Positions 1 to 64,000 of a DNA stretch of 64,000 nucleotides are shown here, piece after piece. The number at the start of each line of letters is the position of its first letter. Positions within the stretch are counted from its first letter, which is position 1. The notes beneath the pieces are model-generated. The model searched no databases and was not told where the DNA came from. It saw only the letters and a program-made list of their open reading frames with translations. Source of the stretch: Pseudomonadota bacterium (GTDB lineage Bacteria > Pseudomonadota > Gammaproteobacteria > Burkholderiales > Rhodocyclaceae); NCBI GenBank assembly GCA_018262095.1, contig JAGTRW010000004.1, positions 124,001 through 188,000 on the forward strand. Reading direction: 5' to 3'. The position numbers were made by a program, and so were the translations under genes.

Positions 1-638
1 GCAGTCAGGTCAGTCGAAGCTTGGTTAAGCTGGTTAAGAGCAATCCTGGCATAGGTTGGGTGCGAGGCGACCTTGTTCCTGATGAAAGTGCGACAGAAGA
101 GATCCTCGGTTTGCGCCGCCGTATTGAGGAACTTCAACAGGAACTTTTGGCCGCGAGCACCCATGGTCCGGAAGGAACGAAGCGATTCGCTCAAGGCGAG
201 GATACCTTTGAAATCAACTACACCTTTGTAGCCTCCCCCGACAAGTACGATTATCGCGGTAGCAACTATCAAGCGACAGTTAAGGCAGAGTGGGATTACA
301 TTTTTTCGGTTGTGTCGCCGCTAATGATTAATGAAGCCTCGGAAGGCGATCTAGCCAAGGCTCTGAATAGGCTAGTCAGTGATCTAGGGCGTTCGGAATT
401 GAAGATGGTAAATGGATTCAAAGACCTAGTGCTTATGAATTTCCGCGTTGATAGTGACGATTTTCAGACCATAAAGATTCAGCTTCGCGCGCTAGGCCTG
501 ATTACCAAGAGCACGAAGAGTCGGAGTGTTAAGGACACGGCAACCTATTGGACGCTTACCCCGTACGGGGATACTGTAATGACTCGGCTACGCGCCATAC
601 AAAAGCCGCACCCGCCACAAGATATTGCGAACGCCTAA
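1..638 (+). CDS. DUF4062-family protein, C-terminal part (5' truncated by window edge)
   Basis: The frame is open to the left edge, so the true start lies outside the window. The first visible TTG (21) is internal. The visible ~212 residues begin with a GWVRGD motif followed by a Leu/Glu-rich coiled segment (roughly residues 30-50), which resembles the linker after the N-terminal DUF4062 domain. The rest ends in a winged-helix-like section (QLRALGLI, then a beta-like TYWTLTPYGDTVM) typical of effector-associated tails. DUF4062 proteins often sit in defence or signalling loci, but the left neighbour is not visible. Composition is less GC-biased than the following genes, which hints at transfer. 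Family assignment is moderate, function unknown. Confidence 0.6.
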   Translation, partial: SQVSRSLVKLVKSNPGIGWVRGDLVPDESATEEILGLRRRIEELQQELLAASTHGPEGTKRFAQGEDTFEINYTFVASPDKYDYRGSNYQATVKAEWDYIFSVVSPLMINEASEGDLAKALNRLVSDLGRSELKMVNGFKDLVLMNFRVDSDDFQTIKIQLRALGLITKSTKSRSVKDTATYWTLTPYGDTVMTRLRAIQKPHPPQDIANA

Positions 639-783
639 TCCAACATTAGACCGGACAGCATACAACCACCGTTGAGTTCCAACGTTCCCAAATGTTCGCT
701 TTTCCAAATAGGGAATTCTTGCTTTGGGTTGTAACCCGTCCTTAACCTGCTCCAGTTTCCCTTGCCCGAAAAAGCCCCCGTCA

Positions 784-808
784 GCCGGAAGTACCTCATA
801 CTCCCGGC
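784..808. other. Intergenic hairpin
   Basis: A 10-bp inverted repeat (784-793 / 799-808) with a 5-base loop and one mismatch that becomes a G-U pair in minus-strand RNA. On the minus strand it is followed by a T-rich run, so it could be a terminator for a leftward transcript or part of a dispersed intergenic repeat. The rest of 639-844 holds nothing I recognise. Confidence 0.35.
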
Positions 809-844
809 GACCCATCCTGAAAACCTAATTTCCATAACCGTCCT

Positions 845-1636
845 ATGAAACCCGTCCTCGTTTTCGACATTGAAACCATCCCCGACGTCGCCGGGATTCG
901 GCGTCTGCACGACCTCGATTCCTCGCTGTCCGACGACGAGGTCGCCGAGCTGGCTTTCCAGCAGCGGCGCGCGCAGAACGGCACCGATTTTCTGCCGCTG
1001 CACTTGCAGCGCATCGCGGTGATTTCGTGCGCGCTGCGCGTCGGCCACGACCTGCGCGTGTGGTCGCTGGCCGAACCCGAGCACAGCGAAGGGGAAATCA
1101 TCCAGCGCTTCTTCGACGGCATCGAGAAATTCTCGCCGCAGATCGTCTCCTGGAACGGCGGCGGTTTCGACCTGCCGGTGCTGCACTACCGCGGGCTGAT
1201 TCACGGCATCGTCGCGCCGCGCTACTGGGACCTGGGCGACGGCGACTACGCCGATTCGCGCGACTTCAAGTGGAACAACTACATCAGCCGCTACCACACG
1301 CGCCACCTCGATCTGATGGACCTGCTGGCGATGTACCAGCCGCGCGCCAACGTTCCGCTCGATGCGCTGGCCAAGCTGATCGGCTTTCCTGGCAAGCTCG
1401 GAATGGACGGCAGCAAGGTCTGGGAGGCGTGGCAGGGCGGGAGAATCGCTGAAATCCGAGACTACTGCGAAACCGACGTGATGAACACCTACCTCGTTTC
1501 CTTGCGCTTCCGGCTGATGCGCGGCGAGCTTTCGCGCGACGATTACGAGGTCGAGATCGATTTTGTTCGCGGCGAGCTCGAGCGGCTCGACAAGCCGCAC
1601 TGGCGCGAGTTTTTGGCGGCCTGGAGCGCGTCGTAA
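845..1636 (+). CDS. PolB-like 3'-5' exonuclease (DEDDy, DnaQ fold)
   Basis: A 263-residue protein of the predicted PolB-related exonuclease family (PF10108). Exonuclease motif I is FDIETIPD with D8 and E10, motif II is WNGGGFDLP with D109, and motif III is the DEDDy form YCETD (Y207, D211). These supply the two-metal site that hydrolyses DNA from a 3' end. There is no polymerase domain, so it is a stand-alone nuclease, probably for repair or proofreading-type trimming. The ATG at 845 gives an N-terminus at the first beta strand, as expected. The substrate is not known from sequence. Confidence 0.85.
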   Translation: MKPVLVFDIETIPDVAGIRRLHDLDSSLSDDEVAELAFQQRRAQNGTDFLPLHLQRIAVISCALRVGHDLRVWSLAEPEHSEGEIIQRFFDGIEKFSPQIVSWNGGGFDLPVLHYRGLIHGIVAPRYWDLGDGDYADSRDFKWNNYISRYHTRHLDLMDLLAMYQPRANVPLDALAKLIGFPGKLGMDGSKVWEAWQGGRIAEIRDYCETDVMNTYLVSLRFRLMRGELSRDDYEVEIDFVRGELERLDKPHWREFLAAWSAS

Positions 1637-1727
1637 GCATCCTCAAGTTGCCGCGCCGACGGCCGTTGACTGAACTGTCGCCGCCGCTTTGATCGCGCGG
1701 CCCGGTATGCCGATACAGGAGGCTGCC

Positions 1728-1985
1728 ATGCTCAATCTCACGCTGCAACGCAACGACTCGATCGAAACCGTTCTGCCGACCGTCGAACTGGCGATGCGCA
1801 CCGGCGACGTCTGCCGCCTGCACAACATCAACTACCTCGGTCAGATTCATCTGGCCGCGCTGACGCTGCTGGCGATGTCGCAGAACCTGATGGATTCGGC
1901 GACTGGCCAGATCGTCCACCGGCATCCCGGTTTCTGCCTGCTCGGCATCGACGATTGCGGCGCGACGCGAACGCTGGCGATGTGA
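1728..1985 (+). CDS. Small hypothetical protein (85 aa)
   Basis: Start chosen at ATG 1728 because an AGGAGG ribosome-binding site lies at 1717-1722; an upstream TTG in frame has none. The protein has no signal peptide or clear membrane helix. A central Leu/Ala-rich segment (HLAALTLLAMSQ) is probably helical, and the C-terminus holds two cysteines (FCLLG, DDCG). I do not recognise a family. It stands alone between an exonuclease gene and nadE, on the same strand. The strong SD and normal codon use support a real gene. Confidence 0.6.
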   Translation: MLNLTLQRNDSIETVLPTVELAMRTGDVCRLHNINYLGQIHLAALTLLAMSQNLMDSATGQIVHRHPGFCLLGIDDCGATRTLAM

Positions 1986-2076
1986 GCTCGGGCGGGTGAA
2001 TGGATTCATGACTTGGTGAAACCGCCGCCGGCGGCTGCGAAATTGAGCGAAATTGCCGGTGTAGCGGCGGTCCCCG

Positions 2077-2105
2077 TTCTGAAGCGGCGAACTATCGTTT
2101 ATAGT
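2077..2105 (+). promoter_or_regulatory. Candidate sigma70 promoter of nadE
   Basis: TTCTGA (2077-2082), 17-bp spacer, TATAGT (2100-2105). The -10 box ends only 7 bases before the nadE ATG and no Shine-Dalgarno lies between, so transcription from here would give a leaderless mRNA. The -35 is weak. Confidence 0.4.
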
Positions 2106-2112
2106 TACGCCC

Positions 2113-4119
<2,007 letters not shown>

Positions 4120-4136
4120 AGCGATTTCCCCTGCGC

Positions 4137-4162
4137 AACGGCCCGCCATCTGGCGGGCCGTT
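4137..4162 (+). terminator. Rho-independent terminator of nadE-glnB
   Basis: Perfect 12-bp inverted repeat (4137-4148 / 4151-4162), GC-rich, followed by a short T-containing tail. It starts 18 bp after the glnB stop. Confidence 0.8.
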
Positions 4163-4265
4163 GTCGTTTACGCTGGTCTGCAAGGCCGCCAAAAGGTCAT
4201 TTTTTGGCACCCCGTCGCCAACGCCTTGATTCTCGCGGCATCCACGGCCTACCCCGTGAAGATGT

Positions 4266-4361
4266 CCGTTCGCCCTGGGCCGTGAGCTGGTCGAACGGTC
4301 GAAGGGTGGTCAAGACAAATCAGTGCGTTGCAGGGGGCTTCGACAGGCTCAGCCCGAACGG
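4266..4361. repeat. REP-like intergenic repeat pair
   Basis: Two oppositely oriented units lie between convergent glnB and smr: an imperfect CCGTTCGCCCTG...GTCGAAGGG unit (4266-4306) and GGGCTTCGACAGGCTCAGCC plus CGAACGG (4335-4361). From general knowledge these resemble the very common TTCGACAGGCTCAG-type dispersed intergenic repeats of proteobacteria. The first unit appears expanded or degenerate. Confidence 0.6.
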
Positions 4362-4382
4362 GGCGAATTGATCAGCGAGTCC

Positions 4383-4940
4383 TTAGCGTTGTGCCGCGGT
4401 GCTGGCCTTGAGCAGTACCCACAGCGCGCCTTGGCCGCCGTCGCACGACGGCGCGTGGCAGAAGGCGAGGACGTCGCGGCGGCGCGCCAGCCAGCCTTTG
4501 ACCAGCTGACGCAGAATGCCTTCGCGGCCCGGCGAGCCGTAGCCGCGGCCGTGCACGATGCGCACGCAGCGTTTGCCGGCGGCCAGCGCCTCGGCGAGAA
4601 AGAGCGTCACCTCGTCGTGCGCTTCGTGCCGGTTGAGCCCGTGCAGGTCGATATGGCGCTGGATCGCCCAGCGACCGCGGCGCAGGTCGCGCAACACGGT
4701 GCGCGGCAGGCCGACGCGCAGGAATGAGTCGGCGTCGCCGATCGCCAGCAGGTCGTCGAGGTCGAGCGGCGAGTCGAGCGATTCGGCGATCGCCGCGGCT
4801 TCGTCGAGTTCGCGCTGGCGCGGGCGAGCACTCGGCTTGGGCGCCTCGAAAGTGATGCGGCCGGCCGGGCGCAGCGGCCGCGCGCCGTCGACCGCCGCCT
4901 GGAACGCCGCGAGATCGTCGGGGTCGGGCCGCTGGCTCAT
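4383..4940 (-). CDS. Smr-domain protein
   Basis: A 185-residue protein with a C-terminal Smr (small MutS-related) domain. The family signature is clear: DLHGLNRHEA (about residues 95-105), then VRIVHGRGYGSPG and a final GGQGALWVLLK strand. Smr domains have nicking endonuclease activity in several bacteria and act on recombination intermediates or stalled ribosomal mRNA. Which applies here cannot be told from sequence. The N-terminal ~85 residues are charged and Pro/Arg-rich. Start is ATG 4940; longer in-frame extensions run into trxB. It follows trxB by 34 bp on the same strand, so the two probably form an operon. Confidence 0.88.
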   Translation of the reverse strand: MSQRPDPDDLAAFQAAVDGARPLRPAGRITFEAPKPSARPRQRELDEAAAIAESLDSPLDLDDLLAIGDADSFLRVGLPRTVLRDLRRGRWAIQRHIDLHGLNRHEAHDEVTLFLAEALAAGKRCVRIVHGRGYGSPGREGILRQLVKGWLARRRDVLAFCHAPSCDGGQGALWVLLKASTAAQR

Positions 4941-4974
4941 GAAGGTGACGGATCGAGTCAGCCGCCCGGCGGCA

Positions 4975-5967
<993 letters not shown>

Positions 5968-6051
5968 TTATAACCGCCAATCCGCTCGTTTCCCCGGCGG
6001 CTAAAGCTGCCGCGTGAGCTTGATGCCCTGCGGTTATTGCCGCCGGCCGGC

Positions 6052-6057
6052 TATAAT
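6052..6057 (+). promoter_or_regulatory. Consensus -10 element upstream of ftsK
   Basis: A perfect TATAAT lies 30 bp before the ftsK start in the trxB-ftsK divergent region. No good -35 hexamer sits 16-18 bp upstream, so the promoter may need an activator. Confidence 0.35.
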
Positions 6058-6086
6058 CACGCTTTGCCCAGCGTTTTCGGAGATTG

Positions 6087-8417
6087 ATGGCTGCACGGAT
6101 CAAAACCACTGCCCGGACCGGCGATACGAACGACGCGCCCAGCCCGTTGCCTGAGAAGATCGTTCTCGTGCTGCAGGAGTCGCGCTGGCTGGCGCTGGTC
6201 GCGCTCGCCGCTTTCCTCGGCCTGGCGCTGTGGGGTTACCAGCGCACCGACCCGGGCTGGTCGCACGCGGTGCAGGGCGCGACGCTGGCCAACCCGGCCG
6301 GGCGCGGCGGCGCCTGGCTCGCCGACCTGCTGCTTTACGTCTTCGGTCTGTCGGCGTGGTGGTGGATCGTGCTGCTGATGGCTTTCGTGTGGTGGGGCTA
6401 TCGCCGCCTCGACGGCGTGCGCGCCGCCGACCGCCGGCCGCTCTACATCGCGCTCGCCGGCTTCCTGTTGCTGATCGCCGCCAGCAGCGCGCTCGAGACG
6501 CTGCGCTTCTATACGCTCAAGGCGCCGTTGCCGCTGGCGCCCGGCGGCATGCTGGGCATCGAGATCGGCGCGCTGGCGGTGCGCTATCTCGGCTATACGG
6601 GCGCGACGCTGACGCTGATCGCCGCCTGGGCGCTGGGCTGGAGCATCTTTTCGGGAGTCTCGTGGTTGTCTTTGGTCGAGAGTCTCGGCGCGCTGGTCGA
6701 AGGCTCGTTTGGCGCCGTTCGCGCGCTCGTCGATCGCTGGCAGGACCGGCGCATCGGACGCGAAGTGGCGCGCGAGCGCGACGCGGTGGTGGTCGTCCAG
6801 AAACGTCGCGTCGAAACGCAGGAACCGATTTTCATCGAAAAGCCCGAGCCGCCGGCGCCGGTGCCGGCCAAGGTCGAGAAGCGAATCGAACGCGAACGCC
6901 AGGTGCCGCTGTTCCCCGAGGCGGTCGCCGGCGGCATGCTGCCGCCCTTGCACCTGCTCGAGCCGGCGGCGGTGCAGACCGATACGGTGAGCGCCGAGAC
7001 GCTCGAATACACGTCGCGTCTGATCGAGCGCAAGCTCGCCGACTTCGGCGTCGAGGTGCGCGTGCTGGCGGCGTATCCGGGGCCGGTGATCACGCGCTAC
7101 GAAATCGAGCCGGCGGTCGGCGTCAAGGGCGCGCAGGTCGTCAACCTCGCCAAGGACATGGCGCGCGCGCTGTCGATGGTCTCGATCCGCGTCGTCGAAA
7201 CGGTTCCCGGCAAGTCGTGCATGGCGCTCGAACTGCCCAACGCCAAGCGGCAGATCGTCCGCCTGTCGGAGATCATCTCGAGCCGCGCTTATCACGACAT
7301 GAGTTCGCCGCTGGCGATGACGCTCGGCAAGGACATCGGCGGCCATCCGGTGGTCGTTGACCTCGCCAAGATGCCGCACCTGCTGGTCGCCGGGACGACC
7401 GGTTCGGGCAAGTCGGTCGGCATCAACGCGATGATCCTCTCCTTGCTCTACAAGTCCGAGCCCGACAAGGTGCGGCTGATCCTGGTCGACCCCAAAATGC
7501 TTGAACTGTCGATCTACGAAGGCATCCCGCATCTGCTGGCGCCGGTCGTCGTCGACATGAAGCACGCCGCCAACGCGCTCAACTGGTGCGTCGGCGAAAT
7601 GGAGAAACGCTATAAATTGATGTCGGCGATGGGCGTGCGCAATATCGCCGGTCTCAACCACCGCATCAAGGACGCCGAAAAGGCCGGCAACAAGCTGACC
7701 AATCCGTTCTCGCTGACGCCCGAGACGCCCGAGCCGCTCGTCTCGATGCCGCACATCGTCGTCGTCATCGACGAGCTCGCCGACCTGATGATGGTCGCCG
7801 GCAAGAAGGTCGAGCAGTTGATCGCGCGTCTTGCGCAGAAGGCGCGCGCCGCGGGGATTCACCTGATTCTGGCGACGCAGCGGCCGTCGGTCGACGTGAT
7901 CACTGGCCTCATCAAGGCCAATATTCCGACGCGGATGTCGTTCCAGGTCTCGTCCAAAATCGATTCGCGAACGATCCTCGACCAGATGGGCGCCGAAGCG
8001 CTGCTCGGCCAGGGCGACATGCTTTACCTCGCGCCCGGTACCGGCTATCCGACTCGCGTGCATGGCGCTTTCGTCGACGACGACGAGGTGCACCACGTCG
8101 TCGATTACCTCAAGAGCGCCGGTGCGCCGGATTACGTCGAGGGCGTGCTGACCGGCGCCGGGATCGACGACGATGGCGACGGCGAGGGCGGCAGCAGCGA
8201 CGGCCAGCCCGACGCCGAGTCCGACGCGCTCTACGATCAGGCGGTCGAGATCGTGATGAAGAACCGCCGCGCGTCGATTTCGCTGGTTCAGCGCCATCTG
8301 CGAATCGGCTACAACCGCTCGGCGCGCCTCATCGAAGCGATGGAAAAGGCCGGGCTGGTTTCAGCCATGGATGGTCGCGGCGGCCGCGAGGTCATCGCCC
8401 GCAAGGAAGAAAATTGA
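6087..8417 (+). CDS. ftsK: DNA translocase FtsK
   Basis: Septal DNA pump that clears the chromosome dimer-resolution region through the division septum and activates XerCD. 776 residues. The N-terminus has four hydrophobic segments (about residues 28-50, 82-102, 110-135, 160-185) anchoring it at the septum. A short charged linker follows (about 215-300), then the motor domain with Walker A GTTGSGKS near residue 437 and Walker [13 protein letters not shown]. The DNA-reading gamma winged helix is at about 705-772 ([19 protein letters not shown]). The linker is short compared with the E. coli protein, as usual for SpoIIIE-sized homologues. Start ATG 6087 is preferred over the adjacent TTG 6084. 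First gene of ftsK-lolA-rarA-serS. Confidence 0.96.
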
Positions 8418-8433
8418 TGAGATTGGAAAAGGC

Positions 8434-8572
8434 GGTTAACCACGGCGAACACGGCGGGCGCGGCGAAAAACTTGAGTGCCGGGTCTGTTGTTGGGCGCCA
8501 CCAGCGAGTGGCCGAACAGGTCGCCACCGCATCTTGCTTTCTCGCTGTGTTCGCTGTGCCCGCCGTGGTTAA
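8434..8572. repeat. Palindromic intergenic element, copy 1
   Basis: Two ~33-base inverted arms, TTAACCACGGCGAACACGGC (from about 8436) and the reverse complement of TTAACCACGGCGGGCACAGC (ending 8572), flank a ~70-bp unrelated core. The same arm design recurs at 50832-51081. It occupies nearly all of the ftsK-lolA gap, so a transcript through it could form a long hairpin. Confidence 0.65.
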
Positions 8573-8587
8573 TTCGAGGTTCTTGAA

Positions 8588-9179
8588 ATGAAAAGTCTAT
8601 TTTTCGCGCTTGCGCTGTGCGCCGCGCAGGTTGCCCAGGCCGGCGCGATAGACAAGCTGCACCGTTTTCTTGAGACGACCAAGACGCTGCGCGCCGATTT
8701 CGCGCAGATCGTCGTCGCCAAGAACGGCAAGAAGCCGCAGCAGTCGGCAGGGCAGATGATGATCTCGCGTCCCGGCAAGTTCCGCTGGCAGATCGCCAAG
8801 CCCTACGCACAGCTGCTCGTCGGCGACGGCGAAAAGGTCTGGATCTACGATGAAGACCTGCGCCAGGTGAGCGTCAAGAAGTTCGACGCCGCGCTCGGCA
8901 GCACGCCGGCCGCGCTGCTGGTCGGCGGCAACTCGCTCGATCAGAACTTCACGCTGCGCGAGGCCGGCGAACACGACGGGCTCGAGTGGCTCGAAGCGAT
9001 TCCGAAGGGTACCGACAGCGGCTTCGAAAAACTGCAACTCGGTTTTTCCGGCAATGAGCTCAAAGCGATGGAGCTTTCCGACAACTTCGGCCAGACCACG
9101 TCGCTGCTCTTCGCGCGAATCGAACGCAACGTGCCGATCGCCGCAGCGCTCTTTCACTTTACGCCGCCGGCCGGCGTCG

Positions 9180-9196
<17 letters not shown>
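8588..9196 (+). CDS. lolA: Outer-membrane lipoprotein carrier protein LolA
   Basis: Periplasmic chaperone that takes lipoproteins from the LolCDE transporter and hands them to LolB at the outer membrane. The 202-residue precursor starts with a type I signal peptide (about residues 1-18, cleavage after AQA). The mature part has the LolA features: the TLRADFAQ segment, the [16 protein letters not shown] strand pair and the [15 protein letters not shown] section. The gene lies after ftsK and overlaps the start of rarA by 17 bases, so the two are probably translationally coupled. Confidence 0.93.
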
Positions 9197-11806
<2,610 letters not shown>

Positions 11807-11813
11807 GCAGCCC

Positions 11814-11832
11814 GGCCGGCTTTGCGCCGGCC
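11814..11832. terminator. Short bidirectional hairpin between serS and mltF
   Basis: A 7-bp GC-only stem (11814-11820 / 11826-11832) with loop TTTGC lies between the convergent serS and mltF stop codons. There is no T-run, so termination activity is uncertain. Confidence 0.4.
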
Positions 11833-13310
11833 TACTTGGCGGGCGAACGCCGGGCGAGGTGGGCTTTCTTGCTCGGCTTGGCCGCGCGGGGTTTGTGCCG
11901 GCTTGACGGCGGGTCGTTGTCGGCCGACGGCAGCAGCGGGTAGGGGCTCAACTCGGGGGCGGTTTGAATGCCTGCGAGCGGCCGGTACGGGCGTTCGTGG
12001 CGTTTGAGAATGTCGTTATAAACGCGGATGTTCTCGACCATGATCACCGCCTCACCGCCGCGCCCTTTGCCCGACTTGAGCCGGCGGTAATACTGCGGCT
12101 GCGCGAGCAGCGGCAATACCTTCTTCATCGCATACCAGGAGTCGGGGTCGGTGCCCAGCGTCGTCGCCAGGTAGCGCGCCGCATTGAGGTGTCCCATGCC
12201 GACGTTGTACGCGGCGAGCGCCAGCCAGAGCCGGTCGGGGTCGCCGATGATGGCCGGCAGCGCGTCGCGCAGGTCGCTGACGTATTGCGCTCCGGCTTCG
12301 ACGCTTTGTGTCGCGTCGAGCCGGTTGCTGATGCCCAGCGTGTCGGCGGTCTCGGCGGTCAGCATCATCATGCCGCGCACGCCGGTCGGGCTGGTCGCCC
12401 GCGGCTCCCATTGCGATTCCTGGTAGGCGAGCGCCGCCAGCAAGCGCCAGTCGATCCCGGTGTTCACCTGGGCCGCGTAAAAGAGCGCGCGATACTGCGG
12501 CAGCACCGAGCGCATGCGCTCGATGAAACGCACGCTGTCGGCCTGAGTCAGACGCTCGACATGGCCGAAGTAGCGGTCCTTGAGTCTATCCATTTCGCCG
12601 CTTTGCTGAAACTTATCGAGAAAAGCGTTGGCCTTGGTGACCAGCGCCGGGTCGACGCCCGGCGCGAAAAGCCAGACGATCGGGCGAGCCGGGCCGATCA
12701 CCAGCGCGTTCTGCAAATCCGGGTAGTAATTGCTGCCGATGTCGAATTGCGCGTCGTTGACCAGTGCCGCTTCGTAGCGCTGCGCGGCGACGCCTTCCAA
12801 TAGATCGAGTTCGTTGTGCTGCTCGCTGGCGACAATGATCAGGCTGGACCCCTTGCGCTGGATTTCGCGCAGCGCCATCTCCTGTCGTGAACCGGCGACG
12901 ACGTGGACGACCTTGTTGGCGAGTTGCGCGATCGACGCCAGCGGCAGCGACGCTTCGTGCGTGACCAGCACGTTGTGGCTTTCGAAGTATGGCGTGCTGC
13001 TGCGCAGCTGCGGGTCGTCTACCGGCGTTTGCCATGCCGCGGCCAGATGCGCTTCGCCGTTCTTGAGGCGGTGCAGGATGTCGGCGTCGCTGGCGGCGAC
13101 GACGATACGGCTTTTGAGCCCCAGTTCGTCGGCCAGTCGGCGCGCCAGGTCATAATCGAAGCCGCTGGCGCCATCGCCGGTGTCCTCAGAATAGGTGCTG
13201 GCGCCGACGCGAGTCAGGATCACGAGCTCGTTGGCTTTGGCGATCGGCTGCTCGATGTTCTCGCCGCAGCTGGCAACAAAAATTGAAAGAATAAATAGCA
13301 GAAAACGCAT
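11832..13310 (-). CDS. mltF: Membrane-bound lytic murein transglycosylase F
   Basis: Lipoprotein that cleaves peptidoglycan to 1,6-anhydromuropeptides. 492 residues from ATG 13310. The signal peptide ends in a lipobox FVASC, with C15 as the lipidated residue. Residues ~28-255 form a solute-binding-protein-like (SBP_bac_3) regulatory domain. Residues ~280-420 form the SLT domain with catalytic E298 in ALAYQESQW, then GVRGMMMLT and WLALAAYNVG. A basic Pro/Lys-rich tail ends the protein. Upstream in-frame Mets would run through the divergent tRNA gene and are rejected. It is convergent with serS. Confidence 0.94.
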   Translation of the reverse strand: MRFLLFILSIFVASCGENIEQPIAKANELVILTRVGASTYSEDTGDGASGFDYDLARRLADELGLKSRIVVAASDADILHRLKNGEAHLAAAWQTPVDDPQLRSSTPYFESHNVLVTHEASLPLASIAQLANKVVHVVAGSRQEMALREIQRKGSSLIIVASEQHNELDLLEGVAAQRYEAALVNDAQFDIGSNYYPDLQNALVIGPARPIVWLFAPGVDPALVTKANAFLDKFQQSGEMDRLKDRYFGHVERLTQADSVRFIERMRSVLPQYRALFYAAQVNTGIDWRLLAALAYQESQWEPRATSPTGVRGMMMLTAETADTLGISNRLDATQSVEAGAQYVSDLRDALPAIIGDPDRLWLALAAYNVGMGHLNAARYLATTLGTDPDSWYAMKKVLPLLAQPQYYRRLKSGKGRGGEAVIMVENIRVYNDILKRHERPYRPLAGIQTAPELSPYPLLPSADNDPPSSRHKPRAAKPSKKAHLARRSPAK

Positions 13311-13345
13311 TAATTGGCCGACTTGTGATAACATGCCGCCCCGAT

Positions 13346-13433
<88 letters not shown>

Positions 13434-13445
13434 GTAATGGCAAGC

Positions 13446-13485
13446 AAAAAGGCTAATTCCTCGGAATTGGCCTTTTTCTTTTTCT
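13446..13485 (+). terminator. Rho-independent terminator of tRNA-Ser
   Basis: Stem AAAAAGGCTAATTCC / GGAATTGGCCTTTTT (one G-U pair), 2-base loop, then a T-rich tail. It begins 13 bp after the tRNA. Confidence 0.85.
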
Positions 13486-13755
13486 GGCTCATGTAATGGC
13501 TTGCTGCAAATCGGCGTGAAACGGCGCTGTTTATTGGCGCATGGGTTGTCGTGCAACTTGTACACGCGGTTACGCCATCCGACGGTTGGCTAGTTTAGCC
13601 GGCTTTACCCCGGCGTGGCTTCCGAACTTGCCGTGACCCTGGACCAGGTAACCAAACCTCGAAGTCAAGTTTGTTCTGGGGGGTACGAATATATTGCCCC
13701 TCGCTTGGGCCCGCCGTCGAATTATCCGTAAATCTCCGGTGCAGAGACTGTTGAG
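13486..13755. other. Non-coding stretch downstream of tRNA-Ser
   Basis: About 270 bp without a supported gene. No integrase, attachment-site duplication of the tRNA 3' end or promoter is obvious. It leads into a fragment of an antitoxin-like gene, so it may be degraded mobile-island DNA. Confidence 0.4.
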
Positions 13756-13962
13756 ATGTTGGCTGCAGCACCTGTACGCTGCGAGCGCATTGACTTGCGC
13801 ACCTTGCCGGAAAGCAAGGAATTGATTGTCCGGGTCGCCGCCGCGGGTATGTCGGTCAGCGCCTTTTTGCTTGGTGCCGCTCAGCAACGCGCCAAGACGA
13901 ATGGCCATGAAAAGGGCGAATTTTTCGGAGCGGTCCCTTTTTACGGCCTGCACCGGCCTTAA
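13756..13962 (+). pseudogene. DUF1778 (TacA-like) antitoxin remnant
   Basis: The 68-residue frame begins with RIDLRTLPESKELI, then VAAAGMSVSAFLLGAAQQRA. That pattern matches the ribbon-helix-helix N-terminal half of DUF1778 antitoxins, whose partners are GNAT acetyltransferase toxins. After residue ~48 the sequence turns into unrelated text (GEFFGAVPFYGLHRP), so the toxin-neutralising tail is lost. No GNAT toxin gene follows; the frame ends within 4 bases of the convergent EAL remnant. Identification rests on the short motif only. Confidence 0.45.
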
Positions 13963-14501
13963 TGAACAGGCTGTTCCTCGTGCAGCGCCCTCAGGTGCGC
14001 GAGCAAGGCATCTCCCAGGGCGTGCAGCTCGTTTCGCCGCGCCAATGCCTCGGGCGCTCGCCCATGAGCCTTGAGCTCGCACAGTTCGAGCGTCAGCGCG
14101 TGCGCTTCTCGATGCACGCGTTCGGCCGCCAGAAAGTCAGCGTGGTCTGCGTGACAGAGCCGGCCTTTGGTCGCGAGCCAACTACCGAAACGGCTCTGAC
14201 TGGCAGTCAGCGGCGGCGAATTCGTGTCATCTGAAAGATGTTTCTCCATGGCAATGACCCAGGCGCGATGCTCGACTTGAGCGAAGAGCAAGGGTAGGTC
14301 GTCGCGTTTGGCAGGAGCTTTATTGAGCCATCGCGCACAGGGGCGCCAGCCAGCGGCCCAGTGCGGAAACTCGGCTGCCGGCATGGGACGGCTAATGCAG
14401 TAGCCCTGCGCCAGTTCGCAGCCGAGTTCGAGCAGCAGTTCGCCTTGCTCTAGGGTTTCGACTCCTTCGGCGATGATTCCGCGGCGAAACGCCGCCGCCA
14501 A
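13959..14501 (-). pseudogene. EAL C-terminal fragment plus CZB-like domain (frame-shifted 3' part of the GGDEF/EAL gene)
   Basis: This open frame continues the EAL domain of the upstream GGDEF gene in a different frame. It starts with IAEGVETLEQGELL and QGYCISRP, the last conserved EAL blocks. A helical tail of ~110 residues follows, with HRAW and VHREAH motifs resembling the zinc-binding CZB domain found on some chemoreceptors and c-di-GMP enzymes. The usual CZB cysteine is not seen (SRFGSW where C-x-FGKW is expected). No SD supports separate translation. I read it as the detached 3' end of one broken gene. Confidence 0.6.
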
Positions 14502-17500
14502 ACCGATGACGCGGATGCGCGGCCAGCATCTGCCTGAGGCGCAGGGTGAAATCGCCCTGCTGCAACTGGCGGGCGGCGATGTTGACGCTGATCGGAAGAT
14601 TCAGCCCCTGGATGCGCCATTCTTCGATCTGAGTCAGCGCGCTATCGATCACCCACTCGCCCAAATCGACCGCCAGCTCATCGTTTTCGACCAGCGGCAA
14701 AAAGGCGTTGGGCGGCAGAAGACCGCGTTCGGGGTGCTGCCAGCGGATCAACGCCTCGGCGCCGACGACGACACCGCTGCGCATATTGACCTTGGGTTGA
14801 AAATGCAGCACGAACTGGCGCTGTTCAAACGCGCTACGGATGTGCTGCAGCCCCTCGCGCAGGGTATTCGCCGCCGCGTCGTGAGCGACGTCGAACAGGT
14901 GATAGCGATTCTTGCCCGATTGCTTGGCAACGTAGAGCGCCTGGTCGGCGTGGCGGATCAGCAGGTCGGCGTCGCCGGGATCCTGTGGGTAGAGCGTGAC
15001 GCCGATGCTCACCGAGACCTGCAAGCTCAGTCCGTCGGCAATCACCGGCGCGGCGGCGGCCTGCAACAGTCGCTCGATGGCCGGCTGGTAGCTCTGCGCC
15101 TGTTCCAGATTGACCAGTACCGCGACGAATTCGTCGCCGCCGATGCGCGACAATGTATCGCCTTCGCGCAGCGCGTCTTTCATTCGCTGCGCCAGGGCGA
15201 CGAGCAGCGCGTCGCCGACGCCGTGGCCGTGGTGATCGTTGATCGCCTTGAAGTCGTCGAGGTCGAGATAGACAACCGCCACCGAGTTGTTTTTGCGGTG
15301 GCGCTGCGCCAGAGCCTGCTGCAGGCGATCGGCGAGCAGCACGCGATTGGGCAGGTTGGTCAGCGCGTCGTAGTGCGCGATGCGTTGCAGCTGCTCCTGA
15401 AGTTCCTTGGTACTGGTGATGTCGGTGAACAGTCCAACATAGTTCTGCGCCCTGCCGAGACTGTCGCGGACGGCGCTGATCGTCAGGCTTTGAGCGTAGA
15501 GCTCGCCGTTCTTGCGGCGGTTCCATATTTCGCCGCTCCAATAACCGCGCTCGGCGAGCGAATTCCACATCGCCGCATAAAACTCCGGCGTCTGCCTGCC
15601 CGATTTGAGAATTCGCGGACTCTGGCCGATGGCATCGCTGCGCTCGAAGCCGGTAATTTGCGTGAAGGCGTCGTTGACCTCAACGATGATGCCGGAGGCG
15701 TCGGCGATCATGATTCCATCACGAACGTGGGTGAACACGTTCGCGGCGAGTTGCAGGCGGGCTTCAGTTTCCTTGCGCGCACTGACGTCTTGAACGATGC
15801 CGAAGATGATTCCCTTTGACTTGTCGATCTGGGCAATCGAATGCATATCCCTGATCTTGCCGAGGTCGGCGGTCTTGATCTTGAATTCGACGTCGTACGT
15901 CTCTCCGCTTTCAAGCAGATTCCTGAATGCCGCGTCGTGCTGCGGGATGTACTCGGGAAGCAGCAGATTCTTGATCGTCGCCGAGTTGGCTCTGGCGCGG
16001 TCGAGGCCGAATAGTTTGACGGCACCTTCCGAGGCGCTCATCGTGTCGGAGGCGAGGTGGAGTTCCCAGTTACCCGACTTTGCCGCGAGTTCGGCGCGCT
16101 TCAAGCGCGCTTCGCTCAGACGGACCGAGTCTTCGATCCGCTTGCGCTCGCTGACGTCGCGTAGTTGATTGATGGTGTGAATGCTTCCCTTCGAATCACA
16201 AAAGCAGGTGGAATTGACATCGACTTCAAGCCACCTGCCGTCGCGACAGATGGCACGCAGTTCGCCGCTAAAGCGACCGGTTCGGTTGCGCTTTCTGACT
16301 GCCGGAAGCAATCGCGAGTCGCTGCAGTCCATGATCCCCGCGGGTCCGAGTCCGCGCAAGTCGTCCTCGCTATAGCCGAAGAGCCGGCAGGCGGCCGGGT
16401 TGGCGGTTTCGATCGGGCCGTGCGGCGACGAAAAAACGATCGCGTCGCCGCTGTTTTCGAAGATCAGGCGGAAGTGCTCTTCGCTCTCGCGTAGCGCCGT
16501 TTCGCGGCTCGCCAGGGTGTCGAGCAGGTGGTTGAAGCCGGAAATCAACAGCCCGATTTCGTCTCGCCGGACGATCGGCAGCGGTTGATGCGATCGGCCG
16601 GAATCGGCGATGGTCGCCAGCGCATTGGCGGTGCTGAGCAAGGGCGACAACTGGCGCTTGAGCAGCCACCAGGTCAACGCGCCGGCGAGCAAGGTCAGCA
16701 GCAGCGTCGCCAGACGCAGCCGCTGCTGCAGGTCGCGGATCGGAAAGAAGGCCTCGTCGGTCGGCAGGTAAACCAGGGCATCCCAATCGGCGAGCGGGAT
16801 CTTCTTGAACGAGTAGAGGACCTCGGCACCGTTTGCATCCAGGGTCACGCCCGAGCCCGCATTGCCCTGCACTGAACGGTCGTCAAAAGGGTTGCCGCCG
16901 GCCGGGTCCTGCGATTCCAGGACGCGTTGTTTGTTGGACGCGGTGACGATCAGTCGATGCTGCGGCGCGATGATCAGATAGCCGCCGGTTTTGCCATAGC
17001 GTCCGGCGACCAACTGGTCGAGGAAGTTGGGAATTCCGAGGTTGGTGACCCCTGCCAGCGCGCCAATGATCTTTCCAAGCTCGTCGCGAATCGGCACGGC
17101 GATACTGATCACAGGAATCTGCGAAACCTTGCTGACGACGGGTCGGCCGATCGCCGACCTGCCGTCGCGCAGCGCACGCAGCAGTTGATCGCGTTCGCTA
17201 AAATTGACGCCGACCCGCTCTGCGGCATCCGGCGCAGCGGCGATCGCGGTGCCGTCGATCCCGGTGGCGAAGATTCCATCGCTGAACAACACCTGCAGAT
17301 CGAGCCGGTGCTCGAGAAAGTGCTGCATTGCAGCTGGTCCTGCCTGTATCGGCTGGCTCGACAAACGCGCCACGGCTTCCAGCGTCTCAAGCCGCGCCTC
17401 AAGCTCGCGTTCGACCTGCGCGGCGACCATCGACACCGTTGAAAGTTGTTGCTCGCCAAGCAACCGTTCCATGTCATCGCGCAGGATGCGATGGGCGTAA

Positions 17501-17601
17501 TACGAGAGCGACCAGATTCCGGTCAGGAAGATGAGCAGAGCCGTCAGGGTGATTCGCGTTTTGAGCGAATGCCTCAGGAGAACAGCCGGAACCATTTTCA
17601 T
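14392..17601 (-). CDS. Membrane sensor diguanylate cyclase with disrupted EAL domain
   Basis: A 1069-residue frame. A short cytoplasmic start is followed by TM1 (about 13-35), a ~250-residue periplasmic double-Cache-like sensor, TM2 (about 298-320), HAMP, three PAS modules (about 385-500, 510-620, 630-750) and an intact GGDEF domain (RIGGDEF, preceded by LDLDDFKAINDHHGHG). The EAL domain starts normally (AEALIRW, ISVNIAARQL) but breaks off after QMLAAHP: roughly 85-90 residues, including the ELTES-, DDFGTGYSS- and K-bearing blocks, are missing and the frame changes. The last ~38 residues are therefore Arg-rich read-through. Cyclase activity could persist; phosphodiesterase activity cannot. 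The sensor half closely resembles that of the kinase at 60560-63253. Confidence 0.8.
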   Translation of the reverse strand: MKMVPAVLLRHSLKTRITLTALLIFLTGIWSLSYYAHRILRDDMERLLGEQQLSTVSMVAAQVERELEARLETLEAVARLSSQPIQAGPAAMQHFLEHRLDLQVLFSDGIFATGIDGTAIAAAPDAAERVGVNFSERDQLLRALRDGRSAIGRPVVSKVSQIPVISIAVPIRDELGKIIGALAGVTNLGIPNFLDQLVAGRYGKTGGYLIIAPQHRLIVTASNKQRVLESQDPAGGNPFDDRSVQGNAGSGVTLDANGAEVLYSFKKIPLADWDALVYLPTDEAFFPIRDLQQRLRLATLLLTLLAGALTWWLLKRQLSPLLSTANALATIADSGRSHQPLPIVRRDEIGLLISGFNHLLDTLASRETALRESEEHFRLIFENSGDAIVFSSPHGPIETANPAACRLFGYSEDDLRGLGPAGIMDCSDSRLLPAVRKRNRTGRFSGELRAICRDGRWLEVDVNSTCFCDSKGSIHTINQLRDVSERKRIEDSVRLSEARLKRAELAAKSGNWELHLASDTMSASEGAVKLFGLDRARANSATIKNLLLPEYIPQHDAAFRNLLESGETYDVEFKIKTADLGKIRDMHSIAQIDKSKGIIFGIVQDVSARKETEARLQLAANVFTHVRDGIMIADASGIIVEVNDAFTQITGFERSDAIGQSPRILKSGRQTPEFYAAMWNSLAERGYWSGEIWNRRKNGELYAQSLTISAVRDSLGRAQNYVGLFTDITSTKELQEQLQRIAHYDALTNLPNRVLLADRLQQALAQRHRKNNSVAVVYLDLDDFKAINDHHGHGVGDALLVALAQRMKDALREGDTLSRIGGDEFVAVLVNLEQAQSYQPAIERLLQAAAAPVIADGLSLQVSVSIGVTLYPQDPGDADLLIRHADQALYVAKQSGKNRYHLFDVAHDAAANTLREGLQHIRSAFEQRQFVLHFQPKVNMRSGVVVGAEALIRWQHPERGLLPPNAFLPLVENDELAVDLGEWVIDSALTQIEEWRIQGLNLPISVNIAARQLQQGDFTLRLRQMLAAHPRHRFGGGVSPRNHRRRSRNPRARRTAARTRLRTGAGLLH

Positions 17602-17633
17602 TCTTGGATTAGCACCACGCCGCGTCGTATGGA

Positions 17634-18326
17634 TTATGGACGGGACGTTGCGTCGGAGCTAAAGCGGATATTTTCCCGCTTGTCACCGACGTCGCTTTTG
17701 AGCAAAACAGACAATGACCCGATTTGCGCCGACAGCCCGCTCCCTTGCGCCGCGATCCTGAGCCGCGAGCGATGGCGGCAGTCCTTCTGCGCGCTGGTCA
17801 GCGATGGCGGTTTGGGCGCCGCTGTTCCTGGGCCTCTGGCATAGACTGGCGACATCGGTCCGTGCGCCGAGCGCCGCCAATCGCCGATATGGATGCGCCC
17901 TTGGGTGATCAAAGCGCCGAGAAAGCCGCTGTTCTTGACGGTGTTGAGCGACAGACCGGAGAACCGGGCGATCTCGCGGTAGGTCAGACTCCCGTAGCGT
18001 TCGAGCGTGGCGACGATGGCGTGCATGCCGGGCGCGTCGCGGTTGCTGTCGTCGATGCGCGGACGCGCTACGTCGTCGATCTTTCCCAAGCTGTAGAGCG
18101 GCGTCGAGAAACGTCCTTTGACCTTGCGCCAGCCGCTGACATAGATGAGCTGGCGTTTCTTGAGCGCAGCGATGTAGCCGCCACAGGCGAGCGTGCTGAC
18201 GCCGACGAAAGCCTCCGCCGAGAGGTCGGAAATCGACATGTTCGACTTCTCCTCGAGCACGCCGAGGATGCGTTTCATGGTCGGGCTGGAGGCAAGTTGC
18301 GGGGTCTTCACTGGCGTGCGTATCAA
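17634..18326 (-). CDS. Hypothetical protein with two tandem winged-helix repeats
   Basis: 230 residues from TTG 18326, whose TTGA overlaps the stop of the chemoreceptor gene; GTG 18311 and ATG 18278 are possible alternative starts. Residues ~15-85 and ~100-170 are two copies of the same unit: helices, a recognition-like segment ([37 protein letters not shown]), then WRK/WRR and SPxYxxG. Tandem winged helices of this kind suggest DNA binding. The last ~55 residues are basic and probably disordered. Co-transcription with the chemoreceptor is likely, but no function can be assigned. Confidence 0.6.
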
Positions 18327-19942
18327 AGCCGGTAGGCGGCCACGATATGCTGCATGTCGGTCGCCAGGCGGTCGAGTTGCTGTGCTGATTCGGCGCTGTT
18401 GCCGACGGCGGCGCTGCTCTCTTCGGACATCTGGGCGATGCGTTCGACCTGCGTCGCGATATTGTCGGTCGCCGAACTCTGCTCGCGGATCGCTTCGGCA
18501 ATCTCTTCGACCATGCCGACCGCGTTGCGGCTGCTTTGCCCGATCTGCTTGATCGATTCGTTGGCTTGCTGCGCGCGCTCGACGCCCTGCGCCACCTGGG
18601 TGACGACGCCGTGCATGCTGGTCACCGCGTTGGCGGCGCCTGAACGCATGGTGTCGATCGTCGTGGCGATTTCCTGTGTCGATGCCGACGTGCGTTCGGC
18701 AAGCTTGCGCACTTCGTCGGCGACCACCGCGAAACCGCGCCCCTGCTCGCCGGCGCGCGCCGCCTCGATCGCCGCGTTGAGCGCCAGCAGGTTGGTCTGG
18801 TCGGCGACGTCCTTGATCACCTGAACGACGTTGGCAATCTGCTGGCTGTGCTGTTCGAGGCCGTGAATGAGCCCGGCGGCCTGGTCGACGGTCGCGGCGA
18901 TGTCGTGGATGTCGCCGGCGGTCTGGCCGATGACCGCTTCGCCCGAGACCGCCAGCTGTCCCGATTCGCTCGATAGCCGGTTGGCTTCCTGCGCGCGGTC
19001 GGCGACGTGGTTGATGCTGACGGTCATCTGCTCGACCGTCGCCGCCATGTTAGACGCTGCTTCGCTTTGTTGATTCGACGCAGTGGCGACCTGGTTGGCG
19101 GTCGTCGCCATGGCGTGGGCGGCGGTGGCGACCGACGCTGCGCCGGCGGCGATCGACTTGAGGTTGCCCTGCAGCCGGTCGAGCAATTTGTTGAAGGCGT
19201 CGGCCGATAGCCCCAGTTCGTCCAGGCGCTTGATCGGAATGCGCACGGTAAAGTCGAGCGACTCGGCAACGCCGCTGATCGTGTCGCGGAAACGGTTCAT
19301 GCGGAAGCGAATCTCTCGCGCGACGGTAAGGCCGATCACCGCGACGACGAGCAGTGCGATGGCGATGGCGGTCAGCGTGATCTTCATTCCCTGCGCGGCG
19401 CTGGCCAGCGCCGCCTGGGTGAGCTCGCCGGCACTCTTGTTGTTAAAGGCGATGTGATCCTCGAGCGCCTGAAAAGCCCGGGCGTTGATTTCTGCTCCTT
19501 GTTTGCGGTTTTCGTCGGTATCGTTTTGATTGTTTCGCGACAAGGGTAATACCTTGTCGTGGATCAGACTCAGATAGGCGTTGAAGCGGCTGACATCGGT
19601 TTCGAGGAGCTTTTTTTCTTCTTCGTTTGAAATCAACTTTTCGTAGTCCTTGAGCCGCTTGCTTGCCGCCGTTTCGTACAAAGCGATTTTTTCTTCGGCA
19701 GCTTTTTTCCCCGCGGGATCGGGATTTCCGACATGGTTGAGTACGCTCAGACGGATCATCATGAACGCCTGTCTCGCTTCGGTCAGGGTGGTGATTCCGG
19801 CTAGGCTGTCTTCGTCGATGAGTCTGATGTCCTCGGTTTGCGTTTTCGACACATAGAGTCCGACCGATCCGACGAGCAGCAGCGAGGCGATTGAAAATCC
19901 AATTTGCAACATGATGCGGTGGGCGATGGTGAGTTTGTTCAT
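18323..19942 (-). CDS. Methyl-accepting chemotaxis protein
   Basis: 539-residue transmembrane receptor. TM1 spans about residues 10-30. The periplasmic part (31-190) is a four-helix-bundle (4HB_MCP) ligand domain, TM2 spans about 190-212, then HAMP, then the long coiled-coil signalling domain. The kinase-contact hairpin tip is canonical ([20 protein letters not shown], then [20 protein letters not shown]), so it should engage CheA/CheW. No C-terminal CheR-tethering pentapeptide is present. No che genes lie nearby, so it is an orphan receptor. The ligand is unknown. Confidence 0.93.
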
Positions 19943-20656
19943 AGCCTTGCCTTTGCTTGAAAAAAACGAAAGAACGTACGCCTGCGGTTACTTGGGTTTG
20001 CTCATTGCTCGGGTTCAGAGCGAACCGTCGATGCAAATGACGATCTGCTCTTTGGCAATCAATCGCGTATCCGGACTGAGCGGGAAAACGGTCGGCCCAG
20101 CTGTTTTCGCCTGTTGAATCAGTCAGCCCATGGAGCTTTGGTGGCGCGTGCCGTTCACCGGAGCGTGCTCGCAGTGGAGCCGTCGGCGAGATGCGATAGG
20201 AAGGCAAAGGCACGCCGAGGCAACATTGGGTGTCCCTCGTCGGCAAGGTCGTCTGGCGGTCAAGCTGGTCCGCTCTGGCGCATATGAACTCGTCTATACC
20301 GTCCTTTTTTGCTCAACTCTTACGGCATAAATGAGCGCATGTCATCTGGCGACTCATTTGTTTGGCGTCGGAATAGAACACTCTCTAGTTAAAAAATGAT
20401 GACGACGTAAAAAAACGACAATTAACGCTTGAAGCAAAGGTGGGCGGTGAGTCGTTGCGGGCAGCTTTTTCTTGATTCGGAAGGTATTTCACCAAGACGC
20501 CTTTTGTTGAACTCCTTGCTTTGAAAGCACTGGAAAATGATGGCGTGGACGTTCGTGACTCGGCGTAATCCTAGCTGGATTTACGCAAGTGATTGGTGAA
20601 AAATAAGGAGGTGACAGTTGACTAACAGGAAACAAAAATACCGAGGAGTAAACATT
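19943..20656. other. Long non-coding region between mcp and lysR
   Basis: About 710 bp separating divergent genes. The half nearest lysR (from about 20290) is noticeably more A+T-rich than the surroundings, with A-runs around 20390-20430. It must hold promoters for both flanking genes, but I cannot place convincing boxes. Short open frames here have no SD or recognisable product. Confidence 0.5.
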
Positions 20657-20671
20657 ATGCTTGAGGTATGA
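20657..20671 (+). promoter_or_regulatory. Four-codon leader ORF overlapping the lysR start
   Basis: ATG-CTT-GAG-GTA-TGA (MLEV) has a good GAGGAG SD at 20643-20648 with 8-base spacing. Its stop overlaps the lysR ATG in an ATGA arrangement. The lysR start itself has no well-spaced SD, so its translation may depend on this mini-ORF. Confidence 0.4.
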
Positions 20672-21573
20672 AACGCATCTCTCCAACCATTCAGGAGCTA
20701 CTGGCTTTTGACGCCGTGGCACGCCATGAAAGCATGACTCGAGCGGCGAGCGACCTTTGCATGTCGGTCAGCGGGGTAAGCAAGCAGGTTGCGGGTCTCG
20801 AAGCCTTTGTCGGAAAATTGCTGCTAAAAAAGAACGGGCGAGGAGTGCAACTGACTACGGCGGGTCGAGAGTATTGGAAAAAAATATCGCAAGGTCTCCG
20901 GATGATCGAGACGGCAACGACTGAAGTGAGAGCGTATGAAGGCAATTCCAGCATCCTGGTTTTGGCCAGTGTGCCCACTTTCCTTTCCAAATGGTTGATT
21001 CCGAGACTTCCGGATTTCAGGCTGACTTGTCCACACGTCACGCTCGTTTTCAAAGAGCACGTTGGTCTGAATTCGGCATTTCCCGTCGATGTTGATGCCG
21101 TGATTAGCCACGGCCTGGGGAATTGGCCAAATATCACGGCGGAGTACATTGCCGGCCAGGAATTCGTGTGTATTTATGCCCCGAGTCTGCTCAAGCGAGG
21201 GGATGCCATCAGAAAACCAAAAGATCTGGTTGCACACACCTTGCTGCATCTTGAAGATGCTCCCTTGGCGTGGTGGGAATGGGGGTGTGACTACGGGCTT
21301 GGAGAAGAGGAAACACAGCAGGGGCCGCGCTTCACTCAGTATTCTGCGGTGATACAAGCGGTGATGAGCGGACTGGGCGTCGCTCTTGTTCCGCGAGTTT
21401 TGGTCACGACGCAGCTGCAGGAGGGGCGCGTCCTTGTTTTTTCAAGTTTCTGTTATGAGAGGCAGGGCCACTATTTGTGCTTCAGACCTGACAAGCTTGA
21501 GCGTCCTGTTTTATCCGCCTTTCGTTCTTGGCTCCACGAGCAAAAGGAAACGGACGTCGAGAAAAGACCATAG
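20668..21573 (+). CDS. LysR-family transcriptional regulator (GcvA-like)
   Basis: 301 residues. The N-terminal winged helix-turn-helix (about 8-66) contains SMTRAASDLCMSVSGVSKQV, and a periplasmic-binding-protein-like effector domain follows (about 95-295). PHVTLVFKEH and the final LVPRVLV region resemble the GcvA/AmpR branch. Base composition is lower in GC than neighbouring genes, which suggests acquisition. The gene stands alone: upstream is a long AT-rich region, and the next gene (a DMT exporter) is convergent, 32 bp away. The target is unknown; autoregulation of the upstream region is the default expectation for the family. Confidence 0.88.
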   Translation: MKRISPTIQELLAFDAVARHESMTRAASDLCMSVSGVSKQVAGLEAFVGKLLLKKNGRGVQLTTAGREYWKKISQGLRMIETATTEVRAYEGNSSILVLASVPTFLSKWLIPRLPDFRLTCPHVTLVFKEHVGLNSAFPVDVDAVISHGLGNWPNITAEYIAGQEFVCIYAPSLLKRGDAIRKPKDLVAHTLLHLEDAPLAWWEWGCDYGLGEEETQQGPRFTQYSAVIQAVMSGLGVALVPRVLVTTQLQEGRVLVFSSFCYERQGHYLCFRPDKLERPVLSAFRSWLHEQKETDVEKRP

Positions 21574-21605
21574 TTCATACAGCTGGAGACGTAACCAGAA
21601 TCGGC

Positions 21606-22478
21606 CTAGCCCGGATGCAGCCTTCTTCCCATTTTTCGGCCGAAGCGGTTGAGCCACAGCGAGGCGACGATCACGGCGCCGCCGAGCGCCAGTTTTTTGA
21701 GGTCGGCGTCGCGATTCCAGATCAGCAGGTTGACCAGCAGTCCGGCCGGCACGTGCAGCTCGTTCATGATCGCCAGCGTTCCGGCGTCGACCAGCGTGCT
21801 GCCCTTGACCCACCAGAACATTCCCAGCGCCGTCGCGAACAGCCCCATCCAGCCCAGCACGCCCCATTGCACGGCGCTTTGCGGCAGTTTGCCGGCGTCG
21901 CCGAAGAGCAGGTAAGACGGGATGGCGAGCAGCAAGGCGCCGAGAAAGAAGTGACCGAAGAAGCGGTGCAGTGGCTGCTCGGTCGGGTAACGCGCGAGCA
22001 GTTGGCGACACAGCACCTGGCCGGCGGCGAAGGTCAGATTGGCGAGCTGCAGCAGCAGGAAACCGATCAGGTAGTCGCCTTCGATGTGCTTGAAGCGGAT
22101 GATCACGCCGCCGCCGACGGCAAACAGCGCGGCGAACAGCGCCCAGGGGTTGAATCGCTTGGCCAGGCTGTCGTCGAGCAGCGTCACGTAGATCGGCGTG
22201 AGCACCGTGAACAGCAGCACCTCGGGGACGGTCAGCACGGCGAAACTGCGGTAGAGGCACAGGTAGGTGACGCCGAACTGCAGCGCGCCGGCCAGCCAGA
22301 GCCCACCGAGCAATCGCCAGGGCAGGCCGCGCCAGCGGGTGAAGGGGATGAACACGGCGGCGGCGATGGCCACGCGCACCAGCACGGCGAAGTCGCTGTC
22401 GACCTGGCCGGCAAGATATTGGCCGATCAGGCTGAACGAGAAAGCCCAGAGCACGGTGACCAGGATGAGGTAAGGCAT
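21606..22478 (-). CDS. EamA/DMT-superfamily permease
   Basis: 290 residues, almost entirely hydrophobic, with about ten transmembrane helices in two EamA repeats (residues ~5-135 and ~145-285). Start chosen at ATG 22478, giving the typical MPYLILVTVLWAFSFSLIG N-terminus; upstream in-frame codons read through promoter sequence. Such carriers export or import metabolites such as amino acids or amines; the substrate cannot be told here. It is convergent with the lysR gene, so no regulatory pairing is implied by orientation. Confidence 0.85.
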   Translation of the reverse strand: MPYLILVTVLWAFSFSLIGQYLAGQVDSDFAVLVRVAIAAAVFIPFTRWRGLPWRLLGGLWLAGALQFGVTYLCLYRSFAVLTVPEVLLFTVLTPIYVTLLDDSLAKRFNPWALFAALFAVGGGVIIRFKHIEGDYLIGFLLLQLANLTFAAGQVLCRQLLARYPTEQPLHRFFGHFFLGALLLAIPSYLLFGDAGKLPQSAVQWGVLGWMGLFATALGMFWWVKGSTLVDAGTLAIMNELHVPAGLLVNLLIWNRDADLKKLALGGAVIVASLWLNRFGRKMGRRLHPG

Positions 22479-22751
22479 TTGCAGCGATCCTTGAAAATGA
22501 TCTGCGATCAAGCGATACGGCGACGACAAAAAGGGCGGGCGATCAGTCCCGCAGCGGCCAAAGGCAGGAAAATACCACATTTGGCTGATTTACCGGGACG
22601 CCAGGTCAGCCACTGTCATCGAGCCCGCTTGTTTTTCCAGAAAGATCGCCGCAGCTTGTTGGCGGCGGCGCTGACGAGATGTTGCATTCTTCTATGCGGG
22701 GGCTCGTGAGATGGTAAAATTCGCGCCGTCGTCAACTGCCAAAGCCAATCC

Positions 22752-23390
22752 ATGTTTGCTCGTTTCATGCCCCAGGAGGGCAAGTTTTTTGAACTGTTCA
22801 ACGCCCACGCTGAGCAGATCGTGCTGGGCAGCGAGGCATTGGTCGGGTTGCTGTCGGTCCTCAACGATTCCGACGAGGAAGCGGCAAAGCACTGCGAAGC
22901 GATCGACCTCATCGAGAATCGCGCCGACGGCATTACCCACGAGACGATGCGGCAACTGCACAAGTCCTTCATTACGCCGCTCGACCGCGACGAAATCCAC
23001 CAACTGATCACCGGCCTTGACGACATCATCGACCTGATCCAAGACGTCGCGCACACCGTGACGCTCTACGATGTTCGGCGCATCACCAATGAGGCGATCA
23101 AACTCGGCGAGTTGTGCTGTTCGTGCTGCGAGCGGGTTCGCGCGGCGGTCGCGCTGCTGCCGTCGATGGACAATGGTCCGCAAATCCTCAAGATCTGCCA
23201 CGAGATCGACCAGCTTGAATCGGCGGCCGATCGCGAAATGCGCGGTGCGATGTCCCGCCTCTTCCGTGAAGAACCCGATGTGCGCGAATTGATCAAGTTC
23301 AAGGCCATCTACGAGTTGCTCGAAATCGTGACCGATCGCTGCGAGGATGTGGCGAACATCATCGAAGGCATCGTCCTCGAGAATTCCTGA
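22752..23390 (+). CDS. DUF47 (PhoU-like) accessory protein of Pit transporter
   Basis: 212-residue all-helical protein of the DUF47 family, related to PhoU. Helical blocks carry conserved acidic metal-site motifs, e.g. AIDLIENRADGITHETM and HEIDQLESAADREM. It starts MFARFMPQEGKFFELF, typical of the family. DUF47 genes nearly always precede pit genes, and here pit begins 11 bp downstream. It probably modulates phosphate (metal-phosphate) uptake by the transporter, although its mechanism is not settled. It acts in the cytoplasm. Confidence 0.92.
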   Translation: MFARFMPQEGKFFELFNAHAEQIVLGSEALVGLLSVLNDSDEEAAKHCEAIDLIENRADGITHETMRQLHKSFITPLDRDEIHQLITGLDDIIDLIQDVAHTVTLYDVRRITNEAIKLGELCCSCCERVRAAVALLPSMDNGPQILKICHEIDQLESAADREMRGAMSRLFREEPDVRELIKFKAIYELLEIVTDRCEDVANIIEGIVLENS

Positions 23391-23401
23391 GCGCCGCCGC
23401 C

Positions 23402-24409
23402 ATGGCAACTTCTAGCATTACTCTGGGCGTTCTCGCGTTTCTCGTCTTTCTGGCGCTGGCTTTCGATTTCATGAACGGCTTTCACGACGCCGCCAACGCC
23501 ATCGCCACCGTGGTCTCGACGCGCGTGATGAAACCGCATACGGCGGTCGCCATGGCGGCCATATGCAATATCGCGGCCATTTTCATTTTCGAACTCAAGG
23601 TCGCGGCGACCGTCGGCAAAGGCACCATCGACCCTGCGGCGATCGATTATTACGTGGTCTTTGGCGCGCTGGTCGGCGCCATCGCCTGGAACGTCATTAC
23701 CTGGTACTACGGCATTCCGTCGTCGTCGTCGCATGCCCTGGTCGGCGGCCTGATCGGCGCCGCGTTGGCGCATGCCGGGCCGAGTTCGCTGATCACCTCG
23801 GGCGTCGTCAAGGTGGTCGCCTTCATCGTCATCTCGCCGTTGCTCGGCATGGTGCTCGGTTCGCTGATGATGATCCTGGTTTCGTGGGTTTTTCGCCGCA
23901 GCACGCCGCGCCGCGTTGACAAATGGTCGCGCCGGCTGCAGCTGATTTCGGCGTCGGCTTACGCGCTGGGGCACGGCGGCAACGACGCGCAAAAGACCAT
24001 CGGCATCATCTGGATGTTGCTGCTGTCGGCCGGGATCATGCAGGACGGAGAATCGGTGCCATTTTGGGTGATCGCCTCGTGTTACACCTCGATCGGCCTG
24101 GGGACCATTTTTGGCGGCTGGCGAATCATCAAGCTGATGGGGCAGAAGATTACCAAGCTGCGTCCGGTCGGCGGCTTCTGTGCGCAGACGGGCGGTGCAG
24201 CGACGCTGTTCTTTGCCACGGCGCTCGGCATCCCGGTGTCGACGACGCATACCATCACGGGGGCCATCGTCGGCGTCGGTGCCACCAAGCGACTCTCGGC
24301 GGTACGCTGGGGACTCGCCGGAACCATCGTCTGGGCCTGGATCCTGACCATCCCCTGCAGCGCATTGATCGGCGCGATCTTCTGGTACCTCGGCCACTTC
24401 TTTCTTTGA
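23402..24409 (+). CDS. pit: Low-affinity inorganic phosphate transporter (PiT family)
   Basis: 335-residue integral membrane protein, about ten helices. The two inverted PiT signature motifs are present: FDFMNGFHDAANAIAT near residue 22 and ALGHGGNDAQKTIG near 185; their Asn/Asp residues bind phosphate and cation. It imports phosphate (as metal-phosphate) with cation coupling. It forms a two-gene operon with the DUF47 gene. Length is shorter than E. coli PitA (499 aa) because the large central loop is reduced, as in many bacterial Pit proteins. Confidence 0.93.
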   Translation: MATSSITLGVLAFLVFLALAFDFMNGFHDAANAIATVVSTRVMKPHTAVAMAAICNIAAIFIFELKVAATVGKGTIDPAAIDYYVVFGALVGAIAWNVITWYYGIPSSSSHALVGGLIGAALAHAGPSSLITSGVVKVVAFIVISPLLGMVLGSLMMILVSWVFRRSTPRRVDKWSRRLQLISASAYALGHGGNDAQKTIGIIWMLLLSAGIMQDGESVPFWVIASCYTSIGLGTIFGGWRIIKLMGQKITKLRPVGGFCAQTGGAATLFFATALGIPVSTTHTITGAIVGVGATKRLSAVRWGLAGTIVWAWILTIPCSALIGAIFWYLGHFFL

Positions 24410-24438
24410 AATGACCGCGCCGTAGCGGCGGCGCGCGC

Positions 24439-24657
24439 TTAAGCCGGAATGTCGGGAACCAGCATTTTTTCAAGCTGGTAGATCTTGTCCTTGAGCAGCA
24501 ACTTGCGCTTCTTGAGGCGGTGGATCAGCAACTGGTCCTGCTCGGGCAATGGCGTGCTGGCCAGGTGTTCGATGATCAGATTGAGGTCGCGATGTTCGAT
24601 CTGAAACTCGTTGAGGTTGGCGCGGGCAGCGCTTGTTTCTTCTTCGGTCAGCATCAT
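24439..24657 (-). CDS. DUF465 (YdcH-like) small protein
   Basis: 72-residue helical hairpin protein. The family core is obvious: EHRDLNLIIEHL, then LLIHRLKKRKLLLKDKIYQL. It is found across proteobacteria as a lone small gene; function is not established. Two adjacent Met codons (24657, 24654) could start it; neither has a clear SD. It is convergent with pit. Confidence 0.85.
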   Translation of the reverse strand: MMLTEEETSAARANLNEFQIEHRDLNLIIEHLASTPLPEQDQLLIHRLKKRKLLLKDKIYQLEKMLVPDIPA

Positions 24658-24682
24658 TCAAGTATCCGTCAGTGATGTTCGG

Positions 24683-24894
24683 CTAACGCAGCAAAGCCTG
24701 CAATCCCGACAGCGTTGCCATGCCCAGGACCACAGTCCACAACACCCCCTGGGTCCGCCAGGCGATCAGCGCCGCCACGGTGGCCGCCACCAGGCGCGGC
24801 GTGTCGAGCGCTATGGTAGGCGCAGCTTAGGGAAAAAACAACGCCGGGAACACGCCGTCATCGCCATCGGCGGCGCCTAGATCAGCGCGCGCAT
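24683..24894 (-). pseudogene. Degraded azlD (branched-chain amino-acid exporter subunit)
   Basis: Read leftward, the last ~43 codons give ALDTPRLVAATVAALIAWRT, then LWTVVLGMATLSGLQALLR and a stop. This is the C-terminus of the AzlD membrane protein, the small partner of AzlC in azaleucine / branched-chain amino-acid export. Upstream the similarity (LFF.KLRLPTIALDTPR) is interrupted by a frame change and at least one in-frame stop near the ATG at 24894. No azlC lies beside it. A non-functional remnant. Confidence 0.65.
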
Positions 24895-25016
24895 GAGGGA
24901 CGGCGCAGTCCGACAATTAATTCGGCACGCGCATTCGAGACTTGCGGCATTCGGCGTTTTTGCGAATAGAATAATGCTTCAGGATCATAACCGCTGACAT
25001 CTGCTGGAGAAGGCAT

Positions 25017-25337
25017 ATGCTTTATCACGTGATCGTTTCGTTTGGTAAGGATAAAGAATACCCATTCAAGTTCTCGCAGAGCGACCTGGCCGAGAGCTCT
25101 CCCGAAGAAGCGCGCCGCTGGCTCGACAAGGAGTTCGCTGACCTCAAGTGCGAGCCGAGCAGCCGCATGGGCAAGGTACTGATCATCGACAAAATTCTCA
25201 ATATTGCGCGTTGTGGCGGCGAGCAGCGTTTCATCGACGGCAAGATGTGGGCGACGCAGTTTGCGCGCTATACGGCGCTGGCCTTGGGTCGCGATACCAT
25301 CCTCGTCGATGTCGAGGCGTTCACTATTGGTTATTGA
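25017..25337 (+). CDS. Conserved hypothetical protein (106 aa)
   Basis: A GGAGA SD at 25006-25010 supports ATG 25017. The sequence is a compact alpha/beta protein: an initial strand MLYHVIVSFG, a helix EEARRWLDKEFADL, strands around GKVLIIDKILNIARC, and an ending DTILVDVEAFTIGY. No signal peptide, membrane helix or known catalytic motif is visible. It sits alone 84 bp before greB on the same strand. I do not recognise its family. Confidence 0.65.
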   Translation: MLYHVIVSFGKDKEYPFKFSQSDLAESSPEEARRWLDKEFADLKCEPSSRMGKVLIIDKILNIARCGGEQRFIDGKMWATQFARYTALALGRDTILVDVEAFTIGY

Positions 25338-25420
25338 ATGATGGGCGCGAGTCGTCACGGCGCGGCCTCTTGAGCGGGCGCTGCTGCTCGTGCCTTCCGT
25401 GAATTTTCTGGCGTGACTTC

Positions 25421-25987
25421 ATGAACAAGGCGTTCACCCGAGAAGCAGACGGCGATGACGACGAGGACGACGCGCCCGAGGCCGGCCCGCCGCTGCCGCA
25501 AGGAACCCGCAACTACATCACGCCGGCAGGCTACGCGCGGATCAAGGTCGAACTCGATCAACTGTTGCGTAGCGAGCGTCCGCATATCGTCGAGGTCGTG
25601 CATTGGGCGGCGCTCAACGGCGACCGCTCGGAAAACGGCGATTACATCTACGGCAAGCGGCGTTTGCGCGAGATCGACCGGCGCATCCGCTTCCTGACCC
25701 GGCGGCTCGACCTGGCCGAGGTCGTCGATCCAGAGCGTCAGGAAAACGCCGATCAGGTGTTCTTCGGCGCGACCGTGACGATCGCCGACGAGCAGGGGAG
25801 CGAACAGATTTATCAGATCGTCGGCGTCGACGAGACCGATTTTTCGCGCGGCCGGATCAGCTGGGTGTCGCCGCTGGCGCGTGCGCTGCTCAAGTCGCGC
25901 GAAGGCGAGCGCGTGCGTTTCCAGAGTCCGGCCGGATGGCGTGAGGTTGAAGTCCTGGAAATCGACTATCGGAGCATCGACGCTTGA
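25421..25987 (+). CDS. greB: Transcription elongation factor GreB
   Basis: Rescues backtracked RNA polymerase by stimulating transcript cleavage through the secondary channel. The N-terminal coiled coil (about residues 30-100) carries the tip acids in GDRSENGDYIYGKRRLREID; the C-terminal FKBP-like domain covers about 108-185. KRRLREIDRRIRFLTRRL identifies GreB rather than GreA. At 188 residues it is ~30 longer than E. coli GreB owing to an acidic N-terminal extension (DGDDDEDDAPEAG). Its stop overlaps the TTG start of the following GGDEF gene, implying translational coupling. Confidence 0.93.
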   Translation: MNKAFTREADGDDDEDDAPEAGPPLPQGTRNYITPAGYARIKVELDQLLRSERPHIVEVVHWAALNGDRSENGDYIYGKRRLREIDRRIRFLTRRLDLAEVVDPERQENADQVFFGATVTIADEQGSEQIYQIVGVDETDFSRGRISWVSPLARALLKSREGERVRFQSPAGWREVEVLEIDYRSIDA

Positions 25988-28164
25988 GCATCGACTTGCC
26001 GGTCGGACAGTTCATGCAGCGCGATCTGCTCGAGTGCGCTCCGTCAACGTCCGTGCGCGATGCCGCCGCGCGCATGCACGCGGCGCAGTGCGGATCGATC
26101 CTGGTGGTCGATGCGGGGCAGACGGTCGGCATCTGGACCGAAACCGACGCCATCGCCGGGTCGTGGCGCTCGGAGGGCGACCTCGAACGGCCGGTGGCGG
26201 ACTTCATGAGTGCCCCGGTGCAGAGCATCGCGGCGCAGACGACGCTTGGCGAAGCGGCGCGCCGCTTTCGTCTGGCCGGGGTTCGGCACTTTCTGGTCAA
26301 TGATGCGCAGGCCGGCGCGGTGGGAATCATTTCGCAGACCGACGTCGTCAGCAATCAGCGCGACGGTCTGCCGTCGAGAAACGTCGCCTCGCTGATTCCC
26401 GGCGTTCCACTCTGCGTGGACGCCGCGACCTCGTTTGGCGACGTTCGCCAGTTGATGCGCGAGCGCCGGCTGGACTGCGTCGTCGTTCGCTGCGACCAAG
26501 GCTACGGGATCATCACCCGGCGCGACGTGGTCGGCGCGCTGGGAGCCGCCAAGATCGACGCCAGCGCCGGCGAACTGGCCAGTTTTCCGTTGCTGACGAT
26601 TGGCCGAGATGGCACGTTGTTTCAAGCCCGGCGGCTGTTTTCCCGCAATCGGATTCGTCATCTCGGCGTGCTTGACGATCAACACGCGCTTTGCGGCCTG
26701 CTGAGCTTTCGCGACGTCTTCGATAAAATCGAGCACGAGTACGTCAATGCTTTGCTTCCCGAACTCGAGCGGCAGACTGAGCGGCTGCTGCAGGCCCAGC
26801 ACCAGCTCGTTCGCCAGGCGAGCTTGACCGACGCCATCCTCAACGCGCTGCCGATCAGCGTTTTCGTCAAGGACGAAGAGGGGCGATTGATCATCGCCAA
26901 CGAAATGACCGCGCGCGCGATCGGTCGGCCGGTGGCCGAGATTATCGGGCGCAGCGACGCTGATATGTTCCCGCCTGACGTGGCCGGGCCGATGATCGCC
27001 GACGATGAAAAGGTTCGTTCGGCCAAGCGGACCTTGATCCGCGAAGAGGTGCTCGCTGACGGACGAACATTGCTTGGCCAAAAACGCATGGTCGAGGTCG
27101 ACGGCGCCGCCTTGCTGGTCGGCGCCTCGATGGACGTCAGTCAATGGAAGCGTGCCGACGCGCTGATGGTCAGCAGCCATCACGTTCTCGAACTGATCGC
27201 CGGCGGCAGCGAATTGCCGGCGGTGCTCGATGCGCTGTGCCAACGCGTTGAAATGCATCTGCCCGGAGCGCAGTGTACGATCGTTCTGCTCGCTGACGAC
27301 GGCGCGCATCTGCGTCACGGCGCCGCGCCCAGTCTGCCGGCCGGCTATTCGCTCGCGGTTGACGGCGTTCCCGTCGGCTTGGCCACAGGGGCCAGTGGCA
27401 GCGCGATCTTCCTGCACGAGCAGGTGATCGTCGATGAGCTTGGCAGCAGTCCGTTGTGGGCCGGGCAAAGCGATCTGGCCAGTCAATACGGACTGCGCTC
27501 GTGCTGGTCGACGCCGTTCTTTTCGGCGAGCGGCAAGATCCTGGGCGCTTTCGCGATTTATTTCCGGCAACCGCGCCGTCCCGCCGACGGCGATCTTGAT
27601 GTCATCGCACATGCCACGCGGCTGGCCTCGGTCGCCGTCGAGCGCTGGCAACAGATTGCCGACCTCAAGCGGCTGGCGACGACCGATCTGCTGACCGGCC
27701 TGCGCAATCGCGCGCATTTCATGGACAGCGCCGCGGCCGAGCTGCGGCGTTCCGACCGCTTTTCGCGCCAGCTTGTGATGTTGATGATCGATCTCGATTT
27801 TTTCAAGCTGATCAACGACCGCTACGGTCACGCCGCCGGCGACGAGGCTTTGCGAGTTTTTTCGAAGGTGCTGATCAGCGAGACCCGGGCCTTCGATCTG
27901 CTCGGCCGCGTCGGCGGCGAGGAATTCGCCGTGGTGCTCAGCGAAACCGGCAGCGAAGCCGGTGTGCAGATCGCCGAGCGCTTGCGTCAGGCGGTTGAAG
28001 CGTCAAGCTTCGTTTTTCGCGACAGCGCGCCGATCCGCTTCACGGTCAGCGTCGGCGTTGCGCTGTGCCGGGCCGGCGACAGTCTCGACAGCTTGCTGGC
28101 GCGCGCCGACGACGCGCTCTATCGCGCCAAACACGCCGGCCGCAACCGCGTCGAACTCGGTTGA
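25984..28164 (+). CDS. Diguanylate cyclase with four CBS domains, PAS and GAF
   Basis: 726 residues from TTG 25984, which overlaps the greB stop as TTGA. Two CBS pairs occupy about residues 5-125 and 133-250, suggesting control by an adenine nucleotide or similar ligand. A PAS domain (about 275-385), a GAF domain (about 400-545) and a C-terminal GGDEF domain (about 555-720) follow. The active-site motif is the GGEEF variant, which is still competent. RAFD sits five residues before it, matching the RxxD inhibitory I-site, so product feedback is likely. No membrane helix: a cytoplasmic sensor-cyclase making c-di-GMP. Confidence 0.9.
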   Translation: MSIDLPVGQFMQRDLLECAPSTSVRDAAARMHAAQCGSILVVDAGQTVGIWTETDAIAGSWRSEGDLERPVADFMSAPVQSIAAQTTLGEAARRFRLAGVRHFLVNDAQAGAVGIISQTDVVSNQRDGLPSRNVASLIPGVPLCVDAATSFGDVRQLMRERRLDCVVVRCDQGYGIITRRDVVGALGAAKIDASAGELASFPLLTIGRDGTLFQARRLFSRNRIRHLGVLDDQHALCGLLSFRDVFDKIEHEYVNALLPELERQTERLLQAQHQLVRQASLTDAILNALPISVFVKDEEGRLIIANEMTARAIGRPVAEIIGRSDADMFPPDVAGPMIADDEKVRSAKRTLIREEVLADGRTLLGQKRMVEVDGAALLVGASMDVSQWKRADALMVSSHHVLELIAGGSELPAVLDALCQRVEMHLPGAQCTIVLLADDGAHLRHGAAPSLPAGYSLAVDGVPVGLATGASGSAIFLHEQVIVDELGSSPLWAGQSDLASQYGLRSCWSTPFFSASGKILGAFAIYFRQPRRPADGDLDVIAHATRLASVAVERWQQIADLKRLATTDLLTGLRNRAHFMDSAAAELRRSDRFSRQLVMLMIDLDFFKLINDRYGHAAGDEALRVFSKVLISETRAFDLLGRVGGEEFAVVLSETGSEAGVQIAERLRQAVEASSFVFRDSAPIRFTVSVGVALCRAGDSLDSLLARADDALYRAKHAGRNRVELG

Positions 28165-28186
28165 TCGTTGGCGCCCTGTGGCAGGG

Positions 28187-28214
28187 CTTGAAATCGCCGA
28201 GCCTGGCCCAATGT
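28187..28214 (+). promoter_or_regulatory. Sigma32-like heat-shock promoter for htpG
   Basis: CTTGAAA (28187-28193), 13-bp spacer, CCCAATGT (28207-28214). This is very close to the E. coli sigma32 consensus CTTGAAA-N13/14-CCCCATnT. It lies about 100 bp upstream of htpG, a classic heat-shock gene. Confidence 0.65.
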
Positions 28215-28228
28215 AGGCGCCTGTCGTC

Positions 28229-28287
28229 GGGCGCACACGCGCCCCATAACTGCGATATGACCTGCAGGCGCAGCCGCCTGCGCTTTT
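28229..28287 (+). promoter_or_regulatory. Two hairpins in the htpG leader (or terminator of the preceding gene)
   Basis: Perfect stems GGGCGC/GCGCCC (28229-28244, loop ACAC) and GCAGGCG/CGCCTGC (28264-28281, loop CAGC, then GCTTTT). Both lie between the sigma32-like promoter and the htpG SD. The second could instead terminate the upstream cyclase transcript. Confidence 0.45.
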
Positions 28288-28314
28288 GACCGATATTTTC
28301 AACGGAGTGTATTG

Positions 28315-30222
<1,908 letters not shown>

Positions 30223-30234
30223 GTCGAATGCTAT

Positions 30235-30267
30235 CCGTGCCCGATGGTTCGGGCACGGGTTTGTTTT
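30235..30267 (+). terminator. Rho-independent terminator of htpG
   Basis: Stem CCGTGCCCGA / TCGGGCACGG with 4-base loop TGGT, followed by GTTTGTTTT. It starts 12 bp after the stop codon. Confidence 0.85.
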
Positions 30268-30320
30268 GAAGTGTCGGGCACTGGCCCAAGCGGCTATGAA
30301 TCAGCTCTGGTGCGCTGAAA

Positions 30321-30977
30321 TCAGGCTTGGAGCTGGCGCTGCTTCTGCCTCAGAGGTTCGATTTCCTGCTCAATAATTTCCATCAGGCTGCGCGCGGTAA
30401 GCGGCGGCAGCATCGCCTCCGGGGCGGCGGGGCCCGACCAGCTACCCGTCGCGACGAAGTCGGAGTACGAGATTTTTCCATTCACCGCGCGAGCGATCTC
30501 GGCCAGACGTTCTTGCGGGCTCAGCGTGGTATCGCTGAGGCCGGGGATCGACGACGATAGTTCGTAAGCCCCGCTGTCGAGTACGGTCGCCACCAGTTGT
30601 CCGTTGACGAAAACCTGGCCGACCGGCTGGTATTGGTGCGACTGGGCATAGTTGAAGTTGGCCTGCTCGCGGGCCGCGACCTGCTGGTCATGAAGCTTGA
30701 TTTCGGCAATCTGGGCGTCGGTCATCTTTACGGCGACGAGCGCTTTTCCGGATATTTCGACCATGTCGCTGATGCGATAGACCGGTCCGCTGACGCGATA
30801 AACGTCGGTTGCCGTGCCGGCGGCGCTCTCGTCAGTAGCAAGGCGCTGCCTGGCTTCTTCGGACAGGCTGACCTGGTCGGCATCGCTTTCCGGCGCCCCG
30901 GCAATTTTTTCCTGCTGCCTGGGGCGGAAATTGCCGATGGACGACGCCGCAAGCGATGTGTTGATCATGCTAATCAT
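30321..30977 (-). CDS. Hypothetical protein (218 aa)
   Basis: No signal peptide or membrane helix. The N-terminus has a Ser/Asn-rich start and a DQVSLSEEARQRLA segment, a pattern seen at the start of several unrelated secreted or flagellum-associated proteins. The middle (about 95-120) is Gln/His-rich, and a VFVNGQLVATVLDSGAYEL section looks like beta structure. The end is helical and charged. It is convergent with htpG and separate from yceH. I do not recognise a family; codon use looks native. Confidence 0.6.
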   Translation of the reverse strand: MISMINTSLAASSIGNFRPRQQEKIAGAPESDADQVSLSEEARQRLATDESAAGTATDVYRVSGPVYRISDMVEISGKALVAVKMTDAQIAEIKLHDQQVAAREQANFNYAQSHQYQPVGQVFVNGQLVATVLDSGAYELSSSIPGLSDTTLSPQERLAEIARAVNGKISYSDFVATGSWSGPAAPEAMLPPLTARSLMEIIEQEIEPLRQKQRQLQA

Positions 30978-31066
30978 GGACTTGCCTCATGCTTGTGGTT
31001 AATGGCAAAAGGCATAAAGCAAGCCGTGTTCCACCCCGTGCGCGCTGGCGCCATACCGGCGAGCGG

Positions 31067-31702
31067 TTACGCCTGATCGGTCAAGGCGCGCAGTTCGGCG
31101 CGTAGTTCGCTGACTTCCTGCTCGAGCCGTTCGACTCGCGCCAGCAGCGCGTTTCCCTGATGATCGTCAGTGCCTGTCGTTTCGGCGGGCGCATCGCCGC
31201 ACAGCAGGTGAACCCAGCGCTGTTCGCGCGATCCGGCTTGCTTGGGCAGTTTGCGCGCCAGCGCGCCGCTGCTGCGCTCGCCGAGTTCCTCGAGGTAGGC
31301 TTCGACCGACGAGGCGTCGTCGAAGCGGTAGAGCCGCTCGCAATTGGCGCGCAGTTCGCTGACCGTCTGCGCGCCGCGCAGCATCAGCACGGCGAGCAGC
31401 GCGACGCTGGCCGCCGGCAGCCCGTAGCACTTGCCGAAGTTCTGCGCGTAGCGCAGCACGCGGCCCGATGCGCCGTACGTTTCGAGCACCAGCAGGCGGC
31501 CGCGCAGCTCGTCGAGCGCCGCCTGGATCTCGCTCTCGCCGACGCTCATCACCGGGTCGCGCGAACTCTTCTGATTGCAACCGGCGGTGAGGCTGTTGAG
31601 CGTCAGCGGGTAGGTATCAGGCGTCGTCTTTTCCTTCTCGACCAGCACGCCAAGCAGTCGTGCTTCGAGTCGTGTCAGTGGGGGCAGGGCTGCAGGGCTC
31701 AT
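31067..31702 (-). CDS. YceH family protein (DUF480)
   Basis: 211 residues. The DUF480 fold consists of two winged-helix domains (about 5-85 and 95-165) with the signature TPDTYPLTLNSLTAGCNQKS and RSSGALARKLPKQAGSREQR, plus a C-terminal coiled segment with heptad-like Leu/Glu. The function of YceH is not established; DNA binding is suggested by the fold. It overlaps the stop of the upstream methyltransferase by 4 bases (ATGA), so the two are translationally coupled. Confidence 0.92.
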   Translation of the reverse strand: MSPAALPPLTRLEARLLGVLVEKEKTTPDTYPLTLNSLTAGCNQKSSRDPVMSVGESEIQAALDELRGRLLVLETYGASGRVLRYAQNFGKCYGLPAASVALLAVLMLRGAQTVSELRANCERLYRFDDASSVEAYLEELGERSSGALARKLPKQAGSREQRWVHLLCGDAPAETTGTDDHQGNALLARVERLEQEVSELRAELRALTDQA

Positions 31703-32358
31703 GTGTACTCCGGTGTGGTGGCGGCTTGGACCGCCGCTTTGCGCCAGACGCTGGCGAGCCAGGCTTGCTGTTCGCGCGGCAATCCGGCGGGACGGTAGTA
31801 GTGTTCGAGTTCGACGAAACCAGCGTCGGCGAGGTACGCGCGCCAGTGCGCAAGGTCGTGGAAGACACCGTAGCGCTCGCCGCTCCAGCCTTCGACGTTG
31901 TCGCCGCGCGGATTGGAGCTAAAGAGCACGCCTGCGGGCTTGAGCGCGGCGTGCAGTTGGCGCAGCACGCGCGGCAACTCGCGACTCGGCACATGGAACA
32001 GCGAGGCGTTGGCGAAGATACCGCAGAAGTAGGCGTCAGGCAGGTCGAGCTTGAGAAAGTCCTGTTGCCATACTTCGCAGCCGGTCTCGTCGCGCGCCAT
32101 CTGCGCGAAGCGCTGGGCACCGTCGAGCCCGATCGGTCGATGGCCGAGGCTGGCGAAGGTCTTGAGGTCGCGACCCGGTCCGCAGCCAAAGTCGAGAATC
32201 GTAAACGGCGGCTGACCCGCGATGTGGCGCAGCAGCGCGTCGATGTTCTGCCGCACGTCGTGATTCTTCGTTCCGTCGCGAAAATCGTCGGCGCGCTGGT
32301 TGTAGTGCGCGAGCGTCTTCGCGGTGATCGCTTCAAGGTGGGGATCGATTTGACTCAT
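31699..32358 (-). CDS. Class I SAM-dependent methyltransferase
   Basis: 219 residues from ATG 32358 (GAAAG-like SD). The Rossmann-type SAM-binding motif I is TILDFGCGPGRDLKTF at about residue 48, motif II acid LDGAQ, and later FANASLFHVP and GVLFSSNPRG fit the small-molecule methyltransferase superfamily (Methyltransf_11/25). No substrate-specific feature is visible. It is coupled to yceH and divergent from the FemAB-like gene, with 148 bp between the starts. Confidence 0.88.
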   Translation of the reverse strand: MSQIDPHLEAITAKTLAHYNQRADDFRDGTKNHDVRQNIDALLRHIAGQPPFTILDFGCGPGRDLKTFASLGHRPIGLDGAQRFAQMARDETGCEVWQQDFLKLDLPDAYFCGIFANASLFHVPSRELPRVLRQLHAALKPAGVLFSSNPRGDNVEGWSGERYGVFHDLAHWRAYLADAGFVELEHYYRPAGLPREQQAWLASVWRKAAVQAATTPEYT

Positions 32359-32506
32359 GAGGCTTCTTTCGCCGGGGCATTCCGGTCCCGATTGTACCTG
32401 CTGACCAGCCGATTGCCGCGGGTTGCCTGCCTGGCGTTTGAGACTCGCCAGGGAACCGACGAGGCGGTCGGTGGTCCCCCTAGACGTTGCCAATGAAAGC
32501 TCGCCA

Positions 32507-33664
32507 ATGAAGCGCTTCACGATTAGCACCCATTCCGCAGCCGAGGAGATTCCGCGCGATGTCTGGGAAAGCGTCAGCCCGCCCGGCGATCCCTTTCTCA
32601 ACGCCGATTTTCTGGCGATCCTCGAGCGTCACGGCGCGGCGGGTCGCGCCTGGGGCTGGGCGGCGCGCCATCTGCTCGCCAGCGATTCGAGCGGCGTGGT
32701 GCGCGGAATCCTGCCGCTTTACCTGCGCGCCAACTCGCACGGCGACTTCATCCACGACTGGTCGTGGGCGTCGGCTTACCAGCAACTCGGCAAGGTCTAT
32801 TACCCGAAGCTGTTGAGCGGCCTGCCGCATACGCCGGCGGCCGGGCCGCGCCTGCTGGTCGCTGCCGGCGTCGCGGCCGAAGAGGCCGTCGCGGTGCGCC
32901 GCGCGCTGATCGACGGCGCGCTGGCGCTGGCCGCTCAATCCGGCGTTTCGTCATGGCACGTCGCCTTTCCCGGCGATGAAGATCGCGTGGCGTTGCACGA
33001 CGCCGGTCTGCTGGCCAGCCATAACGTCCAGTTTCACTGGCGCGACAACGGTTGCGGCGACTTCGATGGCTACCTCGCGAGCTTCGCCGCCGACAAGCGG
33101 CGCAAGGTCCGTGCGCAGCGGCGGCGCGTTGCGGATAGCGGACTGACGATCGAGGTGCGCCATGGCGACGAAGTCGATGCGCGCGAATGGCCTCAATTGC
33201 ACGCGCTCTACGCCTCGACCTTCGAGAAGTTCAACAACCTGGCGGTGCTCTCTGCCGCGTGTCTGGCCGATCTGGCGCGGGTACTGGGAAGGCGGATGGT
33301 GCTCTTCATCGCGCGCGACGGTGCTGAGCCGGTCGCGCTATCGCTCTGCTTTCGCAGCGACGAAGCGCTTTATGGACGTTACTGGGGTTGCCATGGTCAC
33401 TATCACAGCCTGCATTTCGAACTGTGCTTCTACCAGGGCATCGCCTACTGCCTGCGCGAGGGACTGCGGCGCTTCGAACCCGGCGCCGGCGGCGAGCACA
33501 AGATCGCTCGCGGTTTCACGCCGACCATGGTTTCTTCAGCGCACTTTATCGCCGACCCGGCGATGCGTGAACTGATCGGCGAGCATCTCGAGCGGCAGGT
33601 CGACGCCGTCGCGGCGTACCGCGACGAGGCGAGCGACCATCTGCCGTTCCGCGGCGACTTGTGA
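32507..33664 (+). CDS. GNAT/FemAB-like acyltransferase (PF04339 family)
   Basis: 385 residues of the family annotated as peptidoglycan biosynthesis/recognition (PF04339), with the Fem/GNAT fold. Recognisable blocks are HDWSWASAYQQLGKVYYPKL, FHWRDNGCGDFDGYLASFAA, DKRRKVRAQRRRV and FELCFYQGIAYCLREGLRRF with EPGAGGEHKIARGF. Members are thought to transfer aminoacyl or acyl groups, but the reaction is not proven. ATG 32507 is chosen over an upstream in-frame Met that lies in promoter DNA. Confidence 0.85.
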   Translation: MKRFTISTHSAAEEIPRDVWESVSPPGDPFLNADFLAILERHGAAGRAWGWAARHLLASDSSGVVRGILPLYLRANSHGDFIHDWSWASAYQQLGKVYYPKLLSGLPHTPAAGPRLLVAAGVAAEEAVAVRRALIDGALALAAQSGVSSWHVAFPGDEDRVALHDAGLLASHNVQFHWRDNGCGDFDGYLASFAADKRRKVRAQRRRVADSGLTIEVRHGDEVDAREWPQLHALYASTFEKFNNLAVLSAACLADLARVLGRRMVLFIARDGAEPVALSLCFRSDEALYGRYWGCHGHYHSLHFELCFYQGIAYCLREGLRRFEPGAGGEHKIARGFTPTMVSSAHFIADPAMRELIGEHLERQVDAVAAYRDEASDHLPFRGDL

Positions 33665-33668
33665 ACGC

Positions 33669-34040
33669 CTATTTCTTCGTGGTGAGATTGTCGCGCAGGC
33701 ACTGACGGTAATCGGGCTCGGGCAGGTTCTTGCAGAGCTCGTGGGTCTTGCGGTGTTGCTCGCAGCGTGTCGGGTCGGCGCTGCTGCTACAGCTCGGTGC
33801 CGCCGTTTTCTTCGGTTTGCACGATTTTTTCGGCTGGCCCGACGCGGTTTTTCCGCATTTGGCCGGTGGCGTGCTCGGGCTCGCTTTGGCCTGCTCGGGC
33901 GGCGACACGGCGACCACCGCCGGTGGTGGCGGCGGCGCCAAGCCCGGAGCGCCGGGAACGCCGGCCGGGCCTTGTTGCGCGATGACCGGTGTGGCGATCA
34001 GCGCGGCGGCCAGTGAAACAACAAAAAACAGGGTTTTCAT
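33669..34040 (-). CDS. Secreted Pro/Lys/Cys-rich small protein
   Basis: 123 residues with a clear Sec signal peptide (MKTLFFVVSLAAALIATPVIA, cleavage about residue 21). The mature part starts with a Gly/Pro-rich stretch (GAPGLAPPPPPA), continues with a Ser/Pro/Lys segment, and ends in a region with five cysteines (CSSS, RCEQH, LCKNL, QCLRD). The C-terminal spacing could form two disulfides. A GAGGAAT SD precedes ATG 34040. Function unknown; periplasmic or outer-envelope location is inferred from the signal peptide. Confidence 0.65.
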   Translation of the reverse strand: MKTLFFVVSLAAALIATPVIAQQGPAGVPGAPGLAPPPPPAVVAVSPPEQAKASPSTPPAKCGKTASGQPKKSCKPKKTAAPSCSSSADPTRCEQHRKTHELCKNLPEPDYRQCLRDNLTTKK

Positions 34041-34257
34041 CGGGGATTCCTCAATAGCTATGCGGCCCGGCGACACGGGGCCGTACATCGATGAGCGATT
34101 GTAGCCGCTCCAAAACAAACCAAGGGAATAAAAACGGCCGGCACGTGACGCTTGAGTGTTTTTTTGCGCTGCCCTGGTCGCGACTTAAGCCGTGCGGCTA
34201 CCCTTGTGCCGCCGGTGTCGGGTATAGTCTGCGAATCACCCCATTGGAATGTTGTCC

Positions 34258-36051
34258 ATGCCCGATCAGACGGCGAACATTGTTGCCGACCACCGACTGA
34301 CGCTCGCCGAAGTCCTCGGTTTGCTGGTCGCCGACGGGCTGGTCGGCAAGAGCGAGGCCGATACGCTGGTTGCCGAGAGCCGCTTGAAGCGACTCGTTGC
34401 GCATCCGCTCTTGATCATCGCCGACCAGAAGTGGAAATCGCTGTTGCCGCCACATCGCGCGCTGGCGCTCGACGATCTTGGCGAGTGGCTGGCCGACAAG
34501 GTCGGGCTCGACTATTACCACATCGATCCGCTCAAGATCGACTTCACCGCGGTGACCGAAGTGATGTCGAGCGCTTACGCCACGCGCTTTGGCATTCTGC
34601 CGGTGCAGGTCACGCCGCGTGAACTCGTGGTGGCGACCATGGAACCCTATTTGCGCGACTGGGAAGTCGAGATTCGGCCGATCGTCAAAAGGGCGATTCG
34701 CCGGGTTTTCGCGAGTCCCATCGACATCGCGCGCTATCTGGTCGAGTTCTACAACCTGGCGCGTTCGGTCAAGACCGCGACCAAGCTGGGCGGGCAAAGC
34801 GCGGGGCTGTCGTCGTTCGAACAACTCGTCGAACTCGGGCGAACCAATCGCCAGTTCGACGCCAACGACCAGCACATCGTCAACATCGTCGACTGGCTCT
34901 GGCAGTATGCCTTCGAGCAGCGCGCCAGCGACATTCACATCGAGCCGCGGCGCGAGATCGGCATCGTCCGTTTTCGCATCGACGGCGTGCTGCATCAGGT
35001 CTACCAGATCCCGATGAGCGTGATGGCGGCGATGGTCAGCCGCATCAAGATCCTCGGTCGCATGGACCTGGTCGAGAAGCGTCGGCCGCAGGACGGGCGG
35101 ATCAAGACGCGAACCGCCGATGGGCAGGAGGCCGAATTGCGCTTGTCGACGCTGCCGACGGCGTTTGGCGAAAAGCTGGTGATGCGCATCTTCGACCCCG
35201 AGGTGCTGGTGCGCAATTTCACTGACCTCGGATTTTCCGAAGACGATCAGGCGCGCTGGAAACAGATGTCGGAAAGCCCCAACGGAATCATTCTGGTGAC
35301 CGGGCCGACCGGTTCGGGAAAGACGACGACGCTCTACTCGACGCTCAAGCAGCTGGCGACGCCGGCAGTCAACGTGTGTACCATCGAGGACCCGATCGAA
35401 ATGGTCGAGCCGGCGTTCAATCAGATGCAGGTGCAGAACGTCATCGACCTCGATTTCGCGCAGGGCGTACGCGCCTTGATGCGGCAGGACCCGGACATCA
35501 TCATGGTCGGCGAAATCCGCGATCTGGAGACCGCCGAAGTGACGATCCAGGCGGCGCTGACCGGTCACCTGGTGCTGTCGACGCTGCATACCAACGACTC
35601 GCCGGCGGCAGTGACGCGGCTGCTCGACTTGGGCGTTCCGCCCTACCTGATCAGCGCCACGGTGCTTGGCGTCATGGCGCAGCGCCTGGTTCGCGTGCTC
35701 TGTCCGAGCTGCAAGAAGGCGATTGCGGCGAACACCGAGGATGAGGCGATGTGGGATCGCCTGGTGGCGCCGTGGAAAGCCAATCGTCCGGCGCAGTTCT
35801 TCCATCCGGTCGGTTGCCTCGATTGCCGCATGACCGGTTATCGCGGTCGGGTCGGACTCTACGAAATCCTGATGCTGTCGCCGGACATGAAGCAGGCGAT
35901 CTCCGACAACGCCGATGTCGCCAAGATTCGCGATCTGGCGTACCGAGAGGGAATGAAGCCGCTGCGTATTTCCGGCGCCATGAAGGTGGCGGCGGGCGTT
36001 ACCACGCTGGCCGAAGTCTTCAAGGTTGCGCCGCCGTCCGAGCGCGCCTGA
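34258..36051 (+). CDS. GspE/PulE-type secretion/pilus ATPase
   Basis: 597 residues from ATG 34258 (GGAA SD at 34245-34248); ATG 34249 is an alternative. N-terminal GspE-N-like region (about 15-160), a linker, then the RecA-like motor: SDIHIEPRREIGIVRFRIDG, Walker A GPTGSGKTTT near residue 348, Asp box, Walker B IIMVGEIRD and the His box LSTLHTNDSP. A tetracysteine zinc site CPSC...CLDC is present. It powers pseudopilus or pilus assembly at the inner membrane. No gsp or pil genes are adjacent, so it is an orphan; its partner system lies elsewhere. Confidence 0.9.
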   Translation: MPDQTANIVADHRLTLAEVLGLLVADGLVGKSEADTLVAESRLKRLVAHPLLIIADQKWKSLLPPHRALALDDLGEWLADKVGLDYYHIDPLKIDFTAVTEVMSSAYATRFGILPVQVTPRELVVATMEPYLRDWEVEIRPIVKRAIRRVFASPIDIARYLVEFYNLARSVKTATKLGGQSAGLSSFEQLVELGRTNRQFDANDQHIVNIVDWLWQYAFEQRASDIHIEPRREIGIVRFRIDGVLHQVYQIPMSVMAAMVSRIKILGRMDLVEKRRPQDGRIKTRTADGQEAELRLSTLPTAFGEKLVMRIFDPEVLVRNFTDLGFSEDDQARWKQMSESPNGIILVTGPTGSGKTTTLYSTLKQLATPAVNVCTIEDPIEMVEPAFNQMQVQNVIDLDFAQGVRALMRQDPDIIMVGEIRDLETAEVTIQAALTGHLVLSTLHTNDSPAAVTRLLDLGVPPYLISATVLGVMAQRLVRVLCPSCKKAIAANTEDEAMWDRLVAPWKANRPAQFFHPVGCLDCRMTGYRGRVGLYEILMLSPDMKQAISDNADVAKIRDLAYREGMKPLRISGAMKVAAGVTTLAEVFKVAPPSERA

Positions 36052-36080
36052 CCAGGCCGTCCGGCAGCATCTTTAGGAAA

Positions 36081-36109
36081 TTGGCCAAGCGCGTGTAATA
36101 TGGTATAGA
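36081..36109 (+). promoter_or_regulatory. Sigma70-type promoter upstream of the PAS/GAF/GGDEF gene
   Basis: TTGGCC (36081-36086), exactly 17 bp, TATAGA (36104-36109), followed by an AT-rich stretch. It lies about 95 bp before the start codon. Confidence 0.55.
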
Positions 36110-36203
36110 TAACTAATTATTAAAGTTATTGTGATCTAAAGCGCGGCGTTTTCAGCGGCCTGGTGCGTTGGAAATCGCGGTTTCCGGTCAGGAAGGGACG
36201 CTC

Positions 36204-39200
36204 ATGACCCTGTCCAACAATAAGCGCGATCCGCGGCTGCGTGCGGCCGCCGAGGCGAAGCTCGCGCGTTCGCCGAAGGCTGACGCGCCAAAGCTTCCGC
36301 TCAGGGCGTTGCTGCACGAGTTGCAGGTGCATGAGATCCAGCTTGAAATGCAGAACGACGCCTTGCGGCGCGCGCAGATTGCCGTCGAGGAGTCGCGCGA
36401 CCGTTATGTCGACCTCTATGAATTCGCTCCGGTCGGTTATTTGACGCTGACGCCTGCGGGGCAGATGGCGCAGCTCAACCTCACTGCCGCCCGGCTGCTC
36501 GGTCGGGCGCGCAAGGATTTGCAGGGCAAGCGCTTCGCGCTGTTCGTCGTCGAGGCCGACCAGGATCGCTGGGAGCGGCTTTTTCAGCACGTCAAGGAGA
36601 GCAGCGAGCAAGGTACGACTGAAGTGGCCTTGACGCGTGGCGACGGCGCGGCTTTCTATGCTCAGCTCGACTGCGTTCTGGCGAAAGAGAACGGCGCGGC
36701 GGATGGCTCGTCGCCCGAAGGTCGCGCGGTGCACATTGCGCTGATCGACGTCAGCGCGCGCAAGCAGGCCGAGAGAGCACTGTTCGACAGCCACGAAACC
36801 TTGTGCAGCATCCTGGCGACGACGCGGGACGGCTACTGGCAGGCTGATTCGCTAGGCACGCTGATCGACGTCAATGCGGTCTATGTCGAGCAGTCCGGTT
36901 ACTCGCGCAGCGAACTGCTCGGCATGCGGATCTGCGATCTGGAAACGCCGCAGAGCGCCAGCGAAACGGAAAAACACCTCAGCCGCATCGTCAAGGCAGG
37001 CAGCGGTCAGTTCGAATCGACGCACCGGCGCCGCGACGGCTCGATCTGGTACGCCGAACTCTCAGTCACTTACCGCGCAGTCGAAGGTGGCGAGTTTTTC
37101 TTTTTTGTTCGCGACATTTCCGAGCGCAAGCGCGCGGCCGAGACCCTGCGCGAGCAGAAGGAGTTCTTTTTGCTGATCGCCGAGAACATCGGCGATTTCA
37201 TCGCCGTTCTCGACCTCAAGGGGCGGCGTCTTTATAACAGTCCCTCGTACCAGCAATTTTTCGGCGACAACCGCGACCTGCGCGGCAGCGATTCATTCGC
37301 CGAGATCCATCCTGACGATCAGCAACGCGTCAAGCGGGTCTTTCGTGAGACGGTGGAAACCGGCGTCGGGCACCAGCTCGTTTATCGCTTCGTTCGCGCT
37401 GACGGCAGCGTGCGCGAGATGGAATCGCGCGGCAACGTGATCCGCGATGGTCAAGGCAAGATTACTCGCGTCGTCGTCGTGTCTCGCGACGTCACCGAGC
37501 GCAAGCTCGCTGAAAAGGCCTTGAAGGAAAGCGAAGCCTTCAAGAACATCATCCTCAATTCAGTCGCCGCAGAAATCGCCGTGCTCGATACCCGCGGCGT
37601 CATTCAGGCGGTCAATCAGCGCTGGCGGCTTTTTGCGCTGGAAAATGGCGTCGGGCCCGGTCATGCCGTGGCCGACGCCGACGTCGGCAGCAGTTACCTC
37701 GACGTCTGTGGCGCCGGCTGGTCTGCACCGGCGGCCAGCGACGCGCGCGACGGCATTCAGGCCGTTCTCGACGGTCGGCTGCCGAGTTTCAGCCTTGAAT
37801 ACCCCTGTCATTTCCCGCAGCAGCAGCGCTGGTTTTCGATGATCGTCACCCCGCTCGGCGAAAACCTGCAGCACGGGGTCACCATCACCCATACGGAAAT
37901 TACGGCGCTCAAGCAAGCCGAGCAATACGAACAGTTTCGCAGCCGCATTCTGGAGCTGCTGGCCAGCAACAAGCCCTTGCCGCTCATCCTTGAAGCGCTG
38001 GTGCGCGGCGTCGAACAACTGCAGCCGTCGATGCTGTGCAGCATCCTGCTGCTCGATAGCGCGGGTCAGCATCTGGTTCTCGGGGTGGCGCCCAGCCTGC
38101 CCGATTTTTTCCAGGCCGCGATCGACGGCGAGAAAATCGGCATCGGTGTCGGTTCCTGCGGAACGGCGGCGTATACCGGCGAGCGCGTGATCGTCGAGGA
38201 CATCGCGACGCATCCGTTCTGGGGCGGCTACCGCGAACTGGCGGCGCGCGCCGGTCTTGGCGCTTGCTGGTCGCAGCCGATCCGCGCCTCGAGCGATCAG
38301 GTGCTCGGCACCTTTGCCATCTATCATCGCTGCGCGCGCTCGCCGACCTCGTCCGATATCGCGATCATCGAGCAGTCGGCGCGGCTGGCGAGCATCGCCA
38401 TCGAGCGGAATCTGGCTGCCGAAAAGCTCAGGGAGAGCGAAGCGCACTACCGTTTGCTCACCGAGGAAGTCGCCGACGTCGTCTGGAAGCAGGATGGCGA
38501 GGGCCTATTCACCTATATCAGCCCGGCCGACGAACGGCTGCGCGGATTTAGCGCCGACGAAGTTATCGGCCATCGTCTTGCCGAATTCCTGACCGCCGAG
38601 GGGATCGACGCGGTCGGCGAACGCGATCGTCGCTGGCAGGAATGCGAGCGGCGCGGGATCCACGCCGGCGCATCGACGATCGAACTGCAGCAGCGCTGCA
38701 AGGACGGGCGGTTGATCTGGGTCGAAATCCTGTCCACCCCCGAGCGTGACGCGAACGGCGCGATCACCGGCTATCACGGGATCAGCCGCGATATCACCGA
38801 ACGCCGTCAGATGGAAGAACAGGTGCGTCAACTGGCGTTCTATGACCCGCTGACCAAATTGCCCAACCGTCGTCTGCTGCGCGACCGGTTGACGCTGACC
38901 ATGGCAGCGAGCGCGCGCAACGGTCTTTATGGCGCGGTGATGTTCCTTGATCTGGACAACTTCAAGCCGCTCAACGACTCGCACGGGCACGAAGCGGGCG
39001 ATTTGCTGTTGGTCGAAGTCGCCGACCGCATGAAAAACTGCGTGCGCGAGATGGATACCGTAGCGCGCGTCGGCGGTGACGAGTTTGTGGTGATGATCAG
39101 TGAGCTCAACGTCGACCACGCCGAGTCGATGGTGCAGGCCAGCCTGATCGCCGAGAAAATTCGCCTGGCGCTGGCGCAGCCCTATCGGCTGTCGCTCAAG

Positions 39201-39377
39201 CACGAAGGGAGCGCCGAAGTATTGGTCGAGCACCAGTGCTCGGCGAGCATCGGCGTGGTCCTGTTCAACAATCATCAAGTCAGCCAGGACGACATCCTCA
39301 ACCGCGCCGATACGGCAATGTATCAAGCCAAAGAGTGCGGGCGCAATCTGATTCGTTTTTTTGCCGCCAAAGCCTGA
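36204..39377 (+). CDS. Multi-PAS/GAF diguanylate cyclase
   Basis: 1057 residues from ATG 36204, which has an AGGAAGGGA SD; an upstream GTG-type extension is less likely. No membrane helix. A basic N-terminus and coiled coil (about 40-75) precede four PAS modules (about 75-190, 200-315, 325-435, 445-580), a GAF domain (about 590-740), a further PAS (about 750-870) and a C-terminal GGDEF domain (about 885-1050). The catalytic motif GGDEF is intact, and REMD five residues before it matches the RxxD I-site. A cytoplasmic multi-input c-di-GMP synthase. The five PAS and one GAF modules suggest redox, gas or ligand sensing, not determinable here. Confidence 0.9.
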   Translation: MTLSNNKRDPRLRAAAEAKLARSPKADAPKLPLRALLHELQVHEIQLEMQNDALRRAQIAVEESRDRYVDLYEFAPVGYLTLTPAGQMAQLNLTAARLLGRARKDLQGKRFALFVVEADQDRWERLFQHVKESSEQGTTEVALTRGDGAAFYAQLDCVLAKENGAADGSSPEGRAVHIALIDVSARKQAERALFDSHETLCSILATTRDGYWQADSLGTLIDVNAVYVEQSGYSRSELLGMRICDLETPQSASETEKHLSRIVKAGSGQFESTHRRRDGSIWYAELSVTYRAVEGGEFFFFVRDISERKRAAETLREQKEFFLLIAENIGDFIAVLDLKGRRLYNSPSYQQFFGDNRDLRGSDSFAEIHPDDQQRVKRVFRETVETGVGHQLVYRFVRADGSVREMESRGNVIRDGQGKITRVVVVSRDVTERKLAEKALKESEAFKNIILNSVAAEIAVLDTRGVIQAVNQRWRLFALENGVGPGHAVADADVGSSYLDVCGAGWSAPAASDARDGIQAVLDGRLPSFSLEYPCHFPQQQRWFSMIVTPLGENLQHGVTITHTEITALKQAEQYEQFRSRILELLASNKPLPLILEALVRGVEQLQPSMLCSILLLDSAGQHLVLGVAPSLPDFFQAAIDGEKIGIGVGSCGTAAYTGERVIVEDIATHPFWGGYRELAARAGLGACWSQPIRASSDQVLGTFAIYHRCARSPTSSDIAIIEQSARLASIAIERNLAAEKLRESEAHYRLLTEEVADVVWKQDGEGLFTYISPADERLRGFSADEVIGHRLAEFLTAEGIDAVGERDRRWQECERRGIHAGASTIELQQRCKDGRLIWVEILSTPERDANGAITGYHGISRDITERRQMEEQVRQLAFYDPLTKLPNRRLLRDRLTLTMAASARNGLYGAVMFLDLDNFKPLNDSHGHEAGDLLLVEVADRMKNCVREMDTVARVGGDEFVVMISELNVDHAESMVQASLIAEKIRLALAQPYRLSLKHEGSAEVLVEHQCSASIGVVLFNNHQVSQDDILNRADTAMYQAKECGRNLIRFFAAKA

Positions 39378-39477
39378 GTCGGTGCCGCCTGCATTCGCCC
39401 GTTTTGCCAGGGTGTCCATTGCCTTTAAACGGGTATAGACTTCCCGCCAATGGCTGATACCTTGCGAACTCCAAAAC

Positions 39478-41991
39478 ATGGGCCGACGTCGGGCGCCTGG
39501 TGCCTGGCCGTTTGTACGGCGCGGCTTGCCCGTCGTGATTTCGGCTGGGCTCTTGGGGCGGGAGGTGACTAGGGCAGCGCCGCCCGGGCGCTGGGGCAGG
39601 AGATCGCTGACGCTACGCCAGACCTTGCTGCTCGGTGCCGGTCTGGGGATTTTCCTGCCGGCATTGGTACTGGCCTGCTTCCACATATTCAGCACCTTTG
39701 ACCGAGAGCTCGATTCGCGCGTTCGTGCTCCGCTGCAGCAGTACGCCGATGTGCTGGCGCGCGGCATGGCGCTGCCGATCTGGACCATCGATAGCGACGC
39801 GGCCATCGAACTGGTCGACGCGGTCATGAGCAACCCCGACGTGGTCAGCATTACGGTGACCGACGAGTTCAAGGATGTGCTGGTGCGCCGGCAACGCAGC
39901 CCCAATCTCGATGGCCGGCGGCTGCGCGAGATACGCCCCATCGTTCATGACGGTGTGCAAATCGGCCAGGTGGCGGTCGAGCTTTCGGCGACGCGCGTCA
40001 AGAGCGCGCTGTGGCGGGAGCTGCTGATGCTCGCCGGAGCGCTGGCGGCGCAGGTATTGATCTCGTTCATCATCATTTTTCTGCTTTTCGAGCGGCGCAT
40101 CATCGGGCCCTTGCAGGTACTGCAGCAGAGCACGCTGCGTTTCGCTCGCGGCGAGCTCGAGCAGCCGCTGCAGTGGCCTCGTCAGGACGAAATCGGTGAC
40201 CTGGCGCAGGGGCTCGATCGCATGCGCAGCGATTTCGCGGCGCTGATCGACGAGCGCACGCGCACCGAGCGCAATTTGCGCCTGAGCGAGGCGCAGAATC
40301 GGGCGCTGGTTGCGGCGATCCCGGACCTCATTTTCACCAACCGCAGCGATGGTTTGTTCCTGGCGGTCCATGCGTCCGATCCGGGCCTGCTGATGTTGCC
40401 GCCGCAAGCTTTTTTGCAGCGCCGGATCGCCGAGATCATGCCCCAGCCGATCGCCGATCTGTTCATGAGCGCTTTCACGCGCGCGCTGGCGTCGGGTACG
40501 GTGCAGGAGGTGATCTATTCGCTTGAGATCGGCGGTCAGCAAAGGCACTTCGAGGCGCGGGTCGTTCCTTCCGATGAAGAGACGCTGGTTTCGATCGTTC
40601 GCGACATCAGCGAGCGAAAAAAGCACGAAGCCGAGATCGTCCGGCTCAACGCCGAGCTTGAGGATCGTGTGCGCCGGCGTACCGCCGACCTCGAAACGGC
40701 GAACCAGTCGCTGTCGCAGGCGAAAGTTCAGGCCGAAGCCGCGAGTCTGGCCAAGAGCACCTTTGTCGCCAACATGAGCCACGAGATCCGCACGCCGCTC
40801 AATGCGATCATCGGCTTAAGCCACCTGCTGCGCGCTGCCGGGGCGAGCCTGGAGCAGGCGCAGCGGCTCGACAAGATCGACAGCGCCGGCCGCCACCTGC
40901 TGGCGATCATCAACGATATCCTCGACCTGTCGAAAATCGAGGCCGGCCGAATGCAACTCGAAAGTGCCGATTTTCACCTGTCGGCGATCCTCGACAATGT
41001 CGCTTCGATCATCGGCGAGTCGGCGCGCAGCAAAGGCCTGGCGGTCGACATCGACGGTGATTCGGTGCCGCTGTGGCTGCGTGGCGATCCGATGCGATTG
41101 CGCCAGGCGCTGCTTAACTATGCCGGCAACGCCGTCAAGTTCACTGCCCAGGGGCGAATCGCGCTGCGCGCCCGCCTGCTCGCCGAGCATGACGGCGAAT
41201 TGCTGGTGCGCTTCGCGGTCGAGGATTCCGGCATCGGCATCGCTCCCGAGCAGGTGGCCCGGTTGTTCCAGGCCTTCGAGCAGGCCGACGCGTCGATCAC
41301 GCGCAAGTATGGCGGCACCGGCCTCGGGCTGACGATTACCCGGCGGCTGGCGCAACTGATCGCGACGGCGCCGCCGTCGCCGGCTGCCGCCGGCAGCGCC
41401 GCGCTGATGCATCTGGCTGATGGCTTGGGGATCAACGTCGCGCGTGGCGTCGCCGTCCTGAGCGGCAATTCCGACAAGTACCTGGAGCTGCTCGACCGCT
41501 TTGTCGAAGCGCACCTCGACGACATGCAGCGACTGGGCGATTGTCTCGCCGTCGACGACCACGCGGCGGCGCAGCGCCTGGCACACGATCTCAAGAGTGT
41601 CGCCAGTACGCTGGGTGTCGACCGACTGGCGGCGATGGCTGCCAATCTGGAGAGCGCTTTGCGCGCCGGCCCGGCCGCTCACCTCGTCGCCGACGACTGG
41701 CGCGCCGAAATGGGCGAGATCAGCGCCGAACTGGCGGCGCTGGCGGCGACGCTGCCGCCCCGCCCGAGCGTCGACTCGGCAAGCACACCGGTCGATCGCC
41801 AGACGCTTGCCGGTGTGCTCGAGCGGCTTGCGCGCTTGCTGCAGAGCGGTGACGCCGCCAGCATCACCCTCTACGAGGCGCATGCTGCGCTGTTGCGAAG
41901 CGCGCTTGGCAGAGGCTGCGAACAGCTCGCACGACAAATCAATCGGTTTGATTTCGAACAGGCGGCCGCGACGCTGCGCGCGCTGCGCTAG
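39478..41991 (+). CDS. Sensor histidine kinase fused directly to an HPt domain (truncated ATPase domain, no receiver)
   Basis: 837 residues from ATG 39478; GTG 39565 is an equally plausible start. Order: TM1 (about 50-72), short periplasmic domain, TM2 (about 185-208), HAMP, PAS (about 275-385), coiled coil, HisKA with [11 protein letters not shown] (His near 436), and HATPase with N box [10 protein letters not shown]1 DSGIGIA and G2 GGTGLGL. Right after G2 (ITRRLAQLI) the expected last ATPase strands and any receiver domain are absent. The text jumps to a Pro/Ala linker and an HPt domain with phospho-acceptor in [12 protein letters not shown] (His near 703). A full-length relative would be HK-REC-HPt. 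The ATPase may be inactive; HPt could serve another kinase. Confidence 0.8.
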
Positions 41992-42000
41992 ACCGGTTGT

Positions 42001-42429
42001 CTAGCGGCCTGCGACGCGCCTGACGGCTTCGAGGTACTGCTCGGCGTCGATCGCCCCGCCGCCCTGCTGCGCGCGCCACAGCGCTTCGCCCAGACACTCG
42101 AGGACCGCGTGTTCGGCGTCGTGCACTTCGCGCTTTTGACGCAGCGCCTGATACGCGGCGCGGATTCCCGCCGGCTGGTCGATGCTGATCTGATCGGCGA
42201 TCGCCAGATGCAGCGAGAGATGCAGAAACGGGTTCATCTGCCCGCTCTCGGGAGTGAACTCCTGCATCACCGCCGTGTCCGGGGCTTCGAGCAGCGCGTG
42301 GTATTCCGGGTGCTGTTCGATGAGGTCGGCGGCGGTCGCTTCGGCGCCTTCGAGGACCTGCCGCGCGCGGTGTTTGCGCCAGGCGTCGCAGAAGAAAAGG
42401 CGAACCTGCTCACGTGAAGGATTGAACAC
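42001..42429 (-). CDS. DUF1841 family protein
   Basis: 142-residue cytoplasmic protein of a family found mainly in Beta- and Gammaproteobacteria. Signatures: MFNPSREQVRLFFCDAW at the start, HPEYHALLE, and NPFLHLSLHLAIADQISIDQ followed by PAGIRAAYQAL. The conserved His/Glu residues could bind metal, but function is unknown. It is the last gene of the leftward pyr cluster, 3 bp after pyrDB, so probably co-transcribed with it. Confidence 0.92.
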   Translation of the reverse strand: MFNPSREQVRLFFCDAWRKHRARQVLEGAEATAADLIEQHPEYHALLEAPDTAVMQEFTPESGQMNPFLHLSLHLAIADQISIDQPAGIRAAYQALRQKREVHDAEHAVLECLGEALWRAQQGGGAIDAEQYLEAVRRVAGR

Positions 42430-42432
42430 GGC

Positions 42433-43350
42433 TTAGGTTTCCAGCGCGCCGATCAGGCTCTTGACGTCGGCGACGCCGTTGGCCACCAGCCAGGCTTCCA
42501 TCTCTTCGGCGATCGTTTGCGCGGCGCCGGGGTTGATGAAACTCGCGGTGCCGACCTGGACCGCGCTGGCGCCGGCGAGAATGAACTCGAGCGCATCGGT
42601 GGCGTTCATGATGCCGCCGATGCCGACGATCGGCACCTTGACCGCCCGCGCGACCAACCAGACCATGCGCAGCGCGACCGGTTTGATCGCCGGACCGGAG
42701 AGACCGCCGGTGATGTTGGCCAGCACCGGACGGCGTTTCTTAAGGTCGATCGCCATGCCGATCAGCGTGTTGATCAGCGACAGCGCATCGGCGCCGGCGT
42801 CGACGCAGGCGTGCGCCATGGCGACGATGTCGGTGACGTTGGGCGAGAGCTTGACGATCAGCGGTTTCTTGGTCGCCGCCCGACACGCCGCGACGACGCT
42901 CGCGGCGCAGGACGGATCGGTACCGAAGACGATCCCGCCCTGCTTGACGTTGGGGCACGAGATGTTCATCTCGAGCGCCGCAATTTCGGGGATCTCGTCG
43001 AGGCGGCGCGCCATCTCGGCGTATTCGTCGATCGTTCCGCCAAAGAAGTTGGCGATCGCCGGCGTGTCGACGGTACGCAGAAAAGGCACTTTCTTGGCGA
43101 CGAAGGCGTCGATGCCGACGTTCTGCAGACCGATGGCGTTGAGCATGCCGCCCGGCGTTTCGACGATGCGCGGCGTCGGGTTGCCGGCGCGCGGTTTGAG
43201 ACAAAGCCCCTTGGTGACGAAGGCGCCGATCTTGTGCAAGTCGACGTGCTCGGCAAATTCCGCACCGTAGCCGAAGGTCCCCGATGCCGTCATGACCGGA
43301 TTGCGCAGGGCAATTCCGGCGAGGTTGACGCTCATGTCAGGCGTGCTCAT
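42433..43350 (-). CDS. pyrDB: Dihydroorotate dehydrogenase, NAD-dependent catalytic subunit (type 1B)
   Basis: 305 residues. Oxidises dihydroorotate to orotate with FMN; electrons leave through PyrK to NAD+. Class 1B features: [15 protein letters not shown] at the start of the barrel, [11 protein letters not shown] with the catalytic cysteine of class 1 enzymes, KLSPNVTDI, and [20 protein letters not shown] near the phosphate site. Start ATG 43350 overlaps the pyrK stop (ATGA). An upstream Met in the same frame falls inside pyrK and is rejected. With pyrK and pyrE nearby it is the intact dihydroorotate oxidation route in this window. Confidence 0.94.
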
Positions 43351-44180
43351 TTCTGAAACTCCCATTTGAGTTCGCTGGAATCGAAGACCGGCCCCTCGGT
43401 GCATACGCAGCGGTAGTCGGGCGTTTCCGGTGAGTGCCCGTGGCCGGTCGCGACGCAGCCCAGGCAGGCGCCGACGCCGCAGGCCATGTAGCCTTCGAGC
43501 GAGACCTGGCAGGGAATCTTGTAGCTTTCGGCAATCTTCGCCACGGCGTTGAGCATGCCGTCGGGTCCGCAGGCGTAGAGCGTGGCCTTACCTTTGAGCG
43601 CGTCGAGGCGGCGCTTCAAGGCCTCGGTCACCAGCCCCTGCTCGCCCAGCGAACCATCCTCGGTGGCCGTATAGCATTCGACGCCGAGGCGCTTGAATTC
43701 GGTGATGCACAGGATGTCGTCGCGGCTTCTGCCGCCGGCGAAAAGGCGCACCGGCGATTTCTTCTCGGTGAGTTCGCGGGCCAGCAGGTAGAGCGGCGCG
43801 AGTCCGATGCCGCCGCCGACCAGCAGCTTTTCCTCGTCAGGCTTGCCCTGGTCGAAGCCGGTGCCGAGCGGGCCGAGAATGTCGAGCAGATCGGTCTCGT
43901 GCAGCGCGGCAAGCATCGCCGTTCCCTTGCCGACGACGCGGTAGAGCATTTCGAAATACGGTTGCGGCAGCGAACCGCTTTGCGGCGGCGTATAGACGCC
44001 GACGTCGAAGACGGCGAACGGGCGGCGCAACAGCGGATCGATCGCGCCGCTGACGCGAACCATGATGAACTGCCCGGGCGTTGCTGCCGAGAACGCCGGC
44101 GGCGCGGTCAGGCGCATGCGCCAGTAGCCGGGAGAAATCTCGACGTTGGAAAGGATCATCGATGTGAACTGCACGAGCAT
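43347..44180 (-). CDS. pyrK: Dihydroorotate dehydrogenase electron-transfer subunit PyrK
   Basis: 277-residue flavoprotein of the ferredoxin-NADP reductase type. N-terminal FAD-binding beta barrel with RRPFAVFDV, then an NAD-binding domain with [16 protein letters not shown]. The C-terminal [2Fe-2S] site has the PyrK cysteine pattern CGVGACLGC...[10 protein letters not shown]. It transfers electrons from PyrDB to NAD+. Start ATG 44180 has a strong AAGGAGA SD. It is coupled by 4-base overlap to pyrDB. The 106-bp gap upstream separates it from the small unknown gene, so it may have its own promoter. Confidence 0.93.
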
Positions 44181-44286
44181 TCTCCTTGTGTCTTTTGTGC
44201 TGCTTTGGGCGCGACTTGGGCTGACGACACCGCCGCTTGGCAGCGGTGCGCCGCCGGCTGATCCATTGCGATACTTCGCGGCCGGC

Positions 44287-44613
44287 TCAGAATTCGGGAA
44301 CTCGCAGTTGGTACTCGGCGGCGACTTCGCCGAGAAGCGCCAGGCGGGTGTCGGCATCGGATGCCAGCGCCTGGCTGATCTTCTGGTTGAAGCGGACGAG
44401 AATCTCCTTGGCGCGGTCGGAAAATTCACCGGAAACGCCCTGGTCTTCGTATTGAGCGACATACGAATGAGCGGCGGTGCCGATCACGAAATAAAGGCCG
44501 GCATTGGCCGAGTCGCGGCTCATCAATTCAAACATGTCCTTGTAGAGGCGTTTGAAGTCGTCGGTTCCGGCGCCTGAGTTGCCGAATCGGTCGGCTGCGT
44601 CTTGAAAGTTCAT
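44287..44613 (-). CDS. Small helical hypothetical protein (108 aa)
   Basis: Starts at ATG 44613, overlapping the pyrE stop, with AAAGGA acting as SD. The sequence is helical and soluble: NFQDAADRFG, FKRLYKDMFELMSRDSANAG, an aromatic AAHSYVAQYEDQG section and a C-terminal helix. There are no cysteines and no catalytic motif that I recognise. Its tight coupling to pyrE and position before pyrK suggest it belongs to the pyr operon, but no role can be assigned. Confidence 0.7.
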   Translation of the reverse strand: MNFQDAADRFGNSGAGTDDFKRLYKDMFELMSRDSANAGLYFVIGTAAHSYVAQYEDQGVSGEFSDRAKEILVRFNQKISQALASDADTRLALLGEVAAEYQLRVPEF

Positions 44614-45353
44614 ATCAATCCTTTCGTTTCTGGTTTGACGGAGGATTTTCCGCCGTGGGCGTGCGACCAACGAATCGGGTCGGCCAGGAAAATTTCCAGT
44701 TCAGCGAGTTCGCGCGCGGTGAAGGCTGAGTTCTGACGCGCGACCGGCAAAACGTCCTGCCAGGTGGCCAGCGAATGCACGGTGACGCCCATGGTATCGA
44801 GCACCGTTTTGGTCGGAAAGGTGCCGTAGTCGAAGATCACGAAGACATCGCTGACCTGCAGGCCGGCCTCGGCAATCGCCCGGCAGCTATTGACGACCGA
44901 ATGGCCTCCCGACATCAGGTCGTCGACCAGCAACACGCGATCTCCGGGGTGGGTCACGCCAACGACCTGTCGGCCCGGCCCCAGGCCTTTGCGCTGCTTG
45001 CGGACGTACTGCATGGGCAGTTCGAGGGCGTCGGCGATCCAGGCGGCGAGCGCGATGCCGCTCGCCTCGGCGCCGGCGACCGAGGCAATTCCGTCGAGGC
45101 AATGGCGCTCACGCAGCAGATCGAGCGCGTAATGAACCAGTTTGCGTCGCAGGTCGGGAAACGAAATCAGCCGCCGGCATTCCATGTAGACCGGGCTCGC
45201 CCAGCCCGACGGCAGGCGGAAAGGCTCATCCGTATGAACCTCGATGCACCCCGCCGAGAGCAGCGAGCGCGAAACGTCCTCGGCCGTATTGGAATGACGC
45301 GGGGCGGGAGAAGGAGTGGCTTGGGTCACGGGTGAGCTCCGAATTGCGTTCAT
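44610..45353 (-). CDS. pyrE: Orotate phosphoribosyltransferase
   Basis: Transfers the ribose-5-phosphate of PRPP to orotate, forming OMP. 247 residues. The PRPP-binding loop is VLLVDDLMSGGHSV; the catalytic-loop Lys region is MQYVRKQRKGLGPG; SGWASPVYMECRRLISFPDL matches the N-terminal hood. The N-terminus is ~25 residues longer than E. coli PyrE. Start ATG 45353 shares one base with the regulator stop (TAATG), so translation is coupled to an XRE-type regulator, which is unusual for pyrE. Confidence 0.9.
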   Translation of the reverse strand: MNAIRSSPVTQATPSPAPRHSNTAEDVSRSLLSAGCIEVHTDEPFRLPSGWASPVYMECRRLISFPDLRRKLVHYALDLLRERHCLDGIASVAGAEASGIALAAWIADALELPMQYVRKQRKGLGPGRQVVGVTHPGDRVLLVDDLMSGGHSVVNSCRAIAEAGLQVSDVFVIFDYGTFPTKTVLDTMGVTVHSLATWQDVLPVARQNSAFTARELAELEIFLADPIRWSHAHGGKSSVKPETKGLI

Positions 45354-46276
45354 TATGACCGGGTCCGGTCGAGCAGCTTGCGCAAATGCGCCGCGCCAGC
45401 CTTGCCTTTGTGCGCGGTTTTCCATAAACGGTCGATCATTTCATCGTACATTTTCACAGGTTCGGGCGAGGCTGTCACCATGGCAATGCCGTTGCGGATA
45501 TTGGGCAGCTCGCCGAGCCTGAATGGGCTCACCGCCAGCAGCGATCTGCCGGCGGCAAAAAGCAGCTGAAAACTGGTCGCCGGCATGGCATCGTCGACCA
45601 GCCCGATCTGCACGTACATCGGCTCGTCGTCCATCAATTCGGCGATCCGGCGAACCTCCTGCCTCGCCGCCTCAATGCGCTTGCGGCGAATGGTTTCGCT
45701 GACGTCCAGGTTGCCGACCAGACCGGTGTGCAGGAAGCGCTTGAGCTCGCGCAAGCCGATCAGGCTCACGATGTTGGGGCGCTGCTTGGCGAAAGAGTTC
45801 TTGCGTTCCTGCAAGATCGTCAGGATTCGATCGACCTCGGCGGCGAGCGAGCTGCTGCTGTCGTTCGCGCTCGTCTCTTGGGGCAGGGATTCGAGCAGCA
45901 TCAGCCGCAGGTAATCAAAATATTCGTCCGACGCCAGCAGCAGCGAAATCGGCTCGAAATGGGCGACGATGCGCTCGGCGCTTTGCTCGATTTGGCGCAT
46001 GCGTTCGAGGAAGCCAAGCGCCGTCGAGTAGTACTCGACTTCGACGCCGAGCAGCGAGGCCATCGAGGTGCCGAGCAGTTGCGCCAGCCTTTCGATCGTC
46101 TCGATCTTGACGATTTTTCCCTGTTCCATGCGATAGACCACCGCGCGCGAGACGCCGAGCTCTGCGGCAACGTCTTCGGCGAGCAGGGAAGCGCCGATGC
46201 GGTAAGCGCGCAGGCGATTGCCCAGCTCCTCGTAGTTGATCGACGAGAGGAATGATGGCGTGTGATCTTTTGGCAT
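45353..46276 (-). CDS. XRE-type helix-turn-helix regulator, coupled to pyrE
   Basis: 307 residues. N-terminal Cro/CI-type HTH (about 15-75): LRAYRIGASLLAEDVAAELG, then VSRAVVYRMEQGKI and LAQLLGTSMASLLG. The ~225-residue C-terminal part is helical then alpha/beta (MYVQIGLVDDAMPATSFQLL, SLLAVSPFRLGELPN) and probably binds a small effector. Its stop overlaps the pyrE start, and the carbamoylase gene ends 34 bp upstream. I infer that it controls this metabolic cluster; the effector may be a pyrimidine or ureido compound, but that is speculation. Confidence 0.82.
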   Translation of the reverse strand: MPKDHTPSFLSSINYEELGNRLRAYRIGASLLAEDVAAELGVSRAVVYRMEQGKIVKIETIERLAQLLGTSMASLLGVEVEYYSTALGFLERMRQIEQSAERIVAHFEPISLLLASDEYFDYLRLMLLESLPQETSANDSSSSLAAEVDRILTILQERKNSFAKQRPNIVSLIGLRELKRFLHTGLVGNLDVSETIRRKRIEAARQEVRRIAELMDDEPMYVQIGLVDDAMPATSFQLLFAAGRSLLAVSPFRLGELPNIRNGIAMVTASPEPVKMYDEMIDRLWKTAHKGKAGAAHLRKLLDRTRS

Positions 46277-46310
46277 GGTGCTTATTTACGGGTTCCGTTC
46301 TCGCGGCGGC

Positions 46311-47567
46311 TCATGACAGGGCGTTGATCGTTTGCTCAAGGACCTGGACGCCCTGCATGAAGTCACTCATTTCCATCGCCTCGTCGGGATTGTGCGAGCC
46401 GTTCTGGTTGCGGATGAACAGCATGCCGCTCGGAATTCCGGCATTTTCGAACAGCGAAGCGTCGTGTCCGGCGCCGCTGGGGATGACCTCAAAAGGCGTT
46501 CCCTGCTCGGCGCAGGTTTTTGACAACAGGTCGCAGAGCTGCCTATCCATGACCGCCGGATTCGACAGCAGGCGGCGGTCAAACTCGAAACGCACCTGTC
46601 GCTCGCGGCTGATCGCGGTGCATTCAGCGCGCATCAACTGGTAGAAGGCTTCGAGCGTGTCGATGCTCTTGCTGCGCACTTCGAAACTGAATTTGACCTG
46701 GCTCGGGATGCGCGTGACGGCGTGTTCGGCCGGATTGGTCGACATGATTCCGCTGGTCACCACCAGGTCGGTGCCGCGCTCGAGCAGCACGCTCCAGTGC
46801 TCGTCGAGGCGCATGATCAGGTCGGCGACGGCGAACAAGGCGTCGCGGCGCAGCCAGCGCGGTACGGCGCCGGAATGGCCGGCTTCGCCGATACACTGTA
46901 CGGTGTTGTGGCGGATGTTGCCGCGAATTCCGGAAACCACCGCCAGCGGCAGCTTGCGCGCGACCATCACCGGCCCTTGTTCGATGTGCAGCTCGAGATA
47001 GGCGCGAACCCGGCTCGGGTCGAACAGCGGTTTCTGCAGCTCGATGGCCGCGAGGTCGGCACCGACGCGCTGCAGGCAGGTGGCCAGAGAGTCGCCCGTA
47101 TTGCGTTGCTTGAGTGCCAGATCGTCGCTGTCGAGCTGACCAAACAAGGCGCTCGACCCGCAATAGGCCTTGCCGAACCAGGCGCTTTCCTCGCCGCGAA
47201 TGCCGATCACCTGCAGCGGAACGGCCGACGGCTTTCCCGACTGTTTCTGCGCCAGCAGGCAGAGCAAGCCGGCGACGACTCCGGCCAGGCCGTCGTAGTT
47301 TCCCCCCTGGGGGACCGAGTCGAGGTGCGAACCGCACCACACCGAGGCGCCTTCGGCGCAAGTCTGCGGCAGGCGAAACAGCAGGTTGGCGGCGCGGTCG
47401 CTGCTGACCTCGAGCCCTTGCTCGACGGCGAACTCGCGCAAAAAGTCGGCGGCGACCGATTCGCCGCTGCCATAACTCTCACGCGTGACGCCGACGCCGT
47501 CGGAGGTGAGTTCGCGAATTTTTGAGAAAAGCATCTCGGCGACTGGGCGCAGTTCCAGAATGTCCAT
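46311..47567 (-). CDS. M20-family N-carbamoyl-amino-acid hydrolase / allantoate amidohydrolase-like enzyme
   Basis: 418 residues from ATG 47567, the usual length for HyuC/AmaB/AllC enzymes. Two-metal site motifs: WCGSHLDSVPQGGNYDG (His, Asp), IRGEESAWFGKAYCGSSALF (Glu), and YLELHIEQGP. The dimerisation/lid domain is between about 210 and 325. The GEES sequence replaces the commoner NEEG, so substrate preference may differ from classical L-carbamoylases. Candidates are N-carbamoyl-beta-alanine, ureidosuccinate or allantoate. The MFS gene upstream and pyrE downstream suggest ureido/pyrimidine salvage, by inference. Confidence 0.85.
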   Translation of the reverse strand: MDILELRPVAEMLFSKIRELTSDGVGVTRESYGSGESVAADFLREFAVEQGLEVSSDRAANLLFRLPQTCAEGASVWCGSHLDSVPQGGNYDGLAGVVAGLLCLLAQKQSGKPSAVPLQVIGIRGEESAWFGKAYCGSSALFGQLDSDDLALKQRNTGDSLATCLQRVGADLAAIELQKPLFDPSRVRAYLELHIEQGPVMVARKLPLAVVSGIRGNIRHNTVQCIGEAGHSGAVPRWLRRDALFAVADLIMRLDEHWSVLLERGTDLVVTSGIMSTNPAEHAVTRIPSQVKFSFEVRSKSIDTLEAFYQLMRAECTAISRERQVRFEFDRRLLSNPAVMDRQLCDLLSKTCAEQGTPFEVIPSGAGHDASLFENAGIPSGMLFIRNQNGSHNPDEAMEMSDFMQGVQVLEQTINALS

Positions 47568-47673
47568 GCAGGGTTTCCAGGAATTTATTCGGCAGGCTGC
47601 GTACGACGCAGACAAATCTTGGTCGTCAATTGACGCGCGTGGCAAAAGGTATATCGGGTGAAACCGGCCAGGC

Positions 47674-47696
47674 CGCCCAGACTTGAAGTCTGGGCG
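47674..47696 (-). other. Strong intergenic hairpin between MFS and carbamoylase genes
   Basis: Perfect 10-bp stem CGCCCAGACT / AGTCTGGGCG with a 3-base loop, flanked by outer complementary CCGGCC/GGCCGG arms. It has no T-run. In the leftward transcript it lies 23 bp after the MFS stop and could be an mRNA-stability or partial-termination element. Confidence 0.5.
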
Positions 47697-47718
47697 ATCG
47701 CCCGGCCGGGCAATCTTT

Positions 47719-48966
47719 CTACTTGAGTTCCGTACCCTTGAGTTCCGGGATCAGGAACACCGTGGCGACCATGTCGGCCAGGTAGATCAAGGCCAGCAAC
47801 GCAATCGCGGTCTGGAACGAATACGCCGTGGCCAGCGCGCCGACGACGACCGGGCCGAAGCCGCCGACGCCGCGACCGATGTTGAAGAGAACGTTCTGCG
47901 CGGTGGCCCGCGCTTCGGTCGGATACGCTTCCGACATCACCGCGCCGTAGCCGCCCATCATGCCGTTGACGAACATACCGAGCAGCGCGCCGGCCCACAA
48001 CATGGTCGTCGGGTCGGAAAGGCTCGAATAGACCAGCACCATGACGACGGCGCCGGTCTGGAACAGCAGGAAGCTCGGCTTGCGGCCGATGCGGTCGGCG
48101 AGCTGCCCGAAGATCCAGATGCCGGACATCATCCCGACGATGGTGACGGCGGTCCACATCGACGATTTGGTGAGGTTGAAGCCCAGTTGCTTGGCGAGGA
48201 AGTTCGGCATCCAGATCATGATGCCGTAATAGCCGAAGTTCTGCACCGAGCACAGCACGACGACTCCGGCGCTGATTTTGGCCGTCGCTTTGTCCTTGAT
48301 CAGCAGCTTGAACGCTTCACCGAGCGACTTGCGCTTGGCGGTGGTTTTGACGAACAGCTCGGGCTCGTGCAACCTGTTGCGGATGAACCAGGCGACGAAG
48401 GCCGGAATCACGCCGACCAGGAACATGCCGCGCCAGCCGATCGCCGGCAGCAATACGGGTGTCAGCAAGGCAGCGGCCAGCACGCCGATCTGCCAGCCGA
48501 GCGCGACATACGAGGTGGCTTTGGCGCGGTGCTTGGCCGGCCAGGCCTCGGCGGCCAGGGCCATGCCGATGCCAAACTCGCCGCCGAGGCCGATGCCGGC
48601 GACGGTGCGGTAAATCAGCAGATCCCAGTAGCCGGTGGCAAAAGCACACAGTCCGGTGGCCACGGCGAAAAGAACGATGGTCCAGGTGAGCACCCGAATG
48701 CGGCCGAAATGATCGCTGAGCGCACCAAAAATGAGCCCGCCGGCGACGGCGCCGATCAAGGTCCAGGTGACCAGTGATCCGGCTTGCGTCGGCGTGAAGT
48801 GCAGTTCGGCCGAAATCGACGACAGCATGAAGCCCAGGATCAGCAAGTCAAAGCCGTCCATGGCGTAGCCTACGGTCGATCCGGCCAGAGCCTTCCAGCC
48901 GTAACTGCTGACCTGGTGCCCGTCGCTTCCAACATCTGAAGCGACCGGGGTGGCGGTGGTATTCAT
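47719..48966 (-). CDS. MFS transporter (AAHS/sugar-porter-like)
   Basis: 415 residues, twelve predicted helices. Both copies of the MFS loop motif are clear: GALSDHFGRIR after TM2 and GQLADRIGRKP after TM8. AMDGFDLLILGFML near the start is typical of the aromatic-acid:H+ symporter and related organic-acid families, and GGEFGIGMALAAE is the TM5 motif. It probably imports an organic acid by proton symport. As first gene of the cluster with carbamoylase, regulator and pyrE, the substrate may be a ureido acid or pyrimidine derivative (inference). Confidence 0.87.
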   Translation of the reverse strand: MNTTATPVASDVGSDGHQVSSYGWKALAGSTVGYAMDGFDLLILGFMLSSISAELHFTPTQAGSLVTWTLIGAVAGGLIFGALSDHFGRIRVLTWTIVLFAVATGLCAFATGYWDLLIYRTVAGIGLGGEFGIGMALAAEAWPAKHRAKATSYVALGWQIGVLAAALLTPVLLPAIGWRGMFLVGVIPAFVAWFIRNRLHEPELFVKTTAKRKSLGEAFKLLIKDKATAKISAGVVVLCSVQNFGYYGIMIWMPNFLAKQLGFNLTKSSMWTAVTIVGMMSGIWIFGQLADRIGRKPSFLLFQTGAVVMVLVYSSLSDPTTMLWAGALLGMFVNGMMGGYGAVMSEAYPTEARATAQNVLFNIGRGVGGFGPVVVGALATAYSFQTAIALLALIYLADMVATVFLIPELKGTELK

Positions 48967-48999
48967 GTCAATTTTCTCCCTGGTAAATTGTGATCAAAA

Positions 49000-49017
49000 G
49001 AATCAAGCGAGTGATTC
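49000..49017. promoter_or_regulatory. Candidate operator dyad upstream of the MFS gene
   Basis: GAATCA-AGCGAG-TGATTC, a perfect 6-bp dyad with a 6-bp spacer, lies between the candidate promoter and the MFS start. It is a plausible site for the XRE-type regulator of the same cluster. Confidence 0.45.
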
Positions 49018-49062
49018 AAAGCACGTTCTGTGCCGTATCGAATAATGGGTTTTGTAGCTAAA

Positions 49063-49091
49063 AAGATACCAGTCTAATTTTATAAACACAA
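49063..49091 (-). promoter_or_regulatory. Candidate sigma70 promoter of the MFS-led cluster
   Basis: On the minus strand TTGTGT (49091-49086), 17-bp spacer, TATCTT (49068-49063), in a locally AT-rich stretch about 100 bp before the MFS ATG. Its -35 lies near the end of the upstream HD gene. Confidence 0.4.
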
Positions 49092-49101
49092 CTATTTCTT
49101 C

Positions 49102-49710
49102 TCATTGCGCGCTTGGCGAACTGGCGAGGAAGCCCGCGTCGACCGCCGAGTTGATCAGCTCGAGCGCCAGCGCGCCGAGCGCCGGGGCGCCCTGCGCGAT
49201 CGATTCGGCGCGGTGGCGAACCTTGTCAGCGGTGACGCCGTTGGCTTGCCAGGCGCGGCCTTCGGTCAGGCTGTTGTGGATCATCGGCATCAGGCGGTCG
49301 AGCGACAGCGCGAAGCGCGCCTCCGGCGTTTCGCTCGCCTCGTATTCGTCCCAGGCGGCGCGCAGACGCTCGGCTTGCGCCGCAGGCAGCAGGCCGAAAA
49401 TCCGCTCGGCGGCGGCCTGTTCGCGCGCGGCCTTGGTTTGTTCGCCGATGCTGTCGTAGGCGAAGGTGTCGCCGGCGTCGATTTCAACGAGGTCGTGCAC
49501 CAACAGCAGCTCGAGAACGCGAGCGCTATCGACCGGGGCGGCCGCGTGTTCGCTGAGGATCATCGCCATCAGGCTGACGTGCCAGCTGTGCTCAGCGGTA
49601 TTTTCGCGGCGCGATCCGTCGGCCAGATAGTTCTGCCGCAGCACGGTCTTGAGGCGGTCGATTTCAACGATGAAAGCGATCTGTTGTTCGAGTCGGGTAG
49701 CACTGTTCAT
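49102..49710 (-). CDS. HD-domain phosphohydrolase (YfbR/HDDC2-like)
   Basis: 202 residues. The metal-binding HD motif is split normally: ENTAEHSWHVS (first His), LLVHDLVEIDAGD (His-Asp), and ALSLDRLMPM (final Asp). This matches the HD_3 group that contains 5'-deoxynucleotidases and HDDC2-type proteins, so a nucleotide monophosphate is a likely substrate. ATG 49710 is the start; a much longer open frame upstream is antisense-like noise through the FIST gene. It lies 35 bp after the FIST gene, probably in one operon. Confidence 0.85.
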   Translation of the reverse strand: MNSATRLEQQIAFIVEIDRLKTVLRQNYLADGSRRENTAEHSWHVSLMAMILSEHAAAPVDSARVLELLLVHDLVEIDAGDTFAYDSIGEQTKAAREQAAAERIFGLLPAAQAERLRAAWDEYEASETPEARFALSLDRLMPMIHNSLTEGRAWQANGVTADKVRHRAESIAQGAPALGALALELINSAVDAGFLASSPSAQ

Positions 49711-49745
49711 GACAACTCCTTCAAATGGGCGACGTGCCCGATAGA

Positions 49746-50804
49746 TTAGCGCCGGCTGATCAGCGCGGTGACGACGGCGTTGTGCAACGCCCGGTTGGCG
49801 TGTTGCGCGGTCGCTGGCGCGATTTGGCCGGTGCCGTAGGTGCCGAGCACCGGCAGCGCCGGGAAGCGCTGGCGCAAGGCGATGAGGTCGCGGTCTTCGC
49901 CGCCGTAAAAATAAGGGCCGCGGCCGATACACGAGAACATCAGCGCGCCGGCCGGGGCGGGGGCTCTCGCCGCCAGCCGCCCGAGCATCTGCCGCATCTC
50001 GGCTTCGGCGCTCGGCGCTTGCCGGATGGCCCAGGCCAGATGCTGTCCGGCGGTCAGCTGCCCGGTCAGCGTCAGCGAGCGGTCGGCGTTGACGGCGATG
50101 ATCGCCAACGCGCGGTAGCGGCCTTCGGCGAGCGCCGGCTCGGCGTCGCCATCGATCAGCACGGCGCAAAGCTGATGCAGCGCCGTGTCCTCGCGCAACT
50201 GCGGCGGCAGGACGCGCTTGAGGCTGTTCGCTGCGCTCTGGCCGCCGAGCCGCTCGACATCGTAGCCATTGCTGCGCTCGACCGCTTGCGCCTCGCCGAG
50301 CAGTCGCAGTCCGCTGGAGACGCCGAGATCGACGCTGGCGCCGAGCAACTGCACGCTGCAGCGTTGTTCTGCCGTCAGCCGGCTCTGCTGCCAGGCCTGC
50401 GCACGCCCGACGCTGCCGGCGAAACTGCCGCCAAAGCGCGTTGGCGGTGCCGACCACTCGACCGGGAAGTCGCCGCCGACATAGCTTAGCCAGGGGCCCG
50501 CTGCGGGGGGGCCGAGCGACAGACCGGCGCCAAAAACCATGACCGCGGCGGCGGGGCGATCGACGGACCAGCCGGCCTCGGTGAGCACACCGGCGGCAAT
50601 GCCGCCGGCGACCTGAGTGCAATTGGCGGCGCGCGCGCAGGCAGTGACCGCGGGCTGCGCGTGGCGTTCGAACTCGGGCGTCAGGAACAGCAGAACGCCG
50701 TTGGCGTGCGTCAGCCCGGCCTTGGCCAGCGCCTGGGCGGTCGCCTGCTCGGCGAGCTGCGGCAGCGGGTCGTTGCCTGAAACGAGCGCGGTAGCGACGG
50801 TCAT
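49746..50804 (-). CDS. FIST-domain sensory protein
   Basis: 352 residues from ATG 50804. The N-terminal FIST_N region (about 1-200) contains NGVLLFLTPEFERHAQPAV and TQVAGGIAAGVLTEAGW. The C-terminal FIST_C region (about 215-345) has the conserved block GALMFSCIGRGPYFYG, then PVLGTYGTGQIAP. FIST proteins are predicted cytoplasmic sensors of small ligands such as amino acids, often linked to signalling enzymes; here the partner is the HD phosphohydrolase. No SD precedes the ATG. A repeat element lies just upstream. Confidence 0.87.
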   Translation of the reverse strand: MTVATALVSGNDPLPQLAEQATAQALAKAGLTHANGVLLFLTPEFERHAQPAVTACARAANCTQVAGGIAAGVLTEAGWSVDRPAAAVMVFGAGLSLGPPAAGPWLSYVGGDFPVEWSAPPTRFGGSFAGSVGRAQAWQQSRLTAEQRCSVQLLGASVDLGVSSGLRLLGEAQAVERSNGYDVERLGGQSAANSLKRVLPPQLREDTALHQLCAVLIDGDAEPALAEGRYRALAIIAVNADRSLTLTGQLTAGQHLAWAIRQAPSAEAEMRQMLGRLAARAPAPAGALMFSCIGRGPYFYGGEDRDLIALRQRFPALPVLGTYGTGQIAPATAQHANRALHNAVVTALISRR

Positions 50805-50831
50805 TGGGGGAAGTATGTCCGAAAAAATGCA

Positions 50832-51081
50832 GTTAACCGCAACGAACACAACGGGCACAACGAGTACAGCATATAGATCGGGGTAGGGAGACGCTGATTA
50901 AATGCAAAAATGTCATTCCCGCGAACGCGGGAATCCAGGAAAAACAACGAACTGGACCCCGGCTTTCGCCGGTGTGACGAATAAATCAGCACCTCCACAG
51001 AACACGTATTGATAGTCATGCGACAGCAATTGACGATAATTCAAGCGTTTGCTTTGTGTTCGTCGTGCCCGTTGTGGTTAA
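50832..51081. repeat. Palindromic intergenic element, copy 2, with nested REP doublet
   Basis: Inverted arms TTAACCGCAACGAACACAAC... (from about 50833) and the reverse complement of TTAACCACAACGGGCACGAC (ending 51081) match the arms at 8434-8572. The core contains two inverted 27-28-bp units of the common GTCATTCCCGCGAACGCGGG type (50912-50939 and 50952-50978). The element fills the gap between the FIST gene and nth. Confidence 0.7.
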
Positions 51082-51085
51082 TTTC

Positions 51086-51730
51086 CTAAGCCTTGTAAAG
51101 CTCGGTTTTTTCCTTGTACTCGCACAGGTCGGCGATATCGCAGCGCCAGCATTCGGGTTTGCGCGCCTTGCACACGTAGCGCCCGTGCAGGATCAGCCAG
51201 TGATGGGCGTCGTGCGCAAATTCGTCGGCAACGACCTTGAGCAGCTTGTGCTCGACGTCGAGCACGGTCTTGCCGGGCGCCAGTTTCGTACGGTTGGCGA
51301 CGCGGAAGATGTGCGTATCGACGGCGATCGTCGGCTCGCCGAAAGCGGTGTTGAGCACGACGTTGGCGGTCTTGCGGCCGACGCCGGGCAGCGCTTCGAG
51401 CGCCGCCCGGTCGTTCGGCACCTCGCCGCCGTGCGCTTCGACGAGTTGCCGGCAGGTGGCGATGACGTTCCTGGCCTTGGTATTGTAGAGGCCGATGCGG
51501 TTGATGTAGGTGGAGAGGCGCTCTTCGCCGAGCGCGGCCATCGCCTGCGGCGTTGGCGCGTCGGCAAAGAGCGATCGTGTTGCGAAGTTGACGCTCTTGT
51601 CGGTCGCCTGCGCCGAGAGGATCACCGCGATCAGCAACTGGAAAGTCGACGCGTACTGAAGTTCGGTCGTCGGCGCCGGATTGGCGGCGCGCAGGCGTCT
51701 GAAAATTTCGGCGCGTTTGGCCTCGTTCAT
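51086..51730 (-). CDS. nth: Endonuclease III
   Basis: 214-residue DNA glycosylase/AP lyase that removes oxidised pyrimidines. The helix-hairpin-helix LPGVGRKTANVVL contains the catalytic Lys; the catalytic Asp is in VDTHIFRVANR. The C-terminal [4Fe-4S] cluster has the classic C-x6-C-x2-C-x5-C spacing (CKARKPECWRCDIADLC). It lies 10 bp after rnfE, an arrangement also known from Gammaproteobacteria, and is probably the last gene of the rnf operon. Confidence 0.96.
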   Translation of the reverse strand: MNEAKRAEIFRRLRAANPAPTTELQYASTFQLLIAVILSAQATDKSVNFATRSLFADAPTPQAMAALGEERLSTYINRIGLYNTKARNVIATCRQLVEAHGGEVPNDRAALEALPGVGRKTANVVLNTAFGEPTIAVDTHIFRVANRTKLAPGKTVLDVEHKLLKVVADEFAHDAHHWLILHGRYVCKARKPECWRCDIADLCEYKEKTELYKA

Positions 51731-51740
51731 TCGGGGTCGA

Positions 51741-52427
51741 TCAGTGGCAGCCGGCGGCCGTCGCCGGTTCGGGCGGACGTCGGCGCGAGCGCGCTGCGGC
51801 GCGCGACTCGATCCAGTTCTTCCAGGCGATCAGGCAGCCGAGCAGGATGAAGGCGCCGGGCGGCAGCATCGCGAGCAGCAGGCCGGGGTAGTCGGCGGGC
51901 AGAATCTGCAGCGGGTGCAGGCCGGGGAAGACCATGTCGATCCCCGAGAACAGCGTGCCGCGGCCGATCAGCTCGCGCAGGCCGCCGAGCAAGGAGAGCG
52001 TCCACAGCATGCCGACGCCCATGAAAATGCCGTCCGCTGCCGATTGCAGCGGCGGGTTCTTGTTGGCGTAGGCCTCGACGCGCGCCAGAACGATGCAGTT
52101 GGTGACGATCAGCGGGATGAAGATGCCGAGCACCAGGTAGAGCTGGTGCAGATTGGCGTTGAACAAGAGGTCGACGACGGTGACCAGCGCGGCGACGATC
52201 AGGATGAAGACCGGGATGCGGATCTCGTGCGGGATCAGGTAGCGCAGGCTGGCAACGGCAGCGCCCGAAATGGCCATCACCAGGATCGTCGCCAGCGAGA
52301 GCATGGCGCCATTGACCAGGTTGGTCGTCACCGCCAGCAGCGGGCACAGGCCCAGGATCTGGACGATGCTGGTGTTCTGGCGCCAGACGCCGTTGGCGGC
52401 GATCTGGCGGAATTCTTCGCGGGTCAT
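51741..52427 (-). CDS. rnfE: Ion-translocating oxidoreductase subunit RnfE
   Basis: 228 residues, six predicted membrane helices. Together with RnfA it forms the pseudo-symmetrical membrane core of the Rnf complex, which couples ferredoxin:NAD+ electron transfer to Na+ or H+ movement. Family blocks: NTSIVQILGLCPLLAVTTNL with a conserved half-helix cysteine, and PLIVTNCIVLARVEA with the second. Start ATG 52427 overlaps the rnfG stop. The C-terminus has an Arg-rich tail (SRAAARSRRRPPEP). Confidence 0.94.
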   Translation of the reverse strand: MTREEFRQIAANGVWRQNTSIVQILGLCPLLAVTTNLVNGAMLSLATILVMAISGAAVASLRYLIPHEIRIPVFILIVAALVTVVDLLFNANLHQLYLVLGIFIPLIVTNCIVLARVEAYANKNPPLQSAADGIFMGVGMLWTLSLLGGLRELIGRGTLFSGIDMVFPGLHPLQILPADYPGLLLAMLPPGAFILLGCLIAWKNWIESRAAARSRRRPPEPATAAGCH

Positions 52428-53095
52428 TTGGCTTCTCCTCGAGCTGGCGCGAAAAGCTGTTGGCGATTCTCTTCGACATAGAGCGCGGCCTTGCGCACGG
52501 CCTTGATCACGGCGCGCGGCGTGACCGTCGCTCCGGCGACCGAGTCGAAGCGCCCGCCGTCCTTCTTGACCTTCCATTCGCGCGCGTCGATCCGGCCGGG
52601 ATTGAGTCCGTCGAACTGGGTGATCCACGGGTGCTCTTTGTTCTTGTCCTTCTGCGGCTCGACGTAATCGCCCAGTCCCGGCGTTTCCTTGTGCTGCGTG
52701 ACGCGTACGCCGAGTACCGCGCCGTCGGCGGCAAAGGCGATCAGCAGGCGGATCTTTCCCGCATAGCCGTCGGGCGCGACCGCTTCGAGCACCAGCGCGG
52801 CCGGCTCGCCATTTTTACGCGCGCGATACGCTATCGACGTCTCGTTCTGGCCGAGCGCGGCGGCAGGCTGCAGCTGAACAGTGTCCTTGAGCAGGTCGTT
52901 GTCGTAGCCTACGCGCGGCAGCACTTCGTCGATCAGCTTCATTTTTTCGCCGGCCGCCGCCGCTTCGATGGTCGGCAGCGTCCACAGATAGGCGGCGGAC
53001 AGCAGTCCGGTGAACGCGACGACGAAGAGGAACAGGATCACCGCCGTGCGCACGGCCATCTTCATCGCGCTCGGCGGCTTGGCCTGCGTGCTCAT
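52424..53095 (-). CDS. rnfG: Ion-translocating oxidoreductase subunit RnfG
   Basis: 223 residues: one N-terminal membrane helix (about 13-40) and a periplasmic FMN-binding domain. Covalent FMN attachment is expected at the Thr in VAGATVTP, the family (S/T)GAT motif with Ala at its first position. HKETPGLGDYVEPQKDK is also typical. It passes electrons within Rnf. It overlaps rnfD by 4 bases and rnfE by 4 bases, so all three are translationally coupled. Confidence 0.93.
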   Translation of the reverse strand: MSTQAKPPSAMKMAVRTAVILFLFVVAFTGLLSAAYLWTLPTIEAAAAGEKMKLIDEVLPRVGYDNDLLKDTVQLQPAAALGQNETSIAYRARKNGEPAALVLEAVAPDGYAGKIRLLIAFAADGAVLGVRVTQHKETPGLGDYVEPQKDKNKEHPWITQFDGLNPGRIDAREWKVKKDGGRFDSVAGATVTPRAVIKAVRKAALYVEENRQQLFAPARGEAK

Positions 53096-54111
53096 GGCTT
53101 GCCCTTCATGCCGAAGATCGGCGGCTGGGTGTAGAGGTCGATCAGCGGCACGCAGATGTTGAGCAGCAGCACGGCAAAAGCGACGCCGTCGGGATAGCCG
53201 CCGAAGACGCGGATGAGATAGGCGAGGACGCCCGCAGCGAAGCCGAAGATCAGCTTGCCCTTGGGCGTCGTACAGCCCGACACCGGGTCGGTGACGATGA
53301 AGAAGGCGCCGAGCATGGTGCCGCCCGAGAAGAGATGAAAGAGCGGATTGGCGAACTGCGCCGGGTTCCACAGCCAGAGCGCACCGGCGAAGAGCGCGAT
53401 GCCGCCGATGAAGGCGAAGGGGGCGTGAGCGCTGATGACTTTGCGCTGCCACAGCCACAGGCCGCCCAAGAGATACGCGGCAGCGACCCACTCCCAGCCG
53501 CGCCCCGCGAGCTGGCCGTAGGTGCTGGTGTCGGCGACGATCTTGGCGACCGAAACGCTGCCCTCGCCGAGCTTGAGCGCGGTCTTGAGCGCGTCGAGCG
53601 GCGTCGCGCCGCTCATCGCGTCGATTCGTGGCGCCAAGCCAAAGATCAGCGCCAGTTGATCGACAAAGCCGGCATTGGTGTCGACCGGCGGCCATTGCGA
53701 CATGAGCGCCGGGAACGAGACGATGGCCACCGCGAAGGCGATCATCGCCGGGTTGAACGGGTTCTGGCCGAGTCCGCCGTAGAGGTGCTTGGCGATTACG
53801 ATGGCGAACAACACGCCGACGACGATCAGCCACCACGGCGCGAGCGGCGGGAAAGCGAGCGCGATCAGCCAGGCGGTGACCAGTGCGCTGCCGTCGCCAA
53901 GATAGAGGGCGAGCGGCTTGCCCAGCAGTCTGAGCATCGCCGCTTCGGCGGCCAGCGCGCAAGCACTGGCGACGACGAGCTGGACCAGTACCGCCGGGCC
54001 GAGCAGCCAGACGTAGGCGGCAATGCCCGGCAGCAAGGCGGCGAGCACCTGCAGCATGACGCGCTGGACGCTGACGTTCTGCGCGAGGTAGGGCGGGGTG
54101 CTGAAGTTCAT
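53092..54111 (-). CDS. rnfD: Ion-translocating oxidoreductase subunit RnfD
   Basis: 339 residues with about nine to ten membrane helices, homologous to NqrB. Covalent FMN is expected at the Thr of SGATPLDALK. GGLGQNPFNPAMIAFA and the GGTMLGAFFIVTDPVSG block are conserved family landmarks. It starts MNFSTPPYLAQNVSVQRVM. A 187-bp gap with a repeat element separates it from rnfC, whereas the other rnf genes overlap or nearly touch. Confidence 0.94.
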   Translation of the reverse strand: MNFSTPPYLAQNVSVQRVMLQVLAALLPGIAAYVWLLGPAVLVQLVVASACALAAEAAMLRLLGKPLALYLGDGSALVTAWLIALAFPPLAPWWLIVVGVLFAIVIAKHLYGGLGQNPFNPAMIAFAVAIVSFPALMSQWPPVDTNAGFVDQLALIFGLAPRIDAMSGATPLDALKTALKLGEGSVSVAKIVADTSTYGQLAGRGWEWVAAAYLLGGLWLWQRKVISAHAPFAFIGGIALFAGALWLWNPAQFANPLFHLFSGGTMLGAFFIVTDPVSGCTTPKGKLIFGFAAGVLAYLIRVFGGYPDGVAFAVLLLNICVPLIDLYTQPPIFGMKGKP

Positions 54112-54165
54112 GATTCGCTGTCCATCTTCGACATCGGGCCGTCAACGACAAACGACCCTGGCGTC

Positions 54166-54269
54166 AACCCCTCCCGACCTCCCCTTGTCAGGGGAGGGGA
54201 AGACCGCGCCGCTCCCCCCTGATGCCCCGCAGGAAATTCCCTTGGGGGACAAGGGGGGCTGGGGGGGTT
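54166..54269. repeat. 104-bp inverted-repeat element inside the rnf operon
   Basis: Begins AACCCCTCCCGACCTCCCCT and ends with the inverted equivalent ...GGGGCTGGGGGGGTT. Internally it contains a CTCCCC-TTGTC-GGGGAG hairpin and a second C-run/G-run pair. This resembles a small MITE or REP doublet. It sits between rnfC and rnfD and would be transcribed with them. Confidence 0.6.
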
Positions 54270-54298
54270 AAACCGAGGTGTGCATGGCGACGACCGAT

Positions 54299-56020
54299 TC
54301 ATTGTTCTTCTTTCGGCGAAGGCTGTGACGCGGTGTCAGTTGAGCTTGTCGCCCCCTGCAGCGGCGCGCGGCGCGCCTCGATTTGCTCGATTTCCTTGCG
54401 CTGGGCGATGGTCAGCGCGTCGGTGTTCTTGGGTTGCACGGCCTCGCGCTGGACTCGCGCGCGCTCGATCGCGGCGGCGATCGCCGCCTGCTTGGCGGCC
54501 TGCGCTTCGCTTGCCGAATCAACCGCGGCAGCGGCGGCCGGCGCTGCGCTCGCCGTCGACTCGCTCACCACTGGCGCCGCCTTCTTGGCGGCAGCGGCCT
54601 TGGCCAGGCGCGCCGCTTTTTCGGCCTTGTCGCGCTCTTCGCGTTCGTTGCGCGATTCGAAGCGCGCTTTGGCGGCGTCGGCCTTGTTCTTTTCGCGCTC
54701 GCGCGACCAGATCTCGCTCTTGGCGAAGCGGAAGTACTGGACCAGCGGGATGTGCGACGGACAGACGTAGCTGCAGCAGCCGCATTCGATGCAGTCGAAG
54801 ATCTTGTATTCCTGCGTCTTGCCGAAGTTCCTGGCGCGCGCGAACCAGTACATCTCGAACGGCGCGAGCTCGTGCGGGCAGACCTGCGCGCACGCGCCGC
54901 AGCGGATGCACGGCATTTCGGGCAGCGCCGGCGGGAACAGCGTCTTTGAGCCGGCGATGATGCAGTTGCTCGCCTTGACGAGCGGCGCCTCCAGGCTCGG
55001 CAGCTCGAAGCCCATCATCGGGCCGCCCATCAGGTAGCTGTTGGTGTCGGCTTGGGGCGTCCCGAGCGCGACGAAATCCCTGATCGGCGTTCCGATCAGC
55101 GCTTCCCAGTTGCGCGGCGCGTCGACGTTGCCAGTGAGGGTCACGATTCGCGAGATCACCGGCTCGCCGTGCGCGATCGCGCGCCACGCGGTATAGGCGG
55201 TCGCCACGTTGAAGCACTGCACGCCCATCTCGGGCGAACGACGGCTGGCCGGGACTTCCTTGCCGGTGAGCACGCGGATCAGCTGCTTGGCGCCGCCCGC
55301 CGGGTAGCGCGTCGGCACGGCGATCACCTCGAACTCGGCGTAGTCGGCTTCGAGCTCTCGTACCGCTGCGCTCATCGCGGCGACCGCCTCGGGCTTGTTG
55401 TCCTCGATGCCGATCAGCACGCGCTTGGGTTTCAAGAGGTCGCGGAAGATCCCGGCGCCGCGAACGATCTCTTCGGCGCGTTCGCGCATCAGCATGTCGT
55501 CGCAGGTCATGAACGGCTCGCATTCGGCGCCGTTGATGACGAGTTCGTCCATCGCCACCGATTTCGCTGCGGCGAGCTTGGCGTGGCTCGGGAAGACCGC
55601 GCCGCCCAGGCCGACGACGCCCGAGTCGCGCAGGATCTCGCGAACGCGCTCGGGTGCGAGGCGCTGATAGTCGACCGGGGAGCGTTCAATCCACTGGTCG
55701 CGGCCGTCGGTCTCGATGACCACCGACAGCGTCGGCAGCCCCGACGGGTGAGCGGCGACGCGCTCTTCGACGGCGACGACGGTGCCTGACGACGGCGCAT
55801 GCACCGCCGAAGACAGCCACTGGTCGGCGCTGCCGATGCATTGTCCCTTCAAGACGTATTCGCCGACTTCGACCAGCGGATTGGGGATGCCGCCGATGCT
55901 TTGATGCAGCGGGACGATCAAGCGCGGCGGCAGCGGCGCGCGGCCGATCGGCTGCTGCAGCGATGGCGCCTTGTGCGTGTCGGGCTTGACGCCGCCCTTG
56001 AATTTGAAGAGTTGGAGCAT
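54299..56020 (-). CDS. rnfC: Ion-translocating oxidoreductase subunit RnfC
   Basis: 573-residue membrane-associated subunit that accepts NADH/NAD+ and FMN. The N-terminal RnfC barrel region is followed by a Rossmann-like NADH domain (VVGLGGAVFPSHAKLAAAKS), a SLBB region, and two [4Fe-4S] sites, CIRCGACAQVCP and CIECGCCSYVCP (about 375-425). A long Ala/Lys/Glu-rich coiled tail (about 445-573) is typical of proteobacterial RnfC/RsxC. It follows rnfB by 18 bp. Confidence 0.94.
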   Translation of the reverse strand: MLQLFKFKGGVKPDTHKAPSLQQPIGRAPLPPRLIVPLHQSIGGIPNPLVEVGEYVLKGQCIGSADQWLSSAVHAPSSGTVVAVEERVAAHPSGLPTLSVVIETDGRDQWIERSPVDYQRLAPERVREILRDSGVVGLGGAVFPSHAKLAAAKSVAMDELVINGAECEPFMTCDDMLMRERAEEIVRGAGIFRDLLKPKRVLIGIEDNKPEAVAAMSAAVRELEADYAEFEVIAVPTRYPAGGAKQLIRVLTGKEVPASRRSPEMGVQCFNVATAYTAWRAIAHGEPVISRIVTLTGNVDAPRNWEALIGTPIRDFVALGTPQADTNSYLMGGPMMGFELPSLEAPLVKASNCIIAGSKTLFPPALPEMPCIRCGACAQVCPHELAPFEMYWFARARNFGKTQEYKIFDCIECGCCSYVCPSHIPLVQYFRFAKSEIWSREREKNKADAAKARFESRNEREERDKAEKAARLAKAAAAKKAAPVVSESTASAAPAAAAAVDSASEAQAAKQAAIAAAIERARVQREAVQPKNTDALTIAQRKEIEQIEARRAPLQGATSSTDTASQPSPKEEQ

Positions 56021-56038
56021 GCGGGTATTTTCCGGCGT

Positions 56039-56590
56039 TCAGGCGACGCGCTTGAGCTGTTTGATCTCGATCACCGGATACTTCCACTTCCAGCTGTCGA
56101 TGTTCTCGGTGATCCGCGCCATGCTGATGCATTCGACCGGACACGGCGGCAGGCACAGCTCGCAGCCGGTGCACAAGGCGCCGACGATGGTGTGCATTTG
56201 CTTGGCGGCGCCGACGATGGCGTCGACCGGGCAGGCCTGGATGCACAGCGTGCAGCCGATGCAGGTTTGCTCGTCGATGATCGCGACCTGCTTGGGTTTT
56301 TCCTCGGCGTCGAGCGGCTTGACTTCGCGACCGAGCAGGTCGGCGAGCTTGCGCACGCCTTCCTGGCCGCCGGGCGGGCACAGATTGATTTCGGCTTCGC
56401 CTTCGGCGATCGCTTCGGCGTAGGGCTTGCAGCCCGGGTAGCCGCATTGCCCGCATTGCGTCTGCGGCAGGATGGCCTCGATTTTTTCGACCAGCGGGTT
56501 GCCTTCGACCTTGAACTTGATCGAGGCGTAACCGAGCGCCGAACCGAGCACGATGGCGCCGAGCGCCATGATCAGGATCGCGGTGAGCAT
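56039..56590 (-). CDS. rnfB: Ion-translocating oxidoreductase subunit RnfB
   Basis: 183 residues. One N-terminal membrane helix (about 3-25), then a [4Fe-4S] domain with [19 protein letters not shown] and a later C, followed by two ferredoxin-like cluster motifs [16 protein letters not shown] and [16 protein letters not shown]. It is the likely ferredoxin-docking subunit. Start ATG 56590 shares one base with the rnfA stop (TAATG). A long open extension upstream overlaps rnfA in another frame and is not real. Confidence 0.95.
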
Positions 56591-57174
56591 TACTGGTACT
56601 TGTCCAGGCCGGCGAAGCCCATGAAAGCGAGGCTCATCAGCCCGGCGGTGACCATCGCGATGGCGACGCCGCGAAAATGAACGGGAACGTCGGCGCCTTC
56701 GACGCGTTCGCGGATTCCGGCGAAGAGCACCAGCACCAGCGAAAAACCGATCGCGCTGCCGGCGCCGAAGAGCAGCGACTCGACGAAGTTGTACTGGTTG
56801 GCGACGTTGAGTAGCGGAACGCCGAGCACCGCGCAGTTGGTGGTGATCAGCGGCAGGTAGATGCCCAGCACTTGGTGCAGCACCGGGCTGGTTTTCTGGA
56901 TCACCATCTCGGTGAGCTGGACGATCGCCGCGATGGTGACGATGAACGACAGCGTGCGCAGGTATTCGAGCCCGAACGGCATGAGCAGGAAGTGGTCGAT
57001 GACGTAGCTCGCGCCGGTCGCGACGGTGAGCACGAAGGTCGTCGCCGAGCCCATGCCGAAGGCCGTTTCCACTTTCTTGGAAACGCCCATGAACGGGCAC
57101 AGGCCGAGGATTCTGACCAGCACGACGTTGTTGACCAGCACAGCGCCGACGATGATGAACAGGTAATGGGTCAT
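56590..57174 (-). CDS. rnfA: Ion-translocating oxidoreductase subunit RnfA
   Basis: 194 residues, six membrane helices, homologous to NqrE. Conserved half-helix cysteines lie in [17 protein letters not shown] and [15 protein letters not shown], where a membrane [2Fe-2S] cluster is shared with RnfE. Start ATG 57174 gives the usual MTHYLFI N-terminus. First gene of rnfABCDGE-nth, transcribed leftward from a promoter at about 57230-57257. Confidence 0.95.
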
Positions 57175-57228
57175 GGGTGGCCGGGCGGGAAAAGCCTGCA
57201 AAGGCTGCAGGGGCGGCAAAGCGTTGCG

Positions 57229-57257
57229 ATTATCCGCTATTGGCGGGGGGCATTCAA
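57229..57257 (-). promoter_or_regulatory. Sigma70-type promoter of the rnf operon
   Basis: On the minus strand TTGAAT (57257-57252), exactly 17 bp, GATAAT (57234-57229). It lies 55 bp before the rnfA start, in the only sizeable gap upstream of the operon. Confidence 0.55.
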
Positions 57258-57286
57258 CCTTGTTGCGGGTATAAGTATATAAGGCG

Positions 57287-58303
57287 TTACGCTTTTCTGG
57301 CCTTGGCGATCGCTGCTGCGGCCTCGGCGATCAGTCCGGGGCCGCGATAGACCAAGCCCGAATAGAGTTGCACCAGACTGGCGCCGGCGTCGATCTTGGC
57401 CTGCGCGTCGGCGCCTGAGACGATGCCGCCGACGCCGATGATAGCCACTTCGCCGGCCAGCGCGCGGGCGAGTTTGCCGAGCACGCGTGTCGACTTTTCG
57501 AACAGCGGCGCGCCCGACAGGCCGCCGGCTTCGCTGGCGTTCGGCAAGCCGTCGACGCCGTCGCGCGCGAGCGTGGTGGTGGTCGCGATCGCGCCGTCGA
57601 TGCGCTGCGCGCGCAGCCGGTCGGCGATCGACTGGATCTGCCCGTCGTCAAGATCGGCGGCGATCTTGATCGCCAGCGGAACGTACTTGCCGTGTTTGTC
57701 GGTAAGCCGCGCCTGCTCGGCCTTGAGGCGCGAAAGCAGCGCGTCGAGCGTGTCGAGCGCGTTGTTGGCGCCCGAAATATTGATCGCGATATAGCTTGCC
57801 GCGCCATAGACGCGTTCGACGCCGATCAGGTAGTCGTCGGCGGCTTTTTCGCTCGGCGTGTCGAAATTCTTGCCGACGTTGATGCCGACGATTCCGCCGC
57901 GGCGCGCGAACTGCGCGCTCGCGAGGTGGGCGAGCAACTGGTCGACGCCGCAGCTGTTGCCCCCCAGCCGGTTGATGATCGCCTGGCTTCCCCCAACGCG
58001 GAACAAGCGCGGCTTGGGGTTGCCCGGTTGCGGGCGCGGCGTCACCGTACCGATCTCGATGAAGCCGAAGCCCAGCGCAGCGAGCGCATCGACGTGTTCG
58101 CCGTCCTTGTCGAAGCCGGCGGCGAGGCCCACCGGGTTGGGGAAGTCGATGCCCATCACGCGTACCGGATCGGACGGCGGCGCTTTCGCCAGCAGGCCGG
58201 CGATTCCCGCGCGGTTGATGAAGTCGATTCCATTCATCGCCAGGCGATGGGCGGTTTCGGGGTCGAGCGCGAAGAGAAGTTTGCGGATCAATGAATCAGG
58301 CAT
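57287..58303 (-). CDS. pyrD: Class 2 (quinone-type) dihydroorotate dehydrogenase homologue lacking the catalytic loop
   Basis: 338 residues with the overall class 2 fold: N-terminal membrane-associating helices (about 1-30), [41 protein letters not shown] and the FMN-phosphate site [17 protein letters not shown]. Two functional motifs deviate. NRMGFNN (E. coli 111-117) reads NRLGGNS. The NISSPNTxxLRxLQ loop, which contains the catalytic base Ser175 of E. coli PyrD, is replaced by [10 protein letters not shown] (about 175-184). This looks like an in-frame loss of about 11 residues. FMN binding may survive; dihydroorotate oxidation is doubtful. An intact PyrDB/PyrK pair exists at 42433-44180. 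Confidence 0.82.
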
Positions 58304-58452
58304 CGGCGAATCTTACCGCATCGGCGCTGCCAATGACGTTGGCAAAAACGGCGCGACACCCCGGTCATCGAGCTGCGCCGATTCGCTGCAGAGCGATGGT
58401 CAAGCGCACTTCGATCGGCTATTCTCGAGGCTCCTCATGACTTAGCGTTGGC

Positions 58453-60579
58453 GTGGGCAATTCCTCTTTTCTTGCTGCTTTGCAGTTGCTATCCAGCCAT
58501 CGCTGGCTCAGAGCGATCCGCAACAGTCTGGTGCTGCTGCTGCCGGTCATTTTTGTCGGGGCGCTGGCGCTGTTGCTCGGCAGTTTTCCTTTCGCCATCC
58601 TGCTGCCGCAGACGTCAGTGGAGGTGTGGCGCGATTTGAGCCATCTGGCGCTGCTCGTGTGGCAGGCGAGCGGCGGCATCCTGGCGCTGTGCCTGGTGGT
58701 GCTGATCAGTCACTATCTGGCTGTCGATGCCAGAGAAAGGCGGGTCGCCGAAGTTTCACCGCCCTTGGCGGCGACCGTGGCACTGGTCAATCTCTTCATC
58801 TTCACCCAGCTTTTCCTGGGGCCTGATGTCCACCTCTGGATGTTCGGCGCACGCAGTACGCTGATCGCCATTCTGGTTGCCATTTCGAGTTCCGAGTTGC
58901 TCTTCCTGTGCTTGCGTTGCAAGGCGCTACGCGTCGGACGCCAGACCTACGTGCTCGACCCCAGCCTGCATCTGGCCGTTCGTGCCATCGTCCCGGTGCT
59001 GACGACGGTGCTGGCGTTTTTGCTGCTCAGCAAGGCGCTGTCGCTGTTTCATCCCGACTTGAGCCGCTCGATCGGCGTCGGCCTGCTCCGGCTCGACCAG
59101 GCTTTCGCCAGCGAATTGCCCGGATTGCTGGTGCTCAGCGTCCTGCATCAACTGCTCTGGTTCGTCGGTATCCACGGAACGAATGTGTTGGAAAACGTTT
59201 TTTCCGTTCTGTTTTATTCGGCCGGCGATGGCCGGCAAGTCCTCGGGATGTCGAAGACGCTTTTCGACCTTTACGTGCATGTCGGCGGTTCGGGGTCGAC
59301 GCTCGGCCTGCTGCTGGTCATCCTGATCCGTCACCGGTCCGGCGACTCCGGGCGCGTCGCTCGCTACGCGCTGATTCCGTCGCTGTTCAACATCAACGAG
59401 CTGGTGATTTTCGGCCTGCCGATCGTCTTCAATCCGGTCTATCTCGTTCCCTTCGTTCTCGCGCCGCTGCTGCAGATCGTCGTGAGCTACCTGTGCATTC
59501 GTTACGGGCTGGTCGCTCTCGATGTCGTCGCGGTGCCCTGGATCACCCCGCCGCCGCTGGCCGGGATGATCAATTCAGCAAGCTGGCATGGCGCTGCGCT
59601 GCAGCTTTGCAATCTGCTGATGAGCGCCGCGGTTTATTCGCCATTCGTCGGTTTCGCCGAGCGGCAAGGACATCGCGAGGGGCTCGGCAATGTGCAGCGA
59701 ATCCTTTCCGAAATTGAAGGTATCCGGGTTCAGTCGAGCAGCGTTCTCAGTCGCCACGACGACATCGGCCACACCGCGCGCAAGCTGGTCCACGAATTCA
59801 TTCAGGACCTTGGAAGCGAGCGGGTCTTTCTCGCCTATCAGCCGCAGCACGACGTCAGTCAGCGGGTGGTCGGCGTCGAGGCGCTGCTGCGCTGGAAACA
59901 CCGCCATTTTGGCTTGATCTCGCCCGGCGTCATCTGCGTGTTGCTTGAAGAAGCCAATCAGATCTGCGCCTTGGGGCGCTGGACGATCGTTGTGGCGTGT
60001 CGGCAGTTGCGCGACTGGAAGTTGGCGGGGATCGAAAATCTGCGCGTGTCGGTCAATCTGTCGCCGCTGCAGCTCAAGGACGCCGGGCTGCTGCCGCTCG
60101 TCGTCGAGTGTTTGCAGGGCAATCACTTGCAGGCGGGCGAGCTGGCGCTGGAGCTCACCGAGTCGCAGCACGTTCCCGACGACCGGGAATCGGTGCAAAC
60201 GCTCAAGGCGCTGCAAGCGATGGGGATTCATCTCGAGATGGACGATTTCGGCATGGGTTACAGCTCGATGCTCTATATCCGGCGCTTTCATTTCGACGCC
60301 ATCAAGCTCGACGGCTCATTGACTCGGGAGGTGCTGCAGAGCAATAACTGCCGCGACATCATCGCCTCGGTGGTGCAACTGGCTCGTGCGCTCAAGATGC
60401 GGGTCGTTGCCGAGTACGTCGAAACCCGCGAACAGCAGGAACTGCTGGCTAGACTTGGCTGCGATGCTTTTCAGGGGTATTTGTACAGCCCGGCGCTGGT
60501 TGGTGAGCAATGCCTCGACTATCTGCGCGAGCGGGCGTCGGTCGGCGACTGTCGGCCAGTCACGGCTCAAGCCACCTGA
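58453..60579 (+). CDS. PTS EIIC-like membrane domain fused to EAL c-di-GMP phosphodiesterase
   Basis: 708 residues from GTG 58453. Residues ~1-400 form a lactose/cellobiose-type EIIC transporter domain with ~10 helices. Its signatures are [10 protein letters not shown] (near 240) and [20 protein letters not shown] (near 312). Residues ~440-700 form an EAL domain with all catalytic blocks: [35 protein letters not shown] and [10 protein letters not shown] (Tyr where Gly is usual). No EIIA or EIIB domain or gene is nearby, so the EIIC part may be a sugar sensor rather than a transporter. It should degrade c-di-GMP at the inner membrane. Confidence 0.88.
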
Positions 60580-63253
60580 GCAGGCTGGCGAAGAGCTGGT
60601 CGGGGTCGATCGGCTTGACGATGAAGTCGTTCATGCCGGCGGCAAGACAGCGCGCCTTGTCTTCGGCGAAGGCGTTGGCGGTCATCGCCAGGATCGGGGT
60701 CTGGCGGTGCTTGGCCAGTTCCCGGATTCTTGGTGTCGCCGCCAGCCCGTCGAGATTGGGCATTTGCATGTCCATCAGGATCAGCGCGTAATCGTTTTCC
60801 GTCGCTTGGCGGATCGCCTCGACGCCGTCGGCCGCAGTGTCGACGGCGAGGCCGCAGTCTTCGAGCAGATACTGTGAAATGGCGAGGTTGACCGGTTCGT
60901 CGTCGACCAGCAGAACGCGGCGGCCGGCATGGTGCGCGCGGATCGCCGCTTCGGCGTCGGCCGGCGCGGCGGGCGGCGTGATCGCGTCGGCCCGGCGCTT
61001 AAGGCGCGCGGTGAACCAGAAGGTGCTGCCGACCCCGGGCTGGCTTTCGACGCCAGCGTCGCCGCCCATCAGTTCGGCGATCCGCCGGGTGATCGCCAGC
61101 CCCAGTCCGCTGCCGCCGTACTTGCGCGTCGTCGAATTGTCGGCCTGTTCGAAGCTGCCAAAGAGCCGAGGCAGGACGTCCGGCGCGATGCCGATGCCGG
61201 TGTCGCTCACGGCGAAGCGCAGCACCGCCGAATGGTCGTCAACGTCGAGTGCCTGCGCGCCCAGTGTCACCGATCCGCGTTCGGTGAATTTTACGGCGTT
61301 GGTCGCGTAGTTGAGCAGCGCCTGCTGCAAGCGCGTCGGGTCGCCGCAGAGGCCTGACGGGAAAGACGCGCCGGCAGCGCTGTCGACGCGTAGCGCCAGG
61401 CCCTTGGCCAGCGCGCGTTCGCTGACCATGGCGCTGACGTTGGCGAGCAGGCGGTCGATACGCAGCGGCGCGTCGTCGAGAATGAACTTGCCGGCCTCGA
61501 TCTTGGACAGGTCGAGGATGTTGTTGATGGTAGACAGCAGGTGGCGGCTGGCGGTGTCGATCTGGTCGAGGCGCTCGGCCTGCTGCGCGGTGACGCCGCT
61601 GCGGCGCAGGATGCTGGCCATGCCCAGGATGGCGTTCATCGGGGTGCGGATTTCGTGGCTCATGTTGGCCAGGAAGGCGCTCTTGGCGAGGTTGGCGGCC
61701 TGCGCGGCGTCGCGTGCCTGCGCCAGTTCAGCGGTGCGCGAAGCGACCAGTTCTTCGAGGTGGTGGCGGTGCTGCGCAAGCTCGGCTTCGCTCGCCTTGC
61801 GCTCGGCGATGTCGGTGCCGATGCCCATGAAATACGAGCGGTTCTGCGCCTCGAACCTGACGCCGGAAAGGTGGAAGGGGCGCGCCGTCCCGTCTTTGGC
61901 GAGCAGTTGCGCTTCGACCGAGGCCTCGCCGTCGGCCATCAGCTTTTCGATCGCGGCCATGACCGCTTTCTTCGCGTGCGGAAGATGCCAGTCGGTGACG
62001 TGACGGCCTTCGATCTCTGCCGCCTGGTAGCCGAGCAGTACCTCGTGCTGCTTGTTCCAGAGCACCAGGCGGCATTCCGGGTAGGTGTAGAGGTAAAAGA
62101 TCCCGGGCAGCTTGTCGAGCACCAGCGCCGAAAACTGCTGTGCCTCGCGCAGCGCCGTTTCACGCTGTCCCAGCGTTTCGAGCAGCCGGTTGAAGCCGGC
62201 AATCAGTTGGCCGACCTCGTCGTCGCGGATGACCGGCAGCGCCTGCGCCGGCTGCTGGCTCGAAGGCAGCGCTGCCAGCGTATTGGCGGCGGCGACCAGC
62301 GGCATGAACTGGCGGCGCAGCATCCACCAGGTCAGGCAGCCGGCCAGCAGCGTCAGCACGAAAGTCGCCAGCAGCATGTGCTGCTGCATGTCGCGGATCG
62401 GCGCGAAGGCTTCGGCGGTCGGCAGCAGCGCCACCACGTACCAGCCAGCGGCCGGAACGGTTTTGGCCGAGACCAGTTCTTCAATACCGCGCGGGCTGGT
62501 GAGCACGCCCGAGCCCTCGTAGCCGTCGACAAAGCGATCGATCAGCGGGGTGACTCCGGCCGCCGGCAGCGCTTCGAGGATGCGGCTTTTGTCGGTGGCG
62601 GTGACCACCAGCCGATGCTGCGGCGAAATCAGCAGATAGCCGCCGGACTTGCCGTAGGCGTTCTCGCCGATCTGGTCGAGAAAATTGGGGCGCGTCAGGT
62701 TGGTCACTCCGGACAGCGCGCCGATCACCTGCCCCTGCGCATCGAGAATCGGTACCGCCATGCCCAGCACCGGGACTTTGAGTGTCTTGCCTGCGCCCGG
62801 GCGGGCAATCGTCGATCGGCCCTGCGTCAGCGCGGCGGCGACCGCGTCGTTGTCGATGAAGTTGATGCCGAGGCGTCCGGCCGACGACGGGACGTCGGCA
62901 ATCGCTGTGCCGTTAAGGTCGAAGACGTTCATTCCGGCGTTGAACAGCATCTGCAGCGCCAGGTTCTGTTCGAGCACCGTCTGCAGACTGGCCGGCCGGT
63001 CGCGCATCGCCGGCGCCGACGACGCGGCGACGATCTCAAGCACCTCGAAGCGGGTGCGCAGTTCGTGGTCAAGCTGACTGGCGAGCAAGGATGCCGTCGA
63101 GAATTGCTGCTCGCCGAGCCGGCGCTCCATGTCACGGCGCAACATCTGGCTGGCGAAAAACGACAGCGACCACAGGCTCGCCACGAAAATGGCCAAGGTC
63201 GCCAAGGTGATCCGGGCTTTGAGCGAATGCTGCGGGAGAACTTTGGAACCCAT
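60560..63253 (-). CDS. Hybrid sensor histidine kinase (double-Cache, PAS, HisKA-HATPase-REC)
   Basis: 897 residues. TM1 (about 13-35), periplasmic double-Cache-like sensor, TM2 (about 290-315), HAMP-like region, PAS (about 375-485), coiled coil, HisKA with [11 protein letters not shown], a complete HATPase ([44 protein letters not shown]) and a C-terminal receiver with VDDEPVN, phospho-acceptor Asp in LILMDMQMP, and the switch Lys in IVKP. It phosphorylates its own receiver; an HPt partner is needed to pass the signal on. The sensor half is a close paralogue of that in the cyclase gene at 14392-17601. Its 3' end overlaps the convergent EIIC-EAL gene by 20 bp. Confidence 0.92.
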
Positions 63254-63326
63254 TGCCGTGGCCGTCGTGAAAGCGATGCGTTTTTCGTGCTGCGATGATA
63301 CCCCGGTTGTCCCGGGCCGCTGTCAA

Positions 63327-64000
63327 TTACCGGTCGCTGGCCGCACTGCGCGCGGCGCCGGCCGCAGCGCTGATCGCGTCGGCGAAGACCGGCGTCAGCG
63401 CAGCCGGAAAATCGTGACCCATGCCGTCGATCAGGCGCAGCTGCGCGCCGGCGATGTGGTCGGCGACGTCGTGTGCGCAGGCCGGCAACAGCAGTGGATC
63501 GTCGCGACCGTGCAGCACCACGGTCGGGCAACTGATGGTGGCGAACAGCGCGCGGCGGTCGCCGCCGGCCAGCACCGCGGCGAGTTGTCGCGCGACGCCG
63601 GGCGGGTAGTAGGCGCGATCGTATTCGTCGCCGAACAGCGTCTGCAGTTCGCCGATCGATGTCGGATAGCCGGGGCTGGCGATCGGCAGGTGGCGCGCGA
63701 TGGCGTTGGCGATGACGCCTGCGCGGTCGTGCGCCGGCGGCAGCGGCGCGAACAGCGCCATCACCGCGGCCGGTGTCGGCGGCGGCAGCAGCGGGTTGCC
63801 CGACGTCGACATGATCGAAGTGAGCGACAAGGCGCGCTGCGGATAAGTCGCGGCGATGATCTGCGCGATCGCCGCGCCCATCGACGCGCCGACCAGGTGC
63901 GCTTGCTCGATGCCCAGCGCGTCGAGCAGGGCGACGCTGTCGGCGGCCATCGTTTCGAGGGTGTAGGGCAGCGCGGCGAGCGGCTCGCCGCAGAGCAACG
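63327..64000 (-). CDS. Alpha/beta-hydrolase, partial (N-terminus beyond window)
   Basis: The frame is open to the right edge; the visible ~224 residues are the C-terminal three quarters. The nucleophile elbow LVGASMGAAIAQ supplies the catalytic Ser, the acid is probably in VVLHGRDDPLLL, and the catalytic His in IDGMGHDFP. A helical lid lies between about residues 75 and 145. This is the esterase/lactonase-like branch of the superfamily; the substrate is unknown. It is upstream of, and on the same strand as, the hybrid kinase, with 73 bp between. Confidence 0.82.
   Translation of the reverse strand, partial: LLCGEPLAALPYTLETMAADSVALLDALGIEQAHLVGASMGAAIAQIIAATYPQRALSLTSIMSTSGNPLLPPPTPAAVMALFAPLPPAHDRAGVIANAIARHLPIASPGYPTSIGELQTLFGDEYDRAYYPPGVARQLAAVLAGGDRRALFATISCPTVVLHGRDDPLLLPACAHDVADHIAGAQLRLIDGMGHDFPAALTPVFADAISAAAGAARSAASDR

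Follow-up and report, generated by a model that had tools for sequence, protein, structure and literature searches.

The reading frame at positions 57287–58303 (minus strand) of the window, by which we mean the whole 64,000-nucleotide stretch of DNA analysed, encodes a degenerate class 2 (quinone-type) PyrD. It belongs to the same family as canonical class 2 PyrD (TIGR01036 / NF003646) and keeps the flavin residues and the N-terminal helices, but it has lost the catalytic serine, Thr178, Phe115 and Asn246, and its lid loop is incomplete. The class 1B enzyme PyrDB-PyrK has probably made it redundant, and we seem to have caught pyrD after the loss of catalysis and before the arrival of stop codons or frameshifts.

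The frame, which starts with an ATG at 58303 and whose stop codon ends at 57287, is intact over 338 amino acids, with neither an internal stop nor a frameshift. Its translation scored 352 bits against TIGR01036 (cut-off 200) and 458.5 against NF003646, exceeding the cut-off of 457 by 1.5 bits. An AlphaFold model gave a confident PyrD fold (pLDDT 92.3, pTM 0.92), in which the class 2 barrel carries its N-terminal helical extension, with the helices present and conserved. As found by Foldseek, the nearest solved structure is 7ut5 from A. baumannii (53% identity, TM 0.93), and the E. coli class 2 enzyme 1f76 matched the model with a TM of 0.92. By sequence, place and fold, the frame is a real class 2 PyrD. 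That the family models label it "dihydroorotate dehydrogenase" despite the lost catalytic residues is a warning.

We aligned the variant with 105 other class 2 sequences, comprising 65 genome_contigs loci, 28 family loci, 11 from the genus and the E. coli sequence, whose numbering we use. The 65 genome_contigs loci had been found with patterns made from the variant PyrD and are thus not a random sample; the best of them is 59% identical to it, and none is evidently of this genus. Eleven positions that are invariant in 105/105 others are altered in the variant. Seven carry substitutions (F115G, N117S, S175G, P176A, T178N, P220A and N246T) and four residues are deleted (L181, R182, L184 and Q185). 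The sequence-only reading had described a class 2 PyrD without its catalytic serine and part of its lid loop, as alignment and family models now bear out; P176A, T178N, P220A and N246T had escaped it.

Where 11 full-length PyrD of the genus, 28 of the family and the 65 genome_contigs sequences read NISSPNT..LR.LQ, the variant has [10 protein letters not shown]; the twelfth PyrD of the genus (G007) is interrupted by a contig break at this loop and stands outside this comparison. The catalytic Ser175, found in all 105 others, is Gly, and seven residues are absent from the lid loop SPNTxxLRxLQ. The alignments and the model place the remnant of the lid and catalytic-serine loop, [11 protein letters not shown], with S175G, P176A and T178N, at 57749–57781 (minus strand), and by alignment the deletion point lies at about 57754/57755 on the same strand. 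The gap amounts to seven codons (21 bases) and not to the in-frame removal of 33 bases first supposed. In the dihydroorotate-site segment at 57953–57973 (minus strand), NRMGFNN has indeed been replaced by NRLGGNS; two relatives (G001 and G006) share M113L, so it is F115G and N117S that are the telling changes. N246T, at 57578–57580 (minus strand), turns ATNTT into ATTTT and removes what we take to be the substrate-site asparagine of class 2 PyrD, while T178 and F115 presumably have catalytic or substrate-site roles. Kept in the variant are N177, T247 and all the checked positions that we take to serve flavin binding (K66, N111, N139, N172, K217, T245, G268, G297 and Y318), in agreement with the earlier impression that the FMN-binding parts are normal. 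Only residues 179–181 of the model form a stretch with pLDDT below 50, leaving the lid poorly defined, whereas in a canonical control (L073) residues 181–185 form a helix, the block means are 91 and there is no such stretch. The catalytic serine of class 2 enzymes, S175/S215 (PMC6611227, in excerpt), deprotonates C5 (PMC12862964, in excerpt), and the human loop 212–224 is implicated in orotate release, with Asn217 contacting orotate (PMC12268739, in excerpt). Judged by its residues, the variant should not oxidise dihydroorotate.

In 70 columns at least 99% of the other sequences agree, and the variant differs at 12 of these. The substrate-plus-lid set was changed at 9/16 columns against 3/54 outside it (Fisher p 3e-5), at 5/12 against 3/54 without the deleted columns (p 0.004) and, for the substrate set alone, at 4/10 against 4/56 (p 0.015); these p values are indicative, since the sets rest on general background about the family, were partly prompted by the finding and include the segment that drew attention. 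Outside the substrate and lid set, universal columns changed less often than genus-only ones (3/54 versus 25/144, one-sided Fisher p 0.02). At columns invariant in nine compared relatives, the variant pyrD is changed in 34 of 216, while the same measure gave 0–9 of 182–191 for each of the nine relatives (for pyrD, without G007, G008 and G009). The corresponding counts for other genes of the same genome were 4/124 for nth, 2/141 for rnfE, 3/195 for rnfD, 9/345 for rnfC and 0/149 for rnfA. The strong acceleration is in pyrD, the neighbouring rnf genes and nth are not comparably accelerated, and the changes in pyrD are not chance.

For the dN/dS comparison that had been proposed we wrote a two-ratio codon model, which gave an omega of 0.227 on the variant branch versus 0.062 elsewhere (LRT 32.0, p 2e-8). 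With the active-site segments excluded the values were 0.230 and 0.071 (LRT 22.2), and with a topology like that of the PyrD tree 0.222 and 0.060 (LRT 33.9). An omega of 1 on the variant branch was also rejected (LRT 30.9; 25.8 to 37.5 across model versions). No omega shift significant at 0.05 was seen on the control branches G012 (0.063), G026 (0.072) and G003 (0.111). Constraint is relaxed over the whole protein, yet it is not absent over the whole branch; coming from a single sequence, this pattern is as compatible with selection that ended recently as with selection that continues more weakly. We considered stop codons as a decay clock and rejected them, since a G+C-rich neutral simulation, with the gene's own fourfold-site composition as equilibrium, yields few stops. 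At 14% protein change a neutral copy had a 60% chance of carrying none, so their absence here is uninformative.

The same window encodes a class 1B dihydroorotate dehydrogenase, PyrDB-PyrK, which catalyses the same reaction, as the sequence-only reading had recognised (42433–44462). The catalytic subunit PyrDB, with the motif NISCPNV, is found at 42433–43404 (minus strand) and scored 442 bits against NF005574 (cut-off 269). The PyrK-like electron transfer subunit, at 43347–44462 (minus strand) and probably with an internal true start, passed the cut-offs of PF10418 and PF00175 and scored 183 bits against NF000799, below its cut-off of 314. The genome thus holds a partner of overlapping function, and PyrDB is presumed to be the working replacement. 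It is of a different class from the variant PyrD, with 30% identity, and is not its source. Class 1B is NAD-linked (PMC6611227, in excerpt), and for P. putida, whose PyrD was described as a bottleneck under anoxia, the quinone-independent pyrK-pyrDB was chosen as an addition (excerpt of PMC6805499).

Within the genus (28 genomes), class 2 stands alone in 12 (in G007 as two parts at two contig ends) and class 1B alone in 12, G020 has no more than a class 1B fragment of 40 aa, neither class is present in G019 or G021, and both occur together in 1/28, the window's genome. Class 2 PyrD and class 1B PyrDB therefore exclude each other in the genus, the window's genome excepted, in drafts of which some are less than 90% complete, so that single absences are weak. 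This exclusion gives comparative support to the earlier suggestion that pyrD is decaying because PyrDB/PyrK does the job. Across 150 genomes of the family, three had a class 1B match of this type with E below 1e-100, all of them in this genus, and the next best match stood at 2e-29. For class 2, 145 genomes gave E 4e-68 or better; G015, G027, G091, G100 and G119 had either no class 2 or a short fragment of it. Either PyrDB-PyrK is a late gain by this lineage or it is older and was lost in the sisters; the topology of the PyrDB tree differs from that of the core tree. In 9/12 class-1B genomes pyrK-pyrDB shares a contig with nth or FIST and follows it; G002, G027 and the genome of the window have an operon in between, and the contigs of G011, G015 and G024 do not show the placement.

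The core tree, built from nth and RnfE, D, C and A for 26 of the 28 genus genomes, pairs the window's genome with G012 (support 99) and then with G026 (support 72), both of which have canonical PyrD only. The place of the variant in the PyrD tree is poorly supported (nearby supports 17–47), and its branch there measures 0.416 versus 0.123 for G012; the core-tree lengths of 0.140 for the window's genome and 0.081 for G012 indicate a lineage that is somewhat fast in general. The variant is the only degenerate PyrD among the readable ones in the genus and is known from one genome. A search of 399 genomes of the order for this exact motif found it in no other PyrD, the other 398 genomes being without it. 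At the DNA level the pattern occurred in 6/399, including the genome itself, the other five in unrelated short frames.

The stop codon of pyrD is followed, 67 bases downstream, by rnfA (56590–57219, minus strand), the first gene of the rnf-nth run. The same order, with pyrD directly before rnfA and 57–135 bases from its aligned start, was seen in 11/12 class-2 genomes of the genus, the exception being G003, where the two are 2.2–2.3 kb apart; the flanks of the variant pyrD are syntenic with those of relatives. We rejected this adjacency as a functional clue: being ancestral, it gives no hint of the rnf-linked role that had been suggested. Operon polarity on rnf was also considered as what might keep the pyrD frame open; the gap holds one promoter-like site at 57257–57229 (minus strand; chance mean 0.2), so rnf may have its own promoter. 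Upstream of rnfA (1.5–4 kb) in nine class-1B-only genomes plus G020 and G021, no trace of pyrD exceeded the shuffled controls. The relic search over 14 genomes without class 2, of which G018, G025 and G019 had fewer than 300 bases upstream and G017 was left out, had a best E of 0.053 versus 0.067 for shuffled sequence. With no trace in the nine class-1B-only genomes, complete loss appears as the usual state. In G000, a second RnfA-like match (58% identical) within the same genome, at contig C51:143307–143891, suggests perhaps two rnf clusters.

Redundancy would account for these results as follows. The class 2 PyrD of the genus, still at its ancestral place before rnfA, would have been made dispensable by NAD-linked PyrDB-PyrK, whose genes this genome carries downstream of nth/FIST and which would free pyrimidine synthesis from quinone. 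Selection for dihydroorotate oxidation on PyrD would then have lapsed. The serine that abstracts the proton would have been lost, and with it relay residues nearby, an asparagine of the substrate site and some of the lid loop, while fold and flavin residues were largely kept. Orotate would now be made by PyrDB-PyrK, presumably the acting enzyme here. The gene would be at a "neutralised" stage, its function dead before stops or frameshifts appear, with eventual loss to be expected; class-1B-only lineages would be past this stage. Relaxed selection on the branch, as expected of a neutralised gene, is seen here, and an omega of about 1, as expected if selection were wholly absent, is not; a recent onset of relaxation would also give an omega below 1 on the branch, and the residual constraint may reflect the time before relaxation. 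A parallel is Wolbachia ruvA, neutralised while recG, whose function overlaps, remains (PMC4224334); it shares with our case a function-impairing residue change, relaxed selection and a partner that is kept. Unlike recG, the partner here is another class of the same enzyme, confined to this genus in the family sample, and the pyrD case is known in one genome only.

The main rival, possible but on balance doubtful and less likely than redundancy, is that the protein became a pseudoenzyme with a new FMN/quinone-dependent or regulatory task once PyrDB-PyrK had taken over, its substrate site being remodelled under residual purifying selection while FMN, the N-terminal membrane/quinone part and the barrel were retained. 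The intact flavin positions, the conserved N-terminal helices, a branch omega of 0.22–0.23 and the excess of losses in the substrate-plus-lid set, also without the deleted columns, would all fit such a role, and dead paralogs are reportedly kept as partners, as in trypanosomatid deoxyhypusine synthase (PMC3663545). Yet that omega is nearly four times the background, the adjacency to rnf is ancestral, and one sequence allows no new conserved motif to be seen. Occurrence in a single genome, with the exact motif missing from PyrD of the other 398 of the order, together with clear redundancy, makes this explanation the less likely one.

Redundancy must also be weighed against a variant that still oxidises dihydroorotate, with a shorter lid and an atypical active site. 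This we regard as improbable: its fold is good, K66, N111, N172, N177 and T247 are kept and both family cut-offs are passed (NF003646 barely), but the C5-deprotonating serine is Gly, and T178, F115 and N246 have changed as well. Class 1 dihydroorotate dehydrogenases use a cysteine as base, and no cysteine stands at the serine position here. Moreover, the activity of the E. coli enzyme reportedly requires a conserved loop (Bjornberg, 1999). An assembly or sequencing artefact is very improbable, even in a draft of 82 contigs, because the changes are spread over the whole gene with the frame intact: besides the in-frame loss there are 33 substitutions at 210 columns invariant in 11 relatives, and both the fourfold-site composition and the syntenic flanks resemble those of relatives.

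Quinone-linked and NAD-linked enzymes for the same essential step thus substitute for each other within one genus. The kind of event is already known; the value of this case is as an evolutionary snapshot, in which one can see what went first (the catalytic residues and the lid) and what still stands (the fold, the flavin residues and a frame without stops), and which makes the timing of enzyme replacement testable. None of the literature matches listed, as titles and abstract beginnings, describes a degenerate PyrD that accompanies PyrDB. G146, from another genus of the family, encodes a second, divergent (43%) class-2-like protein at contig C4:23558–24358 beside a normal PyrD. A gene divergent from pyrD, at 58453–60579 (plus strand) of the window, encodes a protein that joins PTS EIIC and EAL (c-di-GMP phosphodiesterase) domains, each above its Pfam cut-off. 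Finally, pyrK and pyrDB lie in a run at 42433–48966 (minus strand), common to G002 and G027, with genes for an MFS transporter, an M20 N-carbamoyl hydrolase-like protein, an HTH regulator and a divergent orotate phosphoribosyltransferase that narrowly misses the pyrE cut-off; the window's genome also has, on contig C72, a pyrE that passes it. This run could be an operon for the uptake and use of orotate or carbamoyl-aspartate.
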